The notes under the pieces: model-generated
Seen by the model: the letters and a program-made list of their open reading frames with translations, nothing else
Databases searched by the model: none
Told to the model about the DNA's origin: nothing
In this document: positions 1-47,085 of the stretch, piece by piece
Layout of the letters: every line of letters starts with the position of its first letter
Numbering within the stretch: the stretch's first letter is position 1
Program-made: the position numbers and the translations under genes
Source of the DNA: Deltaproteobacteria bacterium
GTDB lineage: Bacteria > Myxococcota_A > Bradymonadia > REDH01
Assembly (NCBI GenBank): GCA_007693585.1
Contig: REDH01000110.1
Coordinates: forward strand, 1-47,085
DNA: 47,085 bases
Direction of reading: 5' to 3'

Positions 1-95
1 GGTGGTCGTGGTCGTGGTCGTGGTCGTGCTGGTGGTGTCCGTGTCCGTGTCCGTGTCCGTGTCCGTGTCCATGACCATGGTCATGGTCATGGTCG
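1..95. repeat. Hexanucleotide tandem repeats encoding His-Asp and Gly-His runs
   Basis: Two adjacent hexamer arrays lie in the last visible codons of the membrane protein. Positions 35-70 hold six perfect copies of GTGTCC, read on the minus strand as Gly-His pairs. Positions 1-29 hold about four copies of a GTGGTC-type hexamer, read as His-Asp pairs. Positions 71-95 carry related GGTCAT/GACCAT units. Because the unit is six bases, gain or loss of copies would keep the reading frame. Confidence 0.9.
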
Positions 96-2188
96 TCGAA
101 CGGACCATGGCTGTGCACTGGCGGGGGGGCTGGGCGGTCCCCGGTACGCATCCAGGTCTGCATCGCCGCGACGCGCTCTGCGAGGATGTTGAGCATGCTC
201 GGGGACTGAGCGTCCTCAAGTGCGCGTTCGTAGTAGTGAAGGGCCCGAGTGGGGTCGTCGAGGAAGTCGTCATGGAGCTGTCCGAGCCGATGATGGATCT
301 CGGCGCGATCTCGGCGGGGCAGGTCGCTGATGGGGAGTCCCGAGAGCAACGCAGCGGCTTGCTCGTGATTGCCGCGCATGATCTCGATGTCGGCGAGCAG
401 CCGAACGGAGCGGTGATGCTCGGGGTCGATGCGCGCGGCGTGTTGCAGAATGTCGGCGGCCCGACCGAGTTGTGCATGGAGCGCGTCGAGTCCCTGAGGC
501 AGCCGGCGCACGAGGATGTCAGCGAGCTTGTAGCGCGGTTCGATCAGGTGGGGCCGCATTCGCACGGCCTCCCGAAAACGGTCGACCGAAGCGGGTTGCT
601 GGTCCTCGCCGGACATGCTGCTGAGCAGGGCAGCGTTGTGGAGGCTGTGGAATCGGTACTGATGGCGATGGGCGCGTTCGTAGGCCTCACTGGCCTGCTC
701 GATCAGGGCGTTGCCGAGGAAGACGTCGCCGCGCGCGGCATGGTAGCCCCAGAGCCCGGCCTGGACCTGGGTGACGAGGACGACTACGGCGACGAACGCA
801 GCGGGTACCGCCCCGGCGAGCACGCGTTCGAGTTGGTTGGGCTGGGGCAGTTCCGCCGGCCCGCCGTCAGGGGGGGACGAGGAGGCGAGCTGCGCGAGCA
901 GGAGCGCGAGCAGTGCCATGGTTGGGGCGTGGAGAAGCCCCTGGCTGGTCAGCAGCAGTCCTGCGATGACCACCACGCCGAAGAGTCCGCCTGCGGCCTG
1001 CAGTGCTGTGCTGCTCGCAGCGGATTCATCCCCCTCGCGAACGTGGGGGCGGCCAGCGAATGCGATGCGCCGGAGAAGAACGACAAGGAGAGCGAGCAGG
1101 GCGAGCATCGGAACGATGCCTCCCTCGACGAGCACTTCTCCGAGCGCCGAGGAGCCCCTGACATCTCGCATGGCCTGTTGTCCGAAGGCCTCGCGTCTCT
1201 GATCGGCGGGTGGGAGGAACGCCATGACCTCTGCGCTGAAGGTCCCTGGTCCCGTGCCGAGCGGCAGGGCTTCGAGCGCCGCATGGCGGGTGGCCGTGGC
1301 CACGCGTGATGTGAACTCGTCGTCCTGTGAACCGAAATCGTGTGCCGCAATCGCCATGAATCGCATGGTGGATGCGGGCGGAGCCGGGAGTTCGGCGGGG
1401 TCGGGTGAAGCGATGGTCTGGAGGAGCGAGGCCAGGATGACGGGTGCGAGGGCGAGGAGGCCGAAGCGGCTCAGCGTGGTTCCTCGCCAACCGCGCACGA
1501 GGAGGAAGGCGCCGCCCGCCAGTGCGGCGACACCGGCCACGACGATCGGGGTCTCGTGTCCGGCGAGGCCGAGAGCGACCGCGCTCAGGACGATTCCGGC
1601 AGCGGTGAGGCGGCGGAGACGCCGGGAGAGCAGCGGGAAGGCGAGGACAAGGCTGGCGAGAAGCAGCAGCGCCACGGCGGCCGCGATGGTCGGGTGATCG
1701 GTGAAGCCGCGCAGCCCGTCCTGCGGGTTGGTCGAGAACGGGATGGGCTGGGGGAAGGCGACTCCTCTGGCCTGGAGGAGCATCGTTCCCGAAAGGGCGA
1801 CCGCGAGCGCGGTGCCCCCGATGGCTGCGAGGCGCGGCCAGGGGATGTCCCGGGAGACATGGGCCCACAGGAGGAACGGCAGCGGGATCGCGAGCAGCGC
1901 GACCCGGTCCATGGCTTCGGGACCGCTGCCGGTGAGCAGGGCGCCGAGCAGGAACCAGGCGGGCAGAACACTCCAGAGGAGGGCGATGCTCGGCACCCGG
2001 CGGGTTCGTGAGACGGGGCCACGCGTGATCCGAACGCACCATGCGAGGAGCGCCAGTGCGGCGAGAACGGAGCCGATGGCGAGCTGTGCCACGCCGTACC
2101 TCGGGAACCCGGAAAACGCCGCCAGCGTGGAGCCGAGAAGGATCATGCCGGCAGCGATGAGGGCGACGGGTTGGGGAGACTGCGGCAT
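1..2188 (-). CDS. O-antigen-ligase-like (Wzy_C type) polytopic membrane protein with TPR region and His-rich tail, partial
   Basis: This minus-strand reading frame starts at ATG 2188 and is still open at the window edge, so the C-terminus is missing; about 729 residues are visible. The first 450 or so residues form roughly ten hydrophobic segments. A periplasmic stretch contains LPLGTGPGTFSAEV, which resembles the GxGxGxF signature of the Wzy_C/O-antigen ligase family. A soluble part follows with TPR-like helical pairs (for example EQASEAYERAHRHQYR and DDPTRALHYYERALED). The visible end is a tail of alternating His-Asp and His-Gly pairs. The family joins or polymerises surface glycans in the inner membrane; the substrate cannot be told here. 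The start is the first ATG before the hydrophobic segments and has only a weak ribosome site. C-ending codons dominate, as in a real gene on this strand. Confidence 0.82.
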   Translation of the reverse strand, partial: MPQSPQPVALIAAGMILLGSTLAAFSGFPRYGVAQLAIGSVLAALALLAWCVRITRGPVSRTRRVPSIALLWSVLPAWFLLGALLTGSGPEAMDRVALLAIPLPFLLWAHVSRDIPWPRLAAIGGTALAVALSGTMLLQARGVAFPQPIPFSTNPQDGLRGFTDHPTIAAAVALLLLASLVLAFPLLSRRLRRLTAAGIVLSAVALGLAGHETPIVVAGVAALAGGAFLLVRGWRGTTLSRFGLLALAPVILASLLQTIASPDPAELPAPPASTMRFMAIAAHDFGSQDDEFTSRVATATRHAALEALPLGTGPGTFSAEVMAFLPPADQRREAFGQQAMRDVRGSSALGEVLVEGGIVPMLALLALLVVLLRRIAFAGRPHVREGDESAASSTALQAAGGLFGVVVIAGLLLTSQGLLHAPTMALLALLLAQLASSSPPDGGPAELPQPNQLERVLAGAVPAAFVAVVVLVTQVQAGLWGYHAARGDVFLGNALIEQASEAYERAHRHQYRFHSLHNAALLSSMSGEDQQPASVDRFREAVRMRPHLIEPRYKLADILVRRLPQGLDALHAQLGRAADILQHAARIDPEHHRSVRLLADIEIMRGNHEQAAALLSGLPISDLPRRDRAEIHHRLGQLHDDFLDDPTRALHYYERALEDAQSPSMLNILAERVAAMQTWMRTGDRPAPPPVHSHGPFDDHDHDHGHGHGHGHGHGHGHHQHDHDHDHDH

Positions 2189-2730
2189 GAGGGCTCGGCA
2201 TGGGGAGGGGGAGGGACGGCAGAGTGGCCGTCGCGAGGCAGGGATCTGCTTCGGATCCCTGGCTTGTCAAGCGGGGTTGCCGTTCCGGTTGCGCAGCGGC
2301 ATGGAGGGCGTCACCGCTCGGCGGTCGCCGGCAGGGCCGTCGCAGGGCCCGCACTTCAGTCCACCATGACGACCATCGGTGACCCGAATCAGCTGCAAGT
2401 GCCTAGCCGAATAGACCCACAGCGATGGGAATCCTGCCGGAAGCGGGTTCATTGGCGACTCCGTGTTCACTCTGGGGTCTCCCGGGGCTGTCGCAAGGTC
2501 GCCACCGAACCCCTCCCGATGGTGGAGTCACCGTAGTGGACCACAGTGATTCAGGCAGTTGTGGCCAACGCGAACCGATGAACCGCGCAACGTCGGGTTG
2601 AGCCCCGGACGTTGCGATCGCCCTGTGAGGTCCTCGGCTGCATCGGTTTCGCGGCTTGCGGGGGGGATTCGAGAGCCGTACCGTAGCTGCGGAGTGCCGG
2701 AACCGACGTGACGAGAGCGAGGGAAGCAGC
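2189..2730. other. Divergent intergenic region, no gene seen
   Basis: This 542-base stretch separates the minus-strand membrane protein from the plus-strand signal-peptidase-like gene. The reading frames across it are Arg/Pro/Ser-rich and look like noise. I see no tRNA, strong hairpin or convincing promoter pair. It presumably holds both promoters because the flanking genes are divergent. Confidence 0.5.
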
Positions 2731-3714
2731 GTGAATTCGGAGCAAGAGGAGTTCGAGCGGTCGTACCTGGGCGAGACCGCCCCACGCAGCCCGTGGATGG
2801 CGGCCGGGCTGTCCCTCCTGTCACCGGGGCTGGGCTGGTTGTACGTCGGGCGACTGCCGGAGGCGCTCCTGCTCAACGGTGCGCTGGCTCTGGTGATCGT
2901 GGTCGCGTTCGTGCTCTGGAACATGCTGGAGTTCTTCCCGTTGCTGCCGTTCGGCCTTCTGGCGATAGGGCTCGCCGCGCTTGTGCTGATGACCCTGCTC
3001 GACGTCATGCGAACGGCCTGGTTGCGGGGCGACCGCTTTGTTCTCCGGGAGTACAACCATCCGCTCGCTTACGTGCTCTTCGCGGCAGGCACCTGGTTTC
3101 TGCCCATCGTGATCGTGTCCGGATGGACGTTCACGACGCAGTGGATGGTGGTGGAGGTGCAGGATGACGCGATGTACCCGTCGGTTCTGGAGGGTGAGCG
3201 CCTGCTGGTCCATCGCGGCCATGCCGAACTCGAGCGGGGAGACATGGTCGTGGTCGATCTGCCTCCTCAGGGTCGACGAATCGTCCGGGTCGTCGCGCTG
3301 GGCGGTGACGAGGTGGCCTTCTCCGACGACACGCTTTTCGTGAACGATCGCCCGTTTCCGAGGGCCACGCTCGATGAGGTGGGGCGACGGGAGCTGGCGG
3401 CCCTGACCGGGGACCTGCGCGAGGACATGGACTACTTCGTCGAACGCGACTCGAGGGTGGCGTGGCCGAGCGTCAGCCCCAGAGTGGCACACATGGCGGA
3501 GCTGGAGGCCACGCGACTGGCGGACGACGAGTTGTTCGTGCTGCACGATCATCGCGGCCGAACGAGCGACTCCCGCGACCTCGGTCCCGTGCCGCGTGAG
3601 ACCGTGATCGGTCGACCCCTCTACGTGTGGTCGACGCCGGACGGCGGCGGCAGCGACGCACACCTGTCCCGCCGAGTCGGCCGGAGAATTCAGGCTGCCC
3701 CAATCGCACCGTAG
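2731..3714 (+). CDS. Signal peptidase I (S26)-like membrane protein lacking the catalytic dyad
   Basis: The protein is 327 residues from GTG 2731, which has a purine-rich site (GAGGGAAG) just upstream. The N-terminal third (about residues 22-140) has several hydrophobic segments, including SPGLGWLYVGR. The rest aligns with the conserved boxes of leader peptidase. The Ser-Met-x-Pro box reads DDAMYPSVLEGERLLV, so the nucleophile position is Ala147. The Lys-Arg box reads RRIVRVVALGGDEV, so the general-base lysine is Val185. The last box is kept as HDHRGRTSDSRDLGPVPRETVIGR (split here: HDHRGRTSDSRD, then LGPVPRETVIGR). The fold therefore seems intact while both catalytic residues are replaced. 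A peptidase role is unlikely; a binding or regulatory role is an inference. The catalytic-residue calls rest on alignment by eye. Confidence 0.85.
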   Translation: MNSEQEEFERSYLGETAPRSPWMAAGLSLLSPGLGWLYVGRLPEALLLNGALALVIVVAFVLWNMLEFFPLLPFGLLAIGLAALVLMTLLDVMRTAWLRGDRFVLREYNHPLAYVLFAAGTWFLPIVIVSGWTFTTQWMVVEVQDDAMYPSVLEGERLLVHRGHAELERGDMVVVDLPPQGRRIVRVVALGGDEVAFSDDTLFVNDRPFPRATLDEVGRRELAALTGDLREDMDYFVERDSRVAWPSVSPRVAHMAELEATRLADDELFVLHDHRGRTSDSRDLGPVPRETVIGRPLYVWSTPDGGGSDAHLSRRVGRRIQAAPIAP

Positions 3715-3836
3715 CGGGGCGGGGACCAGGCTGTTCCGGAATGGCACGGCGATGTGAGCCAGCTCTTCCTTTGGAGCACGCCAGCGGCTACACTCGGGGC
3801 GGAGGGCACGGTCCCTCTGGTACGCCCGGCAGGACC

Positions 3837-5222
3837 ATGGCCCGATCCTTCCTTCAGACGCTGGTGGTGCGTGGAGTGTTGTCGCCCGTTGACGCGGAAC
3901 GGGTGGCGCATCTGGAGCAGGTTCGTCCGTCCCTGCCCCTCCTCGCCCTCTTCGCGGAAGGACGGCTGGAGGAGGATGCACTCGTGCGGGCTCTCGCAGA
4001 GCGGTGCGACCTGTCGGTCGTGGCCGGGGAAGAGGTGACCGCGCTCCAGGCGTCTGTGCTCGAGCCCTTCCATGCGTCCTGGCTCCACCGCTGGGGTGTC
4101 CTGCCGTTGCGGCGCTCGCGGCGCGGCGACCTGCTGCTGGGCATGGTCGATCCCGCGCTCCCGGGAGGCGCGGAAGCCGTCGCTGCCGTGAGCGGCCTGA
4201 GCGTTGCGCCCCTCGTGCTGCCGCCCGACCTCATGGATCAGGCCATGCGAGCGTTCGGTGTGGGCAGCTGGTCTCTGCGAAACTCTGCGCTGCTCGACCC
4301 CTCCATGGCATGTGACGCCAGAGGACTGCGCGTTCTGCCCCCGCGTGGATCCGGAGGACCGGCGACCTCCGAGTTGCCGGATGTGCCGTCCGCCGGGGTG
4401 CGCTCGGAGCGGGCGACCGAAGGTGCCACGCTGGACGAGCGCCCGGGAGGGGACGAGCGCCCGGGAGGATTCTCTACCCCGTCCAGGCGGCGCACCGATG
4501 CCCGGCCCGCGCAGACCGGCGATCAGTTCGCGGTGGCTCCGGTGACCGGGGTCGAACACCTCGGCGGTGCGGGAGCACCGGTTCATGACACCGGAGAGGT
4601 ACACCTTCAGGGCCCGGGTCCGCTTCCAGCCACGCAGCCCGCCAGCCCGGGATCACCCTCGCCATCGAAGGCCGCTGCGGTACTGCAACTCGCCTACCGA
4701 TCGCTTGGTGCGGAAGCGCGGCACGTTGCTGACCGCGAAGTCCAGGCGATCCTGCGACTGGCCGAACGCTCGCTCGCTGCCGTGGACGGACGCGATGCGC
4801 TCGTGGACGAGCTGGTTGACGCCCTCGGAGTTCTCTTTCCGAACGTGCTCTTTCTCTGGACGCGCGGCGCCGAAGTGCAGGTGGGCGCCGCAAGCACAAG
4901 AACCGTCGACTCGGCGAGGCTGTTGCGCCGTGAGTTCACGGTGCCTCCAGGCTCACCCTGGCAACCGCTGGTGGAGACCGAGGAACTCCTGACGGGCCTC
5001 TTCCTCCCGGGAGATCCGGTTCGCGACCTCCTGGGCGGGGATGCCGTGATCCCGCTGCTGGGCTGCGCGGTCCGACTCGGACCGCGGACGGTCGGCGTCC
5101 TCGTGATCGAGGGACTCGAGGATGGCAAGGTGCCCATTCTGGGCGAAGGGCTCGTGCAGCTCCAGACAGCGCTTTCCGCCAGTCTTCGGCGACTCATCCT
5201 CTCACGGCGCGAGCAGGTCTGA
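3837..5222 (+). CDS. GspE N-terminal (MshEN)-like domain protein with C-terminal GAF-like region
   Basis: The protein is 461 residues from ATG 3837. Residues 1-140 (SFLQTLVVRGVLSPVDAERV, then EDALVRALAERCDLSVV) resemble the N-terminal module of type II secretion/type IV pilus ATPases, which in some members binds cyclic di-GMP. No ATPase domain follows. A low-complexity linker of about 120 residues includes a tandem DERPGG repeat encoded by an 18-base duplication near 4435-4470. The final 180 residues (from AVLQLAYRSLGAEARHVADR) look like a GAF-type sensor fold. The protein is probably cytoplasmic and regulatory. It ends 6 bases before the convergent lipoprotein gene. Domain names are by pattern only. 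Confidence 0.7.
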   Translation: MARSFLQTLVVRGVLSPVDAERVAHLEQVRPSLPLLALFAEGRLEEDALVRALAERCDLSVVAGEEVTALQASVLEPFHASWLHRWGVLPLRRSRRGDLLLGMVDPALPGGAEAVAAVSGLSVAPLVLPPDLMDQAMRAFGVGSWSLRNSALLDPSMACDARGLRVLPPRGSGGPATSELPDVPSAGVRSERATEGATLDERPGGDERPGGFSTPSRRRTDARPAQTGDQFAVAPVTGVEHLGGAGAPVHDTGEVHLQGPGPLPATQPASPGSPSPSKAAAVLQLAYRSLGAEARHVADREVQAILRLAERSLAAVDGRDALVDELVDALGVLFPNVLFLWTRGAEVQVGAASTRTVDSARLLRREFTVPPGSPWQPLVETEELLTGLFLPGDPVRDLLGGDAVIPLLGCAVRLGPRTVGVLVIEGLEDGKVPILGEGLVQLQTALSASLRRLILSRREQV

Positions 5223-5228
5223 CCGGCG

Positions 5229-6386
5229 TCAGTCCTGCGTGCTGACGCTCCGGTTGTAGCACATGCGGATGGAGCCATCGCTTTCGATCACGGCGAAGAT
5301 GTGATCGTTGCCGGCGGCCTCGCGCTCGCCGAGCCCCGCGTCGCTGAACTCGGTGGAGAAGACGTGCGCCCGGGGCACGTAGTCCTGAAGGCGGAACACG
5401 GTTCCGACAGAGGGGTGCTGGACGCCCGAAAAGGACCGCCGTCCGGCCGGGATGACCGCGAAGCTGCGGGACGGGCTGGTGCGGGCAAAGACCCGGTTCA
5501 GGAAGACGTTCGTGCTGCTTGTCCGACTGCCGTGGTGCCCGACCTTGAGGATGTGCGCGTCCAGAGCCCCAAGGGCGTTGGCGATTTCGGACTCGACCTC
5601 CCAGTGGGCATCCCCCATGAACAGCACGCGACGACCTGCGTACTGCATCATGAGCACGATCGAGGAGTTGTTGACCACGTCTCCGGTGTGCCAGTCGACC
5701 CGGTCCGTCCGGCTGTTCAGGATCTGCGTGGGCAGCTCGGCACCGAAGCGATCCGTCGAGGCATAGCGTTCCGGGAAGAACTCGGGAATGGCGGGCCGAT
5801 AGAGTCTGCCACCGTTCCGGCGTGTCTCCACATCCGCCCGGCCGAGAAAGTCCGCATAGCTGGGACTGTCGCTGGGAAAACCCGGGTCGAGGACGTTGCG
5901 CACCGTGAAGACGTCGAACACGCGCCCGAACCCTCCGTAGTGATCGGAGTGGGCGTGCGTGGCGATGGCGAAGTCGATCGTCTCCCCGGGCTGCAGCCCC
6001 ATGGCCTGCATGTAGCGGACGACATGTGCGCCGCCATCCGTCCGGTTCTCGAAGCCCAGGTCGCCGGCGTCGATGAGGATGTTGTATCCCTCCGCGACCC
6101 CATTGCCCGGCACGCCGTCATCGGGGGTCTGAATCCAGATCGCGTCTCCCTGGCCGACGTCGATGAAGTGGATTCGGAGATCCATCGGCGAGGTCCGGAG
6201 ATCCTGAGGGGTGCAGTCACGCCCCCTCCCGACCGGCCCTTCGAGGACCTCACGGTCGTCGGGGAGGGTGGGCTCGGCAAAGCTGTCGCAGGCCACCAGA
6301 GCGAGGAGCCCGACGAGCCAGACACTCAATGCCGCGACTCGCTGGAATGGCTGCATCCGTGCTGCTTCGTTGGGGCGCCGGATCAT
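5229..6386 (-). CDS. ComEC-type metallo-beta-lactamase-fold lipoprotein
   Basis: The protein is 385 residues. Start ATG 6386 overlaps the TGA of the upstream protease gene as ATGA, which is why I chose it over the ATG at 6356. A signal peptide ends in a lipobox (LLALVAC), so the mature protein should be a lipoprotein. The motif HFIDVGQGDAIWI and the metal site THAHSDHYGG, followed by GDAHWEVE and VGHHGSRTSS, are those of the ComEC/Rec2 metallo-hydrolase domain. It lacks ComEC's membrane channel, so it is a stand-alone secreted-side hydrolase, probably acting on nucleic acid or another phosphodiester. Its coupling to a subtilisin-like protease suggests joint extracellular function. The substrate is unknown. 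Confidence 0.85.
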   Translation of the reverse strand: MIRRPNEAARMQPFQRVAALSVWLVGLLALVACDSFAEPTLPDDREVLEGPVGRGRDCTPQDLRTSPMDLRIHFIDVGQGDAIWIQTPDDGVPGNGVAEGYNILIDAGDLGFENRTDGGAHVVRYMQAMGLQPGETIDFAIATHAHSDHYGGFGRVFDVFTVRNVLDPGFPSDSPSYADFLGRADVETRRNGGRLYRPAIPEFFPERYASTDRFGAELPTQILNSRTDRVDWHTGDVVNNSSIVLMMQYAGRRVLFMGDAHWEVESEIANALGALDAHILKVGHHGSRTSSTNVFLNRVFARTSPSRSFAVIPAGRRSFSGVQHPSVGTVFRLQDYVPRAHVFSTEFSDAGLGEREAAGNDHIFAVIESDGSIRMCYNRSVSTQD

Positions 6387-8260
6387 ACGTCGCGGCGAGA
6401 GGCGATGGCCGTGGCCGTCAGTCCGAGGACGCCGTTGAGCGCGAGCCACAGCCGATCGGCGATGCCACCGAAACCGGGGATGCCGGTGACGTCATGGAGC
6501 GGGATGAGCGCCTCCGAGACGAGGAAGATGCTGACCCCGGCCATCGTTCCCAGGAGGAGACCACTGCGGACGGGGCCGCGTGTGCTTCCGAAGAGCCCGT
6601 ACAGGAGGAGGACGGGGAGGGCGCTGAGCAGCAGGAGGTTCGTGGTGATCCAAGGGGTTCCGCCCAGGTTGTGCGCCCAGTGGAGCACCCCGGTCTCGAG
6701 CGCGGCAGGCGTCGGCGGTTGTATGCCGAGGGCGATCATCAGCAGGGCAGGGCCCGCGAGTCCCGTGGCCATCACCAGGCTGGAGGCGGTGAAGGCGACC
6801 GCGGAGAGGGGTCGAAGTCCCTGCCGGCCTCGGGCAAGCCCGAGCGCGAGGAGGGCGGCGAACAGGGCCAGAGGGATGCGCGGTGCGTGCCAGCTCGAGA
6901 GCGCTGCCGTGGTGGCGCGCCCGGCGTCCACGAGCCCGGCACCGTACCGGTCCTGCTCGAAGACGGGAACATCGCGCGAGGCGCTCGAGAGGAGGAGCTC
7001 TTCGATTCGATCCGGGTGGGTGACGCCCTGGGACCGGATGAGTGCGGCGACCGCCGCCACGTGCGGCGCGGCCATGGACGTGCCCATGTAGAGCGCGAAC
7101 TCGTGGTCGGACGGGTTGCCGCGGGCAAGGGTCTCCTGAAGGATTCCGTCCGGCCGGCCATCGCCGACCTGGTCGACCCGCGTGTTGCCCCCCGGCGCGG
7201 CGATGTCGATGTACTGCCCATAGTTGGAGTAGAAGGTGGTGGTCCGGTCGTACTGGGTCGCCGCCACCGCGATGACGCCGCGGTAGGCCGCCGGGAACGA
7301 GGGCATGGACCAGCCGTTGTTCCCGGCCGCCGCGATCACCACCACGCCCTTTCGCCGGGCATGAGCCACGGCATCCGCCATGACGCGACTCGGCAGCGGG
7401 CCTCCAAGGCTCATGTTGATGATGTGCGCCCCGTTGTCGGCGGCGAAGCGGATCGCGTCGGCGATGTCCCCCGTGGCGCCCCGTCCCTGTTCATCGAGGA
7501 CGCGAATGGGCATGATGGCGGCGCCTGGAGCAAGTCCCGCCACGCCGTAATCGTTGCCGGTCGTCTGGGCGATGGTGCCCGCAACATGGGTCCCGTGGCC
7601 GTGCAGGTCGAACGGCTCCGCATTCCGGTCGACGAAGTCGTAGCCGGGAACGAATCGGGTCCCCTCGAAGTCTCGGATGCGACGCACGCCGAGGGCGGGG
7701 TCATCCGCGTAGGCGACGCCGGTGTCGATCACGGCGACGATGACTCCGTCGCCGCGCGCACGCTGCCACGCGTCCTCCGCGTTCACCTGGCGGAAGTTCC
7801 ACTGGAATGGATAGAGCGGATCGTTCGGGCCGGCGTCCGACGGCGCTGCAGTCTGCACGCGAGGTGAGGTCAGGGCACCGGCCGGTTCGAGCTCGACGGT
7901 CATCTCGGGCTCCACCGTGCGCACCCTTGGATCCCCCGCGAGACGGTCCGCAAGGGCCATCGCCTCCTCCACCGGGAGCTCGACCCGATAGAGGCCCCAG
8001 CCCTCGGCGTGGGCGCTGGTCGCCCTTGCCTCACGAGGCAGCAAAGCCCGCACTGCTTCTCGCTCCTCGGGGCGCAGGTCATCCCGAACGTCGATGAGCA
8101 CGGCCACGCGCTCGCCATCGGGCCAGGCCGTCGCGAACGTGAGATCCTCGACTCCCCCCGCCCGTTCGCCGGGGGCGAGCTGGAAGAGAAGGGCCATCGA
8201 CGCGACGACTCCGGCGAGCAGCCAGGTCAGGGGACGATTCCTGCGGGATGGAGTCAGCAT
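6383..8260 (-). CDS. Subtilisin-like (S8) serine protease with C-terminal membrane segments
   Basis: The protein is 625 residues from ATG 8260 (MLTPSRRNRP), where an N-terminal hydrophobic signal (LTWLLAGVVASMALLF) begins at once. A propeptide-like region (about 50-130) is followed by the S8 domain with Asp179 in AVIDTGVAY, His222 in HGHGTHVAGT, the oxyanion Asn near 314 (AAGNNGW) and Ser395 in GTSMAAPH. After residue 460 come about five hydrophobic segments, so the protease domain is probably displayed outside and tethered to the membrane. That tail is unusual for S8 enzymes. It ends in an ATGA overlap with the metallo-hydrolase lipoprotein. A duplicated 43-bp repeat lies just upstream. Confidence 0.93.
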   Translation of the reverse strand: MLTPSRRNRPLTWLLAGVVASMALLFQLAPGERAGGVEDLTFATAWPDGERVAVLIDVRDDLRPEEREAVRALLPREARATSAHAEGWGLYRVELPVEEAMALADRLAGDPRVRTVEPEMTVELEPAGALTSPRVQTAAPSDAGPNDPLYPFQWNFRQVNAEDAWQRARGDGVIVAVIDTGVAYADDPALGVRRIRDFEGTRFVPGYDFVDRNAEPFDLHGHGTHVAGTIAQTTGNDYGVAGLAPGAAIMPIRVLDEQGRGATGDIADAIRFAADNGAHIINMSLGGPLPSRVMADAVAHARRKGVVVIAAAGNNGWSMPSFPAAYRGVIAVAATQYDRTTTFYSNYGQYIDIAAPGGNTRVDQVGDGRPDGILQETLARGNPSDHEFALYMGTSMAAPHVAAVAALIRSQGVTHPDRIEELLLSSASRDVPVFEQDRYGAGLVDAGRATTAALSSWHAPRIPLALFAALLALGLARGRQGLRPLSAVAFTASSLVMATGLAGPALLMIALGIQPPTPAALETGVLHWAHNLGGTPWITTNLLLLSALPVLLLYGLFGSTRGPVRSGLLLGTMAGVSIFLVSEALIPLHDVTGIPGFGGIADRLWLALNGVLGLTATAIASRRDV

Positions 8261-8362
8261 GAGGTCCGGAGGGAAGCAGGGCGGGCGGTCGCCGGACTCG
8301 GGGCGACACGTGCGATGCGCGCGCACGCTGGGCACGCGCGCCTCACTCGAGGGCTAGCATGC

Positions 8363-8405
8363 GCATGGTCTTGCCCCTGTTCAACCGTTGTCGTGTCCGT
8401 GCGGG
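8363..8405. repeat. 43-bp direct repeat, copy 1
   Basis: This segment is identical over 43 bases to 8501-8543. It lies about 100 bases upstream of the minus-strand protease start. Read on the minus strand it contains TTGAAC, which could serve as a -35 box with CATGCT 17 bases further on. Its role is not known. Confidence 0.9.
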
Positions 8406-8500
8406 CCGAGAACGTGCCGGGCGAGAGCGCGCGGAGCGAGAACGCGCGGAGTGGGATGGCCGCATCGGGATCGAGAGGGGCCCATGTCGCGAGTGGGGCG

Positions 8501-8543
8501 GCATGGTCTTGCCCCTGTTCAACCGTTGTCGTGTCCGTGCGGG
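8501..8543. repeat. 43-bp direct repeat, copy 2
   Basis: This is the second perfect copy of the repeat at 8363-8405, offset by 138 bases and ending 9 bases from the stop of the cNMP-binding-like gene. The 95 bases between the copies are also rich in short GAGAACG/GCGGAG-like repeats. The whole stretch 8261-8552 shows no convincing gene. Confidence 0.9.
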
Positions 8544-8552
8544 TCGGACGCG

Positions 8553-9578
8553 TCAGGGCGGGATGGAGCCATCGGGCATCAGGAGGACCACCGTCGTGGA
8601 CTGGGCCACGAGGCAGCCTTCTCCCGCGGTGAGCCGATCGAGATAGGCGACCTTGCGAATCATGGCCCCGCTCGCGTCCTCCAGCCGGGCCTCTCCGCTG
8701 CAGAGAAGCGCCAGGCGCGACCCGAGCTGCGACAGCGGCAGCCTCGCGCCCTGCGCCAGGCGGATGGCCTCTGCATTCGTCACGGCTGCGCGGAGCCCCG
8801 CCGTGGTCCAGGTCGCGAGGTCCGAGAGATCGTGGAGGGCGGTGACGAGGCGACGGCGGTCGGCGAGCCGCTCGGCGGCAGCCTCGAAATCGCTCCGTGC
8901 GGCGAGCGCGCTCCAGTCCGTGGTGGCCAGGGCGAGAAGCCGGACTCGTCCGTCGGCGATGACGCGCGACCCCGCACGCCCAGGGCCGATCAGCGCTCCG
9001 CGGGACGCCTCGATCGGCACGGTCTCGCGGCGAACGGGCCCACTGACCAGCCACGCCGCCATGGCATCGGGCAACGCGAGGAGCCGCTCGCCGGGCTCGC
9101 GCGAGAGTGGATGCACCGAGCGCAACACGCGGACGACCGTCAGCGGATCCAGTTCCCGAAGCAGGGCGCACCGCTCCAGCGCCACGCCGAAGCGCAATCC
9201 GCCGCGCAGGCGCTCTGCCGCTGACGCCAGGTGGTTCTCCTCCACGGCCTGCAGAGCGTCCGTCCCCGCAACCCCGGCGGGCGCCGCCGGCCGCCGGGGC
9301 GTCGCCGGCACCTGCGGCGCCCAGCCGCTCGCGTTGAGTGTGACGGCCTCGAGCTGGCTCCACAGCGCATCCGTGGTCTCTCCGAGCTGATGAAGGGCCA
9401 GCAGCGCGTCCACCGCATGAAGCAGCCTGCCGGACGTCAGGGCGCCCAGCGCGGCACATTCCCAGGCGAGTGGGGCCCGGGCGTCCGACTCCTCCATCGA
9501 TGCGCAGAAGGCGTGCAGGGCCTCCGACGAAGGAATCCGCCCCTCGGTCAGGGCAAGGGCCGTGTCCTCGATTGTCAT
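8553..9578 (-). CDS. Cyclic-nucleotide-binding-like regulatory protein
   Basis: The protein is 341 residues from ATG 9578, which has a strong GGAGAGG site 9 bases upstream. A GTG at 9677 would add 33 residues, but a promoter-like pair at 9684-9713 puts the likely transcript start at about 9677, which favours the shorter form. The N-terminal 130 residues are helical. The middle (LDPLTVVRVLRSVHPLSREP, then GERLLALPDAMAAWLVSGPV) and the end (LCSGEARLEDASG) resemble one or two degenerate cNMP-binding beta-barrels. No DNA-binding helix-turn-helix is evident. A role in signalling is inferred, and nucleotide binding is unproven. Confidence 0.6.
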   Translation of the reverse strand: MTIEDTALALTEGRIPSSEALHAFCASMEESDARAPLAWECAALGALTSGRLLHAVDALLALHQLGETTDALWSQLEAVTLNASGWAPQVPATPRRPAAPAGVAGTDALQAVEENHLASAAERLRGGLRFGVALERCALLRELDPLTVVRVLRSVHPLSREPGERLLALPDAMAAWLVSGPVRRETVPIEASRGALIGPGRAGSRVIADGRVRLLALATTDWSALAARSDFEAAAERLADRRRLVTALHDLSDLATWTTAGLRAAVTNAEAIRLAQGARLPLSQLGSRLALLCSGEARLEDASGAMIRKVAYLDRLTAGEGCLVAQSTTVVLLMPDGSIPP

Positions 9579-9683
9579 CCCGGCACCCTCTCCTCGCCGA
9601 TGCAGCGTCAGCCGTTCCGCGCCCCGCCGCACGACCGTCTCTCCGTTCAGTCGTGCGCCAACCTTTACGAAATGCACCTTGAC

Positions 9684-9713
9684 ACTCTACACTACCCGCG
9701 GTCAACCGGGCAA
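9684..9713 (-). promoter_or_regulatory. Sigma-70-like promoter for the cNMP-binding-like gene
   Basis: On the minus strand a TTGCCC box (9713-9708) and a TAGAGT box (9689-9684) are 18 bases apart. Transcription would begin near 9677, about 100 bases before ATG 9578. The match is moderate and made by eye. Confidence 0.4.
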
Positions 9714-9830
9714 CGCTCCGGGTCGCGAACGACGCTCCTCGAGCCCCCCCCCTCCAGATGCGTTCGCGGCCGTTCCGGGGGAGACGACTCGGAGGCAGAT
9801 GAGCACTCCAGGACGAAAGGCGATAGCTGC

Positions 9831-11582
9831 ATGAGTGATCGTGACGATCCCAAGAGCCGCGATCCGTTGGACTTCCTCGCGGAGGACCTCGATGACATCG
9901 AGAGCATCTTCGAGGACTACAGCGCCCGGAGCACCTCCCCCGCTTCCGGGCAGGCGGCGCCCGCGCCGCGCTCCGCCGATGACGCCATGGCCGAGATGCT
10001 GGAGCGCCGCGGGAAAGGATCCTCCGGGACCATGTACGGGGTGCAGGCCTTCGACGCCGCCGCCTCTCCCTTTGCAACCGCCGGCACGGCGGGACCCAAC
10101 CCCGACCCGTCCGGCGATCCGCGAATGACGCGGGAGCACGTCGACTCGCCATCCGGAACGGCAGCGACCCACGGGCTCCCCGGGCCCGAGATCAGCGATG
10201 CCCGACCCCACGGACGGCCCGCGTCGCGAACCCTCGCCGGCGCAGGTTTCATCGATGCCGACTCTCCGGGCGGAACGTCCGTTTCCGGTGCCTCCCGCTC
10301 ACCCGACCGTGGCAACGCGTCGCGCACGTCAAGGACCCTGTCCGGCCGCACCGCTGGCTGGAGCCAGGATCCCGACAGCGAGGAGCTGCGCTTTCCGCGA
10401 AGTCCGGGAGGGACCGTCGCAGGGTCCAGCAGCGCGCTCCACGCGGAACTCGATGCCGCCATCGAGGCCCAGGAGGCCCTCACTCGGGACAGCGCCCCGA
10501 CCGCAGGGGACTGGGACGACGAGGTGTTCACCAATCCGCGCGTCGGGGCCGCCACAGAGCGCAGCACCGGCAAGTCCTCGGGAATCCTGAGAAGGCCCGG
10601 CAAACTGGGGCAGAAGGCCGTACCGGGTCGCACCGGTTCTCCCCGCGACGTCGCCGCCAGGGAGCCGATCTCGCGCGCTGCCGGCATCACGGCATCACCC
10701 GCTGAACCCACGCCGTCTCCGGCGACCTCGTCGAAGGTAACCTCCCGCCTGGAGGCGCTGGCGCCCCCAGGCGCACCGACGGAAACGACGCCAAACCCCA
10801 CGGCAGCTCCGCCCCCCTCCCCCGAGACCGTACCGGCCATGCCCGCACTCGACGGAGGGCTGTTCCGGGGGGCGCCGCCCGACGACGATGACGCGCTGTT
10901 CGACGATGGCCTCGATCTGGCACCCGAGCCCGACTCCACCGAGGCGTCGCCCTCGTCCCTCCACGTCGAGGCCAGGCTCGATCTGGACGGCGACGAGGAC
11001 GACAGCTGGCCCTCCGAGGATGAGGAGGGGATCGGCGAGCGAACCCGGGTCGGGACCTTCGACGAAGAACGGGGCGTGATGGCCGTCGACGCCCAGGAGG
11101 CGGGAGCCTCCGCCCCGCCGCAGGACGAGCGCACGCGCATCGCCTCCACGATCCAGCTCGCGGGCAACGCTTTCGACGACCTCGAGAGCCTTGGACTCGA
11201 CACCTCCTCCGCCCGGGAAGAGAGCGCATCGCACACGCCTCGATCCAGTGTCGACACCGACGGCGTGGTCATCGAGAGCAACGCGCCACCGGTGACCGGC
11301 GAACATCCCGTCGCTGCGTCTGCTGGACCCCCGGCTGGCGCGTCTCTGGCGCTCGACCTCGCCGAGTCCTCTCCCGCGAGCCGTCCGTCCCGGCCACAGC
11401 TCGAGGAGCGCAAGCCCAACCGTCGCCCCAGGCGGACGACCTCGCCCGTCTCGAGAGAGTCGCGGCCCTCGTCCGGTGCAGGCCTCGGCGTGTGGATGGC
11501 CGAGCTGCTCCTCACCGCCGTGAAGCTCGGGGCCCTCGGCGCTCTCCTCTGGACAACCGGGTTTCTCGACGGCCTCGTCTAG
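9831..11582 (+). CDS. Large disordered acidic protein with C-terminal transmembrane anchor
   Basis: The protein is 583 residues from ATG 9831. It is rich in Ser, Pro, Gly, Asp and Glu with no recognisable enzyme domain. The first 30 residues (DFLAEDLDDIESIFEDY) are acidic and helix-prone. Short ERTRVGTF and DERTRIAST segments near residues 404 and 435 look like Thr-containing peptide motifs of the kind seen beside FHA or kinase systems in myxobacteria; that comparison is loose. The only membrane segment is at the very C-terminus (WMAELLLTAVKLGALGALLW), so the protein would be tail-anchored with a cytoplasmic disordered body. Its TAG stop shares the palindrome CTAG with the stop of the convergent flavoprotein gene. 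Function unknown. Confidence 0.75.
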   Translation: MSDRDDPKSRDPLDFLAEDLDDIESIFEDYSARSTSPASGQAAPAPRSADDAMAEMLERRGKGSSGTMYGVQAFDAAASPFATAGTAGPNPDPSGDPRMTREHVDSPSGTAATHGLPGPEISDARPHGRPASRTLAGAGFIDADSPGGTSVSGASRSPDRGNASRTSRTLSGRTAGWSQDPDSEELRFPRSPGGTVAGSSSALHAELDAAIEAQEALTRDSAPTAGDWDDEVFTNPRVGAATERSTGKSSGILRRPGKLGQKAVPGRTGSPRDVAAREPISRAAGITASPAEPTPSPATSSKVTSRLEALAPPGAPTETTPNPTAAPPPSPETVPAMPALDGGLFRGAPPDDDDALFDDGLDLAPEPDSTEASPSSLHVEARLDLDGDEDDSWPSEDEEGIGERTRVGTFDEERGVMAVDAQEAGASAPPQDERTRIASTIQLAGNAFDDLESLGLDTSSAREESASHTPRSSVDTDGVVIESNAPPVTGEHPVAASAGPPAGASLALDLAESSPASRPSRPQLEERKPNRRPRRTTSPVSRESRPSSGAGLGVWMAELLLTAVKLGALGALLWTTGFLDGLV

Positions 11583-12553
11583 CCGGCGTCCCCGGCTGCG
11601 TCCCCTCGAAGGGACAGAGCCTTCCAGCCGCCGTCCCGCGCGATCGATTCGGCCGCGCGAGCCGCGCTTCCGACCGCCCAGGCGACGGACTGGTGTTGGC
11701 GCCCGGTGACGTCGCCGGCCGCAAGCACTCCTGCCCAGCCCGTATGGCCGTCCAGGGACGTCCGCAGGTATCCATCGGTGTCCAGGCATCCGGGAGGAAT
11801 CCCTGCGGGTACGCAAGGCGCCACACCGATGCGAACGAAGAGCGCGCCGGCCCGAATCGCTTCCCCGCGACGCAGCTGGACGGAGAGGCCCCCCGGGAAG
11901 GGATCGAGCGCGACGACCTCGTTCTCCATGTGCAGATGAATACGAGCGCTGGAGCGCACAGCGTCCACGAACCGCGCTTGCCCGCGGAAGGCATCCCGCC
12001 GGTGTACGACATGAACCTCCGGGCAGCGGGCCGCGAGAAGCAGCGCGCCCTCGAGCGCGGCGTCACCCCCTCCTGCGACGACTACCCGCTTGCCGGCATG
12101 ACGTTCCAGGGTGCGTGTGACCGAGATCTCGACCCGGTCACCGAGCAGCTCGGACTCGTGCTCGATCCCGAGCAACCGAGGACGAGTGCCCGTGCACAGC
12201 AGCAGGTGTCCCGGCCTCAACACACGGCCTCCGTCGAGGCGCACCTCGGGAGGTGCATCGGGGGAGCCTCTCAGCTCGACGATGCTTCCGTCCTCCGGCC
12301 GCAGGCCCTCGGCATCGAGATCGCCGAGGAGCTTCTCCACGAGAGCCGGCCCATCAGCGACCCGGCAGCCGGGGTAGTTGGCGATCGGGTTGCCTACCCG
12401 CCGCAGCGTACCGCCGACGGCGGCCTCCGGGCCGATCCAGCGGAACGGCAGCCCGAGTCCGCGCAGCCAGAGAGCCGCGGACACCCCGGCCGCTCCGGCC
12501 CCTGCGACGAGGATGCCGGGCGGGACCGGACCATGGTCCGTCACGGGCGTCAC
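11579..12553 (-). CDS. Thioredoxin-reductase-like FAD/NAD(P) oxidoreductase without CxxC
   Basis: The protein is 324 residues. GTG 12553 overlaps the folE TGA as GTGA, giving a coupled start. An FAD Rossmann motif (AGAGAAGVSAALW) sits at the N-terminus, a NAD(P)H motif (VVVAGGGDAALEGALL) in the middle, and the C-terminal FAD motif is LAAGDVTG. The order and length fit the thioredoxin reductase/ferredoxin-NADP reductase type 2 family. The redox-active Cys-x-x-Cys that normally precedes the NADPH motif is absent: the sequence there is ISVTRTLERHAGKR. It is therefore probably not a thioredoxin reductase; a ferredoxin or other one- or two-electron partner is possible. Last gene of the ruvCAB-folE unit. 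Confidence 0.85.
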   Translation of the reverse strand: MTPVTDHGPVPPGILVAGAGAAGVSAALWLRGLGLPFRWIGPEAAVGGTLRRVGNPIANYPGCRVADGPALVEKLLGDLDAEGLRPEDGSIVELRGSPDAPPEVRLDGGRVLRPGHLLLCTGTRPRLLGIEHESELLGDRVEISVTRTLERHAGKRVVVAGGGDAALEGALLLAARCPEVHVVHRRDAFRGQARFVDAVRSSARIHLHMENEVVALDPFPGGLSVQLRRGEAIRAGALFVRIGVAPCVPAGIPPGCLDTDGYLRTSLDGHTGWAGVLAAGDVTGRQHQSVAWAVGSAARAAESIARDGGWKALSLRGDAAGDAG

Positions 12554-13119
12554 CTCGTGTTCCGAAGGAGTTGCCGGGCGATCTCCCAGTCGCGCTCCGC
12601 GTTGCTTCCAACCCCTCGCCCCGCCACCGAGATGGTGGTTCCGGTCTTGCAGGCCCCCGTCAATTCCATGCACATCTGTCGCGCCTCGCTCGCGACCACC
12701 ACATGACGTGGTGCGAGGTCGTCCATGATCGCCTGCGCGAGCTGATCGGTGAGACGCTCCTGGAGCTGCGGGCGGGCACACAGCGAGTCGACGAGGCGCC
12801 CCACGGCGCCGAAGCCCACGAGACTCCTCCCGGGCACGAAGTACAGATGAACATGGCCGAAGAACGGGACGACGTGGTGAACGCAGAGCGCATGAAACGG
12901 GAGATCGCGCAGCACCACCGGGCCTGTTGGTGGAGATTCCAGCGGGAGGGGTTCGAGCCTGTGGCGTGGCGCATCCGGGCGGAAGCGATGATGGAGCAGT
13001 CTGGCGAACCGCCGAGCCGTGTCCGCAAGCTCCGGGTCGCTTGCCTGGGTGGCCCCGAGCGCAGCCAGGGCACTGCCGAGGTGTTCGGTCACGCTGGTGA
13101 GGGGGTCGTCGTCACGCAT
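12550..13119 (-). CDS. folE: GTP cyclohydrolase I
   Basis: The protein is 189 residues from ATG 13119, inside the end of ruvB. A GAGG site lies 9 bases before this ATG; the ATG at 13125 would be too close to it. The zinc-site motifs are present: [18 protein letters not shown] supplies Cys and His (usual form CEHH), and [13 protein letters not shown] supplies the second Cys. The segment [14 protein letters not shown] matches the conserved QERLT helix. The enzyme converts GTP to dihydroneopterin triphosphate, the first step of folate and pterin synthesis. The E to V change in the CEHH motif and the short N-terminus are small departures from typical FolE. Confidence 0.9.
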
Positions 13120-14161
13120 CGTCATCTGCCTCGAAGAGCGGGAGTGGTGAGACTGGGGCGGCTCCCGGTGTGACACCGAGCAGGGACCAGGCGGCGGGGG
13201 TTGCGACCCGGCCCCGGGGAGTCCGGTGGATCAACGCCTGCTGGATGAGGAACGGCTCGATGACATCCTCGATCGAGTGGGAGGGTTCTCCGATGGCGGC
13301 CGCCAGCGTCTCCACGCCCACCGGGCCGCCGTCGAATTTCATGACCAGGGCGTCGAGGTAGCGTCGGTCCAGCCAGTCCAGGCCTCCTGAATCGATGCCC
13401 AGCTTCTCGAGCGCCCAGCAGGCGAGCTCGCGGTCGATCAGCTCGGCACCCTCGACGTCCATGTAGTCCCGCACGCGCCGCAGCAGCCGGTTCGCGATGC
13501 GGGGCGTTCCGCGGCTTCGTCCCGCGATCTCCTCGGCGGCGGCTTCGTCCACGGTGAGATCGAGCAGGCGAGCGGAGCGGAGGATGATCTCGGCGAGGTC
13601 GGCGGTGGCGTAGAACTCGAGCCGCTCGATGATCCCGAACCGCGCCCTCAACGGCGAGGTCAGCAGACCGGTGCGCGTGGTCGCGCCCACCAGCGTGAAC
13701 CGCGGCAGCTCGAGTTTCAGGCTCCGCGCATGGGGGCCGTCCCCGAGGACGATGTCGAAGTGGAAGTCCTCCATCGCCGGATAGAGATTCTCCTCCACGA
13801 CGGAGGACAGGCGGTGGATCTCGTCAATGAAGAGGACGTCGCCCTCCTCGAGTCCGGACACGATGCCGGCGAGGTCTCCCTTCTTCTCGATGGCGGGACC
13901 GCTGGTCGTATGAATGGCGACGCCCATCTCGCGGGCGATGATCGATGCGAGCGTCGTCTTGCCGAGGCCCGGAGGGCCCGAGAGGAGCACATGGTCGAGG
14001 GTCTCCCCGCGCTTTCGCGCCGCGGTGACGGCGACGCGGAGCTTCTCGCGCACGTCCCGCTGGCCGATGTAGTCGGCGAACCGCACCGGTCGCAAGGCCG
14101 GGTCGAAGCGGCGCTCGTCGTCGTGCGCGACGGTGGAAATCTCTGGGTTTCGATCGTTCAT
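13112..14161 (-). CDS. ruvB: Holliday junction branch-migration ATPase RuvB
   Basis: The protein is 349 residues, the usual length. It has the N-terminal motif [12 protein letters not shown], Walker [13 protein letters not shown], Walker [12 protein letters not shown], the sensor VGATTRTG and arginine finger region SPLRARFG, plus the C-terminal winged-helix domain ([16 protein letters not shown]). RuvB hexamers pump DNA through the RuvA-bound four-way junction. Start ATG 14161 lies 39 bases after the ruvA stop. Its last 8 bases overlap the folE start. Confidence 0.98.
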
Positions 14162-14200
14162 CGTGCGGTGCGCCGAGGTGGGATACGGTGGACAGGGTCC

Positions 14201-14812
14201 TCAGCCCTTCAGGATGCGAAGGGCTTCGCGAAGCAGGGTCCGGACATCCGTGTCCGGCTGGATGGAACCGGCGAGGCGCGCACAGGTGTCCTCGACCTGT
14301 CGGCCGGCGTAGCCAAGATTCTGCAGCGCAAGCGCGAGGTCATCGAGCACGTCGGCAGAGCCGGCTGCCGCTACTCCACCCGCAGGCGCGGGAGAGCCGC
14401 CGGTGTCGATGCCGGCGACCTTGTCCGCCAACTCGAGAACGAGGCGCTGCGCAGTCCGCTTGCCGATGCCGGGGGTTCGGGCGAGCTGCTTCTCATCGCC
14501 CTGGATCAGCATGTCCCGCAGCGCCGTGCCTCCCCAGGTGCCAAGGGCCTGCAGTGCGAGCCGAGGCCCGACTCCGGTCACGCCGAGAAGCCGCAGGAAC
14601 AGGGTGCGTTCTCCAGGATGCGTGAAGCCGAAGAGCGTGATCGCATCCTCCCGGACGTGGGTGTGGACATGCAGCGTCACGGGCTCACCAAGGAGTGGCA
14701 AATCGTCGAGGGCCAGGGCGGGGACGTGCACCTCGTAGCCGACGCCGCCCACGTCGAGGACCGCGTGATCGGCTGCCTTGGCGACCAGTGGACCGTGCAG
14801 GCGTGCAATCAT
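14201..14812 (-). CDS. ruvA: Holliday junction DNA-binding subunit RuvA
   Basis: The protein is 203 residues from ATG 14812, with a strong site (AGGAGG) 4 bases upstream. The N-terminal OB fold begins MIARLHGPLVAKAADHAVLD. The two helix-hairpin-helix motifs follow (LLGVTGVGPRLALQAL and LARTPGIGKRTAQRLVLEL), and a short C-terminal domain binds RuvB. RuvA tetramers hold the Holliday junction open. The gene sits between ruvC and ruvB with gaps of 31 and 39 bases. Confidence 0.97.
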   Translation of the reverse strand: MIARLHGPLVAKAADHAVLDVGGVGYEVHVPALALDDLPLLGEPVTLHVHTHVREDAITLFGFTHPGERTLFLRLLGVTGVGPRLALQALGTWGGTALRDMLIQGDEKQLARTPGIGKRTAQRLVLELADKVAGIDTGGSPAPAGGVAAAGSADVLDDLALALQNLGYAGRQVEDTCARLAGSIQPDTDVRTLLREALRILKG

Positions 14813-14843
14813 GGTACCTCCTGCTGTGCAGGCGAGGGCTCCA

Positions 14844-15347
14844 TCAGAGGGGCCCGCGCCGGAGACGCGGATTCTGCTGCAGGTGGCACAGCCCGATCGC
14901 CACGGCGTCCGATGCATCCAGCGGACCCGGGATCGGTTCGCGCACGAGTCGCGACACCATCGCGTGCACCTGTTCCTTCGTCGCCCGACCCGTGCCGGTG
15001 ACGCTCTTCTTCACGACACTGGGCTCGTACGCCGTGATGGACAATCCCCCATGGCGCATCGCGAGGAGGGCTGCCGCTCGTGCGTGCCCCAGCTTCAGCG
15101 CGGCGTCCGCATGTCGATGCACGTACAGGCCCTCGATAGCCCCTTCCGTGGGCGAGTGCGTCGCGATCAGCCCGGATATCTCCGTGTACAGCAGCTCGAG
15201 TCTACCGGTCAGCGACTGACGTCCCGCCCGGATCACCCCGGACGCCCGAAGCGTCACCCGGTTGCCCTGGGACTCGATGACGCTCCATCCGGTCACGACG
15301 GAGCCCGGGTCGATGGCGAGCACAATGCGCGGGGTTCGAGCGGTCAT
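14844..15347 (-). CDS. ruvC: Crossover junction endodeoxyribonuclease RuvC
   Basis: The protein is 167 residues from ATG 15347 (MTARTPRIVLAIDPG). The four acidic active-site residues of the RNase-H-like resolvase are visible: Asp in AIDPGSVVTGWS, Glu in GAIEGLYV, and Asp twice in LDASDAVAIGLCH. It cuts Holliday junctions in the RuvABC complex. It is first in its unit, about 210 bases downstream of a promoter-like pair at 15565-15593. The frame stays open far upstream through antisense rpoD, but that extension is not coding. Confidence 0.96.
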   Translation of the reverse strand: MTARTPRIVLAIDPGSVVTGWSVIESQGNRVTLRASGVIRAGRQSLTGRLELLYTEISGLIATHSPTEGAIEGLYVHRHADAALKLGHARAAALLAMRHGGLSITAYEPSVVKKSVTGTGRATKEQVHAMVSRLVREPIPGPLDASDAVAIGLCHLQQNPRLRRGPL

Positions 15348-15558
15348 GAAGCGGAGAGTGAAGGGGAGCGTCCGGCCGGTCCGGGTGCCTGGAACGGGGC
15401 TACCACACGTCTTCGGGACTGAACAACTGTTGAGGGCTCGCTGCGCATCGTGTTCGGGCATGGCGGGACTGTGACGCGCATGTCGCGCTTTTTGTCGCTG
15501 GGTGCTGTCAGTCTGGCACACCGAACCGTGGGGTTTACTCATTGTGTCGTAGAAAGGA

Positions 15559-15587
15559 TTGTACAACATAATGTTATGAGTTGTTAT
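15559..15587 (+). promoter_or_regulatory. Sigma-70-like promoter for rpoD
   Basis: TTGTAC (15559-15564) and TGTTAT (15582-15587) are exactly 17 bases apart. The start of transcription would fall near 15594, about 93 bases before ATG 15687. It overlaps the opposing ruvC promoter candidate. Confidence 0.45.
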
Positions 15588-15593
15588 AGGCAA
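15565..15593 (-). promoter_or_regulatory. Sigma-70-like promoter for ruvC
   Basis: On the minus strand TTGCCT (15593-15588) and TATGTT (15570-15565) are 17 bases apart. Transcription would start near 15558, leaving a leader of about 210 bases before ruvC. Confidence 0.45.
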
Positions 15594-15686
15594 GTGGCAC
15601 GATAGGTGCATAGCCATTCCGTCGGGTCGCTCCGGTCCTCGGTGGGGAGGGCAGGGGGACCGAACCAGACGACGGAGGTCGAGACC

Positions 15687-17210
15687 ATGACAGCAGCCAT
15701 CCAGACAACAGCGCGGAAGCCGGCCAGAGCGGGCGGGTCCCCGGGGTCCCGAACGGTGTCCGCCCGGGACGAAGCAACGGATGGGATGTGGGAAGGCGCC
15801 GATCCGGTGCGCCTCTACCTCCGCCGAATCGGCAAGGTCGAGCTGCTGGACCGCGACGGCGAGGTCGCCATCGCCCGGGAGATGGAGAACGGGCGCCGGA
15901 CACTGTTCGAGACGCTGTTCCAGTCCCCGGCCGGATTGCGTGCCCTTCTCGGCATCGCCGACGCCGTCGACGAGGGAACCGTTCGGGCGAAGCACTACCT
16001 GCCGCCGGGTGATCTTCCGGCAAACCTCGATCCGGCGGTGCTTCGAGAGCGGCTCGAGGCGCGCCTCGGCCCCGTGCGTGAGGCGTTCGACGCGCTCGTC
16101 GCGGCTGGCGAAGGCGGCTGTAGCCGGGCGCTCGGCGCCGCACGGAAGCAAGCGCTGAGCGCCGTGAAGGAGATGGAGCTCGACGCGGACGCGGTGGCTT
16201 CGGTCGCCGGGATTGTTCGGGAGACCGTTGCGGCCGTCGATCGCTGCGAGTCGAGACTCTGCGGCTGTGCCTCCGAAGTGGGACGGACGCCGGAGGAAGT
16301 GCACGCGTTTCTGTCCAGCCCGGACTGTCGCCCATGCGGTGGTGTCGACGTCGAGCGATTCAACGCATGGCGAAATCGCTTTCTCTGCGCGTGGCGCACG
16401 CGTGCGTCGCTCGCGCGAAACTGCGGCTGCACCGTCGAGGAACTCCGGGCCTTCGCGGCTTCCGTGCAGGAGGCGGAACGATTGGTCGAGGACGCGCGCT
16501 CCGAGCTCATTCAGGCGAACCTGCGGCTTGTGGTCGCCATTGCCAAGAAGTACGCCAACCGGGGAATGCCGTTCCTGGATCTCGTGCAGGAAGGAAACAT
16601 CGGGTTGATGAGAGCCGTCGAGAAGTTCGAGTATCAGCGCGGACACAAGTTCTCGACCTACGCCACATGGTGGATTCGTCAGGCCATCACGCGAGCCCTC
16701 GCCGACCAGGGAAGGACCATCCGGATCCCGGTCCACCTCGTCGAGACGATCAACCGCATCTCGAGGTGCGCGCGGGCGCTGGAGCAGGAGCTCGGGCGGG
16801 AGGCCTCGGACGAGGAGGTTGCCCTTCGGCTCGAGATGGACGTCGACGCCGTTCGCAAGAGCCGGAAGCTGGCGCGGGCGCCCATCAGCCTGGAGGCGCC
16901 CGTGGGAGATGACGATGCCCAGCTGGGTGACTTCATCCCCGACGAGTCGGCTCCCTGCCCGTCCGCGAGATGTGGCGACAGCGAACTCGAGGATCAGGCC
17001 CGGCGTCTGCTCTCCGGTCTCACGGCTCGTGAGGAGCGAATTCTGCGGCTGCGCTTCGGCATCGGCGAGGAAGCCGATCGCACGCTCGAGGAAGTGGGCC
17101 GAGACTTTTCGCTCACCCGGGAGCGAATCCGTCAGATCGAGGCCAAGGCGCTCCAGAAGCTGCGCGCGCCGAATCGTTGCGAGCATCTTCGGGCGTTCAT
17201 CGACGGCTGA
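15687..17210 (+). CDS. rpoD: Primary-type RNA polymerase sigma-70 factor
   Basis: The protein is 507 residues from ATG 15687, with GGAGG 9 bases upstream. Region 1.2 ([17 protein letters not shown]) begins at residue 38, so region 1.1 is absent or reduced to a short basic leader. Region 2 ([53 protein letters not shown]) and region 3 ([13 protein letters not shown]) are standard. Region 4 ([34 protein letters not shown]) completes it. It should direct RNA polymerase to housekeeping promoters. The non-conserved region between 1.2 and 2.1 is unusual in holding nine Cys (145, 187, 192, 194, 214, 217, 234, 246, 248). The last 103 bases are part of a perfect tandem triplication that continues past the stop. 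Confidence 0.96.
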
Positions 17211-17480
17211 AGCGAGCGGCACGAGAGGCCGTTCGCTCACCCGGGAGCGAATCCGTCAGATCGAGGCCAAGGCGCTCCAGAAGCTGCGCGCGCCGAATCG
17301 TTGCGAGCATCTTCGGGCGTTCATCGACGGCTGAAGCGAGCGGCACGAGAGGCCGTTCGCTCACCCGGGAGCGAATCCGTCAGATCGAGGCCAAGGCGCT
17401 CCAGAAGCTGCGCGCGCCGAATCGTTGCGAGCATCTTCGGGCGTTCATCGACGGCTGAAGCGAGCGGCACGAGAGGCCGT
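17108..17480 (+). repeat. Three perfect 124-bp tandem copies of the rpoD 3' end
   Basis: Copies are 17108-17231, 17232-17355 and 17356-17479. Each encodes the region 4.2 recognition helix to the rpoD stop, plus 21 bases of downstream sequence. The copies look identical to the base. Since 124 is one more than a multiple of three, each copy is shifted by one frame relative to the last. A reading frame entering copy 1 in frame 1, 2 or 3 meets the same C-terminal coding sequence and its stop in copy 1, 2 or 3 (stops at 17210, 17334 and 17458). Confidence 0.97.
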
Positions 17481-17922
17481 CGGGTGGTCGCATCGCGGAC
17501 GAAGAAGTGGATCGGATGTTTCGGTGCCGGGCCCGGCCGTGGGCCTGCTGTCCGAGCGTTCACTGGCTTCGGGCAGGCGTTGCGAGCGCCGTGTTCTGCC
17601 CTTGCGAGCGGTGCCCTCGGGCGACCCGCCGCTGTCGCTGGCTGCCCGTGACCATCGGCGGCCAGCACCCGCTCCCGGCGCATTCGACGGCGAGTCTACG
17701 CCATGGCGGGTGAGCCTCCCCCCGGTTCGGTAGACCGCCTGCGCCGCGGCCACGGTACGCCGATGACCTGCACAGCCAGGCAGCATGCTTGTCGATGCGG
17801 CTGCGTGCACGACGGTCTCCAGGCCGACTCGGTCCTCTCGATTCCCTCAGCGGTGCGCCCGATGGCAGACGGAGGACGCGGGCCCGGCCACGCCGCTGCT
17901 CCCGAATGCTGATTCGTTGTTC
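17481..17922. other. Intergenic region between rpoD repeats and a lipoprotein gene
   Basis: No gene, tRNA or clear terminator is visible in these 442 bases. A 12-base GC palindrome (GCCGGGCCCGGC, 17526-17537) is the strongest self-complementary site. Frames are Arg/Pro-rich noise. rpoD (plus) and the next gene (minus) converge here, so at least one terminator would be expected. Confidence 0.45.
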
Positions 17923-18441
17923 CTACCGGCCCGTCGAAGCGCACGAGTAGGACAGCGGGGTGCACTGTCGCTCGTCCATGCCCTCGAGTTCGGCGCAGAA
18001 GAAGCCGCCAGGGCAGTCGTCGTCGAACTCGCAGGGCCGGCCACAGGAGCCCAGGGCGGCGGGGTCGTCGTCGAGTTGGAGGCAGAGCGCGTGGTCTTCG
18101 TAGCAGTCGGCGGATGTGTCGCAGTCCTGGCAGAGCCCGGCTCCGGCGGGTGGGGCTGGCGGCTCCGTAGGGCAGACGCGGGGGTCGTGGCACGGGTGGT
18201 CCGGTGCGCACACGGGGTTGCCCAGGCAGGAGACCGGCCGGCTCGGCGCGCGTTCGATGCAGACGGGTTCGCAGTAGGTTCGAACCTCCGTCCACACGCC
18301 GTAGTAGGGGTCACTCCAGGTGTGGTAGACGTCGGTGCAACGGGTCTCGGTTCGGACGCACTGCCGGCTGTCGGTCACACAGGAGGCGGCGGCCAGGAGA
18401 AGGGCGAGAGGAAGTCCGAGGAGGAGTCGGGGACTGGCCAT
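17923..18441 (-). CDS. Cys-rich secreted lipoprotein
   Basis: The protein is 172 residues from ATG 18441. A signal peptide with lipobox (LALLLAAASC) predicts a lipidated Cys21. The mature part has about 20 Cys in patterns such as CQDCDTSADCYEDHALC and CGRPCEFDDDCPGGFFC, the disulfide-rich repeats common in outer-membrane lipoproteins of Myxococcota. No enzyme motif is seen. It resembles the larger Cys-rich lipoprotein at 38344-39660. Function unknown. Confidence 0.82.
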   Translation of the reverse strand: MASPRLLLGLPLALLLAAASCVTDSRQCVRTETRCTDVYHTWSDPYYGVWTEVRTYCEPVCIERAPSRPVSCLGNPVCAPDHPCHDPRVCPTEPPAPPAGAGLCQDCDTSADCYEDHALCLQLDDDPAALGSCGRPCEFDDDCPGGFFCAELEGMDERQCTPLSYSCASTGR

Positions 18442-19022
18442 GTTCGCGCTCGGGTTCACGGGTGTGTGGGGGGGGTAGCCCGCGTACCGTCGGACGGGCA
18501 GGCAGATCCGTTCCGATGGACGCGAACGGGGGAGCGCGTATTCAAGACGATGGTCAACCGGCCCGGCGACGACAGGGTGTGGCAGGCAGGGGGATCGCAA
18601 CGTCCGGAGTTCAACCCGGCATGGTACCGTGCGCTGGCCCGCATCCGCAGCAGGGACCGGAGTCCCGTGGGGCGCAAGGAGGTGTCTCCCTCCGGGCGGG
18701 GCGCAGTGGCGACTTTGCGACAGGCCTGGCGAGGCAGGGGTCGGGCGTTCCGCTCGGCGACGGCAGAACTCCGATCGAGTGGCTGGCGGGTTCGGGGCAT
18801 ACGGACGCGGGGTATCGTGTCCTTGGGAGGGGCCAGTAGGCACGAAGCGACCCGACGGGCGGGCAGGGCAGGACAGGAACCAGGCGCTGTCCGGCGCTGT
18901 CCGGAGACCTTGTTGACCGCTGGGGTGCCATCTTCTACACTGCTGCGGTCGCGGCCGCCGACCCGGCTCGGATAGCGGGCGGTGAGCCGACCTGGAACAG
19001 GTCAACCACTGGAGCAGAATCC
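18442..19022. other. Intergenic region with one promoter, no gene seen
   Basis: The 581 bases between the divergent lipoprotein genes hold the promoter at 18913-18941 near the right end. A short tandem GGCGCTGTCC repeat lies near 18890. No frame here has a recognisable protein. Confidence 0.5.
18913..18941 (+). promoter_or_regulatory. Strong sigma-70-like promoter
   Basis: TTGACC (18913-18918) and TACACT (18936-18941) are 17 bases apart, close to consensus in a GC-rich background. Transcription would begin near 18948, about 75 bases before the lipoprotein start at 19023. Confidence 0.65.
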
Positions 19023-21098
19023 ATGAAGCATGTCCGCAACGCGCACCCCCCGCTCGTGCTGGCCGTTCTGGTCATTGCGCTGGCGTCTACAACGACGGCC
19101 TGCCGGACCACGGATGACACGGCGATTGCCGAGATTGCGGTGAACTTCAACCCGCTGGTGTTCCCGGCCATCCCGCTGGATGACGTGGAGCCTCGTACGC
19201 TGGAGATCAGCAGTGTCGGCAACGGCACGCTGCGTCTCGACACGATACGGATTCAGTCGGGCGGAGAAGCCTTCTCGATCGCCGAGCAGGATCTGCCGAT
19301 CACGCTCGAACCCGGGGAGTCGCACCGGTTGACCGTCACCCATACGCGGACCGCGACGACCGCCCAGAACGGGGTACTCCGGGTCGAGTCGAACGGCGGA
19401 AACCTCAACGTCCAGCTCGAGGCTCCCGCGCTGCTGGCGACCCTGGTGGCATCCCCGAACCCCCTGTCGTTCGGTCGCGTGCCGATCGGAACGCACCGGG
19501 TTCGGACCCTCACGGTCCAGAACGCGGGCAATGCCGGTGTGGGCATCCGGAGCATCCGGTTCGACGCCGGTGCCGGCATCGAGATGGCAACGGCCGGAGC
19601 CGCCAACATCGAAGGGGCGGAGTTCGAGAACTTCGTGCCCGAAACACCGTTCGAGCTCGGAACGACGGAGGTCTTCGAGATCGACTTCCGCTGCAGCCCC
19701 GTCGACGACCGACAGCTCTTCGGCGACCTCATCATCACGACGGAACTCGAGACGCAGGTGAACGTGCAGATTTCCTGCAATGGTCCCCAGCCGTGCCTCG
19801 AGGTTCAGGACCCCACCGGCCGAGTGAACGAGCGGAGCATCGACTTCGGAGAGGTGGCGATCGGAGTCGACAACGCCCGCCCGATCACGATCACCAACTG
19901 CGGCCTCGCGTCCGGTGAGGAACTGCAGGTGACGAGCATCACCATCGAGGGTGGGGATGAGGATGTCATGGGCATCGCCAATCTCGACCCCGCCCGGTTG
20001 CCGTTCCAGCTTGCGCCCGCCGAGGCGGACGGGTTCGTGCTCACCTGCAACCCGAACGATCTCGACGCCTACACCGCGTCGCTTGTGGTGCGCTCCAATG
20101 ATGAGGAGCAGGACCCGCTGGAGATCCCGGTGGTCTGCATCGGCAGCGACAACACGCCGCCCATCGCCTCGGCCCAGTGTCGGGTGTCCACCGCCACCGC
20201 CCAGACCGGTTTCCAGGACGACCTCGATACGGTGCCCTTCGTGACCGTGGAGTGCACCTGCGCCGGATCGTCCGATCCCGACGGAGACCTCATCGAGAGC
20301 TGCCTCTGGGATGTCACCAAGCCGTCGGGGGCCACCACCGGCGGTGAGGGCACTCCCAATCAGACCTACAGCTTCTTCCTCGACGAAATCAGCGGGAGCA
20401 GCGACGCGGGCGATGCCTATCAGGTCTGCCTGACCGTGGTTGACGACCGCGGAGCATCGTCCACGAACGAGGAGTGCGTCAGCATCACCGCGACCCCCGA
20501 AGGGGAGCTGACCTGCCGGCTCGTCTGGGCGCACGCCTTCGGCGGTTCGACCGATCCGCTCTTCCCGGACGCGGACCCCAACCAGTCCCGCGGTTGTGGC
20601 GCCGATCTGGACATTCACGCTCTCTCCTCGACGCAGGGATCGTGGTTCGACGTCAACAATGCGGTGTTCTTCTCGCAGCAGGCGCGGACCCAGAACTGGC
20701 CGGCCGGCGAGAGAGGCAGCCTGGATGTCGATGTGCGGCTTGGTGTAGGCCCGGAGGTCATCACCGTTCGCGACCCGTCGCCGGGTGTCACCTACACCTG
20801 CGCCGTGCACTACTGGGACGACTACGGATGGCAGCAGTACCCGCAGGCGGGCGGTTGGGCGGACGCTACCCTGGAGGTGTACGCGGGAGGAGCGCTGATC
20901 GCCGAGTACACGCGGCGAATGAACCAGAAGGCGGAGTTCTGGGAAGCCGTGCAGATCACCTGGCGGGATCCGATTCCGACCAGCAGCGACATCACCAGCA
21001 GCAACACGGTGCTGTCCACCCACTGCGATTCGCCACGAGCCCCCAGCCCGTGTCCGGCCCGCGGTGGCTCGCGCAGCGTGGCGCCCTGCTGGAACTGA
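19023..21098 (+). CDS. Large surface lipoprotein with choice-of-anchor/ASH-like and PKD-like domains
   Basis: The protein is 691 residues from ATG 19023, with GGAG 8 bases upstream. The signal peptide ends with a lipobox-like ALASTTTAC. Three or so immunoglobulin-like repeats follow, each of the choice-of-anchor D/ASH style ([60 protein letters not shown]). A PKD-like domain lies at about residues 375-485 ([19 protein letters not shown]). The C-terminal 180 residues ([20 protein letters not shown]) resemble metal-binding beta-sandwich modules of the YfaP type. The mature protein is probably displayed on the cell surface and serves adhesion or structure. A terminator hairpin follows. Confidence 0.85.
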
Positions 21099-21121
21099 GG
21101 TCCCGCGGTCGAGTTGCATGG

Positions 21122-21143
21122 CGCCCCCGTCCCGGGGGCGTTT
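21122..21143 (+). terminator. Terminator-like hairpin after the surface lipoprotein
   Basis: CGCCCCCG (21122-21129) and CGGGGGCG (21133-21140) form an 8-bp stem with a 3-base loop, followed by TTT. It lies 23 bases after the stop at 21098 and 60 bases before kal. Confidence 0.6.
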
Positions 21144-21202
21144 CGCGCTCTTGGGCCTGCCCCGGACGTCTGGAGTCGGGCCCGCTGATGGAAGGAGTAC
21201 GC

Positions 21203-21613
21203 ATGGAAGGCCTCACCGCCCTGATTCGCCTGCGGATGTCCGCGCACGACGCCCACTACGCCGGCGGTCTCGTTGACGGTGCGAGAATGCTCGCCCTCTT
21301 TGGCGACGTGGCCACGGAGGTGCTCATCCGGCTGGATGGGGACGAAGGGCTCTTTCGGGCATACTCGGAGGTCGAGTTCCTCGCGCCCGTTCACGCGGGC
21401 GACTACATCGAGGTGGAGGGGAAGCTCGTGCGCGTGGGCCGGACGTCGCGGGAGATCGCCTTCGAGGCCCGCAAGGTCATCCGCCCCGCGCCGGATCTGG
21501 GCCACGAGAGCTCCGCGGAGGTGCTCGACGAGCCCGTCGTCGTGTGCCGCGCGGTCGGCACGTGCGTCACTCCCCTGGAGCGGCAGCGGGGTGGAGCGCG
21601 ACAGGAGGGGTAG
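21203..21613 (+). CDS. kal: 3-aminobutyryl-CoA ammonia-lyase (hotdog fold)
   Basis: The protein is 136 residues from ATG 21203, with GAAGGAG 5 bases upstream; the ATG at 21188 is less well placed. The sequence ([59 protein letters not shown]) matches what I recall of Kal, the small hotdog-fold enzyme of lysine fermentation. It removes ammonia from 3-aminobutyryl-CoA to give crotonyl-CoA. Its neighbour is kce, the enzyme just before it in the pathway, which strengthens the call over a generic thioesterase. Confidence 0.86.
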
Positions 21614-21664
21614 TGCCACACCCGGTATACCTTGTGTGCCCGAGCTGTGCGGCGTCGAGGGGGC

Positions 21665-21693
21665 TTGACACGCTGGTTGGCGCGGTGTTGTGC
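21665..21693 (+). promoter_or_regulatory. Possible promoter for kce
   Basis: A perfect TTGACA (21665-21670) lies between kal and kce. The -10 candidate 17 bases on (TTGTGC, 21688-21693) is poor. It may permit kce transcription apart from kal. Confidence 0.3.
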
Positions 21694-21728
21694 TCCTCGC
21701 CGACTGAAGCCCAGCAGGAGTCCGTCCA

Positions 21729-22574
21729 ATGAACGCCCCGCTCACGCCACTGATGATCACCGCTGCCATCAACGGGGCGGAGGTCACGCGGCACGACAAC
21801 CCGACGTTGCCGATCACCCCCGAGGAAGTGGGAGAGGAAGCGCGTCGGTGTGCGGAGGAAGGAGCGTGCATCGTTCACCTGCACGGGCGAAACCCGGATG
21901 GAACGCCATCGCAGGATGTGGACGTGTTCCGGGACTACTTCGAGGCGATTCGGGATCGTACGGACATCATCGTGCAGTTCTCGACGGGGGGCGCCGTCGG
22001 AATGGACCTCGAGGAGCGGATCGCGGCGCTTGCGCTGCGCCCGGAGATGGCCACGCTCACGACGGGCAGCGTCAATTTCGGCGACGGGGTTTTCGTGAAC
22101 CGAGTGCCGGAGATTCGCGAGATCGCATCCCGGCTCACCCAATTCGAGGTCCGCGCCGAGATCGAGGTGTTCGATCTGGGGATGCTCGACACGGCGTTCC
22201 GGCTGGTGGACGAGGGTGCGTTGCGCGGGCCGCAGCACGTGAACCTCGTTCTTGGGGTTCCCGGGGCGATGTCGGCCAGGACGTCTCACGTGGACTACCT
22301 CGTGTCGTTGCTGCCCGCGGGCTGGACCTGGAGCGTCGCTGGCATCGGTCGCCACGAACTCGCGATGGCGCGCCACGCCATCGAGCAGGGTGGGCACGTG
22401 CGGGTGGGACTCGAGGACAATATCTTCCTGCGGCGTGGGGAGCTTGCAGATGGGTCGCATTCGCTGGTCCGTGAGGTGGCACGCATGGCTTCCGAAGCGG
22501 GCAGGCCCCTGATGGTTGTTCACGACGCACGAATTCTCCTGCGGGTGCAGGAGACGAGGTTCCCTGCCGGATGA
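21729..22574 (+). CDS. kce: 3-keto-5-aminohexanoate cleavage enzyme (BKACE family)
   Basis: The protein is 281 residues from ATG 21729, with AGGAG 8 bases upstream. It is a DUF849/BKACE TIM barrel with the zinc motif IVHLHGRNPDG (two His), the STGGAVG loop, and GLEDN near the C-terminus. The family condenses a beta-keto acid with acetyl-CoA and releases acetoacetate plus a new CoA ester. Kce does this on 3-keto-5-aminohexanoate to give 3-aminobutyryl-CoA, the substrate of Kal next door. Other BKACE substrates are possible, but the kal neighbour and the kdd gene 5 kb away favour the lysine pathway. Confidence 0.88.
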   Translation: MNAPLTPLMITAAINGAEVTRHDNPTLPITPEEVGEEARRCAEEGACIVHLHGRNPDGTPSQDVDVFRDYFEAIRDRTDIIVQFSTGGAVGMDLEERIAALALRPEMATLTTGSVNFGDGVFVNRVPEIREIASRLTQFEVRAEIEVFDLGMLDTAFRLVDEGALRGPQHVNLVLGVPGAMSARTSHVDYLVSLLPAGWTWSVAGIGRHELAMARHAIEQGGHVRVGLEDNIFLRRGELADGSHSLVREVARMASEAGRPLMVVHDARILLRVQETRFPAG

Positions 22575-22584
22575 GCCGGCAGGG
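22562..22584 (+). terminator. Hairpin spanning the kce stop codon
   Basis: CCCTGCCGG (22562-22570) and CCGGCAGGG (22576-22584) form a perfect 9-bp stem around the loop ATGAG, which holds part of the TGA stop. Its right arm shares AGGG with the next hairpin, so the two stems compete at their edge. Confidence 0.55.
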
Positions 22585-22612
22585 AGGCAGTCCGCCCGGG
22601 GGCTGCCTCCCT
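22581..22612 (+). terminator. Terminator-like hairpin after kce
   Basis: AGGGAGGCAG (22581-22590) and CTGCCTCCCT (22603-22612) form a perfect 10-bp stem with a 12-base loop. No T-run follows, so it may act as a transcript end stabiliser or a Rho-aided terminator. Confidence 0.6.
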
Positions 22613-22647
22613 ACGAGGATGAAGAAGAAACCGGGATTTCAAGGCTC

Positions 22648-22677
22648 TTGACACCTCGCTTCGCGAATCAATACGGT
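22648..22677 (+). promoter_or_regulatory. Promoter of the HU gene
   Basis: TTGACA (22648-22653) is a perfect -35 box; TACGGT (22672-22677) is a weak -10 at 18 bases. Transcription would start near 22684, about 70 bases before the HU start codon. Confidence 0.5.
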
Positions 22678-22755
22678 GCGCGCTGTCAGGATCCTGACCG
22701 ATGAAACGTCCGCAACGGCCACTCTCGTGGCCCCCCACCCTTCCGGAGGAAGACA

Positions 22756-23028
22756 ATGACCAAGGCTGAGCTTATCGATCTCGTGCAGGACAAGGCAGAC
22801 GGCGACTTCAGCAAGAAGGACGTCGCCGCGCTCGTGGACGCCACCTTCGACGCCCTCGGAGACGCGATCCGTGGGGGTCGCTTCTCCTACCCGGGCTTCG
22901 GAACCTTCACCGTGAAGGACGTGGCAGCCCGCGCCGGCCGCAACCCCAAGACGAACGAGCCGATCCAGATCCCCGCATCGCGGACGGTGAAGTTCAAGCC
23001 GTCTCCGAAGTTCAAGGACTCTCTCTGA
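22756..23028 (+). CDS. HU family histone-like DNA-binding protein
   Basis: The protein is 90 residues, the normal HU length, from ATG 22756 with GGAGGA 7 bases upstream. It begins MTKAELIDLVQDKAD and has the HU signature FGTFTVKDVAARAGRNPKTN with the DNA-clasping arm IQIPASRTVKFKP. It should bind DNA as a dimer in the nucleoid and bend it without much sequence preference. It has its own promoter and intrinsic terminator, so it is probably monocistronic. hupA or hupB cannot be chosen. Confidence 0.97.
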   Translation: MTKAELIDLVQDKADGDFSKKDVAALVDATFDALGDAIRGGRFSYPGFGTFTVKDVAARAGRNPKTNEPIQIPASRTVKFKPSPKFKDSL

Positions 23029-23047
23029 GTCGAATCGCGGTGTGCCG

Positions 23048-23082
23048 GAGAGGCGTCCATTCGGGCGCCTCTCGACGTTTTT
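23048..23082 (+). terminator. Intrinsic terminator of the HU gene
   Basis: GAGAGGCG (23048-23055) pairs with CGCCTCTC (23066-23073) over 8 bp; a run of five T follows at 23078-23082. It lies 20 bases after the HU stop. Confidence 0.8.
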
Positions 23083-23106
23083 GCACCGAAGAAGAGGGCC
23101 GGCAAC

Positions 23107-23198
23107 GGCCTCCGAACGGAGGCCTGCGCGCGAGGCCGGGGTCGGGATGAACCCTCCATGGAGGGGCTGGGGGCGACGGTGTCATGCCGCGAGGCATG
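23107..23198. terminator. Series of inverted repeats between convergent HU and murJ
   Basis: Three further hairpins or palindromes follow the HU terminator. GGCCTCC-GAAC-GGAGGCC is at 23107-23124, the 14-base palindrome CCCTCCATGGAGGG at 23152-23165, and CATGCC-GCGA-GGCATG at 23183-23198. They may stop transcription from murJ or in both directions. Confidence 0.5.
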
Positions 23199-23238
23199 GG
23201 GCCGGCCACGGTGGCGGGAACACCGCGCTGACCAGCGC

Positions 23239-24852
23239 TCACTCGTCGGCGGGTTCGCCGGTGGAGCGCCTTTTGGAGTCGTCGAGGAGGTGTCGATAGC
23301 GGCGGGGGAGTGCGCCGATGAGGGCCGATCGCGCAGCGCCGCCGCGGACGACGAGGATGGCCACGGCCACCGGGGTGAACGCAGTTGCCGCGATGACGAT
23401 GCGGAGCAGCGCATCGGTCGGGCCTGCGGGCAGGCTGGAGAGTTCTGCCCACAGGCGGACAGCCAGCCAACCGGCGATCATGCCAGGCCCCGTCGCGGCC
23501 GCGCCGTCGAGGAGTCCCCTGATGGTCGTGCCGAGCAGAGGGGTTCCGTGCCGGACCCGGTACAGCCAGAGGGTTCCCACGGCGCTGGCACCCATTCCGA
23601 TGACGGTGGCGAGGGCCAGCCCGCGGATCTCGGCCAATCCGCCGAGCCATGCGTAGAGCGGTGCGCTCGCAACGACGATCGCCGTTCCGAGCCACATCGG
23701 GCGCCACGTGTCTTCGCGGGCGTAGAAGCCGCGCACGGCCACGGTCTGAATGGACCAGGCCACGACGGCGAAGGAGAGGATGGAGAGCGCTTCCGCGGTT
23801 CGTCTGCTGTCCTCGGCGGTGAAGGCGCCCCGTTCGTAGACGAAGACGGTGAAGGGCAGGGCGACGAGGAAGAGCGCGCCACCGGCCACGGTCGCGAGGG
23901 TTGCGGTCGCACGCAACGTGCCACGGAGCTGATCGGCGAGGCGGTCCCACTCCTCCCGTGCGGCGAGGTGGGAGAGGAAGGGGAGGGCGGCCTGGGCGAC
24001 GGCGGTGCCGACGAGGGCCACGGGTACCAGCATGAGGCGGCGTGCGTTGTTGAGCCAGGTGATGGAACCTGCCGCGTACTGGGAGCCGAAGTACCGGCCG
24101 AACCACTCGTCGACTGTGAGCAGCGAGACGCCGACCATCAGGGGGAAGGCGAGGTGGAGGTAGCGGCGCAGATCCGGGTCCGCGGTGTCCACCCGCGGGC
24201 GATAGCGCAGGTGACGCCGTGCCATGAGGAGGGGCAGCACGACGGGGCCGGCGAGGGCGCCGGCGAGGACACCCCAGGAGAAGCCTTCCACACCGATGGC
24301 GGGACCGAGCAGGACTCCGCCGAGAATGATGCATAGGTTGTAGAGCAGAGGACTGAGGGCCGCGGCGAGGAACCGCTGCCGGGCGAGCTCGGTGGCGATG
24401 ATCAGGCCCCCGGCGAAGAAGAGCAGCGGGCCGGGGAGAATGAGTCGGGTGAGGCGGGTCGTGAGGGCGAGCTGCTCGGGGTCGAATCCCGGAAAGAGGA
24501 GGGGGACGATGCGGGGGGCCATGAACCATGCGGTGATGACGGCCAGGACGAGCACGCCACCGAGGGTGGTGAGCACGTTCGAGAAGAGCCGCCAGCCCCT
24601 GTCTTCGTGTCCCCGGAGGACGGCCTTGCTGAAGAGGGGGATGAAGGTGATGCTGAGCGCTCCTCCGGAGAGGAAGTAGTGCAGCATGTCGGGTAGCAGG
24701 AACGCTGCGTGGTAGGCGTCGGTCTCGGGTCCGGCTCCGAGCTGCCACGCGATGACCGCGTCCCGGGCATAGGCGAGCAGGCGGCTGAGCAATCCCGAAA
24801 CGGCGAGCAGCAGCGCGGCGAGGGTGAGTCTGCGTTGTTCCGCGGGTGGCAA
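23239..24852 (-). CDS. murJ: Lipid II flippase MurJ (MviN)
   Basis: The protein is 537 residues with about 14 membrane segments. The N-terminal motif LLAVSGLLSRLLAYARDAVI and the loop ETDAYHAAFLLPDMLHYFLS are typical of MurJ. It moves lipid II across the inner membrane for peptidoglycan synthesis. The start is TTG 24852: no ATG or GTG is found in frame close to the first helix, and the ribosome site is poor. It is divergent from the PPC-like gene and convergent with HU. Confidence 0.93.
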   Translation of the reverse strand: MPPAEQRRLTLAALLLAVSGLLSRLLAYARDAVIAWQLGAGPETDAYHAAFLLPDMLHYFLSGGALSITFIPLFSKAVLRGHEDRGWRLFSNVLTTLGGVLVLAVITAWFMAPRIVPLLFPGFDPEQLALTTRLTRLILPGPLLFFAGGLIIATELARQRFLAAALSPLLYNLCIILGGVLLGPAIGVEGFSWGVLAGALAGPVVLPLLMARRHLRYRPRVDTADPDLRRYLHLAFPLMVGVSLLTVDEWFGRYFGSQYAAGSITWLNNARRLMLVPVALVGTAVAQAALPFLSHLAAREEWDRLADQLRGTLRATATLATVAGGALFLVALPFTVFVYERGAFTAEDSRRTAEALSILSFAVVAWSIQTVAVRGFYAREDTWRPMWLGTAIVVASAPLYAWLGGLAEIRGLALATVIGMGASAVGTLWLYRVRHGTPLLGTTIRGLLDGAAATGPGMIAGWLAVRLWAELSSLPAGPTDALLRIVIAATAFTPVAVAILVVRGGAARSALIGALPRRYRHLLDDSKRRSTGEPADE

Positions 24853-24864
24853 GGAGTGCTCGCG

Positions 24865-24893
24865 TTGACACGGGAACGTGCGGATGCTTACCC
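24865..24893 (+). promoter_or_regulatory. Possible promoter for the PPC-like gene
   Basis: A perfect TTGACA (24865-24870) is followed 17 bases later by TTACCC (24888-24893), which is a weak -10. A transcript would begin near 24900, about 67 bases before ATG 24967. Confidence 0.35.
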
Positions 24894-24966
24894 GGCGCGC
24901 CGCGGTGGGCGGGCGATGTGGTCACCGGGCTGGTCCCGGGGGCAGGAAACCCGCAGGGAGAGTGGG

Positions 24967-25833
24967 ATGTCAATGAATCAGCAGCCGCCAGGAGTCCGGG
25001 TCATTCGATGCACCCCCGGAGAGTCGCTCGACTCGGCGTTGGAGCGCGTGCGCTCCGAGGCGGGTGCGGAGGCGGTCCATGCCCGTGCGTTCGGGACGAT
25101 TTCCGGGGTCGAGGTGCTTCTTCCGGATGGCGAGGGGGTGCTGTCGGTGTTGCGTCATGACGCGACGGCAGAGCTCGTGCAGTGCGATGCGCTGGCGAGC
25201 GAGGACGGGGTTCACTGTAGCGGGGTCGTGTCGCTGGTGGTGGGCGGGGTTCCGTTGACCATCGGCGGTCGGCTTCGCATCGCAGCGGCGCTGGACGTTA
25301 CCCTCGTGATTCACGTGGTGGGCGCGTCGGACGTGCTGGCCGCGTCCGTGTCGATGCCGGAATCTCCATCGCGGGGGCCCGTTGTGGTGGAGCGGGGCGG
25401 GTCGGCTGCAGGTGCACGGGAGCCAGCAGCGGCTGCGCCGCGGGCTTCGTCGGGCGGTCGGGCATCCGGGGCTGCGGCGGTGGAGTCATCGTTGGGTGTT
25501 TCGGGGGGGCGTGCTGCCGGCGGAGGTCATGTCGGGGGCGGATCGGGTGTGGCGTCGGGCCAGGGCGCCTGGGCGCGGGTGGCGGCGGTCAGCGCGACGG
25601 TGCAGGGTGCGGAGGACGATGACGATGACGAGGTGGATGCCGACGATCTGGAGCGCGGGGACGTGCTCTTGCACCCGAAGCTGGGCCGTTGTCGGGTTCT
25701 GGGACAGTCGGGCGTGGACGCGGTGCGGGTGCAGGTGCCTTCGGGATCGCCGCGGAAACTGATGATGCGCCCCTTCCGGATCTTCCGTTGCGGCGATACC
25801 CGCGAGTTCGAGTTGCGGCGGCGGGAGGACTGA
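24967..25833 (+). CDS. PPC (DUF296)-like protein with Gly/Ala-rich linker and C-terminal basic module
   Basis: The protein is 288 residues from ATG 24967, with GGAG 7 bases upstream. Residues 1-125 (PGESLDSALERVRSEAGAEA; VHARAFGTISGVEVLLPDG; GVVSLVVGGVPLTIGGRLRI) resemble the PPC/DUF296 fold found alone in bacteria and with AT-hooks in plants. A low-complexity Gly/Ala/Ser linker of about 85 residues follows, then an acidic patch and a 60-residue module (ERGDVLLHPKLGRCRVLGQS, ending FRIFRCGDTREFELRRRED). The module looks like a small beta-barrel of CarD/KOW style; this is a guess. No enzyme motif. It is the first gene of the plus-strand run, 26 bases before the NUDIX gene. Confidence 0.65.
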   Translation: MSMNQQPPGVRVIRCTPGESLDSALERVRSEAGAEAVHARAFGTISGVEVLLPDGEGVLSVLRHDATAELVQCDALASEDGVHCSGVVSLVVGGVPLTIGGRLRIAAALDVTLVIHVVGASDVLAASVSMPESPSRGPVVVERGGSAAGAREPAAAAPRASSGGRASGAAAVESSLGVSGGRAAGGGHVGGGSGVASGQGAWARVAAVSATVQGAEDDDDDEVDADDLERGDVLLHPKLGRCRVLGQSGVDAVRVQVPSGSPRKLMMRPFRIFRCGDTREFELRRRED

Positions 25834-25859
25834 ATGCCGCGACACGGGAGGCAGTGGTC

Positions 25860-26546
25860 GTGAGTGGTCCGTTGAGTCATCGGGATGCGCCCGGGGTGTT
25901 CGTGCACCGGGTTCGTCCGCGGGTGGAGGAGACGTTGGCGTCGCTGGTGCCGGAGCGGATACCTGCGGCCGAGGTGCCTGCGGGGTTTCGTCCGGCCTCG
26001 GTGTTGATCCCGTTGTATCCGCATGCGGGGGAGGTGCGCGTGCTGTTGACGCGTCGCACGCACGCGCTGCCGACGCACGCGGGGGAGATCAGCTTTCCCG
26101 GAGGGAGGCGGGAGCCGGGTGAGGGGGCGCGGTCCGCGGCGCTGCGGGAGGCTCGCGAAGAGGTCGGCCTGGATCCGGGTCTCGTGTCGGTGCTGGGCGA
26201 GATGGACGAGGTCTGGAGTGTCGGCGGCTATCTGGTGCGTCCCTTCGTCGGATGGCTGGACGAGCGTCCGCTGATCCGTCCGGATGCGGGGGAAATCGCG
26301 GCGGTGCTGGAGCCTTCGTTGCGCGAGCTGATGGATCCCGTGGTGCACCGCGTGGAGCGCATGGAGGCTCGCGGCCGTGCGTATCCGGTCCACTTCTTTG
26401 ACTGGGAGGGCCAGGTGATCTGGGGTCTGACCGGAGGGCTCCTGTACCGGTTGATCCTGCTGTTGCGGGGTGAGGTGCCGGCCGAGCCCATGAACCATCT
26501 GGAAGCGTTGCGGACGTTTCGTGCGCACCGGGGAGGGGGAGGATGA
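25860..26546 (+). CDS. NUDIX hydrolase, CoA pyrophosphatase type
   Basis: The protein is 228 residues from GTG 25860, with GGGAGG 8 bases upstream; GTG 25854 is an alternative. The NUDIX box is complete (GGRREPGEGARSAALREARE, then EVGLD). The preceding LLTRRTHALPTHAGEISFPG is the UPF0035 motif of CoA pyrophosphatases (NudL/YeaB, PCD1). The family cleaves CoA to 3',5'-ADP and 4'-phosphopantetheine. Its TGA overlaps the coaBC ATG as ATGA, so a CoA-degrading and a CoA-making enzyme would be translated together. Confidence 0.88.
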   Translation: MSGPLSHRDAPGVFVHRVRPRVEETLASLVPERIPAAEVPAGFRPASVLIPLYPHAGEVRVLLTRRTHALPTHAGEISFPGGRREPGEGARSAALREAREEVGLDPGLVSVLGEMDEVWSVGGYLVRPFVGWLDERPLIRPDAGEIAAVLEPSLRELMDPVVHRVERMEARGRAYPVHFFDWEGQVIWGLTGGLLYRLILLLRGEVPAEPMNHLEALRTFRAHRGGGG

Positions 26547-27742
26547 GCAGGCTGGATGGACGGCGCGTGCTGCTGGGCGTTGGGGGCGGAATCGCGGCCT
26601 ACAAGGCTGCGGAGCTGGTCCGTGCGTTGCGTCGCGCGGGCGCGGAGGTGCGGGTGGTGATGACCGCCTCGGCGGAGGAGTTCGTCCAGCCGCTGACGTT
26701 TCAGGCGCTGAGCGGGCATCGGGTGGGGACGGACCTGTTCGATCCATCCTTCGAGGAGGATATCGGTCACATCGAGCTGGCGCGCTGGGCGGAGCTTGTG
26801 CTTGTGGCGCCGTGCACGGCGAATCTGCTGGCGCGTGCGCGGGCAGGGATGGCGGATGATCTTCTGACCACCATTCTGCTGGCGACGACGGCGCCCGTGC
26901 TGTTCTGCCCGGCGATGAATACCCAGATGTGGAAGCATCCGGCGGTGCAGGAGAACATCGTGGTTCTGGAGCGGCGTCCCCGGAGCCTGGTGCTTCATCC
27001 GGACGAGGGGGAGCTGGCGTGCCGGGAGACGGGTCCCGGGCGGCTCCCGGATCCGGACGTGGTGCTGGCGACGGCCGAGCGTGCGCTTGCGGGCGGGCAG
27101 CTCCGCGGCAAGCACGTGGTGGTCACGGCGGGCCCGACCCGGGAGTTCTTCGACCCGGTTCGGTTCCTCAGCAACCCCTCGAGCGGCAAGATGGGGTACT
27201 CGCTTGCGGCGGCGGCCTGGTCGGCCGGCGCGGACGTGACGCTCGTCTCCGGTCCGACCTCGCTGCCCGCGCCCTGGGGGTGTCGCGTGGTGCGCGTGGT
27301 GTCGGCATCCGACATGCGCGACGCGGTGCTGGCCGAGCGGGCGGACGTCCTCATCATGGCGGCCGCCGTCGCCGACTACACGCCGGTGGAGCGGTCGGAG
27401 CACAAGCGCAAGAAGTCGGATGCGCCGTGGGATCCTGCGCTGACGCGCACGCCGGACATCCTTTCGGAGCTCGCGCAGTCTCCGCGACGGGCGCCGGTGG
27501 TGATCGGGTTTGCGGCGGAGACGGACGACATCATCGGCAACGCGGTGCGAAAGCTCGAGTCGAAGAGGCTGGATGGCATCGTGGCCAACTCGGTCTATGG
27601 TCCGACCGGGGCGTTCGGGAGCGACGCGAGCACGGTGACGCTCATCCGTAGAGGTGGGCATCGGCACGAGTTCGGACCGCACCCCAAGCGTGAGGTGGCC
27701 GAGCACATCATCGAGTGGGTGGCGTCGTCGGACTTCCAGTGA
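26543..27742 (+). CDS. coaBC: Phosphopantothenoylcysteine decarboxylase/phosphopantothenate-cysteine ligase
   Basis: The protein is 399 residues with both halves. CoaC (about 1-190) is an FMN flavoprotein with [33 protein letters not shown] and the [11 protein letters not shown] motif. CoaB (about 190-399) has [29 protein letters not shown] and AAVADYTP. The pair attaches cysteine to 4'-phosphopantothenate and decarboxylates the product, giving 4'-phosphopantetheine for CoA. Start ATG 26543 overlaps the NUDIX stop. Confidence 0.97.
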
Positions 27743-27780
27743 CCGTCGATCCTGACCCATCCCATTCCCCGCGGGGTGTC

Positions 27781-28848
27781 ATGCAGCGTGTTCCTTCCCT
27801 CGACGATCTCGGCGTTCATCGTGTCCTCACGCCGTCCGGTGCGCTACCGCAGGCGGCGGACCGGCTGGATGCCTCGTTGCCGTTGCGGGACAACGAGGTT
27901 CGGATCGACGTCGACACGCTGAACATCGACTCGGCCTCGTTCGCGCAGATCGTGGGGGAGGTGGGTCGCGACGAGGCGCGGGTGGGCGAGCGGATCGCTG
28001 CCATCGTGGCGGAGCGTGGCAAGATGCAGAATCCGGTGACGGGTTCGGGGGGGATGCTGCTGGGTACGGTTGGGGCGATGGGTGCCGCGTACGGGGCCAG
28101 GAGCGCGCTTGCGGTGGGGGATCGGGTGGCGACGCTGGTTTCGTTGACGCTCACGCCGCTGCATCTGGAGGCGGTTCGTCGCGTTTGTCTGGACACGGAT
28201 CAGGTGGAGGTCCGGGGGCACGCGATCCTCTGGCCGAGCTCGCCGGTGGTGCGGATGCCCGCGGACCTGCCCGAGCCTCTGGCGCTGGCGTGCCTGGATG
28301 TGTGTGGTGCGCCGGCCCAGGTGGCGCGGATGGTCCGGCCGGGCATGCGGGTGCTGGTGATCGGCGCCGGGAAGAGCGGCCTGCTGTGCATGGCGGAGGC
28401 GCGGCGACAGCTCGGGGGCTCGGGACGGCTGGTGGGGGTGGACCTTCGTCCCGGCTGGCTGCCGGCCGCCGAGCAGGAGGGTGTGGTCGACGCGTGGGGT
28501 GTGGCCAGTGCGACGGAGCCCTGTTCCCTGCTGGACGCGGTGGTCCCGCTGCTCGGGGGACAGCCCGCGGATCTCGTGATCAACACGGCCAATGTCGCAG
28601 GTACGGAGATGGCTTCGATCCTTGCTGTTCGGGACGGGGGGACGGTCTATTTCTTCAACATGGCGACGAGCTTCTCCCGGGCCACCCTCGGTGCGGAAGG
28701 TATCGGGAGGGATGCGACCCTGATCATGGGGAACGGTTTCGCCCCGGGGCACGCGGAGCTGGCGCTGGAGCTGGTGCGGGAGGTGCCGTTCGTTCGTGCG
28801 CGGTTCGGCGAGATGGCGGGGGTGGCACCCGCACCGGCCTCGTCATGA
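27781..28848 (+). CDS. kdd: L-erythro-3,5-diaminohexanoate dehydrogenase
   Basis: The protein is 355 residues from ATG 27781. A GTG at 27739 that overlaps the coaBC stop as GTGA would add 14 residues; the shorter form fits the usual length better. The N-terminus (GVHRVLTPSGALPQAADRLD; DVDTLNIDSASFAQI) and NPVTGSGGMLLGTVG match Kdd as I know it, and VLVIGAGKSGLLCMAEAR is the nucleotide-binding turn. Kdd oxidises 3,5-diaminohexanoate to 3-keto-5-aminohexanoate with NAD(P), giving the Kce substrate. Its TGA overlaps the murF-alr ATG (ATGA). It is separated from kal-kce by five genes. Confidence 0.88.
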   Translation: MQRVPSLDDLGVHRVLTPSGALPQAADRLDASLPLRDNEVRIDVDTLNIDSASFAQIVGEVGRDEARVGERIAAIVAERGKMQNPVTGSGGMLLGTVGAMGAAYGARSALAVGDRVATLVSLTLTPLHLEAVRRVCLDTDQVEVRGHAILWPSSPVVRMPADLPEPLALACLDVCGAPAQVARMVRPGMRVLVIGAGKSGLLCMAEARRQLGGSGRLVGVDLRPGWLPAAEQEGVVDAWGVASATEPCSLLDAVVPLLGGQPADLVINTANVAGTEMASILAVRDGGTVYFFNMATSFSRATLGAEGIGRDATLIMGNGFAPGHAELALELVREVPFVRARFGEMAGVAPAPASS

Positions 28849-31337
28849 GCGGGGCTGGGGACGTCTCGGGGACCGCGGGCCGTCAGTCCCTCGGGACGCT
28901 GGGGGAAGTCGAGGCGATCATCGCCGGGGAACCGACCCGCGCGCTGGCGGCGCTGGCGCCGGATACGGCCGTGCGGCGGGTGGTGACGGATACCCGGGCG
29001 GGCATTGCGCGGGGCGACCTCTTCGTGGCGTTGCCGGGGCCGAGCTTCGACGGCGCGGACTTCGTCGAGCGGGCCCTCGCCGATGGCGCGGCGGCGGCGA
29101 TCGTGGCCCGGGACTCCGTCGTGGACGAGGGGTGGCCCGTGTGGCGAGTGGACGATCCCCTGGCGGCGCTGCAGCGACTCGCGGGTGCGCGGCGGGCGCG
29201 CTACGGTGGCACGGTGGTGGCGGTCACCGGGAGCAACGGCAAGACCACGGTCAAGGAGATGCTCGCGTCGGTCTTCTCCCCGACGCGGCGGGTGTCGTCT
29301 TCTCCGATGTCGTGGAATTCCCAGCTTGGTGTGGCCCGTTCGTTGCTCGAAGCGGACCTGTCCGCGGAGGTCTGGTTCATCGAGTGCGGGATCAGCCAGC
29401 CGGGCGAGATGGTGCGTCTGGCGGAGATGGTGCGTCCCGACCTTGGCGTCCTCGTGGGGATCGGGGACGTGCATCTCGAGGGTCTCGGGAGCCGGGAGGG
29501 GGTGGCACGCGAGAAGGTGAAGCTCTTCGAGGCCGGGTGCCGTCGTGTGTGGATGCCCGAGGGCGTCGGAGGGGGGCTGCCCGCGCGGCTGCTGGAGGAG
29601 GCGGGGGTCGAGGTCCGGGGGGTGTCGGTGGGTGCGTTGCCGGAGGGCGCCGGGGATGTGGCGGACTGGCTGGAGGCGCCTCATCGCGACGTGCCGTTCT
29701 TTCGGGAGGATGCGCGGTTGGTGGCGGCCGTGGCGTCGGCGCTGGGGATCGGGGTCGAGGCCATCGAGGAAGGGCTGCGGGCCTGGGTTCCGGCGGAGAT
29801 GCGCCTCGAGTGGGTCACGACGCCTCGCGGGGTGTTGGTGATCAACGACGCGTACACGTCGGATCCGGGGAGTCTGGAGGGGGCGTTGCAGCTGCTGGTC
29901 CGGGAGCGGACGTCGGGGCGAGCGGTCGCGGTGCTCGGGGGGCTTGCGGAGCAGGGCGAGGCCATGGCGGCCGGGCTTGCGCGGGTTGGGGTGCGGCTCG
30001 CTGCGACGGCGGTGGACGTGGTCGCGGTGGGCGAGGGGGGGGCACGAATTGCGGATGCCGCAGTCGCTGCGGGGCTGCCGTCGGAGCGGGTGGTCCGCTG
30101 TGCCGGGCACGAGGATGCGGCCCGGTGGCTCGACGCGCACTGCGGGCCCGGGGATCGCGTGCTCCTCAAGGGGGCTCGTCCGGAGCGTCTGGAGCATCTT
30201 CTGGGGACGTTCTTCGAGAGCCTCGCGCCGGCGCGCATGGTGGTGGACCTGCGCAGGCTGCAGGAGAACTATCGCGAGGTGAAGCGGCGCCTTGCACCCG
30301 GGGTCGAGTTGCTCGCGGTGCTGAAGGCGTTCGGCTACGGGATCGATGCCGTGCGCCTTGCGCTGGCGCTCGAGGCGATCGGGGCCGACTGCTTCGGGGT
30401 GGCCTATCCGGACGAGGGCGTGCTCCTTCGCGAGCGGGGGATCACGACCCCGATCCTGGTGCAGAACATCAGTCGCGACGAGATTGCGAAGGTCGTTCGT
30501 CACGGTCTGATCGCGCAGGTCTCGACAGCGGATCAGGTGCTTGCGCTGGAGCGCGAAGCCGCGCGCCACGGGGTGCAGGTGCGCGTCCATCTCAAGGTGG
30601 ACACGGGGATGGGGCGGTCCGGGGTTCGTCCCGACGGCCTGGGCGGCGTGCTGGATTCGCTCGCCGCGTGCTCGTGGCTGCTCCTGGACGGCGTCATGAC
30701 CCATCTGGCGTCATCCGAGGACGCCGGGCAGGACGAGGCGACGGTGCGGCAGCTCGCCGCGTTCGAGTCGGCCGTGCAGGAGGTGCGCGACCGGGGGTTC
30801 GACCCTCGGAGGATTCACGCCTGCAACTCGTCGGGCATCGCTCGCTTTCCGGACGGGCACGGGACCATGGTTCGTCTCGGTCTCGGGTTGCTGGGATGTG
30901 CGGATCCCCGGACGCAGGCGGGTCTCGGCACGCGGCCCGTGGTGCGACTCGAGACACGCGTCCTGTCGGTTCGGGACCTGCCAGCGGGTGCGCCCGTGGG
31001 ATACGGGCGGAGCTGGACGGCGGCGCGTGACTCGCGGATCGCGGTGGTGGCCATCGGGTACGCCGACGGGCTTCCGTGGTCGCTGAGCAACGCGGGCTGG
31101 ATGTGGGTCCGCGACCGGCGCGCGCCGATCGTGGGCAGGGTGTGCATGGACGTGACGATGCTCGATGTCACGGACATCGACGGCGTGGTGGAGGGCGACC
31201 GGGTGATCGTGCATGGCGAGGCACCCGCTCCCACCGTGCCCGAGGTGGCGGAGCAGGCCGGGACGATTCCCTACGAAATCCTGACCCGGATCGCTCCCCG
31301 GGTCAGGCGGATCTTCCTGACGGACCAGGGCGGGTAG
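28845..31337 (+). CDS. murF-alr: Bifunctional MurF ligase-alanine racemase fusion
   Basis: The protein is 830 residues, about the sum of both enzymes. MurF (about 1-455) has the P-loop VAVTGSNGKTTVKEML near residue 129, the central motif VWFIECGISQPGEM and the C-terminal RGVLVINDAYTSDPGSLEGA. Alanine racemase (about 460-830) has the PLP lysine in LLAVLKAFGYGIDAV (Lys about 494), CNSSGIARFPDG, VGYGRSWTAARDSRIAVVAI with its Tyr, and RVCMDVTMLDVTD. Alr makes D-Ala; MurF adds D-Ala-D-Ala to UDP-MurNAc-tripeptide. Such fusions are known from Bacteroidetes. ATG 28845 overlaps the kdd stop. A ddl gene is not in the window. Confidence 0.95.
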   Translation: MSGAGDVSGTAGRQSLGTLGEVEAIIAGEPTRALAALAPDTAVRRVVTDTRAGIARGDLFVALPGPSFDGADFVERALADGAAAAIVARDSVVDEGWPVWRVDDPLAALQRLAGARRARYGGTVVAVTGSNGKTTVKEMLASVFSPTRRVSSSPMSWNSQLGVARSLLEADLSAEVWFIECGISQPGEMVRLAEMVRPDLGVLVGIGDVHLEGLGSREGVAREKVKLFEAGCRRVWMPEGVGGGLPARLLEEAGVEVRGVSVGALPEGAGDVADWLEAPHRDVPFFREDARLVAAVASALGIGVEAIEEGLRAWVPAEMRLEWVTTPRGVLVINDAYTSDPGSLEGALQLLVRERTSGRAVAVLGGLAEQGEAMAAGLARVGVRLAATAVDVVAVGEGGARIADAAVAAGLPSERVVRCAGHEDAARWLDAHCGPGDRVLLKGARPERLEHLLGTFFESLAPARMVVDLRRLQENYREVKRRLAPGVELLAVLKAFGYGIDAVRLALALEAIGADCFGVAYPDEGVLLRERGITTPILVQNISRDEIAKVVRHGLIAQVSTADQVLALEREAARHGVQVRVHLKVDTGMGRSGVRPDGLGGVLDSLAACSWLLLDGVMTHLASSEDAGQDEATVRQLAAFESAVQEVRDRGFDPRRIHACNSSGIARFPDGHGTMVRLGLGLLGCADPRTQAGLGTRPVVRLETRVLSVRDLPAGAPVGYGRSWTAARDSRIAVVAIGYADGLPWSLSNAGWMWVRDRRAPIVGRVCMDVTMLDVTDIDGVVEGDRVIVHGEAPAPTVPEVAEQAGTIPYEILTRIAPRVRRIFLTDQGG

Positions 31338-31469
31338 GGCACGAGGTGCTTGTCGCCGGTCGGCGGTCATGGCAGGCGATGCCTCGGGTCCTCGGGGGGG
31401 GGAGCCCCCGAACGGTCCGCCCCGGGGTCCTCGTGACGCGGGTCCCGCGTACCAGTCATGGAGGTTGTG

Positions 31470-32654
31470 GTGAGCGACAGGCCCCCTCTGCATCCCGACA
31501 CGCTGGCGATTCATGGTCGTTCGGACGACGAGGGTCGTCCTCGTGACATCGCGCCGGCGCTGTACCCGGCGACGACCTGGCGATTCGAGTCTTCCGCCGA
31601 GCTCGAGCGTCATCTTCGTGGCGAGGAGGTCCGGCTCGAGTATGCCCGGTACGGGAGTCCCACCGTGCGGGAGGCGGAGCTTCGGCTGGCGGCGCTCGAA
31701 GGGGCCGAGGATGCGATCCTCCTTGGCAGCGGGATGGCTGCGCTGTCCACGGCGCTGCTGTCCCTGCTGGGCCAGGGGCGTCATGTCGTGTTCACCGATG
31801 ACGGCTACCGCCCTTCTCGCGTGCTGGTCGAAAAGGTCCTGTCCCGGTTCGGCGTGACGTGGGACGTCCTTCCCGTGGATGCCCCGCACCGGTTGATGGA
31901 GGTTGCGCGTCCGGGGGAGACGCGCGTGGTCTTCACGGAGTTCCCGACGAACCCTCATCTGCGGCTGCCGGATCTCGGGGCATGGCGTGAGGCGATGCGG
32001 CCACTGAAGGGAGCCCGTCTCCTGGTGGACTCCACCCTGGCGACGCCCTGGAACGCGCGTCCACTCGAGCGCGGCGCGCATCTGGTGATGCACTCCGTCA
32101 CGAAGTACCTCGCCGGACACAACGACCTGACGGCGGGGGTCCTGGCGGGGGCTTCGCCGCTGGTCGAGGCCATCCGGGAGGTTCGCGGGCTCATCGGCGC
32201 CACGGCGGATCCACACGCGGCGTGGCTGCTGCTTCGGGGGCTGAAGACCTTTCCGACGCGCATGGCCCGGCACAATGCTTCGGCGCGATGGATCGCCGAG
32301 CGCCTGCTGGCCCACCGGACCGTGGAGCGGGTGCATTGCCCGGGGTTGCCCGGGCAGCCGCTGCCGGAGGGAATGTCGGGAGTCGGAGGGCTGGTTTCCT
32401 TCGTCGTGCGCGGTGGTCGCCTGGCGGCCTCAAGGGTGATCGACGAATGCCGTCTGATCCAGCACGCGGCGAGTCTGGGAGGACCCGAGACCCTGATTCA
32501 GCAGCCCGCCGTGTTCTCGTGGTCCGACCTCGACGACGAGGCCCTGCGGGCACGGGGTCTGGAGCCGGGACTGCTGAGGCTGTCCGTGGGACTGGAGCAT
32601 CCGGAGGATTTGTGGGCCGATCTGGACAGAGCGCTGAACGCGTCGGCAGGCTGA
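31470..32654 (+). CDS. Cys/Met-metabolism PLP-dependent enzyme (cystathionine gamma-synthase/lyase family)
   Basis: The protein is 394 residues from GTG 31470, with GGAGG 5 bases upstream; ATG 31458 is in frame too. The trans-sulfuration family signature is present: PALYPATTWRFES, YARYGSPTVREAE, LGSGMAAL, and HSVTKYLAGHNDLTAG with the PLP lysine at about 212. Members include cystathionine synthase, cystathionine lyase and methionine gamma-lyase, and sequence by eye does not decide between them. Cysteine supply would fit the upstream coaBC step, which uses cysteine; this link is an inference. Confidence 0.88.
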   Translation: MSDRPPLHPDTLAIHGRSDDEGRPRDIAPALYPATTWRFESSAELERHLRGEEVRLEYARYGSPTVREAELRLAALEGAEDAILLGSGMAALSTALLSLLGQGRHVVFTDDGYRPSRVLVEKVLSRFGVTWDVLPVDAPHRLMEVARPGETRVVFTEFPTNPHLRLPDLGAWREAMRPLKGARLLVDSTLATPWNARPLERGAHLVMHSVTKYLAGHNDLTAGVLAGASPLVEAIREVRGLIGATADPHAAWLLLRGLKTFPTRMARHNASARWIAERLLAHRTVERVHCPGLPGQPLPEGMSGVGGLVSFVVRGGRLAASRVIDECRLIQHAASLGGPETLIQQPAVFSWSDLDDEALRARGLEPGLLRLSVGLEHPEDLWADLDRALNASAG

Positions 32655-32677
32655 CCCGACACGGTCGCATCGCGCTC

Positions 32678-34456
32678 GTGTTGTGGCCCGTGCTGGCGTG
32701 GGCCGTGGTGGGCCCCCCGCCCGCTGCTGCGCAGGAGCTTCGCGCCCCCCGGGCGGAGCGGGCTGCGGTGCCGGCCGTGGAACGATTGTCCTCCGAGGAG
32801 TTGCGGGCCTTCTGGGCGGAGGTTGACGACCGGGATCCCTGGCGACTCGATGCGGATGTCTTCTCCCTTCGCGCGCCTGTCTCCGGTGCGCTCGAGCGGG
32901 GGGACGAGGTGCGCGAGCGGCCCTTTCCGCTGCTTCCCGGGGAGAGCGCGACGCGATCGCGGTCCATCGGGACGGTGACGACCGGGTACGTGGTGCGCGC
33001 ACGCACCCTGGAGGCCCCTGGGCCCCACCACGATATCCTGCCCCGTCAGCGGTTGCGCAACCTCAATCACGGCACCGATGAGCTGGTCGCGATGATCGAG
33101 CAGGGGGCTGCCGACGTGGCACGCGCGTTCCCGGGGAGCACCCTGTGGGTGGGCAACATCGGCCGCCGGGCCGGGGGAGACATTCCGTACTCGGTCAGCC
33201 ACAACGCCGGCCGCGACGCGGATCTCGCCTTCTACAGCACGGACCCCTCGGGGCGGCTGGTGGACCCGCCCGGCCTGATGCGCTTCGACGACCGCGGCCG
33301 CAGCCTCTCGTGGCAGGGGTACTACCGGTTCGATGTGGCGCGGAACTGGGTGCTGGTTCGTTCGCTCGTGACCTCGCCACACGCCCAGGTCCAGTTTCTG
33401 TTCATCTCGAACGGTCTCCGTGCTCTCCTGCTCGATCATGCGCGCGCCCTGGGCGAGGACCCGTCGATCATCGATCGCGCCGCGCTCGTCCTCCGGCAGC
33501 CGGGCGCGGAGATCCCGCACGACGACCACTTGCACCTCCGGATCTATTGCGGCCCCGATGACGTGGCTTCGGGCTGCATCAATACCGGGCGAGTCCATCC
33601 CGGCATCGACCGGTTCGAGGCGGCGCGTCGCGGAGCGATCGGTCGGGCGCGTTCTGCCCTCCGAGACGCCGATGCAGGCGTGCGCGCACGTGCGATCGAG
33701 CGGCTCGTGGTCCTTCGCGCGGTGGGGGAGCGCGAGAACATCGCGCTGCGCCTTGGTGATCCGTCGCCGGGTGTGCGCCGGGCCGCGGCGGTGGCCATCG
33801 GTGCGCTGGGTGACGAGCGCCACGCGAGCTGGCTTGCTGCGCGACTGGACGAGGAGACCAGCGCGCAGGTGCGGGACGCGCTGATCCGGTCCCTGGGGGC
33901 CGTGGGGGGGGCGGGGGCGCGTGCGGCACTGGTCCGACGGCTGCCGTCGGAGCAGGCGGTGGTGTTCGGTCGCAAGGGCTGGGACGAGCGCATGGTGGTG
34001 CTCAGCGCGCTCGATGACCTGGACGATGTGGCCGTCATCCCGGAGGTCGCGGCGCTGCTCGGAGTGTCCGACGCGTTCCTGGTGGCCCGCGCGCGCGACG
34101 TGCTGGCCCGTCTGGCGAACCACGATCCGGCGTGGATCGAGCGGTCGGGTACACCGGCTGTGGATGCATGGATCGGCTGGTGGGCGGAGCAGGGCGGGGC
34201 CGGACCCGGTGTGCGACTGGCGGGCTTCCAGCGGGCGGGCGTCGATCTCTCCGGCGGGGTGGCCGATCGCGCGGCGGAGTTGGCGCGCGCGGCCGGCGAT
34301 GAGCGGCCGTGGCTGCGGATCAATGCGCAGCGCCGTCTGATGGAGAAGACGGGGAACACCCCGGCCAGCCTGTCCTGGCCGGCGAGGGACGCTCGTACCT
34401 ACTGGACCCGTTGGGTGCGGCGGAACCCGGGCAGGTTGAGCGCTCTGGCCCGGTGA
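32678..34456 (+). CDS. MepA-like (LAS) murein endopeptidase with C-terminal HEAT-like repeats
   Basis: About 592 residues from GTG 32678. A CTG at 32652, overlapping the upstream TGA as CTGA, would supply the missing basic n-region (LTRHGRIALVLW) of the signal peptide, which ends PPPAAAQ; neither start has a clear ribosome site. The catalytic region (about 85-300) carries LAS metallopeptidase motifs: VSHNAGRDADLAFYS and HDDHLHLRIYCGPDD. This resembles penicillin-insensitive endopeptidase MepA, which cuts peptide cross-links in the sacculus. The rest is helical with HEAT-like repeats (RSALRDADAGVRARAIERL; LGDPSPGVRRAAAVAIGALG), unusual for MepA. Probably periplasmic. Confidence 0.82.
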   Translation: MLWPVLAWAVVGPPPAAAQELRAPRAERAAVPAVERLSSEELRAFWAEVDDRDPWRLDADVFSLRAPVSGALERGDEVRERPFPLLPGESATRSRSIGTVTTGYVVRARTLEAPGPHHDILPRQRLRNLNHGTDELVAMIEQGAADVARAFPGSTLWVGNIGRRAGGDIPYSVSHNAGRDADLAFYSTDPSGRLVDPPGLMRFDDRGRSLSWQGYYRFDVARNWVLVRSLVTSPHAQVQFLFISNGLRALLLDHARALGEDPSIIDRAALVLRQPGAEIPHDDHLHLRIYCGPDDVASGCINTGRVHPGIDRFEAARRGAIGRARSALRDADAGVRARAIERLVVLRAVGERENIALRLGDPSPGVRRAAAVAIGALGDERHASWLAARLDEETSAQVRDALIRSLGAVGGAGARAALVRRLPSEQAVVFGRKGWDERMVVLSALDDLDDVAVIPEVAALLGVSDAFLVARARDVLARLANHDPAWIERSGTPAVDAWIGWWAEQGGAGPGVRLAGFQRAGVDLSGGVADRAAELARAAGDERPWLRINAQRRLMEKTGNTPASLSWPARDARTYWTRWVRRNPGRLSALAR

Positions 34457-34620
34457 CGCGTCGCGAAGAGGAGCGAGCTGCCTGCCCGGGTGCAACCGAC
34501 GTCTCCCACGGACGATGTCGGGGGTCGGGCCGCCCGGTGCTGTTCCTGCGCCGAGCGGAGCCTTCACTTCTTCGAAGGCGCACGCGGCGATGGTCCAGTG
34601 GATCGGGAGGAGACGGAGCT

Positions 34621-35061
34621 GTGCCGACTGTCGTGACGACACGGGTGTGTGCGCGTCAGGTGTTTCTCGCGCTGGCGCTCTGTTCCGTGCCCGCTCTGGA
34701 GTGCGGGCGTGCACAGGACCGCCGGGTAGCCGAGCTGTCCGTGGACCCGTGGTTCTGCGTGGTGAGCGAACCGGTCGGGCTGGTGGCGCGCAGTTGTGGG
34801 GCTCCGGTGGCGTGGGCGCGTGTCGCACCCCGTCGCAAGGCCCTCGCCCTGGGTCTTCCCCCGTGCTGGGAGACGTCGGGACCGGAGGATTTCGTCCGGA
34901 TCCGTGGGGTCGGTCCGCGCGCTGCCGAGCGGCTGGTGGTGTTTCGCGATGGCGGTGGTGCGCCGGAACCGGAGGAACTGGAGCACGTGCGTGGTCTGGG
35001 TCCGGCGACAGCCCGGATCGTCGCGGAGGGGGTGCGGACGGGTTGTCGTCCGTCGCCGTGA
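34621..35061 (+). CDS. ComEA-like helix-hairpin-helix protein
   Basis: The protein is 146 residues from GTG 34621, with GGAGG 10 bases upstream. A hydrophobic N-terminal segment (VFLALALCSVPALEC) suggests export or membrane attachment. The C-terminal 60 residues hold a pair of helix-hairpin-helix motifs (EDFVRIRGVGPRAAERLVVF and LEHVRGLGPATARIVAEG) as in ComEA, which binds incoming DNA outside the inner membrane. The middle is Cys-containing and unassigned. It converges with the lipoprotein at 35072. A role in DNA uptake is an inference from the fold. Confidence 0.75.
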   Translation: MPTVVTTRVCARQVFLALALCSVPALECGRAQDRRVAELSVDPWFCVVSEPVGLVARSCGAPVAWARVAPRRKALALGLPPCWETSGPEDFVRIRGVGPRAAERLVVFRDGGGAPEPEELEHVRGLGPATARIVAEGVRTGCRPSP

Positions 35062-35071
35062 CGCGGCCGCT

Positions 35072-35722
35072 TCAGGGGGTTCGTCGCGAGCGCTCGAGTG
35101 CATCGCTGCCGAAGAGCCGCTCGACATCGGATTGTGCGGCGCCGACCCTGCCGAAGCGGCTGACGGCGGTCTCGACGCTTCCGCGGTTGGCATTGATGCG
35201 CTGGATCCGCTCGGCGAAGGCCTCGTGCACGGGTGAACGGACACGCCACATGCCATCGTCGTAGCGGAGCATCTCGAAGTCCTGACCTCCGCGGGTGGAG
35301 ACGATGGCCAGGTCCTCGTTCACGGTCTCGACACCGGTCACGCGGAGCCCGACCACGAATCCGCGTTCGTCGGGGACGAGATCCTGATGGAAGAGGTGCC
35401 GGAAGAGTTCGTAGGGGGAGTCGATCCGATTGAGCAGCACGACGCCGGAGTTGGCGAGCGCGGTCTCGCGGTCATGGGGGCCGAGCCGTCTGGCGAGGTC
35501 CCTCATCAGTCGGAGGCTTTCGAGGGCCTCGGCGAAGAGGTCCCTGGTGTCGTCACTGAGGGCTTCCCAGATGCCGTCTCCGTCCTTGTCGAGGAGCGCT
35601 TGCTGGAAGATCTCGAAGGCGCCGTCGGGGGTGGTGGCATCCGGTTCTCGGTCGCACCCGGCGAGAGCACACCCCAGGAGGGAGACGAGGAGCGATGCGG
35701 ACAGGAGGAGTCGTGGGTTCAT
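35072..35722 (-). CDS. Small lipoprotein with NTF2-like (DUF4878-style) fold
   Basis: The protein is 216 residues from ATG 35722. The signal peptide and lipobox (LLGCALAGC) are clear. The mature part begins TPDGAFEIFQQALLDKDGDG and continues with helix-strand patterns and a conserved-looking W near the end (DDGMWRVRSPVHEAFAERIQ). This matches a small cone-shaped NTF2/DUF4878 fold found in many lipoproteins. No active site is apparent. It resembles the divergent neighbour at 35987. Confidence 0.75.
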   Translation of the reverse strand: MNPRLLLSASLLVSLLGCALAGCDREPDATTPDGAFEIFQQALLDKDGDGIWEALSDDTRDLFAEALESLRLMRDLARRLGPHDRETALANSGVVLLNRIDSPYELFRHLFHQDLVPDERGFVVGLRVTGVETVNEDLAIVSTRGGQDFEMLRYDDGMWRVRSPVHEAFAERIQRINANRGSVETAVSRFGRVGAAQSDVERLFGSDALERSRRTP

Positions 35723-35986
35723 GGTCGTGTGGCTTCGGGCGGGATGGCCGGCACCGGTCTCCCGGTACGGAGGCAGGGGGGAGGGTCGCCGCGCTGGCGG
35801 AAGGCGTCAAGCGCCATCGACGCGGGGACAGTGCATCGATGGGTCCTTCGGCGGACCGGTCTTGACCGGATGGGTGTGGGGGCCCACGATGCCGAGTGGC
35901 CGGAGGGTGTTCACCTTCGTGGCTGTGGCTGTCCACTGTCGTTGCGAGGACGCGTGAGAGCCGACGTGAAGGTCGAAGAGAGCAGG

Positions 35987-36451
35987 GTGAGCGTTCGGCT
36001 GCTGCATCCCGGGGCAGGGCGGGCAGGGGGGAGCACCTTCCTGGTGCTGTCCCTTCTTCTTCTGCTGGTTGGCGCGAGCTGTCAGGGTCCGGAGCCGAAC
36101 ACGCAGTCCGCGCCGGAGTCCGCACTTCGTGCGTTTCACGATGCGGTTCGCAGTGGGGACTCCGCACGCGTCGAGGCCTTTCTCACCGATGGTGCACGAC
36201 ATGCCCTGGGCCTTCGCGCCGCTCGGTGGGCCGAGCTGACGGGAGACGAGCGGCCGCCGTCATCCTTCCTGCTGGCGTCCTGGGCTCCCGGGGAGGCGTA
36301 CATCGAGTCCGTGGAGCGCCTCTCCACATCGGACGACGAAACCCACTTGCGCGTCAGGACCTATCTGGGGGAAGAAGTGGAGGTGGTGATGTTGCGTGCG
36401 CCGGAGGGATGGCGCGTGCGCTTGCCGGAACTCGAGGAACCGCTGCGGTGA
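35987..36451 (+). CDS. Small lipoprotein, NTF2-like
   Basis: The protein is 154 residues from GTG 35987; GTG 35966 would add 7 residues. A lipobox (LLLLVGASC) ends the signal peptide. The mature part (ESALRAFHDAVRSGDSARVE; ARHALGLRAARWAELTGDER; GWRVRLPELEEPL) has the same plan as the 35072 lipoprotein, so the pair may be divergent paralogues. Stop is 30 bases before the pseudokinase gene. Function unknown. Confidence 0.7.
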   Translation: MSVRLLHPGAGRAGGSTFLVLSLLLLLVGASCQGPEPNTQSAPESALRAFHDAVRSGDSARVEAFLTDGARHALGLRAARWAELTGDERPPSSFLLASWAPGEAYIESVERLSTSDDETHLRVRTYLGEEVEVVMLRAPEGWRVRLPELEEPLR

Positions 36452-36481
36452 GCGACTGGTTGCCGCACAGGAGAGGCGTAC

Positions 36482-38347
36482 ATGACTGAGGAGTCGGACG
36501 TTCGTCCACCGCGTCCGCCGGAGATGCCCATGAAGCCGGGTACCCGGCTGGGCGAAGGGATCGAGATCGAGCGCTATCTCGGGCGATCCGAGGGAGGGTT
36601 GTCGTATCTGGGCCGTCATCCGTCGGGGATGTCCGTGGTGGTCAAGTCCCTTGCGCCTGCGCTCGAGGAGCTGGTGCCGGCCCTGCAGGATGAGCTCGTA
36701 TCGCTGTGTGCGCTGGATCATCCTTCCCTGCAGCGCGTCTTTCCCGTGGTCGAGCAGGATGGGCGCCCGCTGTTCGTGTCCGAGTACGTGGAGGGGACAA
36801 CCCTGCGCGGCGCGGTCGCGCAGGTGGCGGAACGGGGGGGGGACTTCGGGTTTCGTCCGGCCTACAACGTGCTCGGGCACATCGCAGCGGCGCTTGACGA
36901 GCTCCATACGGTGAGCCCGCACGGCGTGCTGACCGCCAACAACGTCTTCGTGGAAGCGAACGGCCGGGTGCGGATCGCGAACATCGGCTTCGGGCGCCTG
37001 ATGCTGGCGGGGCTCGGCGGTGACAGTGACGCCTTCCGGGACACGGCGTCGATCGCGCCCGAGGTGCGTGCGGACCCGTGGGACATCAGCGAGGTGAGCG
37101 ACTTCTACTCCCTCGGGGTGCTGGCCGTGCACCTGTGGACAGGCCAGGAGCCCACGGCGGCCTCTCTTCCCCACTTGATCGAGGCACTCGAGGAGAAGTA
37201 CGTTCCGGAAATCGGTCAGTTGCTGCGAAGTCTCGTGGCGGATGAGAGCGTGATGCGGATCGCCACGAGCGCCGAACTCCATGCGGAGCTGGCTGCGCTG
37301 CTGCGCGCCGTGCGTCTCGCCGGCCGGTCCGGAGAGCCCATCCCCGGTCCGGAGAGTGTGGAGCGAGGTGCCGCGCAGCGGGCGACCGATGACGATCTCG
37401 GCTCGCTCTTCGACGGGATCGAGCTTCCGGACGCGCCGGGCGGGGGAGAGGGGGGCGGCGGCGGCGATCGCTGGATCGTGCAGCGGGCGGGTCGGGACTA
37501 TGGTCCGTACGGAAGCGAGCAAGTTCTTCGGCAGTTGCACGCGGACGAGATCGACGAGTACACGGCCATTCTCGACACGCACACCCGGGAGGTTCAGGAT
37601 CTCATCGACATCCCGGAGTTCTCGGATGCCGTGAAGGCGTACATCCCGCAACGCGAGGCGCGCCTCGAAGCGGAGCGCGAACGCCGCGAGGAACTCCAGC
37701 GGACCGCCAAGCGCGCCGGGGTGACGACCTTCGTGTCCCTCTTCGTGCTCGCTCCCCTGCTGCTCCTCGGCCTGGTCGCCTTTCTCGTCTTCGGGCTCGG
37801 TCAGGGCGCGTACCTCTTCGTCCAGCCCGATCCCTATCCCTTCGCGAGCGTGATGCGCCCGTTCCCCTATACCTTCGAGGTCGAGGCGCCGGAGTACGAG
37901 ACCATCGCCGCCGATCCCGATCTGCTCGCCAGCCTCCGCGACTTCTCGGAGCCCGAACCCACGCGCCGAAGGGGACGCACACGCTCGGGCGCCGCCGCTG
38001 GCACCGCCGGTCCGGAAGAGGAGAGCGTGGAGGACTTCGTGCTCGACTTCGACTCGAGTCGTCCAGCACGACGCCTGAGCCAGGACGAGATCAACGGAAC
38101 CCTCCGCGCGTCGCTGGGGAGCTTCCAGCGCTGCTTCGAGCCCGAGTTGCGGGCCAATCCCGGTTTCCGCGGGGCGACCCTCAACTTCTCCATCCACCCG
38201 AACGGTCGGCCCTTCAACGTCTCCGTGGAAGGTGCCCGGGTTTCCGCTTCGTTGAACACCTGCCTCACGAGCGCCGTACGCCGCCTTCGGTTCCCTCAGT
38301 ACAACGACGTGCCAATGAGCGTCCGATACCCGTTCGTGCTCCAATGA
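36482..38347 (+). CDS. Pseudokinase-GYF_2-transmembrane-AgmX/PglI C-terminal protein
   Basis: The protein is 621 residues from ATG 36482, with AGGAGAGG upstream. Residues 20-290 have a Ser/Thr kinase fold: the ATP-site Lys55 (SVVVKSL), an alpha-C Glu near 71 and the APE motif (IAPEV) are kept. The catalytic loop reads SPHGVLTANNVFV, so the HRD Asp is missing, and the DFG Asp is replaced by Asn (NIGFG, residue 167), suggesting a pseudokinase. A GYF_2/DUF4339-like domain (about 330-390: DRWIVQRAGRDYGPYGSEQV) is followed by one TM segment (about 415-447). The last 100 residues are an AgmX/PglI-type domain with two Cys (FQRCFEPEL; LNTCLTSAVRRLRF). The kinase side should be cytoplasmic, the end periplasmic. 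It overlaps the next lipoprotein by ATGA. Confidence 0.88.
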   Translation: MTEESDVRPPRPPEMPMKPGTRLGEGIEIERYLGRSEGGLSYLGRHPSGMSVVVKSLAPALEELVPALQDELVSLCALDHPSLQRVFPVVEQDGRPLFVSEYVEGTTLRGAVAQVAERGGDFGFRPAYNVLGHIAAALDELHTVSPHGVLTANNVFVEANGRVRIANIGFGRLMLAGLGGDSDAFRDTASIAPEVRADPWDISEVSDFYSLGVLAVHLWTGQEPTAASLPHLIEALEEKYVPEIGQLLRSLVADESVMRIATSAELHAELAALLRAVRLAGRSGEPIPGPESVERGAAQRATDDDLGSLFDGIELPDAPGGGEGGGGGDRWIVQRAGRDYGPYGSEQVLRQLHADEIDEYTAILDTHTREVQDLIDIPEFSDAVKAYIPQREARLEAERERREELQRTAKRAGVTTFVSLFVLAPLLLLGLVAFLVFGLGQGAYLFVQPDPYPFASVMRPFPYTFEVEAPEYETIAADPDLLASLRDFSEPEPTRRRGRTRSGAAAGTAGPEEESVEDFVLDFDSSRPARRLSQDEINGTLRASLGSFQRCFEPELRANPGFRGATLNFSIHPNGRPFNVSVEGARVSASLNTCLTSAVRRLRFPQYNDVPMSVRYPFVLQ

Positions 38348-39660
38348 GGCTGCGCGCAGGCATCCCGACGCCGATCGTGTCGCTCGCGTGGGCGGTCGTC
38401 CTCGGTATGCTCGCCGGGTGCTCCGGGTCGCCCGGCGATGCGGATGCGGGATCCGATGCCACGGATCCCCCGGGCTGCACGGGTGCCGAGTGCCCGCCGG
38501 ATACAGGAGGACCATCCGGGACGGCACCGGCGATCGGCTGCACCACGGCGGACGACTGCCCGTCGCCCGATCAGGCCTGCGACGTCGCGCGGCAGCGATG
38601 TGTGCCGCGCTGCACGTCCGACGATGGCTGCGATCCCCGCGCCAGCTGTGACTTGAGCCAGGGCATCTGCACCCCTCGCCCGCCCTGTGGTTTCGATGAC
38701 CGCGCGTGCCCCGACGGACTCGCCTGTGACGCCTGCCTGGGCGCCTGCCTGCCCGATCCCGGGGGCACCGCATGTCTCGACGACGCCAACTGCGGATTCG
38801 ACGAATTCTGCGAGCCCTGCATGAACCTCTGCGAGCCACGCCGTCCTCCCTGTGCGCCCTGCCGGGACGACCTGCAGTGCGGAGAGTCGGGCGATCTCTG
38901 CCTCGATTTCGCCGAAGGCGGACGGTACTGCGGCCGAGCGTGCGGGTCGTGTCCGGTGGGCTATGACTGTGATCCGGGGCTCGGACAGTGCGTGCCGCTG
39001 AGCGGGTCCTGCGAGGTCGTGCGCGAGTGCAGTCGGGATGCCGACTGCCTCGGCGCGCTGATCTGCGGCGCTGCAGGCCTCTGCGTGCCCGGTTGCACGG
39101 ACGACAGTGCCTGCGAGGGGAGCCTCGTGTGCTCGGCCGGTCGATGCACCGAGCCGTGCGCCACCGACGGGGACTGCGCGGCGGGACAGGAGTGTCGCGA
39201 CGATCAGCGTTGCTGGGTGCCGGGAGGGTGCTTCACCTCGGTCGATTGCCCGGAGGCGGAGACCTACTGTGACCGGGAGGCGGGCCTCTGCGTATCCGGG
39301 TGTCAGGTGGACGTGGACTGCCTCGATGCGTCGCAGGAGTGCGTGTCCGGCGTGTGCGTGCGGCGCCGGTGCGCCGGCAACTACGCCTGCGCCTTCCAGG
39401 AGGTGTGCGATCTGGACAGCGGACAGTGTCGCCCCGATGAGCGGCCGCATTGCAGCGGCTGCGATGCGGGAGATGTGGACAGCTGCGGTAGCGAGAACAT
39501 CTGCGTGGAGCTGGAGGACGAGCCGACCGGATCCTGCTTTCTCCGATGTGACGACGACCCGCTGAACGACTGTCCGCAGGGTTACCGGTGCACCGAGGTG
39601 GAGGTGAACGAGCAGCCCCGGCGAGTCTGTTTTCGCCCTCGGTGCGATGACCCGGTCTGA
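38344..39660 (+). CDS. Cys-rich secreted lipoprotein
   Basis: The protein is 438 residues from ATG 38344, which overlaps the pseudokinase TGA as ATGA. A signal peptide ends at the lipobox LGMLAGC. The mature part is about 16 percent Cys in EGF/Dickkopf-like repeats such as CTTADDCPSPDQACD, CTSDDGCDPRASCD, CTDDSACEGSLVCSAGRC and CATDGDCAAGQECRDDQRC. Such proteins are numerous in Myxococcota and presumably form a disulfide-knotted surface rod. Co-translation with the pseudokinase hints at a surface partner for its periplasmic end; this is an inference. Confidence 0.87.
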   Translation: MRLRAGIPTPIVSLAWAVVLGMLAGCSGSPGDADAGSDATDPPGCTGAECPPDTGGPSGTAPAIGCTTADDCPSPDQACDVARQRCVPRCTSDDGCDPRASCDLSQGICTPRPPCGFDDRACPDGLACDACLGACLPDPGGTACLDDANCGFDEFCEPCMNLCEPRRPPCAPCRDDLQCGESGDLCLDFAEGGRYCGRACGSCPVGYDCDPGLGQCVPLSGSCEVVRECSRDADCLGALICGAAGLCVPGCTDDSACEGSLVCSAGRCTEPCATDGDCAAGQECRDDQRCWVPGGCFTSVDCPEAETYCDREAGLCVSGCQVDVDCLDASQECVSGVCVRRRCAGNYACAFQEVCDLDSGQCRPDERPHCSGCDAGDVDSCGSENICVELEDEPTGSCFLRCDDDPLNDCPQGYRCTEVEVNEQPRRVCFRPRCDDPV

Positions 39661-40186
39661 TCCGGCCATGAAGTCCCTCAGGGTCGACGGCCTGGACCGG
39701 ACCATGGCCGTGGCGGGGCTCCTGGGCACGATTCTCGAAGCCCCGCTGGTGATCGGGCTGGAGGGGGACATCGGTGCGGGCAAGACGACCTTCGTTCGCG
39801 GCCTCGTCGACGCCCTCCCCGGCGGTGAACGGGCGCGAGTAAGCTCGCCGACCTGGGCCGTGCTGCAGCGCTACGATACCGTTCCGGTGGTGCACCACCT
39901 GGACCTCTATCGCCTGGCGGACGACGACGACCTCGAGGGGATCGCCTTCCGGGAGTTGCTGAGCGAAGTGGTGCTCCTCGAGTGGCCCGAGCGGGTCGAA
40001 CGGGCGGCGTCGGTCATCGATGTGCGGATTCGCATGTCCACCCCGGACGGCCCCCTGAGCGAGCTGCGGAACCTGGCTGTCGCCGGCCGGAGCGAGCGAG
40101 GCGGGTTGCTGGTCGAGCGCTGGCTGGCGCTGATCGAGGAGTTGGATGCCGCTCCTTCGTCCACGGGACGGTGCGATCAGGCCTGA
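39647..40186 (+). CDS. tsaE: tRNA threonylcarbamoyladenosine ATPase TsaE
   Basis: The protein is 179 residues from ATG 39647, 14 bases inside the previous gene; ATG 39668 is an alternative start. Walker A (IGLEGDIGAGKTTFVRGL), SSPTWAVLQRY, and HHLDLYRLADDDDLEGIAF with LLEWPERV are TsaE hallmarks. TsaE supports TsaD-TsaB in making t6A37 on ANN-reading tRNAs. The C-terminal 50 residues are longer than usual. Its stop lies in a 10-base palindrome with the convergent G1P dehydrogenase stop. Confidence 0.95.
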   Translation: MTRSDPAMKSLRVDGLDRTMAVAGLLGTILEAPLVIGLEGDIGAGKTTFVRGLVDALPGGERARVSSPTWAVLQRYDTVPVVHHLDLYRLADDDDLEGIAFRELLSEVVLLEWPERVERAASVIDVRIRMSTPDGPLSELRNLAVAGRSERGGLLVERWLALIEELDAAPSSTGRCDQA

Positions 40187-41553
40187 ACGTACTCGTCTGC
40201 GAAGGCCTCGAGTCGTTGCAGCTCGACGGCGAGGTGGAGGATCGTGTAGCGCGCCCGGATGTCCGGGCAGTGGAGAATCGCCCGTCGGGCCCGATCGCGG
40301 TGGACGCCGATCTCCCCGAAGCGGGTCGGGCACCCTGCACTTCGCAGCTCCTGCTCGAGGTCGTCCGGTGCGCGCAGGGTGCGCTGCACGGCCTCGGTGA
40401 TGTGATCCCATCGGGCCACGAGCGACTTGATGCGTGCGCGCAGGTCGTCGCGGCTGCACCATGAACGTCGAGCGTGCTCGATCACCGCCGGAGCGAGCGG
40501 ACCGAAGCGTGCCTCGATCAGGGCCTGCTTCGCGGGCCAGTCCAGGTGTGCCTCCACGAGCGGGTCGATCGAGATCCGGCTGGGGTCGATGGCCAGGAGT
40601 TCGTGGTACAGGGTCGAGGTGACCACCGTGCCCACGGCCACCTGGCAGCCGTGGAAGTCGTGCGTCTCGCCGAAGGCGTGTGCGGTCATGTCGATGTAGT
40701 GGCTGATCAGGTGTTCGCCGCCGCTGGCCGGGCCACTGGAGCCCGCCGCCTGCATGCCGAGTCCGCTGAGCATCAGCGCCGCGGTCAGGCGGGCGACCGC
40801 GTCGGGATCGCGGCTCGGCAGGCGGGGGGCGACGCCGTCGAGGAGCGCTGCTCCGGCGTTCACGATCTCCATCACGATGTCGGAATGCAGGGTCCCGAGA
40901 AGCGCCGCGCTCAGGTTCCAGTCCGCGTTGCTGACCGGCTTCGAGTAGAGATCGCCGAGGCCGCTGGCGATCATGCGGTAGGGGGACTCGGCGAGGATCA
41001 CCGGGTCGGCGAACACGGCCGCCGGGGCCGCGGAGGTCCGGGTGGTCTTCACTCCCTTGCTGAGCACGGCGGCGATGCCGGAGGTGAAGCCGTTCATGCT
41101 GGGGGCGGTGGCCAGCACGCTGCACTGGATCCCGAGCTCGTGGGCTGCAGCCTTGGCGGCATCGTTCAGGGTTCCCGAACCGACGGCGAGGAGGTGTCCT
41201 GCGCCGCGTTGTTGGGTCGCCTGGGCGAGCCGGGAGACAAGATCATCATCGCACAGGAGGTCGACGTGTCCCTCGCGCGGCTGGAGTTCGACGAGCGTTG
41301 CGGCCACGTTCGCCTCGTTGAAGCGCGCCAGCAGATCCTCGGCGGCGACGGCGCGGGTGTTGGCGTCGCAGACCAGCAGCACGGGTGCGCTTCCCGTCAG
41401 ACCGAGGTCCCGGAGTGCTCCGGGAATGCGCCGGATGATTCCGGTCTCGATGCGGACGAGTCGGGTGTGGGTGCGGTAGCGGCGGCCATCGTCGCCGAGG
41501 CGATCGAGGTTGCAGTAGCGGTCGAGCAGGGCGTGAAGATGATCCGTGGTCAT
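40177..41553 (-). CDS. sn-glycerol-1-phosphate dehydrogenase (AraM/EgsA family)
   Basis: The protein is 458 residues from ATG 41553. The NAD(P) motif AVGSGTLNDAAKAAAHELGI, ATAPSMNGFTSGIAAVL and the metal-site motifs are present: Asp in GLGDLYSKPVSNADW, His in SGGEHLISHYIDM, His in DFHGCQVAVGT. The family reduces dihydroxyacetone phosphate to sn-glycerol-1-phosphate, the archaeal backbone enantiomer; in Bacillus it feeds heptaprenylglyceryl phosphate. The C-terminal domain is longer than in the archaeal enzyme. No downstream prenyltransferase is in the window, so its use here is unclear. It converges with tsaE and is divergent from the small gene at 41819. Confidence 0.88.
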   Translation of the reverse strand: MTTDHLHALLDRYCNLDRLGDDGRRYRTHTRLVRIETGIIRRIPGALRDLGLTGSAPVLLVCDANTRAVAAEDLLARFNEANVAATLVELQPREGHVDLLCDDDLVSRLAQATQQRGAGHLLAVGSGTLNDAAKAAAHELGIQCSVLATAPSMNGFTSGIAAVLSKGVKTTRTSAAPAAVFADPVILAESPYRMIASGLGDLYSKPVSNADWNLSAALLGTLHSDIVMEIVNAGAALLDGVAPRLPSRDPDAVARLTAALMLSGLGMQAAGSSGPASGGEHLISHYIDMTAHAFGETHDFHGCQVAVGTVVTSTLYHELLAIDPSRISIDPLVEAHLDWPAKQALIEARFGPLAPAVIEHARRSWCSRDDLRARIKSLVARWDHITEAVQRTLRAPDDLEQELRSAGCPTRFGEIGVHRDRARRAILHCPDIRARYTILHLAVELQRLEAFADEYVQA

Positions 41554-41818
41554 GTCCTGGCCTGGGCTGGTTGCGCCGGAGGGTACGGGATGCGGAGCGT
41601 TCCGCGTGGGAGGAGGGGGCGCAGGGCAATGGGGGAACGCGGGTTCCGGCGGACGACGGGGGGTGCCCGGAGGCGGTTGTCCTGCGTACTCGGGGGGCTG
41701 GGTGGGGGGGGGCGAGCGGCGGGGAAAACTTGTCAGCCGGGGGGGGATGGGGTACTTCCCCGGCGTGTGGTCGCGGCTGGTCCATTGAGGGGCCCGCCGG
41801 AACTCCACGGAGGACGAC

Positions 41819-42145
41819 TTGAGCACGAAGAGCCGCAATCTACAATCGACGGTCCGGACCTGTCTGGAGCCGGCACGTCAGCAGGGCCGCCTGACCTGGT
41901 TGGAGGAGATGGTGGTACGAATGACGAGGGGCGTGTCGGAGACGGGGGACTTCGCGCTGGAGTTTCGCGGCGACGTTCATGCGGATGCCCGTGCCCGGCT
42001 GGCCCTGATGGAAGGGGACGCGCTGGTGGCGCTCGGGCTGGCCAGCATGGAGGCCGAGCCCGAGTCGGGCGAGGACGGGATCGAGGTGGATGGGGAGCTG
42101 AAGGCACGCATTCTGGCTTGTCTGTCGGGTCAGAAGGACGGCTGA
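41819..42145 (+). CDS. Small acidic protein of unknown function
   Basis: The protein is 108 residues from TTG 41819, with GGAGGA 4-5 bases upstream (41809-41814). It is helical, with no signal peptide or membrane segment, and is mildly acidic at the end. It has two Cys (CLEPARQQ and ILACLSG). The hairpin at 42143-42162 covers its stop. I do not recognise a family; coding is supported by the good ribosome site and the absence of a better frame. Confidence 0.6.
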   Translation: MSTKSRNLQSTVRTCLEPARQQGRLTWLEEMVVRMTRGVSETGDFALEFRGDVHADARARLALMEGDALVALGLASMEAEPESGEDGIEVDGELKARILACLSGQKDG

Positions 42146-42162
42146 ACCCGGTTTCGGGTTCA
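42143..42162. terminator. Hairpin over the stop of the small gene
   Basis: TGAACCCG (42143-42150) and CGGGTTCA (42155-42162) form a perfect 8-bp stem with loop GTTT. The TGA stop is the start of the stem. It lies between convergent genes and could serve both strands. Confidence 0.6.
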
Positions 42163-42214
42163 TGCAAGGGCAGGGAGCGGCGCCGCGCTGGTCCCTCGTT
42201 GCGTTCTTAGCCGT

Positions 42215-45200
42215 CTATTCTTCGCCTGTCGTTCTTGCGGTGCGAGGTGCCTCGTCCGCGGAGAGCCAGGGGAGCCATGTGTCCGGGATGTCGTGTTCCG
42301 GGTTGCGTCCGAGAAATCGGGCGACGGCGCGGCGCAGGGTGGATCCGTCGGGGAGGCGAGGAGCCACCTGCTGGATCATGAGGTCGATGAAGAATGGGTC
42401 GTCCGGGTTTCGTTCCGCGCATCGCAGGAGGGTTCGTCCGGCCTGCTCGGGATCCTGGAGGTATTCGAGTTCGAGCTGAGCGCGTTGCAGGAGAAGGTCG
42501 TCGAGATCGAGTGTTCCCTGTCCGTACTCCTCGATGTGCTGGATGGCGATGTCGATCACGCCGAGGAGGTCCTTCGGCCTTCCGGCGCGTCGGTAGAGTC
42601 GGGCGAGGTTTGCGAAGCTCTGCTGGTTTCCGGAGTCGCAGATGAAGCTGACGAGGTACTGTTCGAGCGCGAGGGTGGGTCTGTCGAGGCGGTGCTCGTA
42701 GAGCTCTCCGAGGCGGGCGTAGACGGTGGCGCGCTGTCCGGGTTCGGCGATGTTCCTTGCGGCGTTCTCGAGGGCTTCTGCGGCATTTTCGAAGGCTTCC
42801 TCGGCCTCGGCGATGTCTGCGGCGAGGAGATGAAGGCGGGGTGAGCGGGGCGCACGGGTGAGGGCATGGTGGAGGAGCGGAGCTGCGTCGGCCGGTCGCC
42901 GGGCCGGGCCCAGCATGAGCTGGACGGCACAGGAGGCGATGGCCGCGACGTGCTCGGGAGACTCGATGCCGGGCAGGGCACCGAGGAGGAGGTCAACGGT
43001 CTGGCGCGCGGTATCCTTTCCGTCGAGGAGTGCGATGACGTCGTCGATCCGCTCCGGCCGCACCCGGTCGCTGGCGAGAAAGTCGAGCAGAGGGTCGACG
43101 GACAGCGGGGCTCCACGGGCGAGGAGGGTGCGCAGCGCATGGTGCAGCGCGGGTTGCTGGCCGGCAGGTGCCCGCATCCAGTGAATCAGCAATCGGTCGG
43201 ACGTGTTTCGGTCGAGGAGCCCGTCGGGCCTGCGTCCTGCGATCGCCTTGATCCTGGCCGGGATCTCGTCCTCGGGGAGGTCCACGACGATCCGGGCGAG
43301 GATTCGGGCGGCGGTGCCTTCGTCGGCGTTGTCGATTGCCTCCTCGAGCTGGACGAGCAGCGCGTCGTCCAGGGGGTGTGGGCGGGATTCGAGGATGGTG
43401 AGGATCTCGGCGAGTCGTCCCGTGGAGCGGCCAAGTTCGAGGAGATCCTCCGGGAGGTCGGCGTGTGTGCCCTCGATCCGGAGCATGGCCTGGTAGAGAT
43501 CGAGTGCCTGATCGAAGTCGCCGGCGAGGGAGCGCGCTTCACCGGCGAGCCTGAGCAGGCGAACTCTGGCCGAGTCGTTGGGGGCTTCTGCGGTGAGATC
43601 GATGAATCGCTCGGCGGCCTCACTCCAGCGCTCCTGCTGCAGATGCTCGAGGCCTTCGTCGAGGGCGCGCAGGAAGGGGGAGTCCTCGGGTTCCGGGGCG
43701 CTGTCGAGCGGGAAGCGGGCGAGGTCGGCTCGTGCGGTCGACCGCTGCAGTTCGGGGCCGGCCTCGAGCGCGGCGGCCTGGGGGGTCGCTCCTGCGGTTG
43801 CGGCGAGGCAACGGGCGGCGGCGACGAACTCGATGCGTGCGGCCGGGTCTGCGGGTTCGTTTCGTGCAAGCGCGAGGGCGCTGTGTGCGGCTGAGGGGCC
43901 TCGCGCTGATGCTTCGGCGTAGAGCCAGATCCGGTGTGTACGGTCCTCGGGTCCGGGCGGAGGGACATGCGGGTGCTCGGCATGGTCGAGCTCGAGGGCG
44001 GCGTGGAGGTCGTGCAGGGGGTCGGGGAGGTCGGGGTGTGTGCGGAGGTCCCCGAGGAGCGTTGGTGCGGATCGGTTGACGGCGAGTGCGGCGAGCAGAG
44101 GCAGGCCGAGGTCGGCGTGGTCGCGGAGGAGGGTGGCGACGGGATCGAGTGGAGTGGCCGTGGACGCGAGCGTGCTGGTGGCTTCGAGGAGGCGGCGGAT
44201 CAGGGGATCGACGTGGGGGTGGGAGGAGAGGGCGATGGCGTCGTCGTCGTCGCCGATGGCGAGGGATGCGGCGAGGCAGACCTCGGTGGTGAAGGCCTGC
44301 ATCGCGGGCATGGGGGCGGGGCAGCGTTCGACGGCGTGCTGGAGCTCGCGTGCGGCGCCGCGGATGGCTTCGTCGGGGGCAGCGGCCTGGCGCAGAAGGA
44401 TGAGGTGTCGGAAGACCCAGGCGACGCGCAGCGTGGGGTCGTTGCAGGCGCGTGCCTGTTCGCGTGCGGTTCGGGCTGCGCTGGCGGGGCGGTGGTCGCG
44501 CAGGGCGAGCTGGTGGAGGTGGTCGAGGCGGACTCGGGCGAGGGTGCTGGCGTCGGTGGCGGGGTCGAGTTCGAGAGCCAGGGCGTCGTCGAGGGTGTCC
44601 CTTCGTGCGATGGCGCAGGCGAGGCGCATATGGAGCAATGCGCGTTCGTTCGGGTCCGCTGTGGAGTTGACGAGGTGCCTGAGGTGCTGGACGAGTGCGG
44701 CGTCGCCTGGCCCCGGCGCTGGGGCGATGCGGTCCGCGTGGTGGAGGAGCAGCGGGACGAGCGCTCCGCCCGCGTCGTCGAGGGCGCGGTCGACGAGGTT
44801 TGTGCTTCGCTGGAACTCGGGGATGTTGACGGAGGCACAGAGGAACTGGAGGCGGAGCAGCAGGAGGCCCTGTTCCCGCGGGTCGCTGGAGCGCGTCGAG
44901 GTGCGGAGGAGCGAGGAGATGGTGTCGAGGAGGCGTCGGGCGTGGACGTAGCCTCCGGTGGTGGCGAGGATGGGCAGGGTCCGTCCCGGCTGAAGGGACT
45001 CGGCGTCGAGAATGATCCGTCGTGCGGCGGAGGCATCGAGCGAGGTGTGTCGCGCGACGGCCCACAGCAGGAGCAGGAGGGGCCGGCCTTCGTTGGGGTG
45101 GAGTTCGGCGGAGGTGCAGCGTTCGACGACGGCGTCGGCGGCGCGGATGAGGATTCGGGCGGCGCCGGCCGGGTCGGCGACGGCGGTGGCGAGGGCGGCG

Positions 45201-45415
45201 CTGACGATGGCCGGTGCGGAGGAGCGGGTCTCGAGGATGCGCTCCTGCCAGTGATCGGCGAGCTCGTCGGCTCGGGCGATGCGCATGGCGAGCAGCGCCT
45301 CGGCGAAGTGCTGGTTGCGGGCGAGAGCGAGGAATCGTTGCGCCCGGAGGGGATCGACCGGGCTGGAGCAGCGGTCGAGGGCGTGGTGAAGCGGCGCTGT
45401 GGTTGCGGGATCCAC
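42215..45415 (-). CDS. Very large helical-repeat (TPR-like) protein
   Basis: The protein is about 1,066 residues from GTG 45415; an ATG at 45571 would add a Pro-rich leader that looks non-coding. It is almost entirely alpha-helical repeats of 34-40 residues, for example EGLEHLQQERWSEAAERFID, GEARSLAGDFDQALDLYQAM and RLGELYEHRLDRPTLALEQY. No signal peptide or membrane segment, so it is presumably cytoplasmic and a scaffold. C-ending codons are strongly preferred. It is divergent from the PEGA-domain gene. Partner proteins are unknown. Confidence 0.85.
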   Translation of the reverse strand: MDPATTAPLHHALDRCSSPVDPLRAQRFLALARNQHFAEALLAMRIARADELADHWQERILETRSSAPAIVSAALATAVADPAGAARILIRAADAVVERCTSAELHPNEGRPLLLLLWAVARHTSLDASAARRIILDAESLQPGRTLPILATTGGYVHARRLLDTISSLLRTSTRSSDPREQGLLLLRLQFLCASVNIPEFQRSTNLVDRALDDAGGALVPLLLHHADRIAPAPGPGDAALVQHLRHLVNSTADPNERALLHMRLACAIARRDTLDDALALELDPATDASTLARVRLDHLHQLALRDHRPASAARTAREQARACNDPTLRVAWVFRHLILLRQAAAPDEAIRGAARELQHAVERCPAPMPAMQAFTTEVCLAASLAIGDDDDAIALSSHPHVDPLIRRLLEATSTLASTATPLDPVATLLRDHADLGLPLLAALAVNRSAPTLLGDLRTHPDLPDPLHDLHAALELDHAEHPHVPPPGPEDRTHRIWLYAEASARGPSAAHSALALARNEPADPAARIEFVAAARCLAATAGATPQAAALEAGPELQRSTARADLARFPLDSAPEPEDSPFLRALDEGLEHLQQERWSEAAERFIDLTAEAPNDSARVRLLRLAGEARSLAGDFDQALDLYQAMLRIEGTHADLPEDLLELGRSTGRLAEILTILESRPHPLDDALLVQLEEAIDNADEGTAARILARIVVDLPEDEIPARIKAIAGRRPDGLLDRNTSDRLLIHWMRAPAGQQPALHHALRTLLARGAPLSVDPLLDFLASDRVRPERIDDVIALLDGKDTARQTVDLLLGALPGIESPEHVAAIASCAVQLMLGPARRPADAAPLLHHALTRAPRSPRLHLLAADIAEAEEAFENAAEALENAARNIAEPGQRATVYARLGELYEHRLDRPTLALEQYLVSFICDSGNQQSFANLARLYRRAGRPKDLLGVIDIAIQHIEEYGQGTLDLDDLLLQRAQLELEYLQDPEQAGRTLLRCAERNPDDPFFIDLMIQQVAPRLPDGSTLRRAVARFLGRNPEHDIPDTWLPWLSADEAPRTARTTGEE

Positions 45416-45570
45416 GATGTGCAGTTCCGGTGGGCCGGGTGGAGTCGAGCGCGGAGGATAGGCTGAAGCCGTGCACGACCACAAGTGTTGGGAACATTGC
45501 CGGGCGCATGGCGTCGGGTCTGTCTGCGGAGGCCCGTCGGTGCTGCCGGCCATGGGGCAGGGCGGACACA

Positions 45571-45600
45571 TTGACGTGAAATGATGGGCTCTGCTACTCT
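45571..45600 (+). promoter_or_regulatory. Promoter candidate for the PEGA-domain gene
   Basis: TTGACG (45571-45576) and TACTCT (45595-45600) are 18 bases apart. Transcription would start near 45607. The leader contains a hairpin with CCCGTGC (45615-45621) and GCACGGG (45632-45638). Confidence 0.45.
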
Positions 45601-45671
45601 AACGCGCCGTTCGTCCCGTGCACCGAGGGTGGCACGGGGGGGACGGCATCACCAGAGCCAGCGGGAATGCG

Positions 45672-47085
45672 ATGAAGATGGTCAGTACAGGGCGGCAGCT
45701 CGTTCCAGTGGCGGTGGCGGCGGTCGCGATGTTCGCGACGTTGGCGGAGGGGCCCGCGCTCGGTGGTACACCGGCCGCGGCGCAGTCTTCCGCGGAGGTC
45801 TTCCTGCTGCCGTTCGAGCCGCTCGGCCCCGGGGTCAGCTCGACCGTGGTCAACCGCATCAACGAGAACGTGCAGCGTCGGTTGCAGATGGAGCGGGTGA
45901 ACTTCACGACGGAGGTGTCGCGTGAGGCCGCGGCCAGCGGGGGCGCGGCTGCGGTCCGCGAGGCGCAGCAGGAGTACCAGCGCGGCATCGGGCTCTATGT
46001 CGTCCAGGACTACCAGGGAGCGCTGACCGCGTTCGAGTCCTCGGTGGCGGCGTTCGGTCGTGGCGTGAGTGACATTCAGGACTTCCGCGCCGTGCCCGAT
46101 GCGCTGTTCAAGTTGGCCGAGAGCTACTACCGCACCGGGAATGAGGACATGGCGCGCATCACGCTCATGCGTGCGCTCGTCATCCGTCCGGAAGCGCCGC
46201 CTGCGGAGGAAGCCGGACAGGCCTTCGGGCGCTTCTACGAGTCGGTGCGCGAGAGCATGGCTCGCCTCGGGCGGGGCAGCATCGTCGTCGAGTCGAACCC
46301 GCCGGGGCTGGTGGTTGTGGTCAACGGGGAGGAGCGTGGCTCGGCGCCCGTGACCGTGACCGATCTTCCCGTGGGTGAGCACTACGTGCAGGTGCGGGGG
46401 GGAGACCAGCTCCGTGCGGGGCAGATGGTCGGGGTTCAGCGCAACCGCGAGATGGAGGTGCGCCTTGACGCCCAGCGCTCGGCGGCCACGCAGGCCGCGG
46501 CCACCGCCGACCCGAGGTACCTCCGGTCCCTGCGGGAGTCGGTGCAGCGGGGCACCATCTCCGATTCGCTGATCCCGTTCATGAGAGAGCTGAGCGCCCG
46601 TCAGGGGGTGCAGTACGTCGTCGTCGGTGTCATCGTGCGCCGGGATCGGACCTTCGAGGCTCTCCCCTTTGTCTACCGGGCGTCCGACAGCCTCTTCGCC
46701 GAGATCCCGCCACAGGAGTATGACGACGAGCTTGCCAACCTGTCGGCGCACAGCATGAGCCAGGCGCAGCTGATCCGGGCGGCCCTTCGCCGGTTCCCGG
46801 AGGATCGGCTTGTCACCGGCGCGCCGATCATCGAGGTCGAGGAAGAGCCGCTTCCCGGCATGGCCGCCGTGCCGACTCAGGAGGAAGACGACCGGCGCAC
46901 CATGGTGGCCCCGGTGGTTGTGGCGACGCCGGCCCGCGAGAGGCCTCGGACCGGCGCCGAACCTGCTCCCCCGGTACAGCAGCAGCCTCCTGTGCAGCCG
47001 GCTCCCGTGCAACAGCAGCCTGCGCAGCAGCAGCCTGCGTGGGGCCAGCAGCCCGCGCAGCAGCCCGCGCAGCAGCAGCCTGCGT
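45672..47085 (+). CDS. PEGA-domain secreted protein with TPR-like region and Gln/Pro-rich tail, partial
   Basis: 471 residues are visible from ATG 45672 and the frame is open at the window edge. A signal peptide (VAVAAVAMFATLAEG, cut after AAAQ) leads to a TPR-like region (EAQQEYQRGIGLYVVQDYQG; ALFKLAESYYRTGNEDMARI). A PEGA domain follows at about 197-240 (SIVVESNPPGLVVVVNGEER; TDLPVGEHYVQV). The tail is a growing run of Gln/Pro/Ala repeats (QQQPAQQ units from about residue 438). PEGA domains are common in surface-layer and cell-envelope proteins. Many Myxococcota carry tandem-repeat tails of this type. Exact function unknown. Confidence 0.82.
   Translation, partial: MKMVSTGRQLVPVAVAAVAMFATLAEGPALGGTPAAAQSSAEVFLLPFEPLGPGVSSTVVNRINENVQRRLQMERVNFTTEVSREAAASGGAAAVREAQQEYQRGIGLYVVQDYQGALTAFESSVAAFGRGVSDIQDFRAVPDALFKLAESYYRTGNEDMARITLMRALVIRPEAPPAEEAGQAFGRFYESVRESMARLGRGSIVVESNPPGLVVVVNGEERGSAPVTVTDLPVGEHYVQVRGGDQLRAGQMVGVQRNREMEVRLDAQRSAATQAAATADPRYLRSLRESVQRGTISDSLIPFMRELSARQGVQYVVVGVIVRRDRTFEALPFVYRASDSLFAEIPPQEYDDELANLSAHSMSQAQLIRAALRRFPEDRLVTGAPIIEVEEEPLPGMAAVPTQEEDDRRTMVAPVVVATPARERPRTGAEPAPPVQQQPPVQPAPVQQQPAQQQPAWGQQPAQQPAQQQPA

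What the first reader, a model, noticed from the sequence alone, without database searches (positions are those of the whole stretch)
2731..3714. Signal peptidase I fold with both catalytic residues replaced
The Ser of the Ser-Met-x-Pro box is Ala147 and the Lys of the Lys-Arg box is Val185, while the surrounding boxes are well kept and the gene has an intact frame and ribosome site. Both dyad positions lost together, with the fold conserved, points to a retired peptidase now used for binding or regulation. Such pseudo-peptidases of family S26 are little described.
Basis: partly seen in the sequence, partly recalled or inferred. Interest (0 to 1): 0.72.

Follow-up and report, generated by a model that had tools for sequence, protein, structure and literature searches.

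The report
Conserved dead signal-peptidase family in Myxococcota
This gene makes a protein with the shape of the enzyme that trims export tags off secreted proteins but with its cutting machinery removed, and it belongs to a large, old family of such dead copies that most relatives keep beside a working enzyme, often next to a sugar-polymer-ligase-like gene, so it probably holds or guides something at the membrane rather than cutting it.

Summary
Window 2731-3714 (+) encodes a 327-aa S26 signal-peptidase homologue (PF10502, 93 bits) with Ala147 and Val185 at the Ser/Lys dyad positions; the AlphaFold model (pLDDT 89.6) matches E. coli LepB best. The genome has a separate LepB with an intact dyad (contig C95). 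The loss is not peculiar to this gene: by my count 48 of 58 relatives (Bradymonadales-type Myxococcota) carry a dyad-less homologue of this clade. Of 45 aligned, none has the Lys and only 9 keep the Ser; the dyad's supporting residues (Pro87, Gly272, Ser278 of E. coli LepB) have decayed too, while framework residues stay 45/45 and a new signature (G-x-P) is 45/45. Congeneric dN/dS is 0.09-0.34. In three bacterial families the gene lies head-to-head with a Wzy/O-antigen-ligase-like TPR membrane protein; in two it is followed by two ABC half-exporters. Most likely it is a pseudo-signal-peptidase used as a membrane-anchored binding scaffold for an envelope-assembly machine, working like streptococcal SipA but not its orthologue. 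Inactivity is strongly supported by sequence, not assayed; scaffold role and partner are inference. Pseudo-S26 proteins as such are known (SipA, SpsA).

The parts
2731..3714 (+). dyad-less S26 signal-peptidase homologue, 327 aa
   Evidence: AlphaFold model and Foldseek
2719..2726 (+). GAGGGAAG, plausible ribosome-binding site
   Evidence: read from the sequence; not tested
2764..3141 (+). N-terminal membrane module (YxGETxPR, PGLGxxYxGR, about 3 predicted membrane helices, residues 12-137), clade-typical, DUF6677/DUF5683-like
3142..3633 (+). signal-peptidase beta domain (residues 138-301)
3169..3171 (+). codon 147 (GCG, Ala) at the catalytic Ser position
3283..3285 (+). codon 185 (GTC, Val) at the catalytic Lys position
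3610..3618 (+). G294-x-P296, signature of the main dyad-less clade (Ala at this position in 36/40 active rows)
2..2188 (-). divergent neighbour: Wzy/O-antigen-ligase-like multi-TM protein with C-terminal TPRs and His-rich tail, cut by the contig end

Best explanation
The protein is a signal peptidase I homologue that has lost catalysis (shown by sequence and model, not assayed). It sits in the inner membrane by an N-terminal module of about three helices and projects the SPase beta domain into the periplasm (inferred from the model and LepB topology). The groove region still folds, but nothing there can attack a peptide bond. It most likely works as a membrane-anchored binding scaffold: the retired SPase domain holds a protein partner or exported substrate near an envelope-assembly machine whose other parts are the divergently transcribed Wzy/O-antigen-ligase-like TPR protein and, in related families, two ABC half-exporters. 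In mode this resembles SipA, which lost its dyad but is essential for pilus polymerisation.
For: Dyad replaced. No Lys at the base site in 45/45 clade rows; supporting positions P87, G272, S278 decayed together while P93, G128, R146, D273, R275 are 45/45. New fixed residues, P296 45/45 and D161 37/45, show a constraint different from LepB's. dN/dS 0.09-0.34 in congeneric pairs. Intact LepB elsewhere in the genome and in the relatives. Fold: pLDDT 89.6, best PDB match E. coli LepB E=1.6e-10, SipA TM-target 0.78. Divergent Wzy/TPR neighbour in all six family-1 genomes and most family-5 and three family-7 loci; f1 and f5/f7 versions are homologous (hhalign probability 100, E=1.3e-50); ABC pair downstream in f5/f7. 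SipA precedent: PMC4049620.
Against: No binding partner was shown. The Wzy/TPR adjacency is missing in f2, f3, f4 and f6, which still keep the pseudo-peptidase, so the role cannot depend on that neighbour everywhere. Groove-lining positions are only partly kept (F84 equivalent is V/T/E, Y143 equivalent R/A), so binding of ordinary signal peptides is doubtful. In the window's own family the ligase-like neighbour itself lacks the ligase His, and no ABC pair follows the gene.
Confidence: 0.5

Rival explanations
1. It is a dedicated escort for exported pilins or surface proteins (SipA mode proper), with the glycan genes neighbours only by history.
For: SipA precedent; groups f2, f3, f4 and f6 keep the protein without the Wzy neighbour.
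Against: No pilin or sortase genes were found near it in the loci examined.
Confidence: 0.22
2. It regulates the active LepB: the dead paralogue pairs with LepB or competes for its preproteins (decoy or adaptor).
For: Dead paralogues are known to regulate active ones (e.g. prozyme, PMC5201418, listed); both kinds are present in most genomes.
Against: Not seen next to lepB in the loci examined; linked instead to Wzy/TPR and ABC genes. Evolves much faster than LepB (dN/dS 0.13-0.19 against 0.01-0.03 in the same genus) and has a changed groove.
Confidence: 0.2
3. It is still a peptidase that uses other catalytic residues.
For: Nine of 45 clade rows keep the Ser; E238, D273 and R275 are conserved.
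Against: No Ser or Lys is conserved across the S26 domain of the clade; the conserved polar residues are nearly all shared with the LepB framework; G272 and S278, needed around the Lys, are lost.
Confidence: 0.04
4. It is a non-functional relic on the way to loss.
For: Divergence is high, and the window copy also has H272 and H274 in place of G and N.
Against: Open frames throughout the relatives, dN/dS well below 1, framework residues fixed, a new clade signature. Selection was measured in relatives, not on this copy, which has no near neighbour.
Confidence: 0.04

Closest known systems
Type I signal peptidase LepB / TIGR02227 (S26A), e.g. E. coli LepB 1B12
   Same: Fold; boxes around M-x-P, G-D, V-x-R, D-x-R, DSR; C-terminal RIG motif
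   Different: Both catalytic residues and the P87, S88, G272, S278 equivalents lost; different N-terminal membrane module; GxP instead of GxA
SipA of Streptococcus pyogenes pilus islands (PDB 4N31, 4K8W)
   Same: SPase fold with Ser and Lys replaced (Asp48, Gly85) and the Gly272 equivalent replaced (PMC4049620); found by profile (E=5.9e-13) and by fold (TM-target 0.78)
   Different: SipA has one membrane helix, is Gram-positive and lies in sortase-pilus islands; here a multi-helix module, Gram-negative, next to Wzy/TPR and ABC genes; no sign of orthology
SpsA of Staphylococcus aureus
   Same: Dead SPase paralogue beside an active one; lacks both residues (PMC12445088)
   Different: Gram-positive; next to spsB (own knowledge); no N-terminal module of this kind
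DUF6677 / DUF5683 membrane domains
   Same: The N-terminal PGLGxxYxGR region gives weak matches in relatives
   Different: The window protein itself does not match them; their function is unknown

Membership tests
Type I signal peptidase (active enzyme, S26A) | S26 fold | tested here: met
   PF10502 93 bits, TIGR02227 82 bits; Foldseek to LepB
Type I signal peptidase (active enzyme, S26A) | catalytic Ser | tested here: not met
   Ala147
Type I signal peptidase (active enzyme, S26A) | catalytic Lys | tested here: not met
   Val185; none of 45 clade rows has Lys
Type I signal peptidase (active enzyme, S26A) | cleaves signal peptides | not testable with these tools
   no assay
Pseudo-S26 proteins (SipA/SpsA kind) | fold kept, dyad lost, active paralogue in the same genome | tested here: met
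SipA pilus-assembly factor | encoded in a sortase-pilus gene cluster | tested here: not met
   no sortase or Gram-positive pilin among the neighbours examined
SipA pilus-assembly factor | needed for pilin polymerisation | not testable with these tools
   no assay
TraF conjugative S26 peptidase | TIGR02771 above its cut-off | tested here: not met
   35.3 bits against a cut-off of 100.25

The most novel reading that the evidence does not exclude
A clade-wide pseudo-signal-peptidase has become a stable component of a Wzy/O-antigen-ligase-like TPR plus ABC-exporter envelope-glycan machine in Bradymonadales-type Myxococcota, recruiting an exported protein through the dead protease groove (a protein-recognition subunit for glycan attachment or polymerisation).
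Probability: 0.25. Interest if true: 0.72.

Novelty: new variant of a known kind. Interest (0 to 1): 0.5.

Why it matters
Dead signal peptidases were known from a few Gram-positive cases. Here is a large Gram-negative family, spread over a whole class, with its own signature, clear selective constraint and a conserved gene neighbourhood. It gives a natural set of more than 50 sequences that show what a signal peptidase keeps when catalysis is no longer needed, and it shows that automatic 'signal peptidase I' labels (PF10502, TIGR02227) are wrong for these genes. It also points to an uncharacterised envelope system that can be tested by gene deletion in cultured relatives.

Tried and rejected
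The broad alignment could not seed the genome-contig scan; a six-sequence subset could, and gave organism names. Paper searches found no earlier description of these proteins. The model of the Wzy-like neighbour was too poor in its membrane part (pLDDT 61) and was not searched against structures. No RNA family in the first 8 kb. A shifted Ser/Lys pair was looked for and not found. A single origin of the loss is suggested by the class-level tree (active and dyad-less rows split by one branch, 97/85) but left open by the phylum-level tree, where dyad-less rows form several groups around the active one; the root is not inferred, and a Ser/His pair (L165, L169) lies inside the active group.

Full report
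What is there. Window 2731-3714 (+) is an intact gene of 327 codons plus stop (GTG start). Residues 121-298 match Peptidase_S26 (93 bits, cut-off 22.9) and TIGR02227 signal peptidase I (82 bits, cut-off 47). The catalytic Ser column holds Ala147 and the catalytic Lys column Val185. The AlphaFold model built on 31 relatives is confident (mean pLDDT 89.6, pTM 0.83), and its best solved matches are E. coli LepB structures (E 1.6e-10), followed by SpsB and SipA.

Not the only leader peptidase. The genome (4.97 Mb, 97.7% complete) has one other S26 protein, on contig C95, 401 aa, with SMEP, IKR and GDNR intact.

Not one odd gene. Searching 58 relatives gave two kinds of S26 protein in most genomes. 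In the class-level set 57 sequences lack the dyad and 38 have it, and a maximum-likelihood tree separates them by a single branch (97/85; 98% of bootstrap trees). By my count, 48 of 58 genomes have a member of the main dyad-less clade. Sharing of a contig with a named record and taxonomy place family f5 in Lujinxingiaceae, Bradymonadales, treated in recent work as class Bradymonadia of Myxococcota (PMC11509652); the window's family f1 is in the same class. Wider in the phylum, further dyad-less relatives occur in groups f16, f40 and f36. The phylum-level tree leaves the number of losses open.

How dead. In 45 main-clade rows the Lys position is L15, G11, A10, S4, T2, V1, I1 and one R, never K. 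The Ser position is A18, S9, T6, N4 and others. Positions that serve the dyad in E. coli LepB decay with it: Pro87 (40/40 in active rows) is largely gone, Gly272 (where a side chain would clash with the Lys, PMC4049620) is kept in 10/45, Ser278 in 5/45. Framework positions Pro93, Gly128, Arg146, Asp273 and Arg275 are 45/45. A new residue, Pro296 in G-x-P, is 45/45 against Ala in 36/40 active enzymes; Asp161 is 37/45 against Asn in most active ones. dN/dS within genera is 0.09-0.34, against 0.01-0.03 for LepB of one of the same genera. Together this is a maintained pseudoenzyme, not a decaying gene. That nine rows keep Ser while none keeps Lys suggests, but does not prove, that the Lys went first.

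N-terminal module. Residues 12-137 carry YxGETxPR and PGLGxxYxGR and about three membrane helices. Some relatives match DUF6677 weakly, and a similar module stands in a 511-aa protein of other relatives (DUF5683, 22.5 bits, below cut-off). Some active S26 proteins of other Myxococcota align over the module too, so it may predate the loss.

Neighbourhood. The gene on the other side of the shared upstream region (window 2-2188, minus strand, cut by the contig end) is a multi-TM protein with TPRs. Its homologues in f5/f7 match Wzy_C O-antigen ligase (4 of 15 members; the L106 copy at 9.7e-8). Profile comparison of the f1 and f5/f7 versions gives probability 100 and E 1.3e-50 over 626 columns. The head-to-head pair is found in all six f1 genomes, in most f5 loci and in three f7 loci; in f5 and f7 two ABC half-exporters follow the pseudo-peptidase. 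The full-length Wzy-like family was not found in the f2, f3 and f6 genomes searched (only TPR matches), and in f4 it lies on another contig. In the window the downstream gene is instead an MshEN-domain protein.

How it most likely works. Shown: loss of the dyad and its support, kept fold (model), selection in relatives, neighbourhood. Inferred: a membrane-anchored binding scaffold for an envelope-assembly machine. Precedent for the mode: SipA, which has no peptidase activity and yet is essential for pilus polymerisation (PMC4049620). Against a simple substrate-groove story, groove-lining positions are only partly kept. Against a Wzy-only partner, several groups keep the protein without that neighbour.

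Place among known things. It is a member of the S26 fold family, fails the membership test for active type I signal peptidase, and is of the same kind as SipA and SpsA (PMC12445088) without being an orthologue of either as far as can be seen. It is a new, large Gram-negative variant of a known kind.

Noticed in passing
L002 1444-2646 - (G000 contig C95), also L094, L095: The active LepB of this bacterial family carries an insertion of very roughly 75-100 residues between the Ser and Lys boxes that looks like a type II secretion pseudopilin G C-terminal domain (DAWGTPFGW...GPDRVFGTTDDI; T2SSG 18.4 bits, below the cut-off of 21).
   Followed up: partly
window 2-2188 -: The Wzy/O-antigen-ligase-like neighbour lacks, in all f1 genomes looked at, the HN/HS His kept in nearly all f5/f7 homologues; it also ends in a His/Asp/Gly-rich tail (HDHDHGHGHG).
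   Followed up: partly
L165 4954-6273 -, L169 5006-5869 -: S26 proteins with the Ser kept but His at the Lys position (FVHRVVAVAG), grouped with active enzymes in the tree; a possible Ser-His dyad.
   Followed up: no
L075, L076, L081, L090, L097, L099: A second dyad-less S26 clade with Arg at the Lys position and Cys at the Gly272 position (LCDNR).
   Followed up: partly
L079, L091, L092, L093, L101 (f3), L074 (f4): A third dyad-less S26 clade with Leu (Val in L074) at the Lys position, so that some genomes hold two different dead S26 proteins.
   Followed up: partly
window 3837-5219 +: A protein with an MshEN domain (N-terminal domain of type II secretion/type IV pilus ATPases) but no ATPase domain found, just downstream.
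   Followed up: no
window 5232-6449 - and 6386-8335 -: A metallo-beta-lactamase-fold protein and a subtilase; a similar subtilase is also near the pseudo-peptidase in G002 (L104 9317-11191 -).
   Followed up: no
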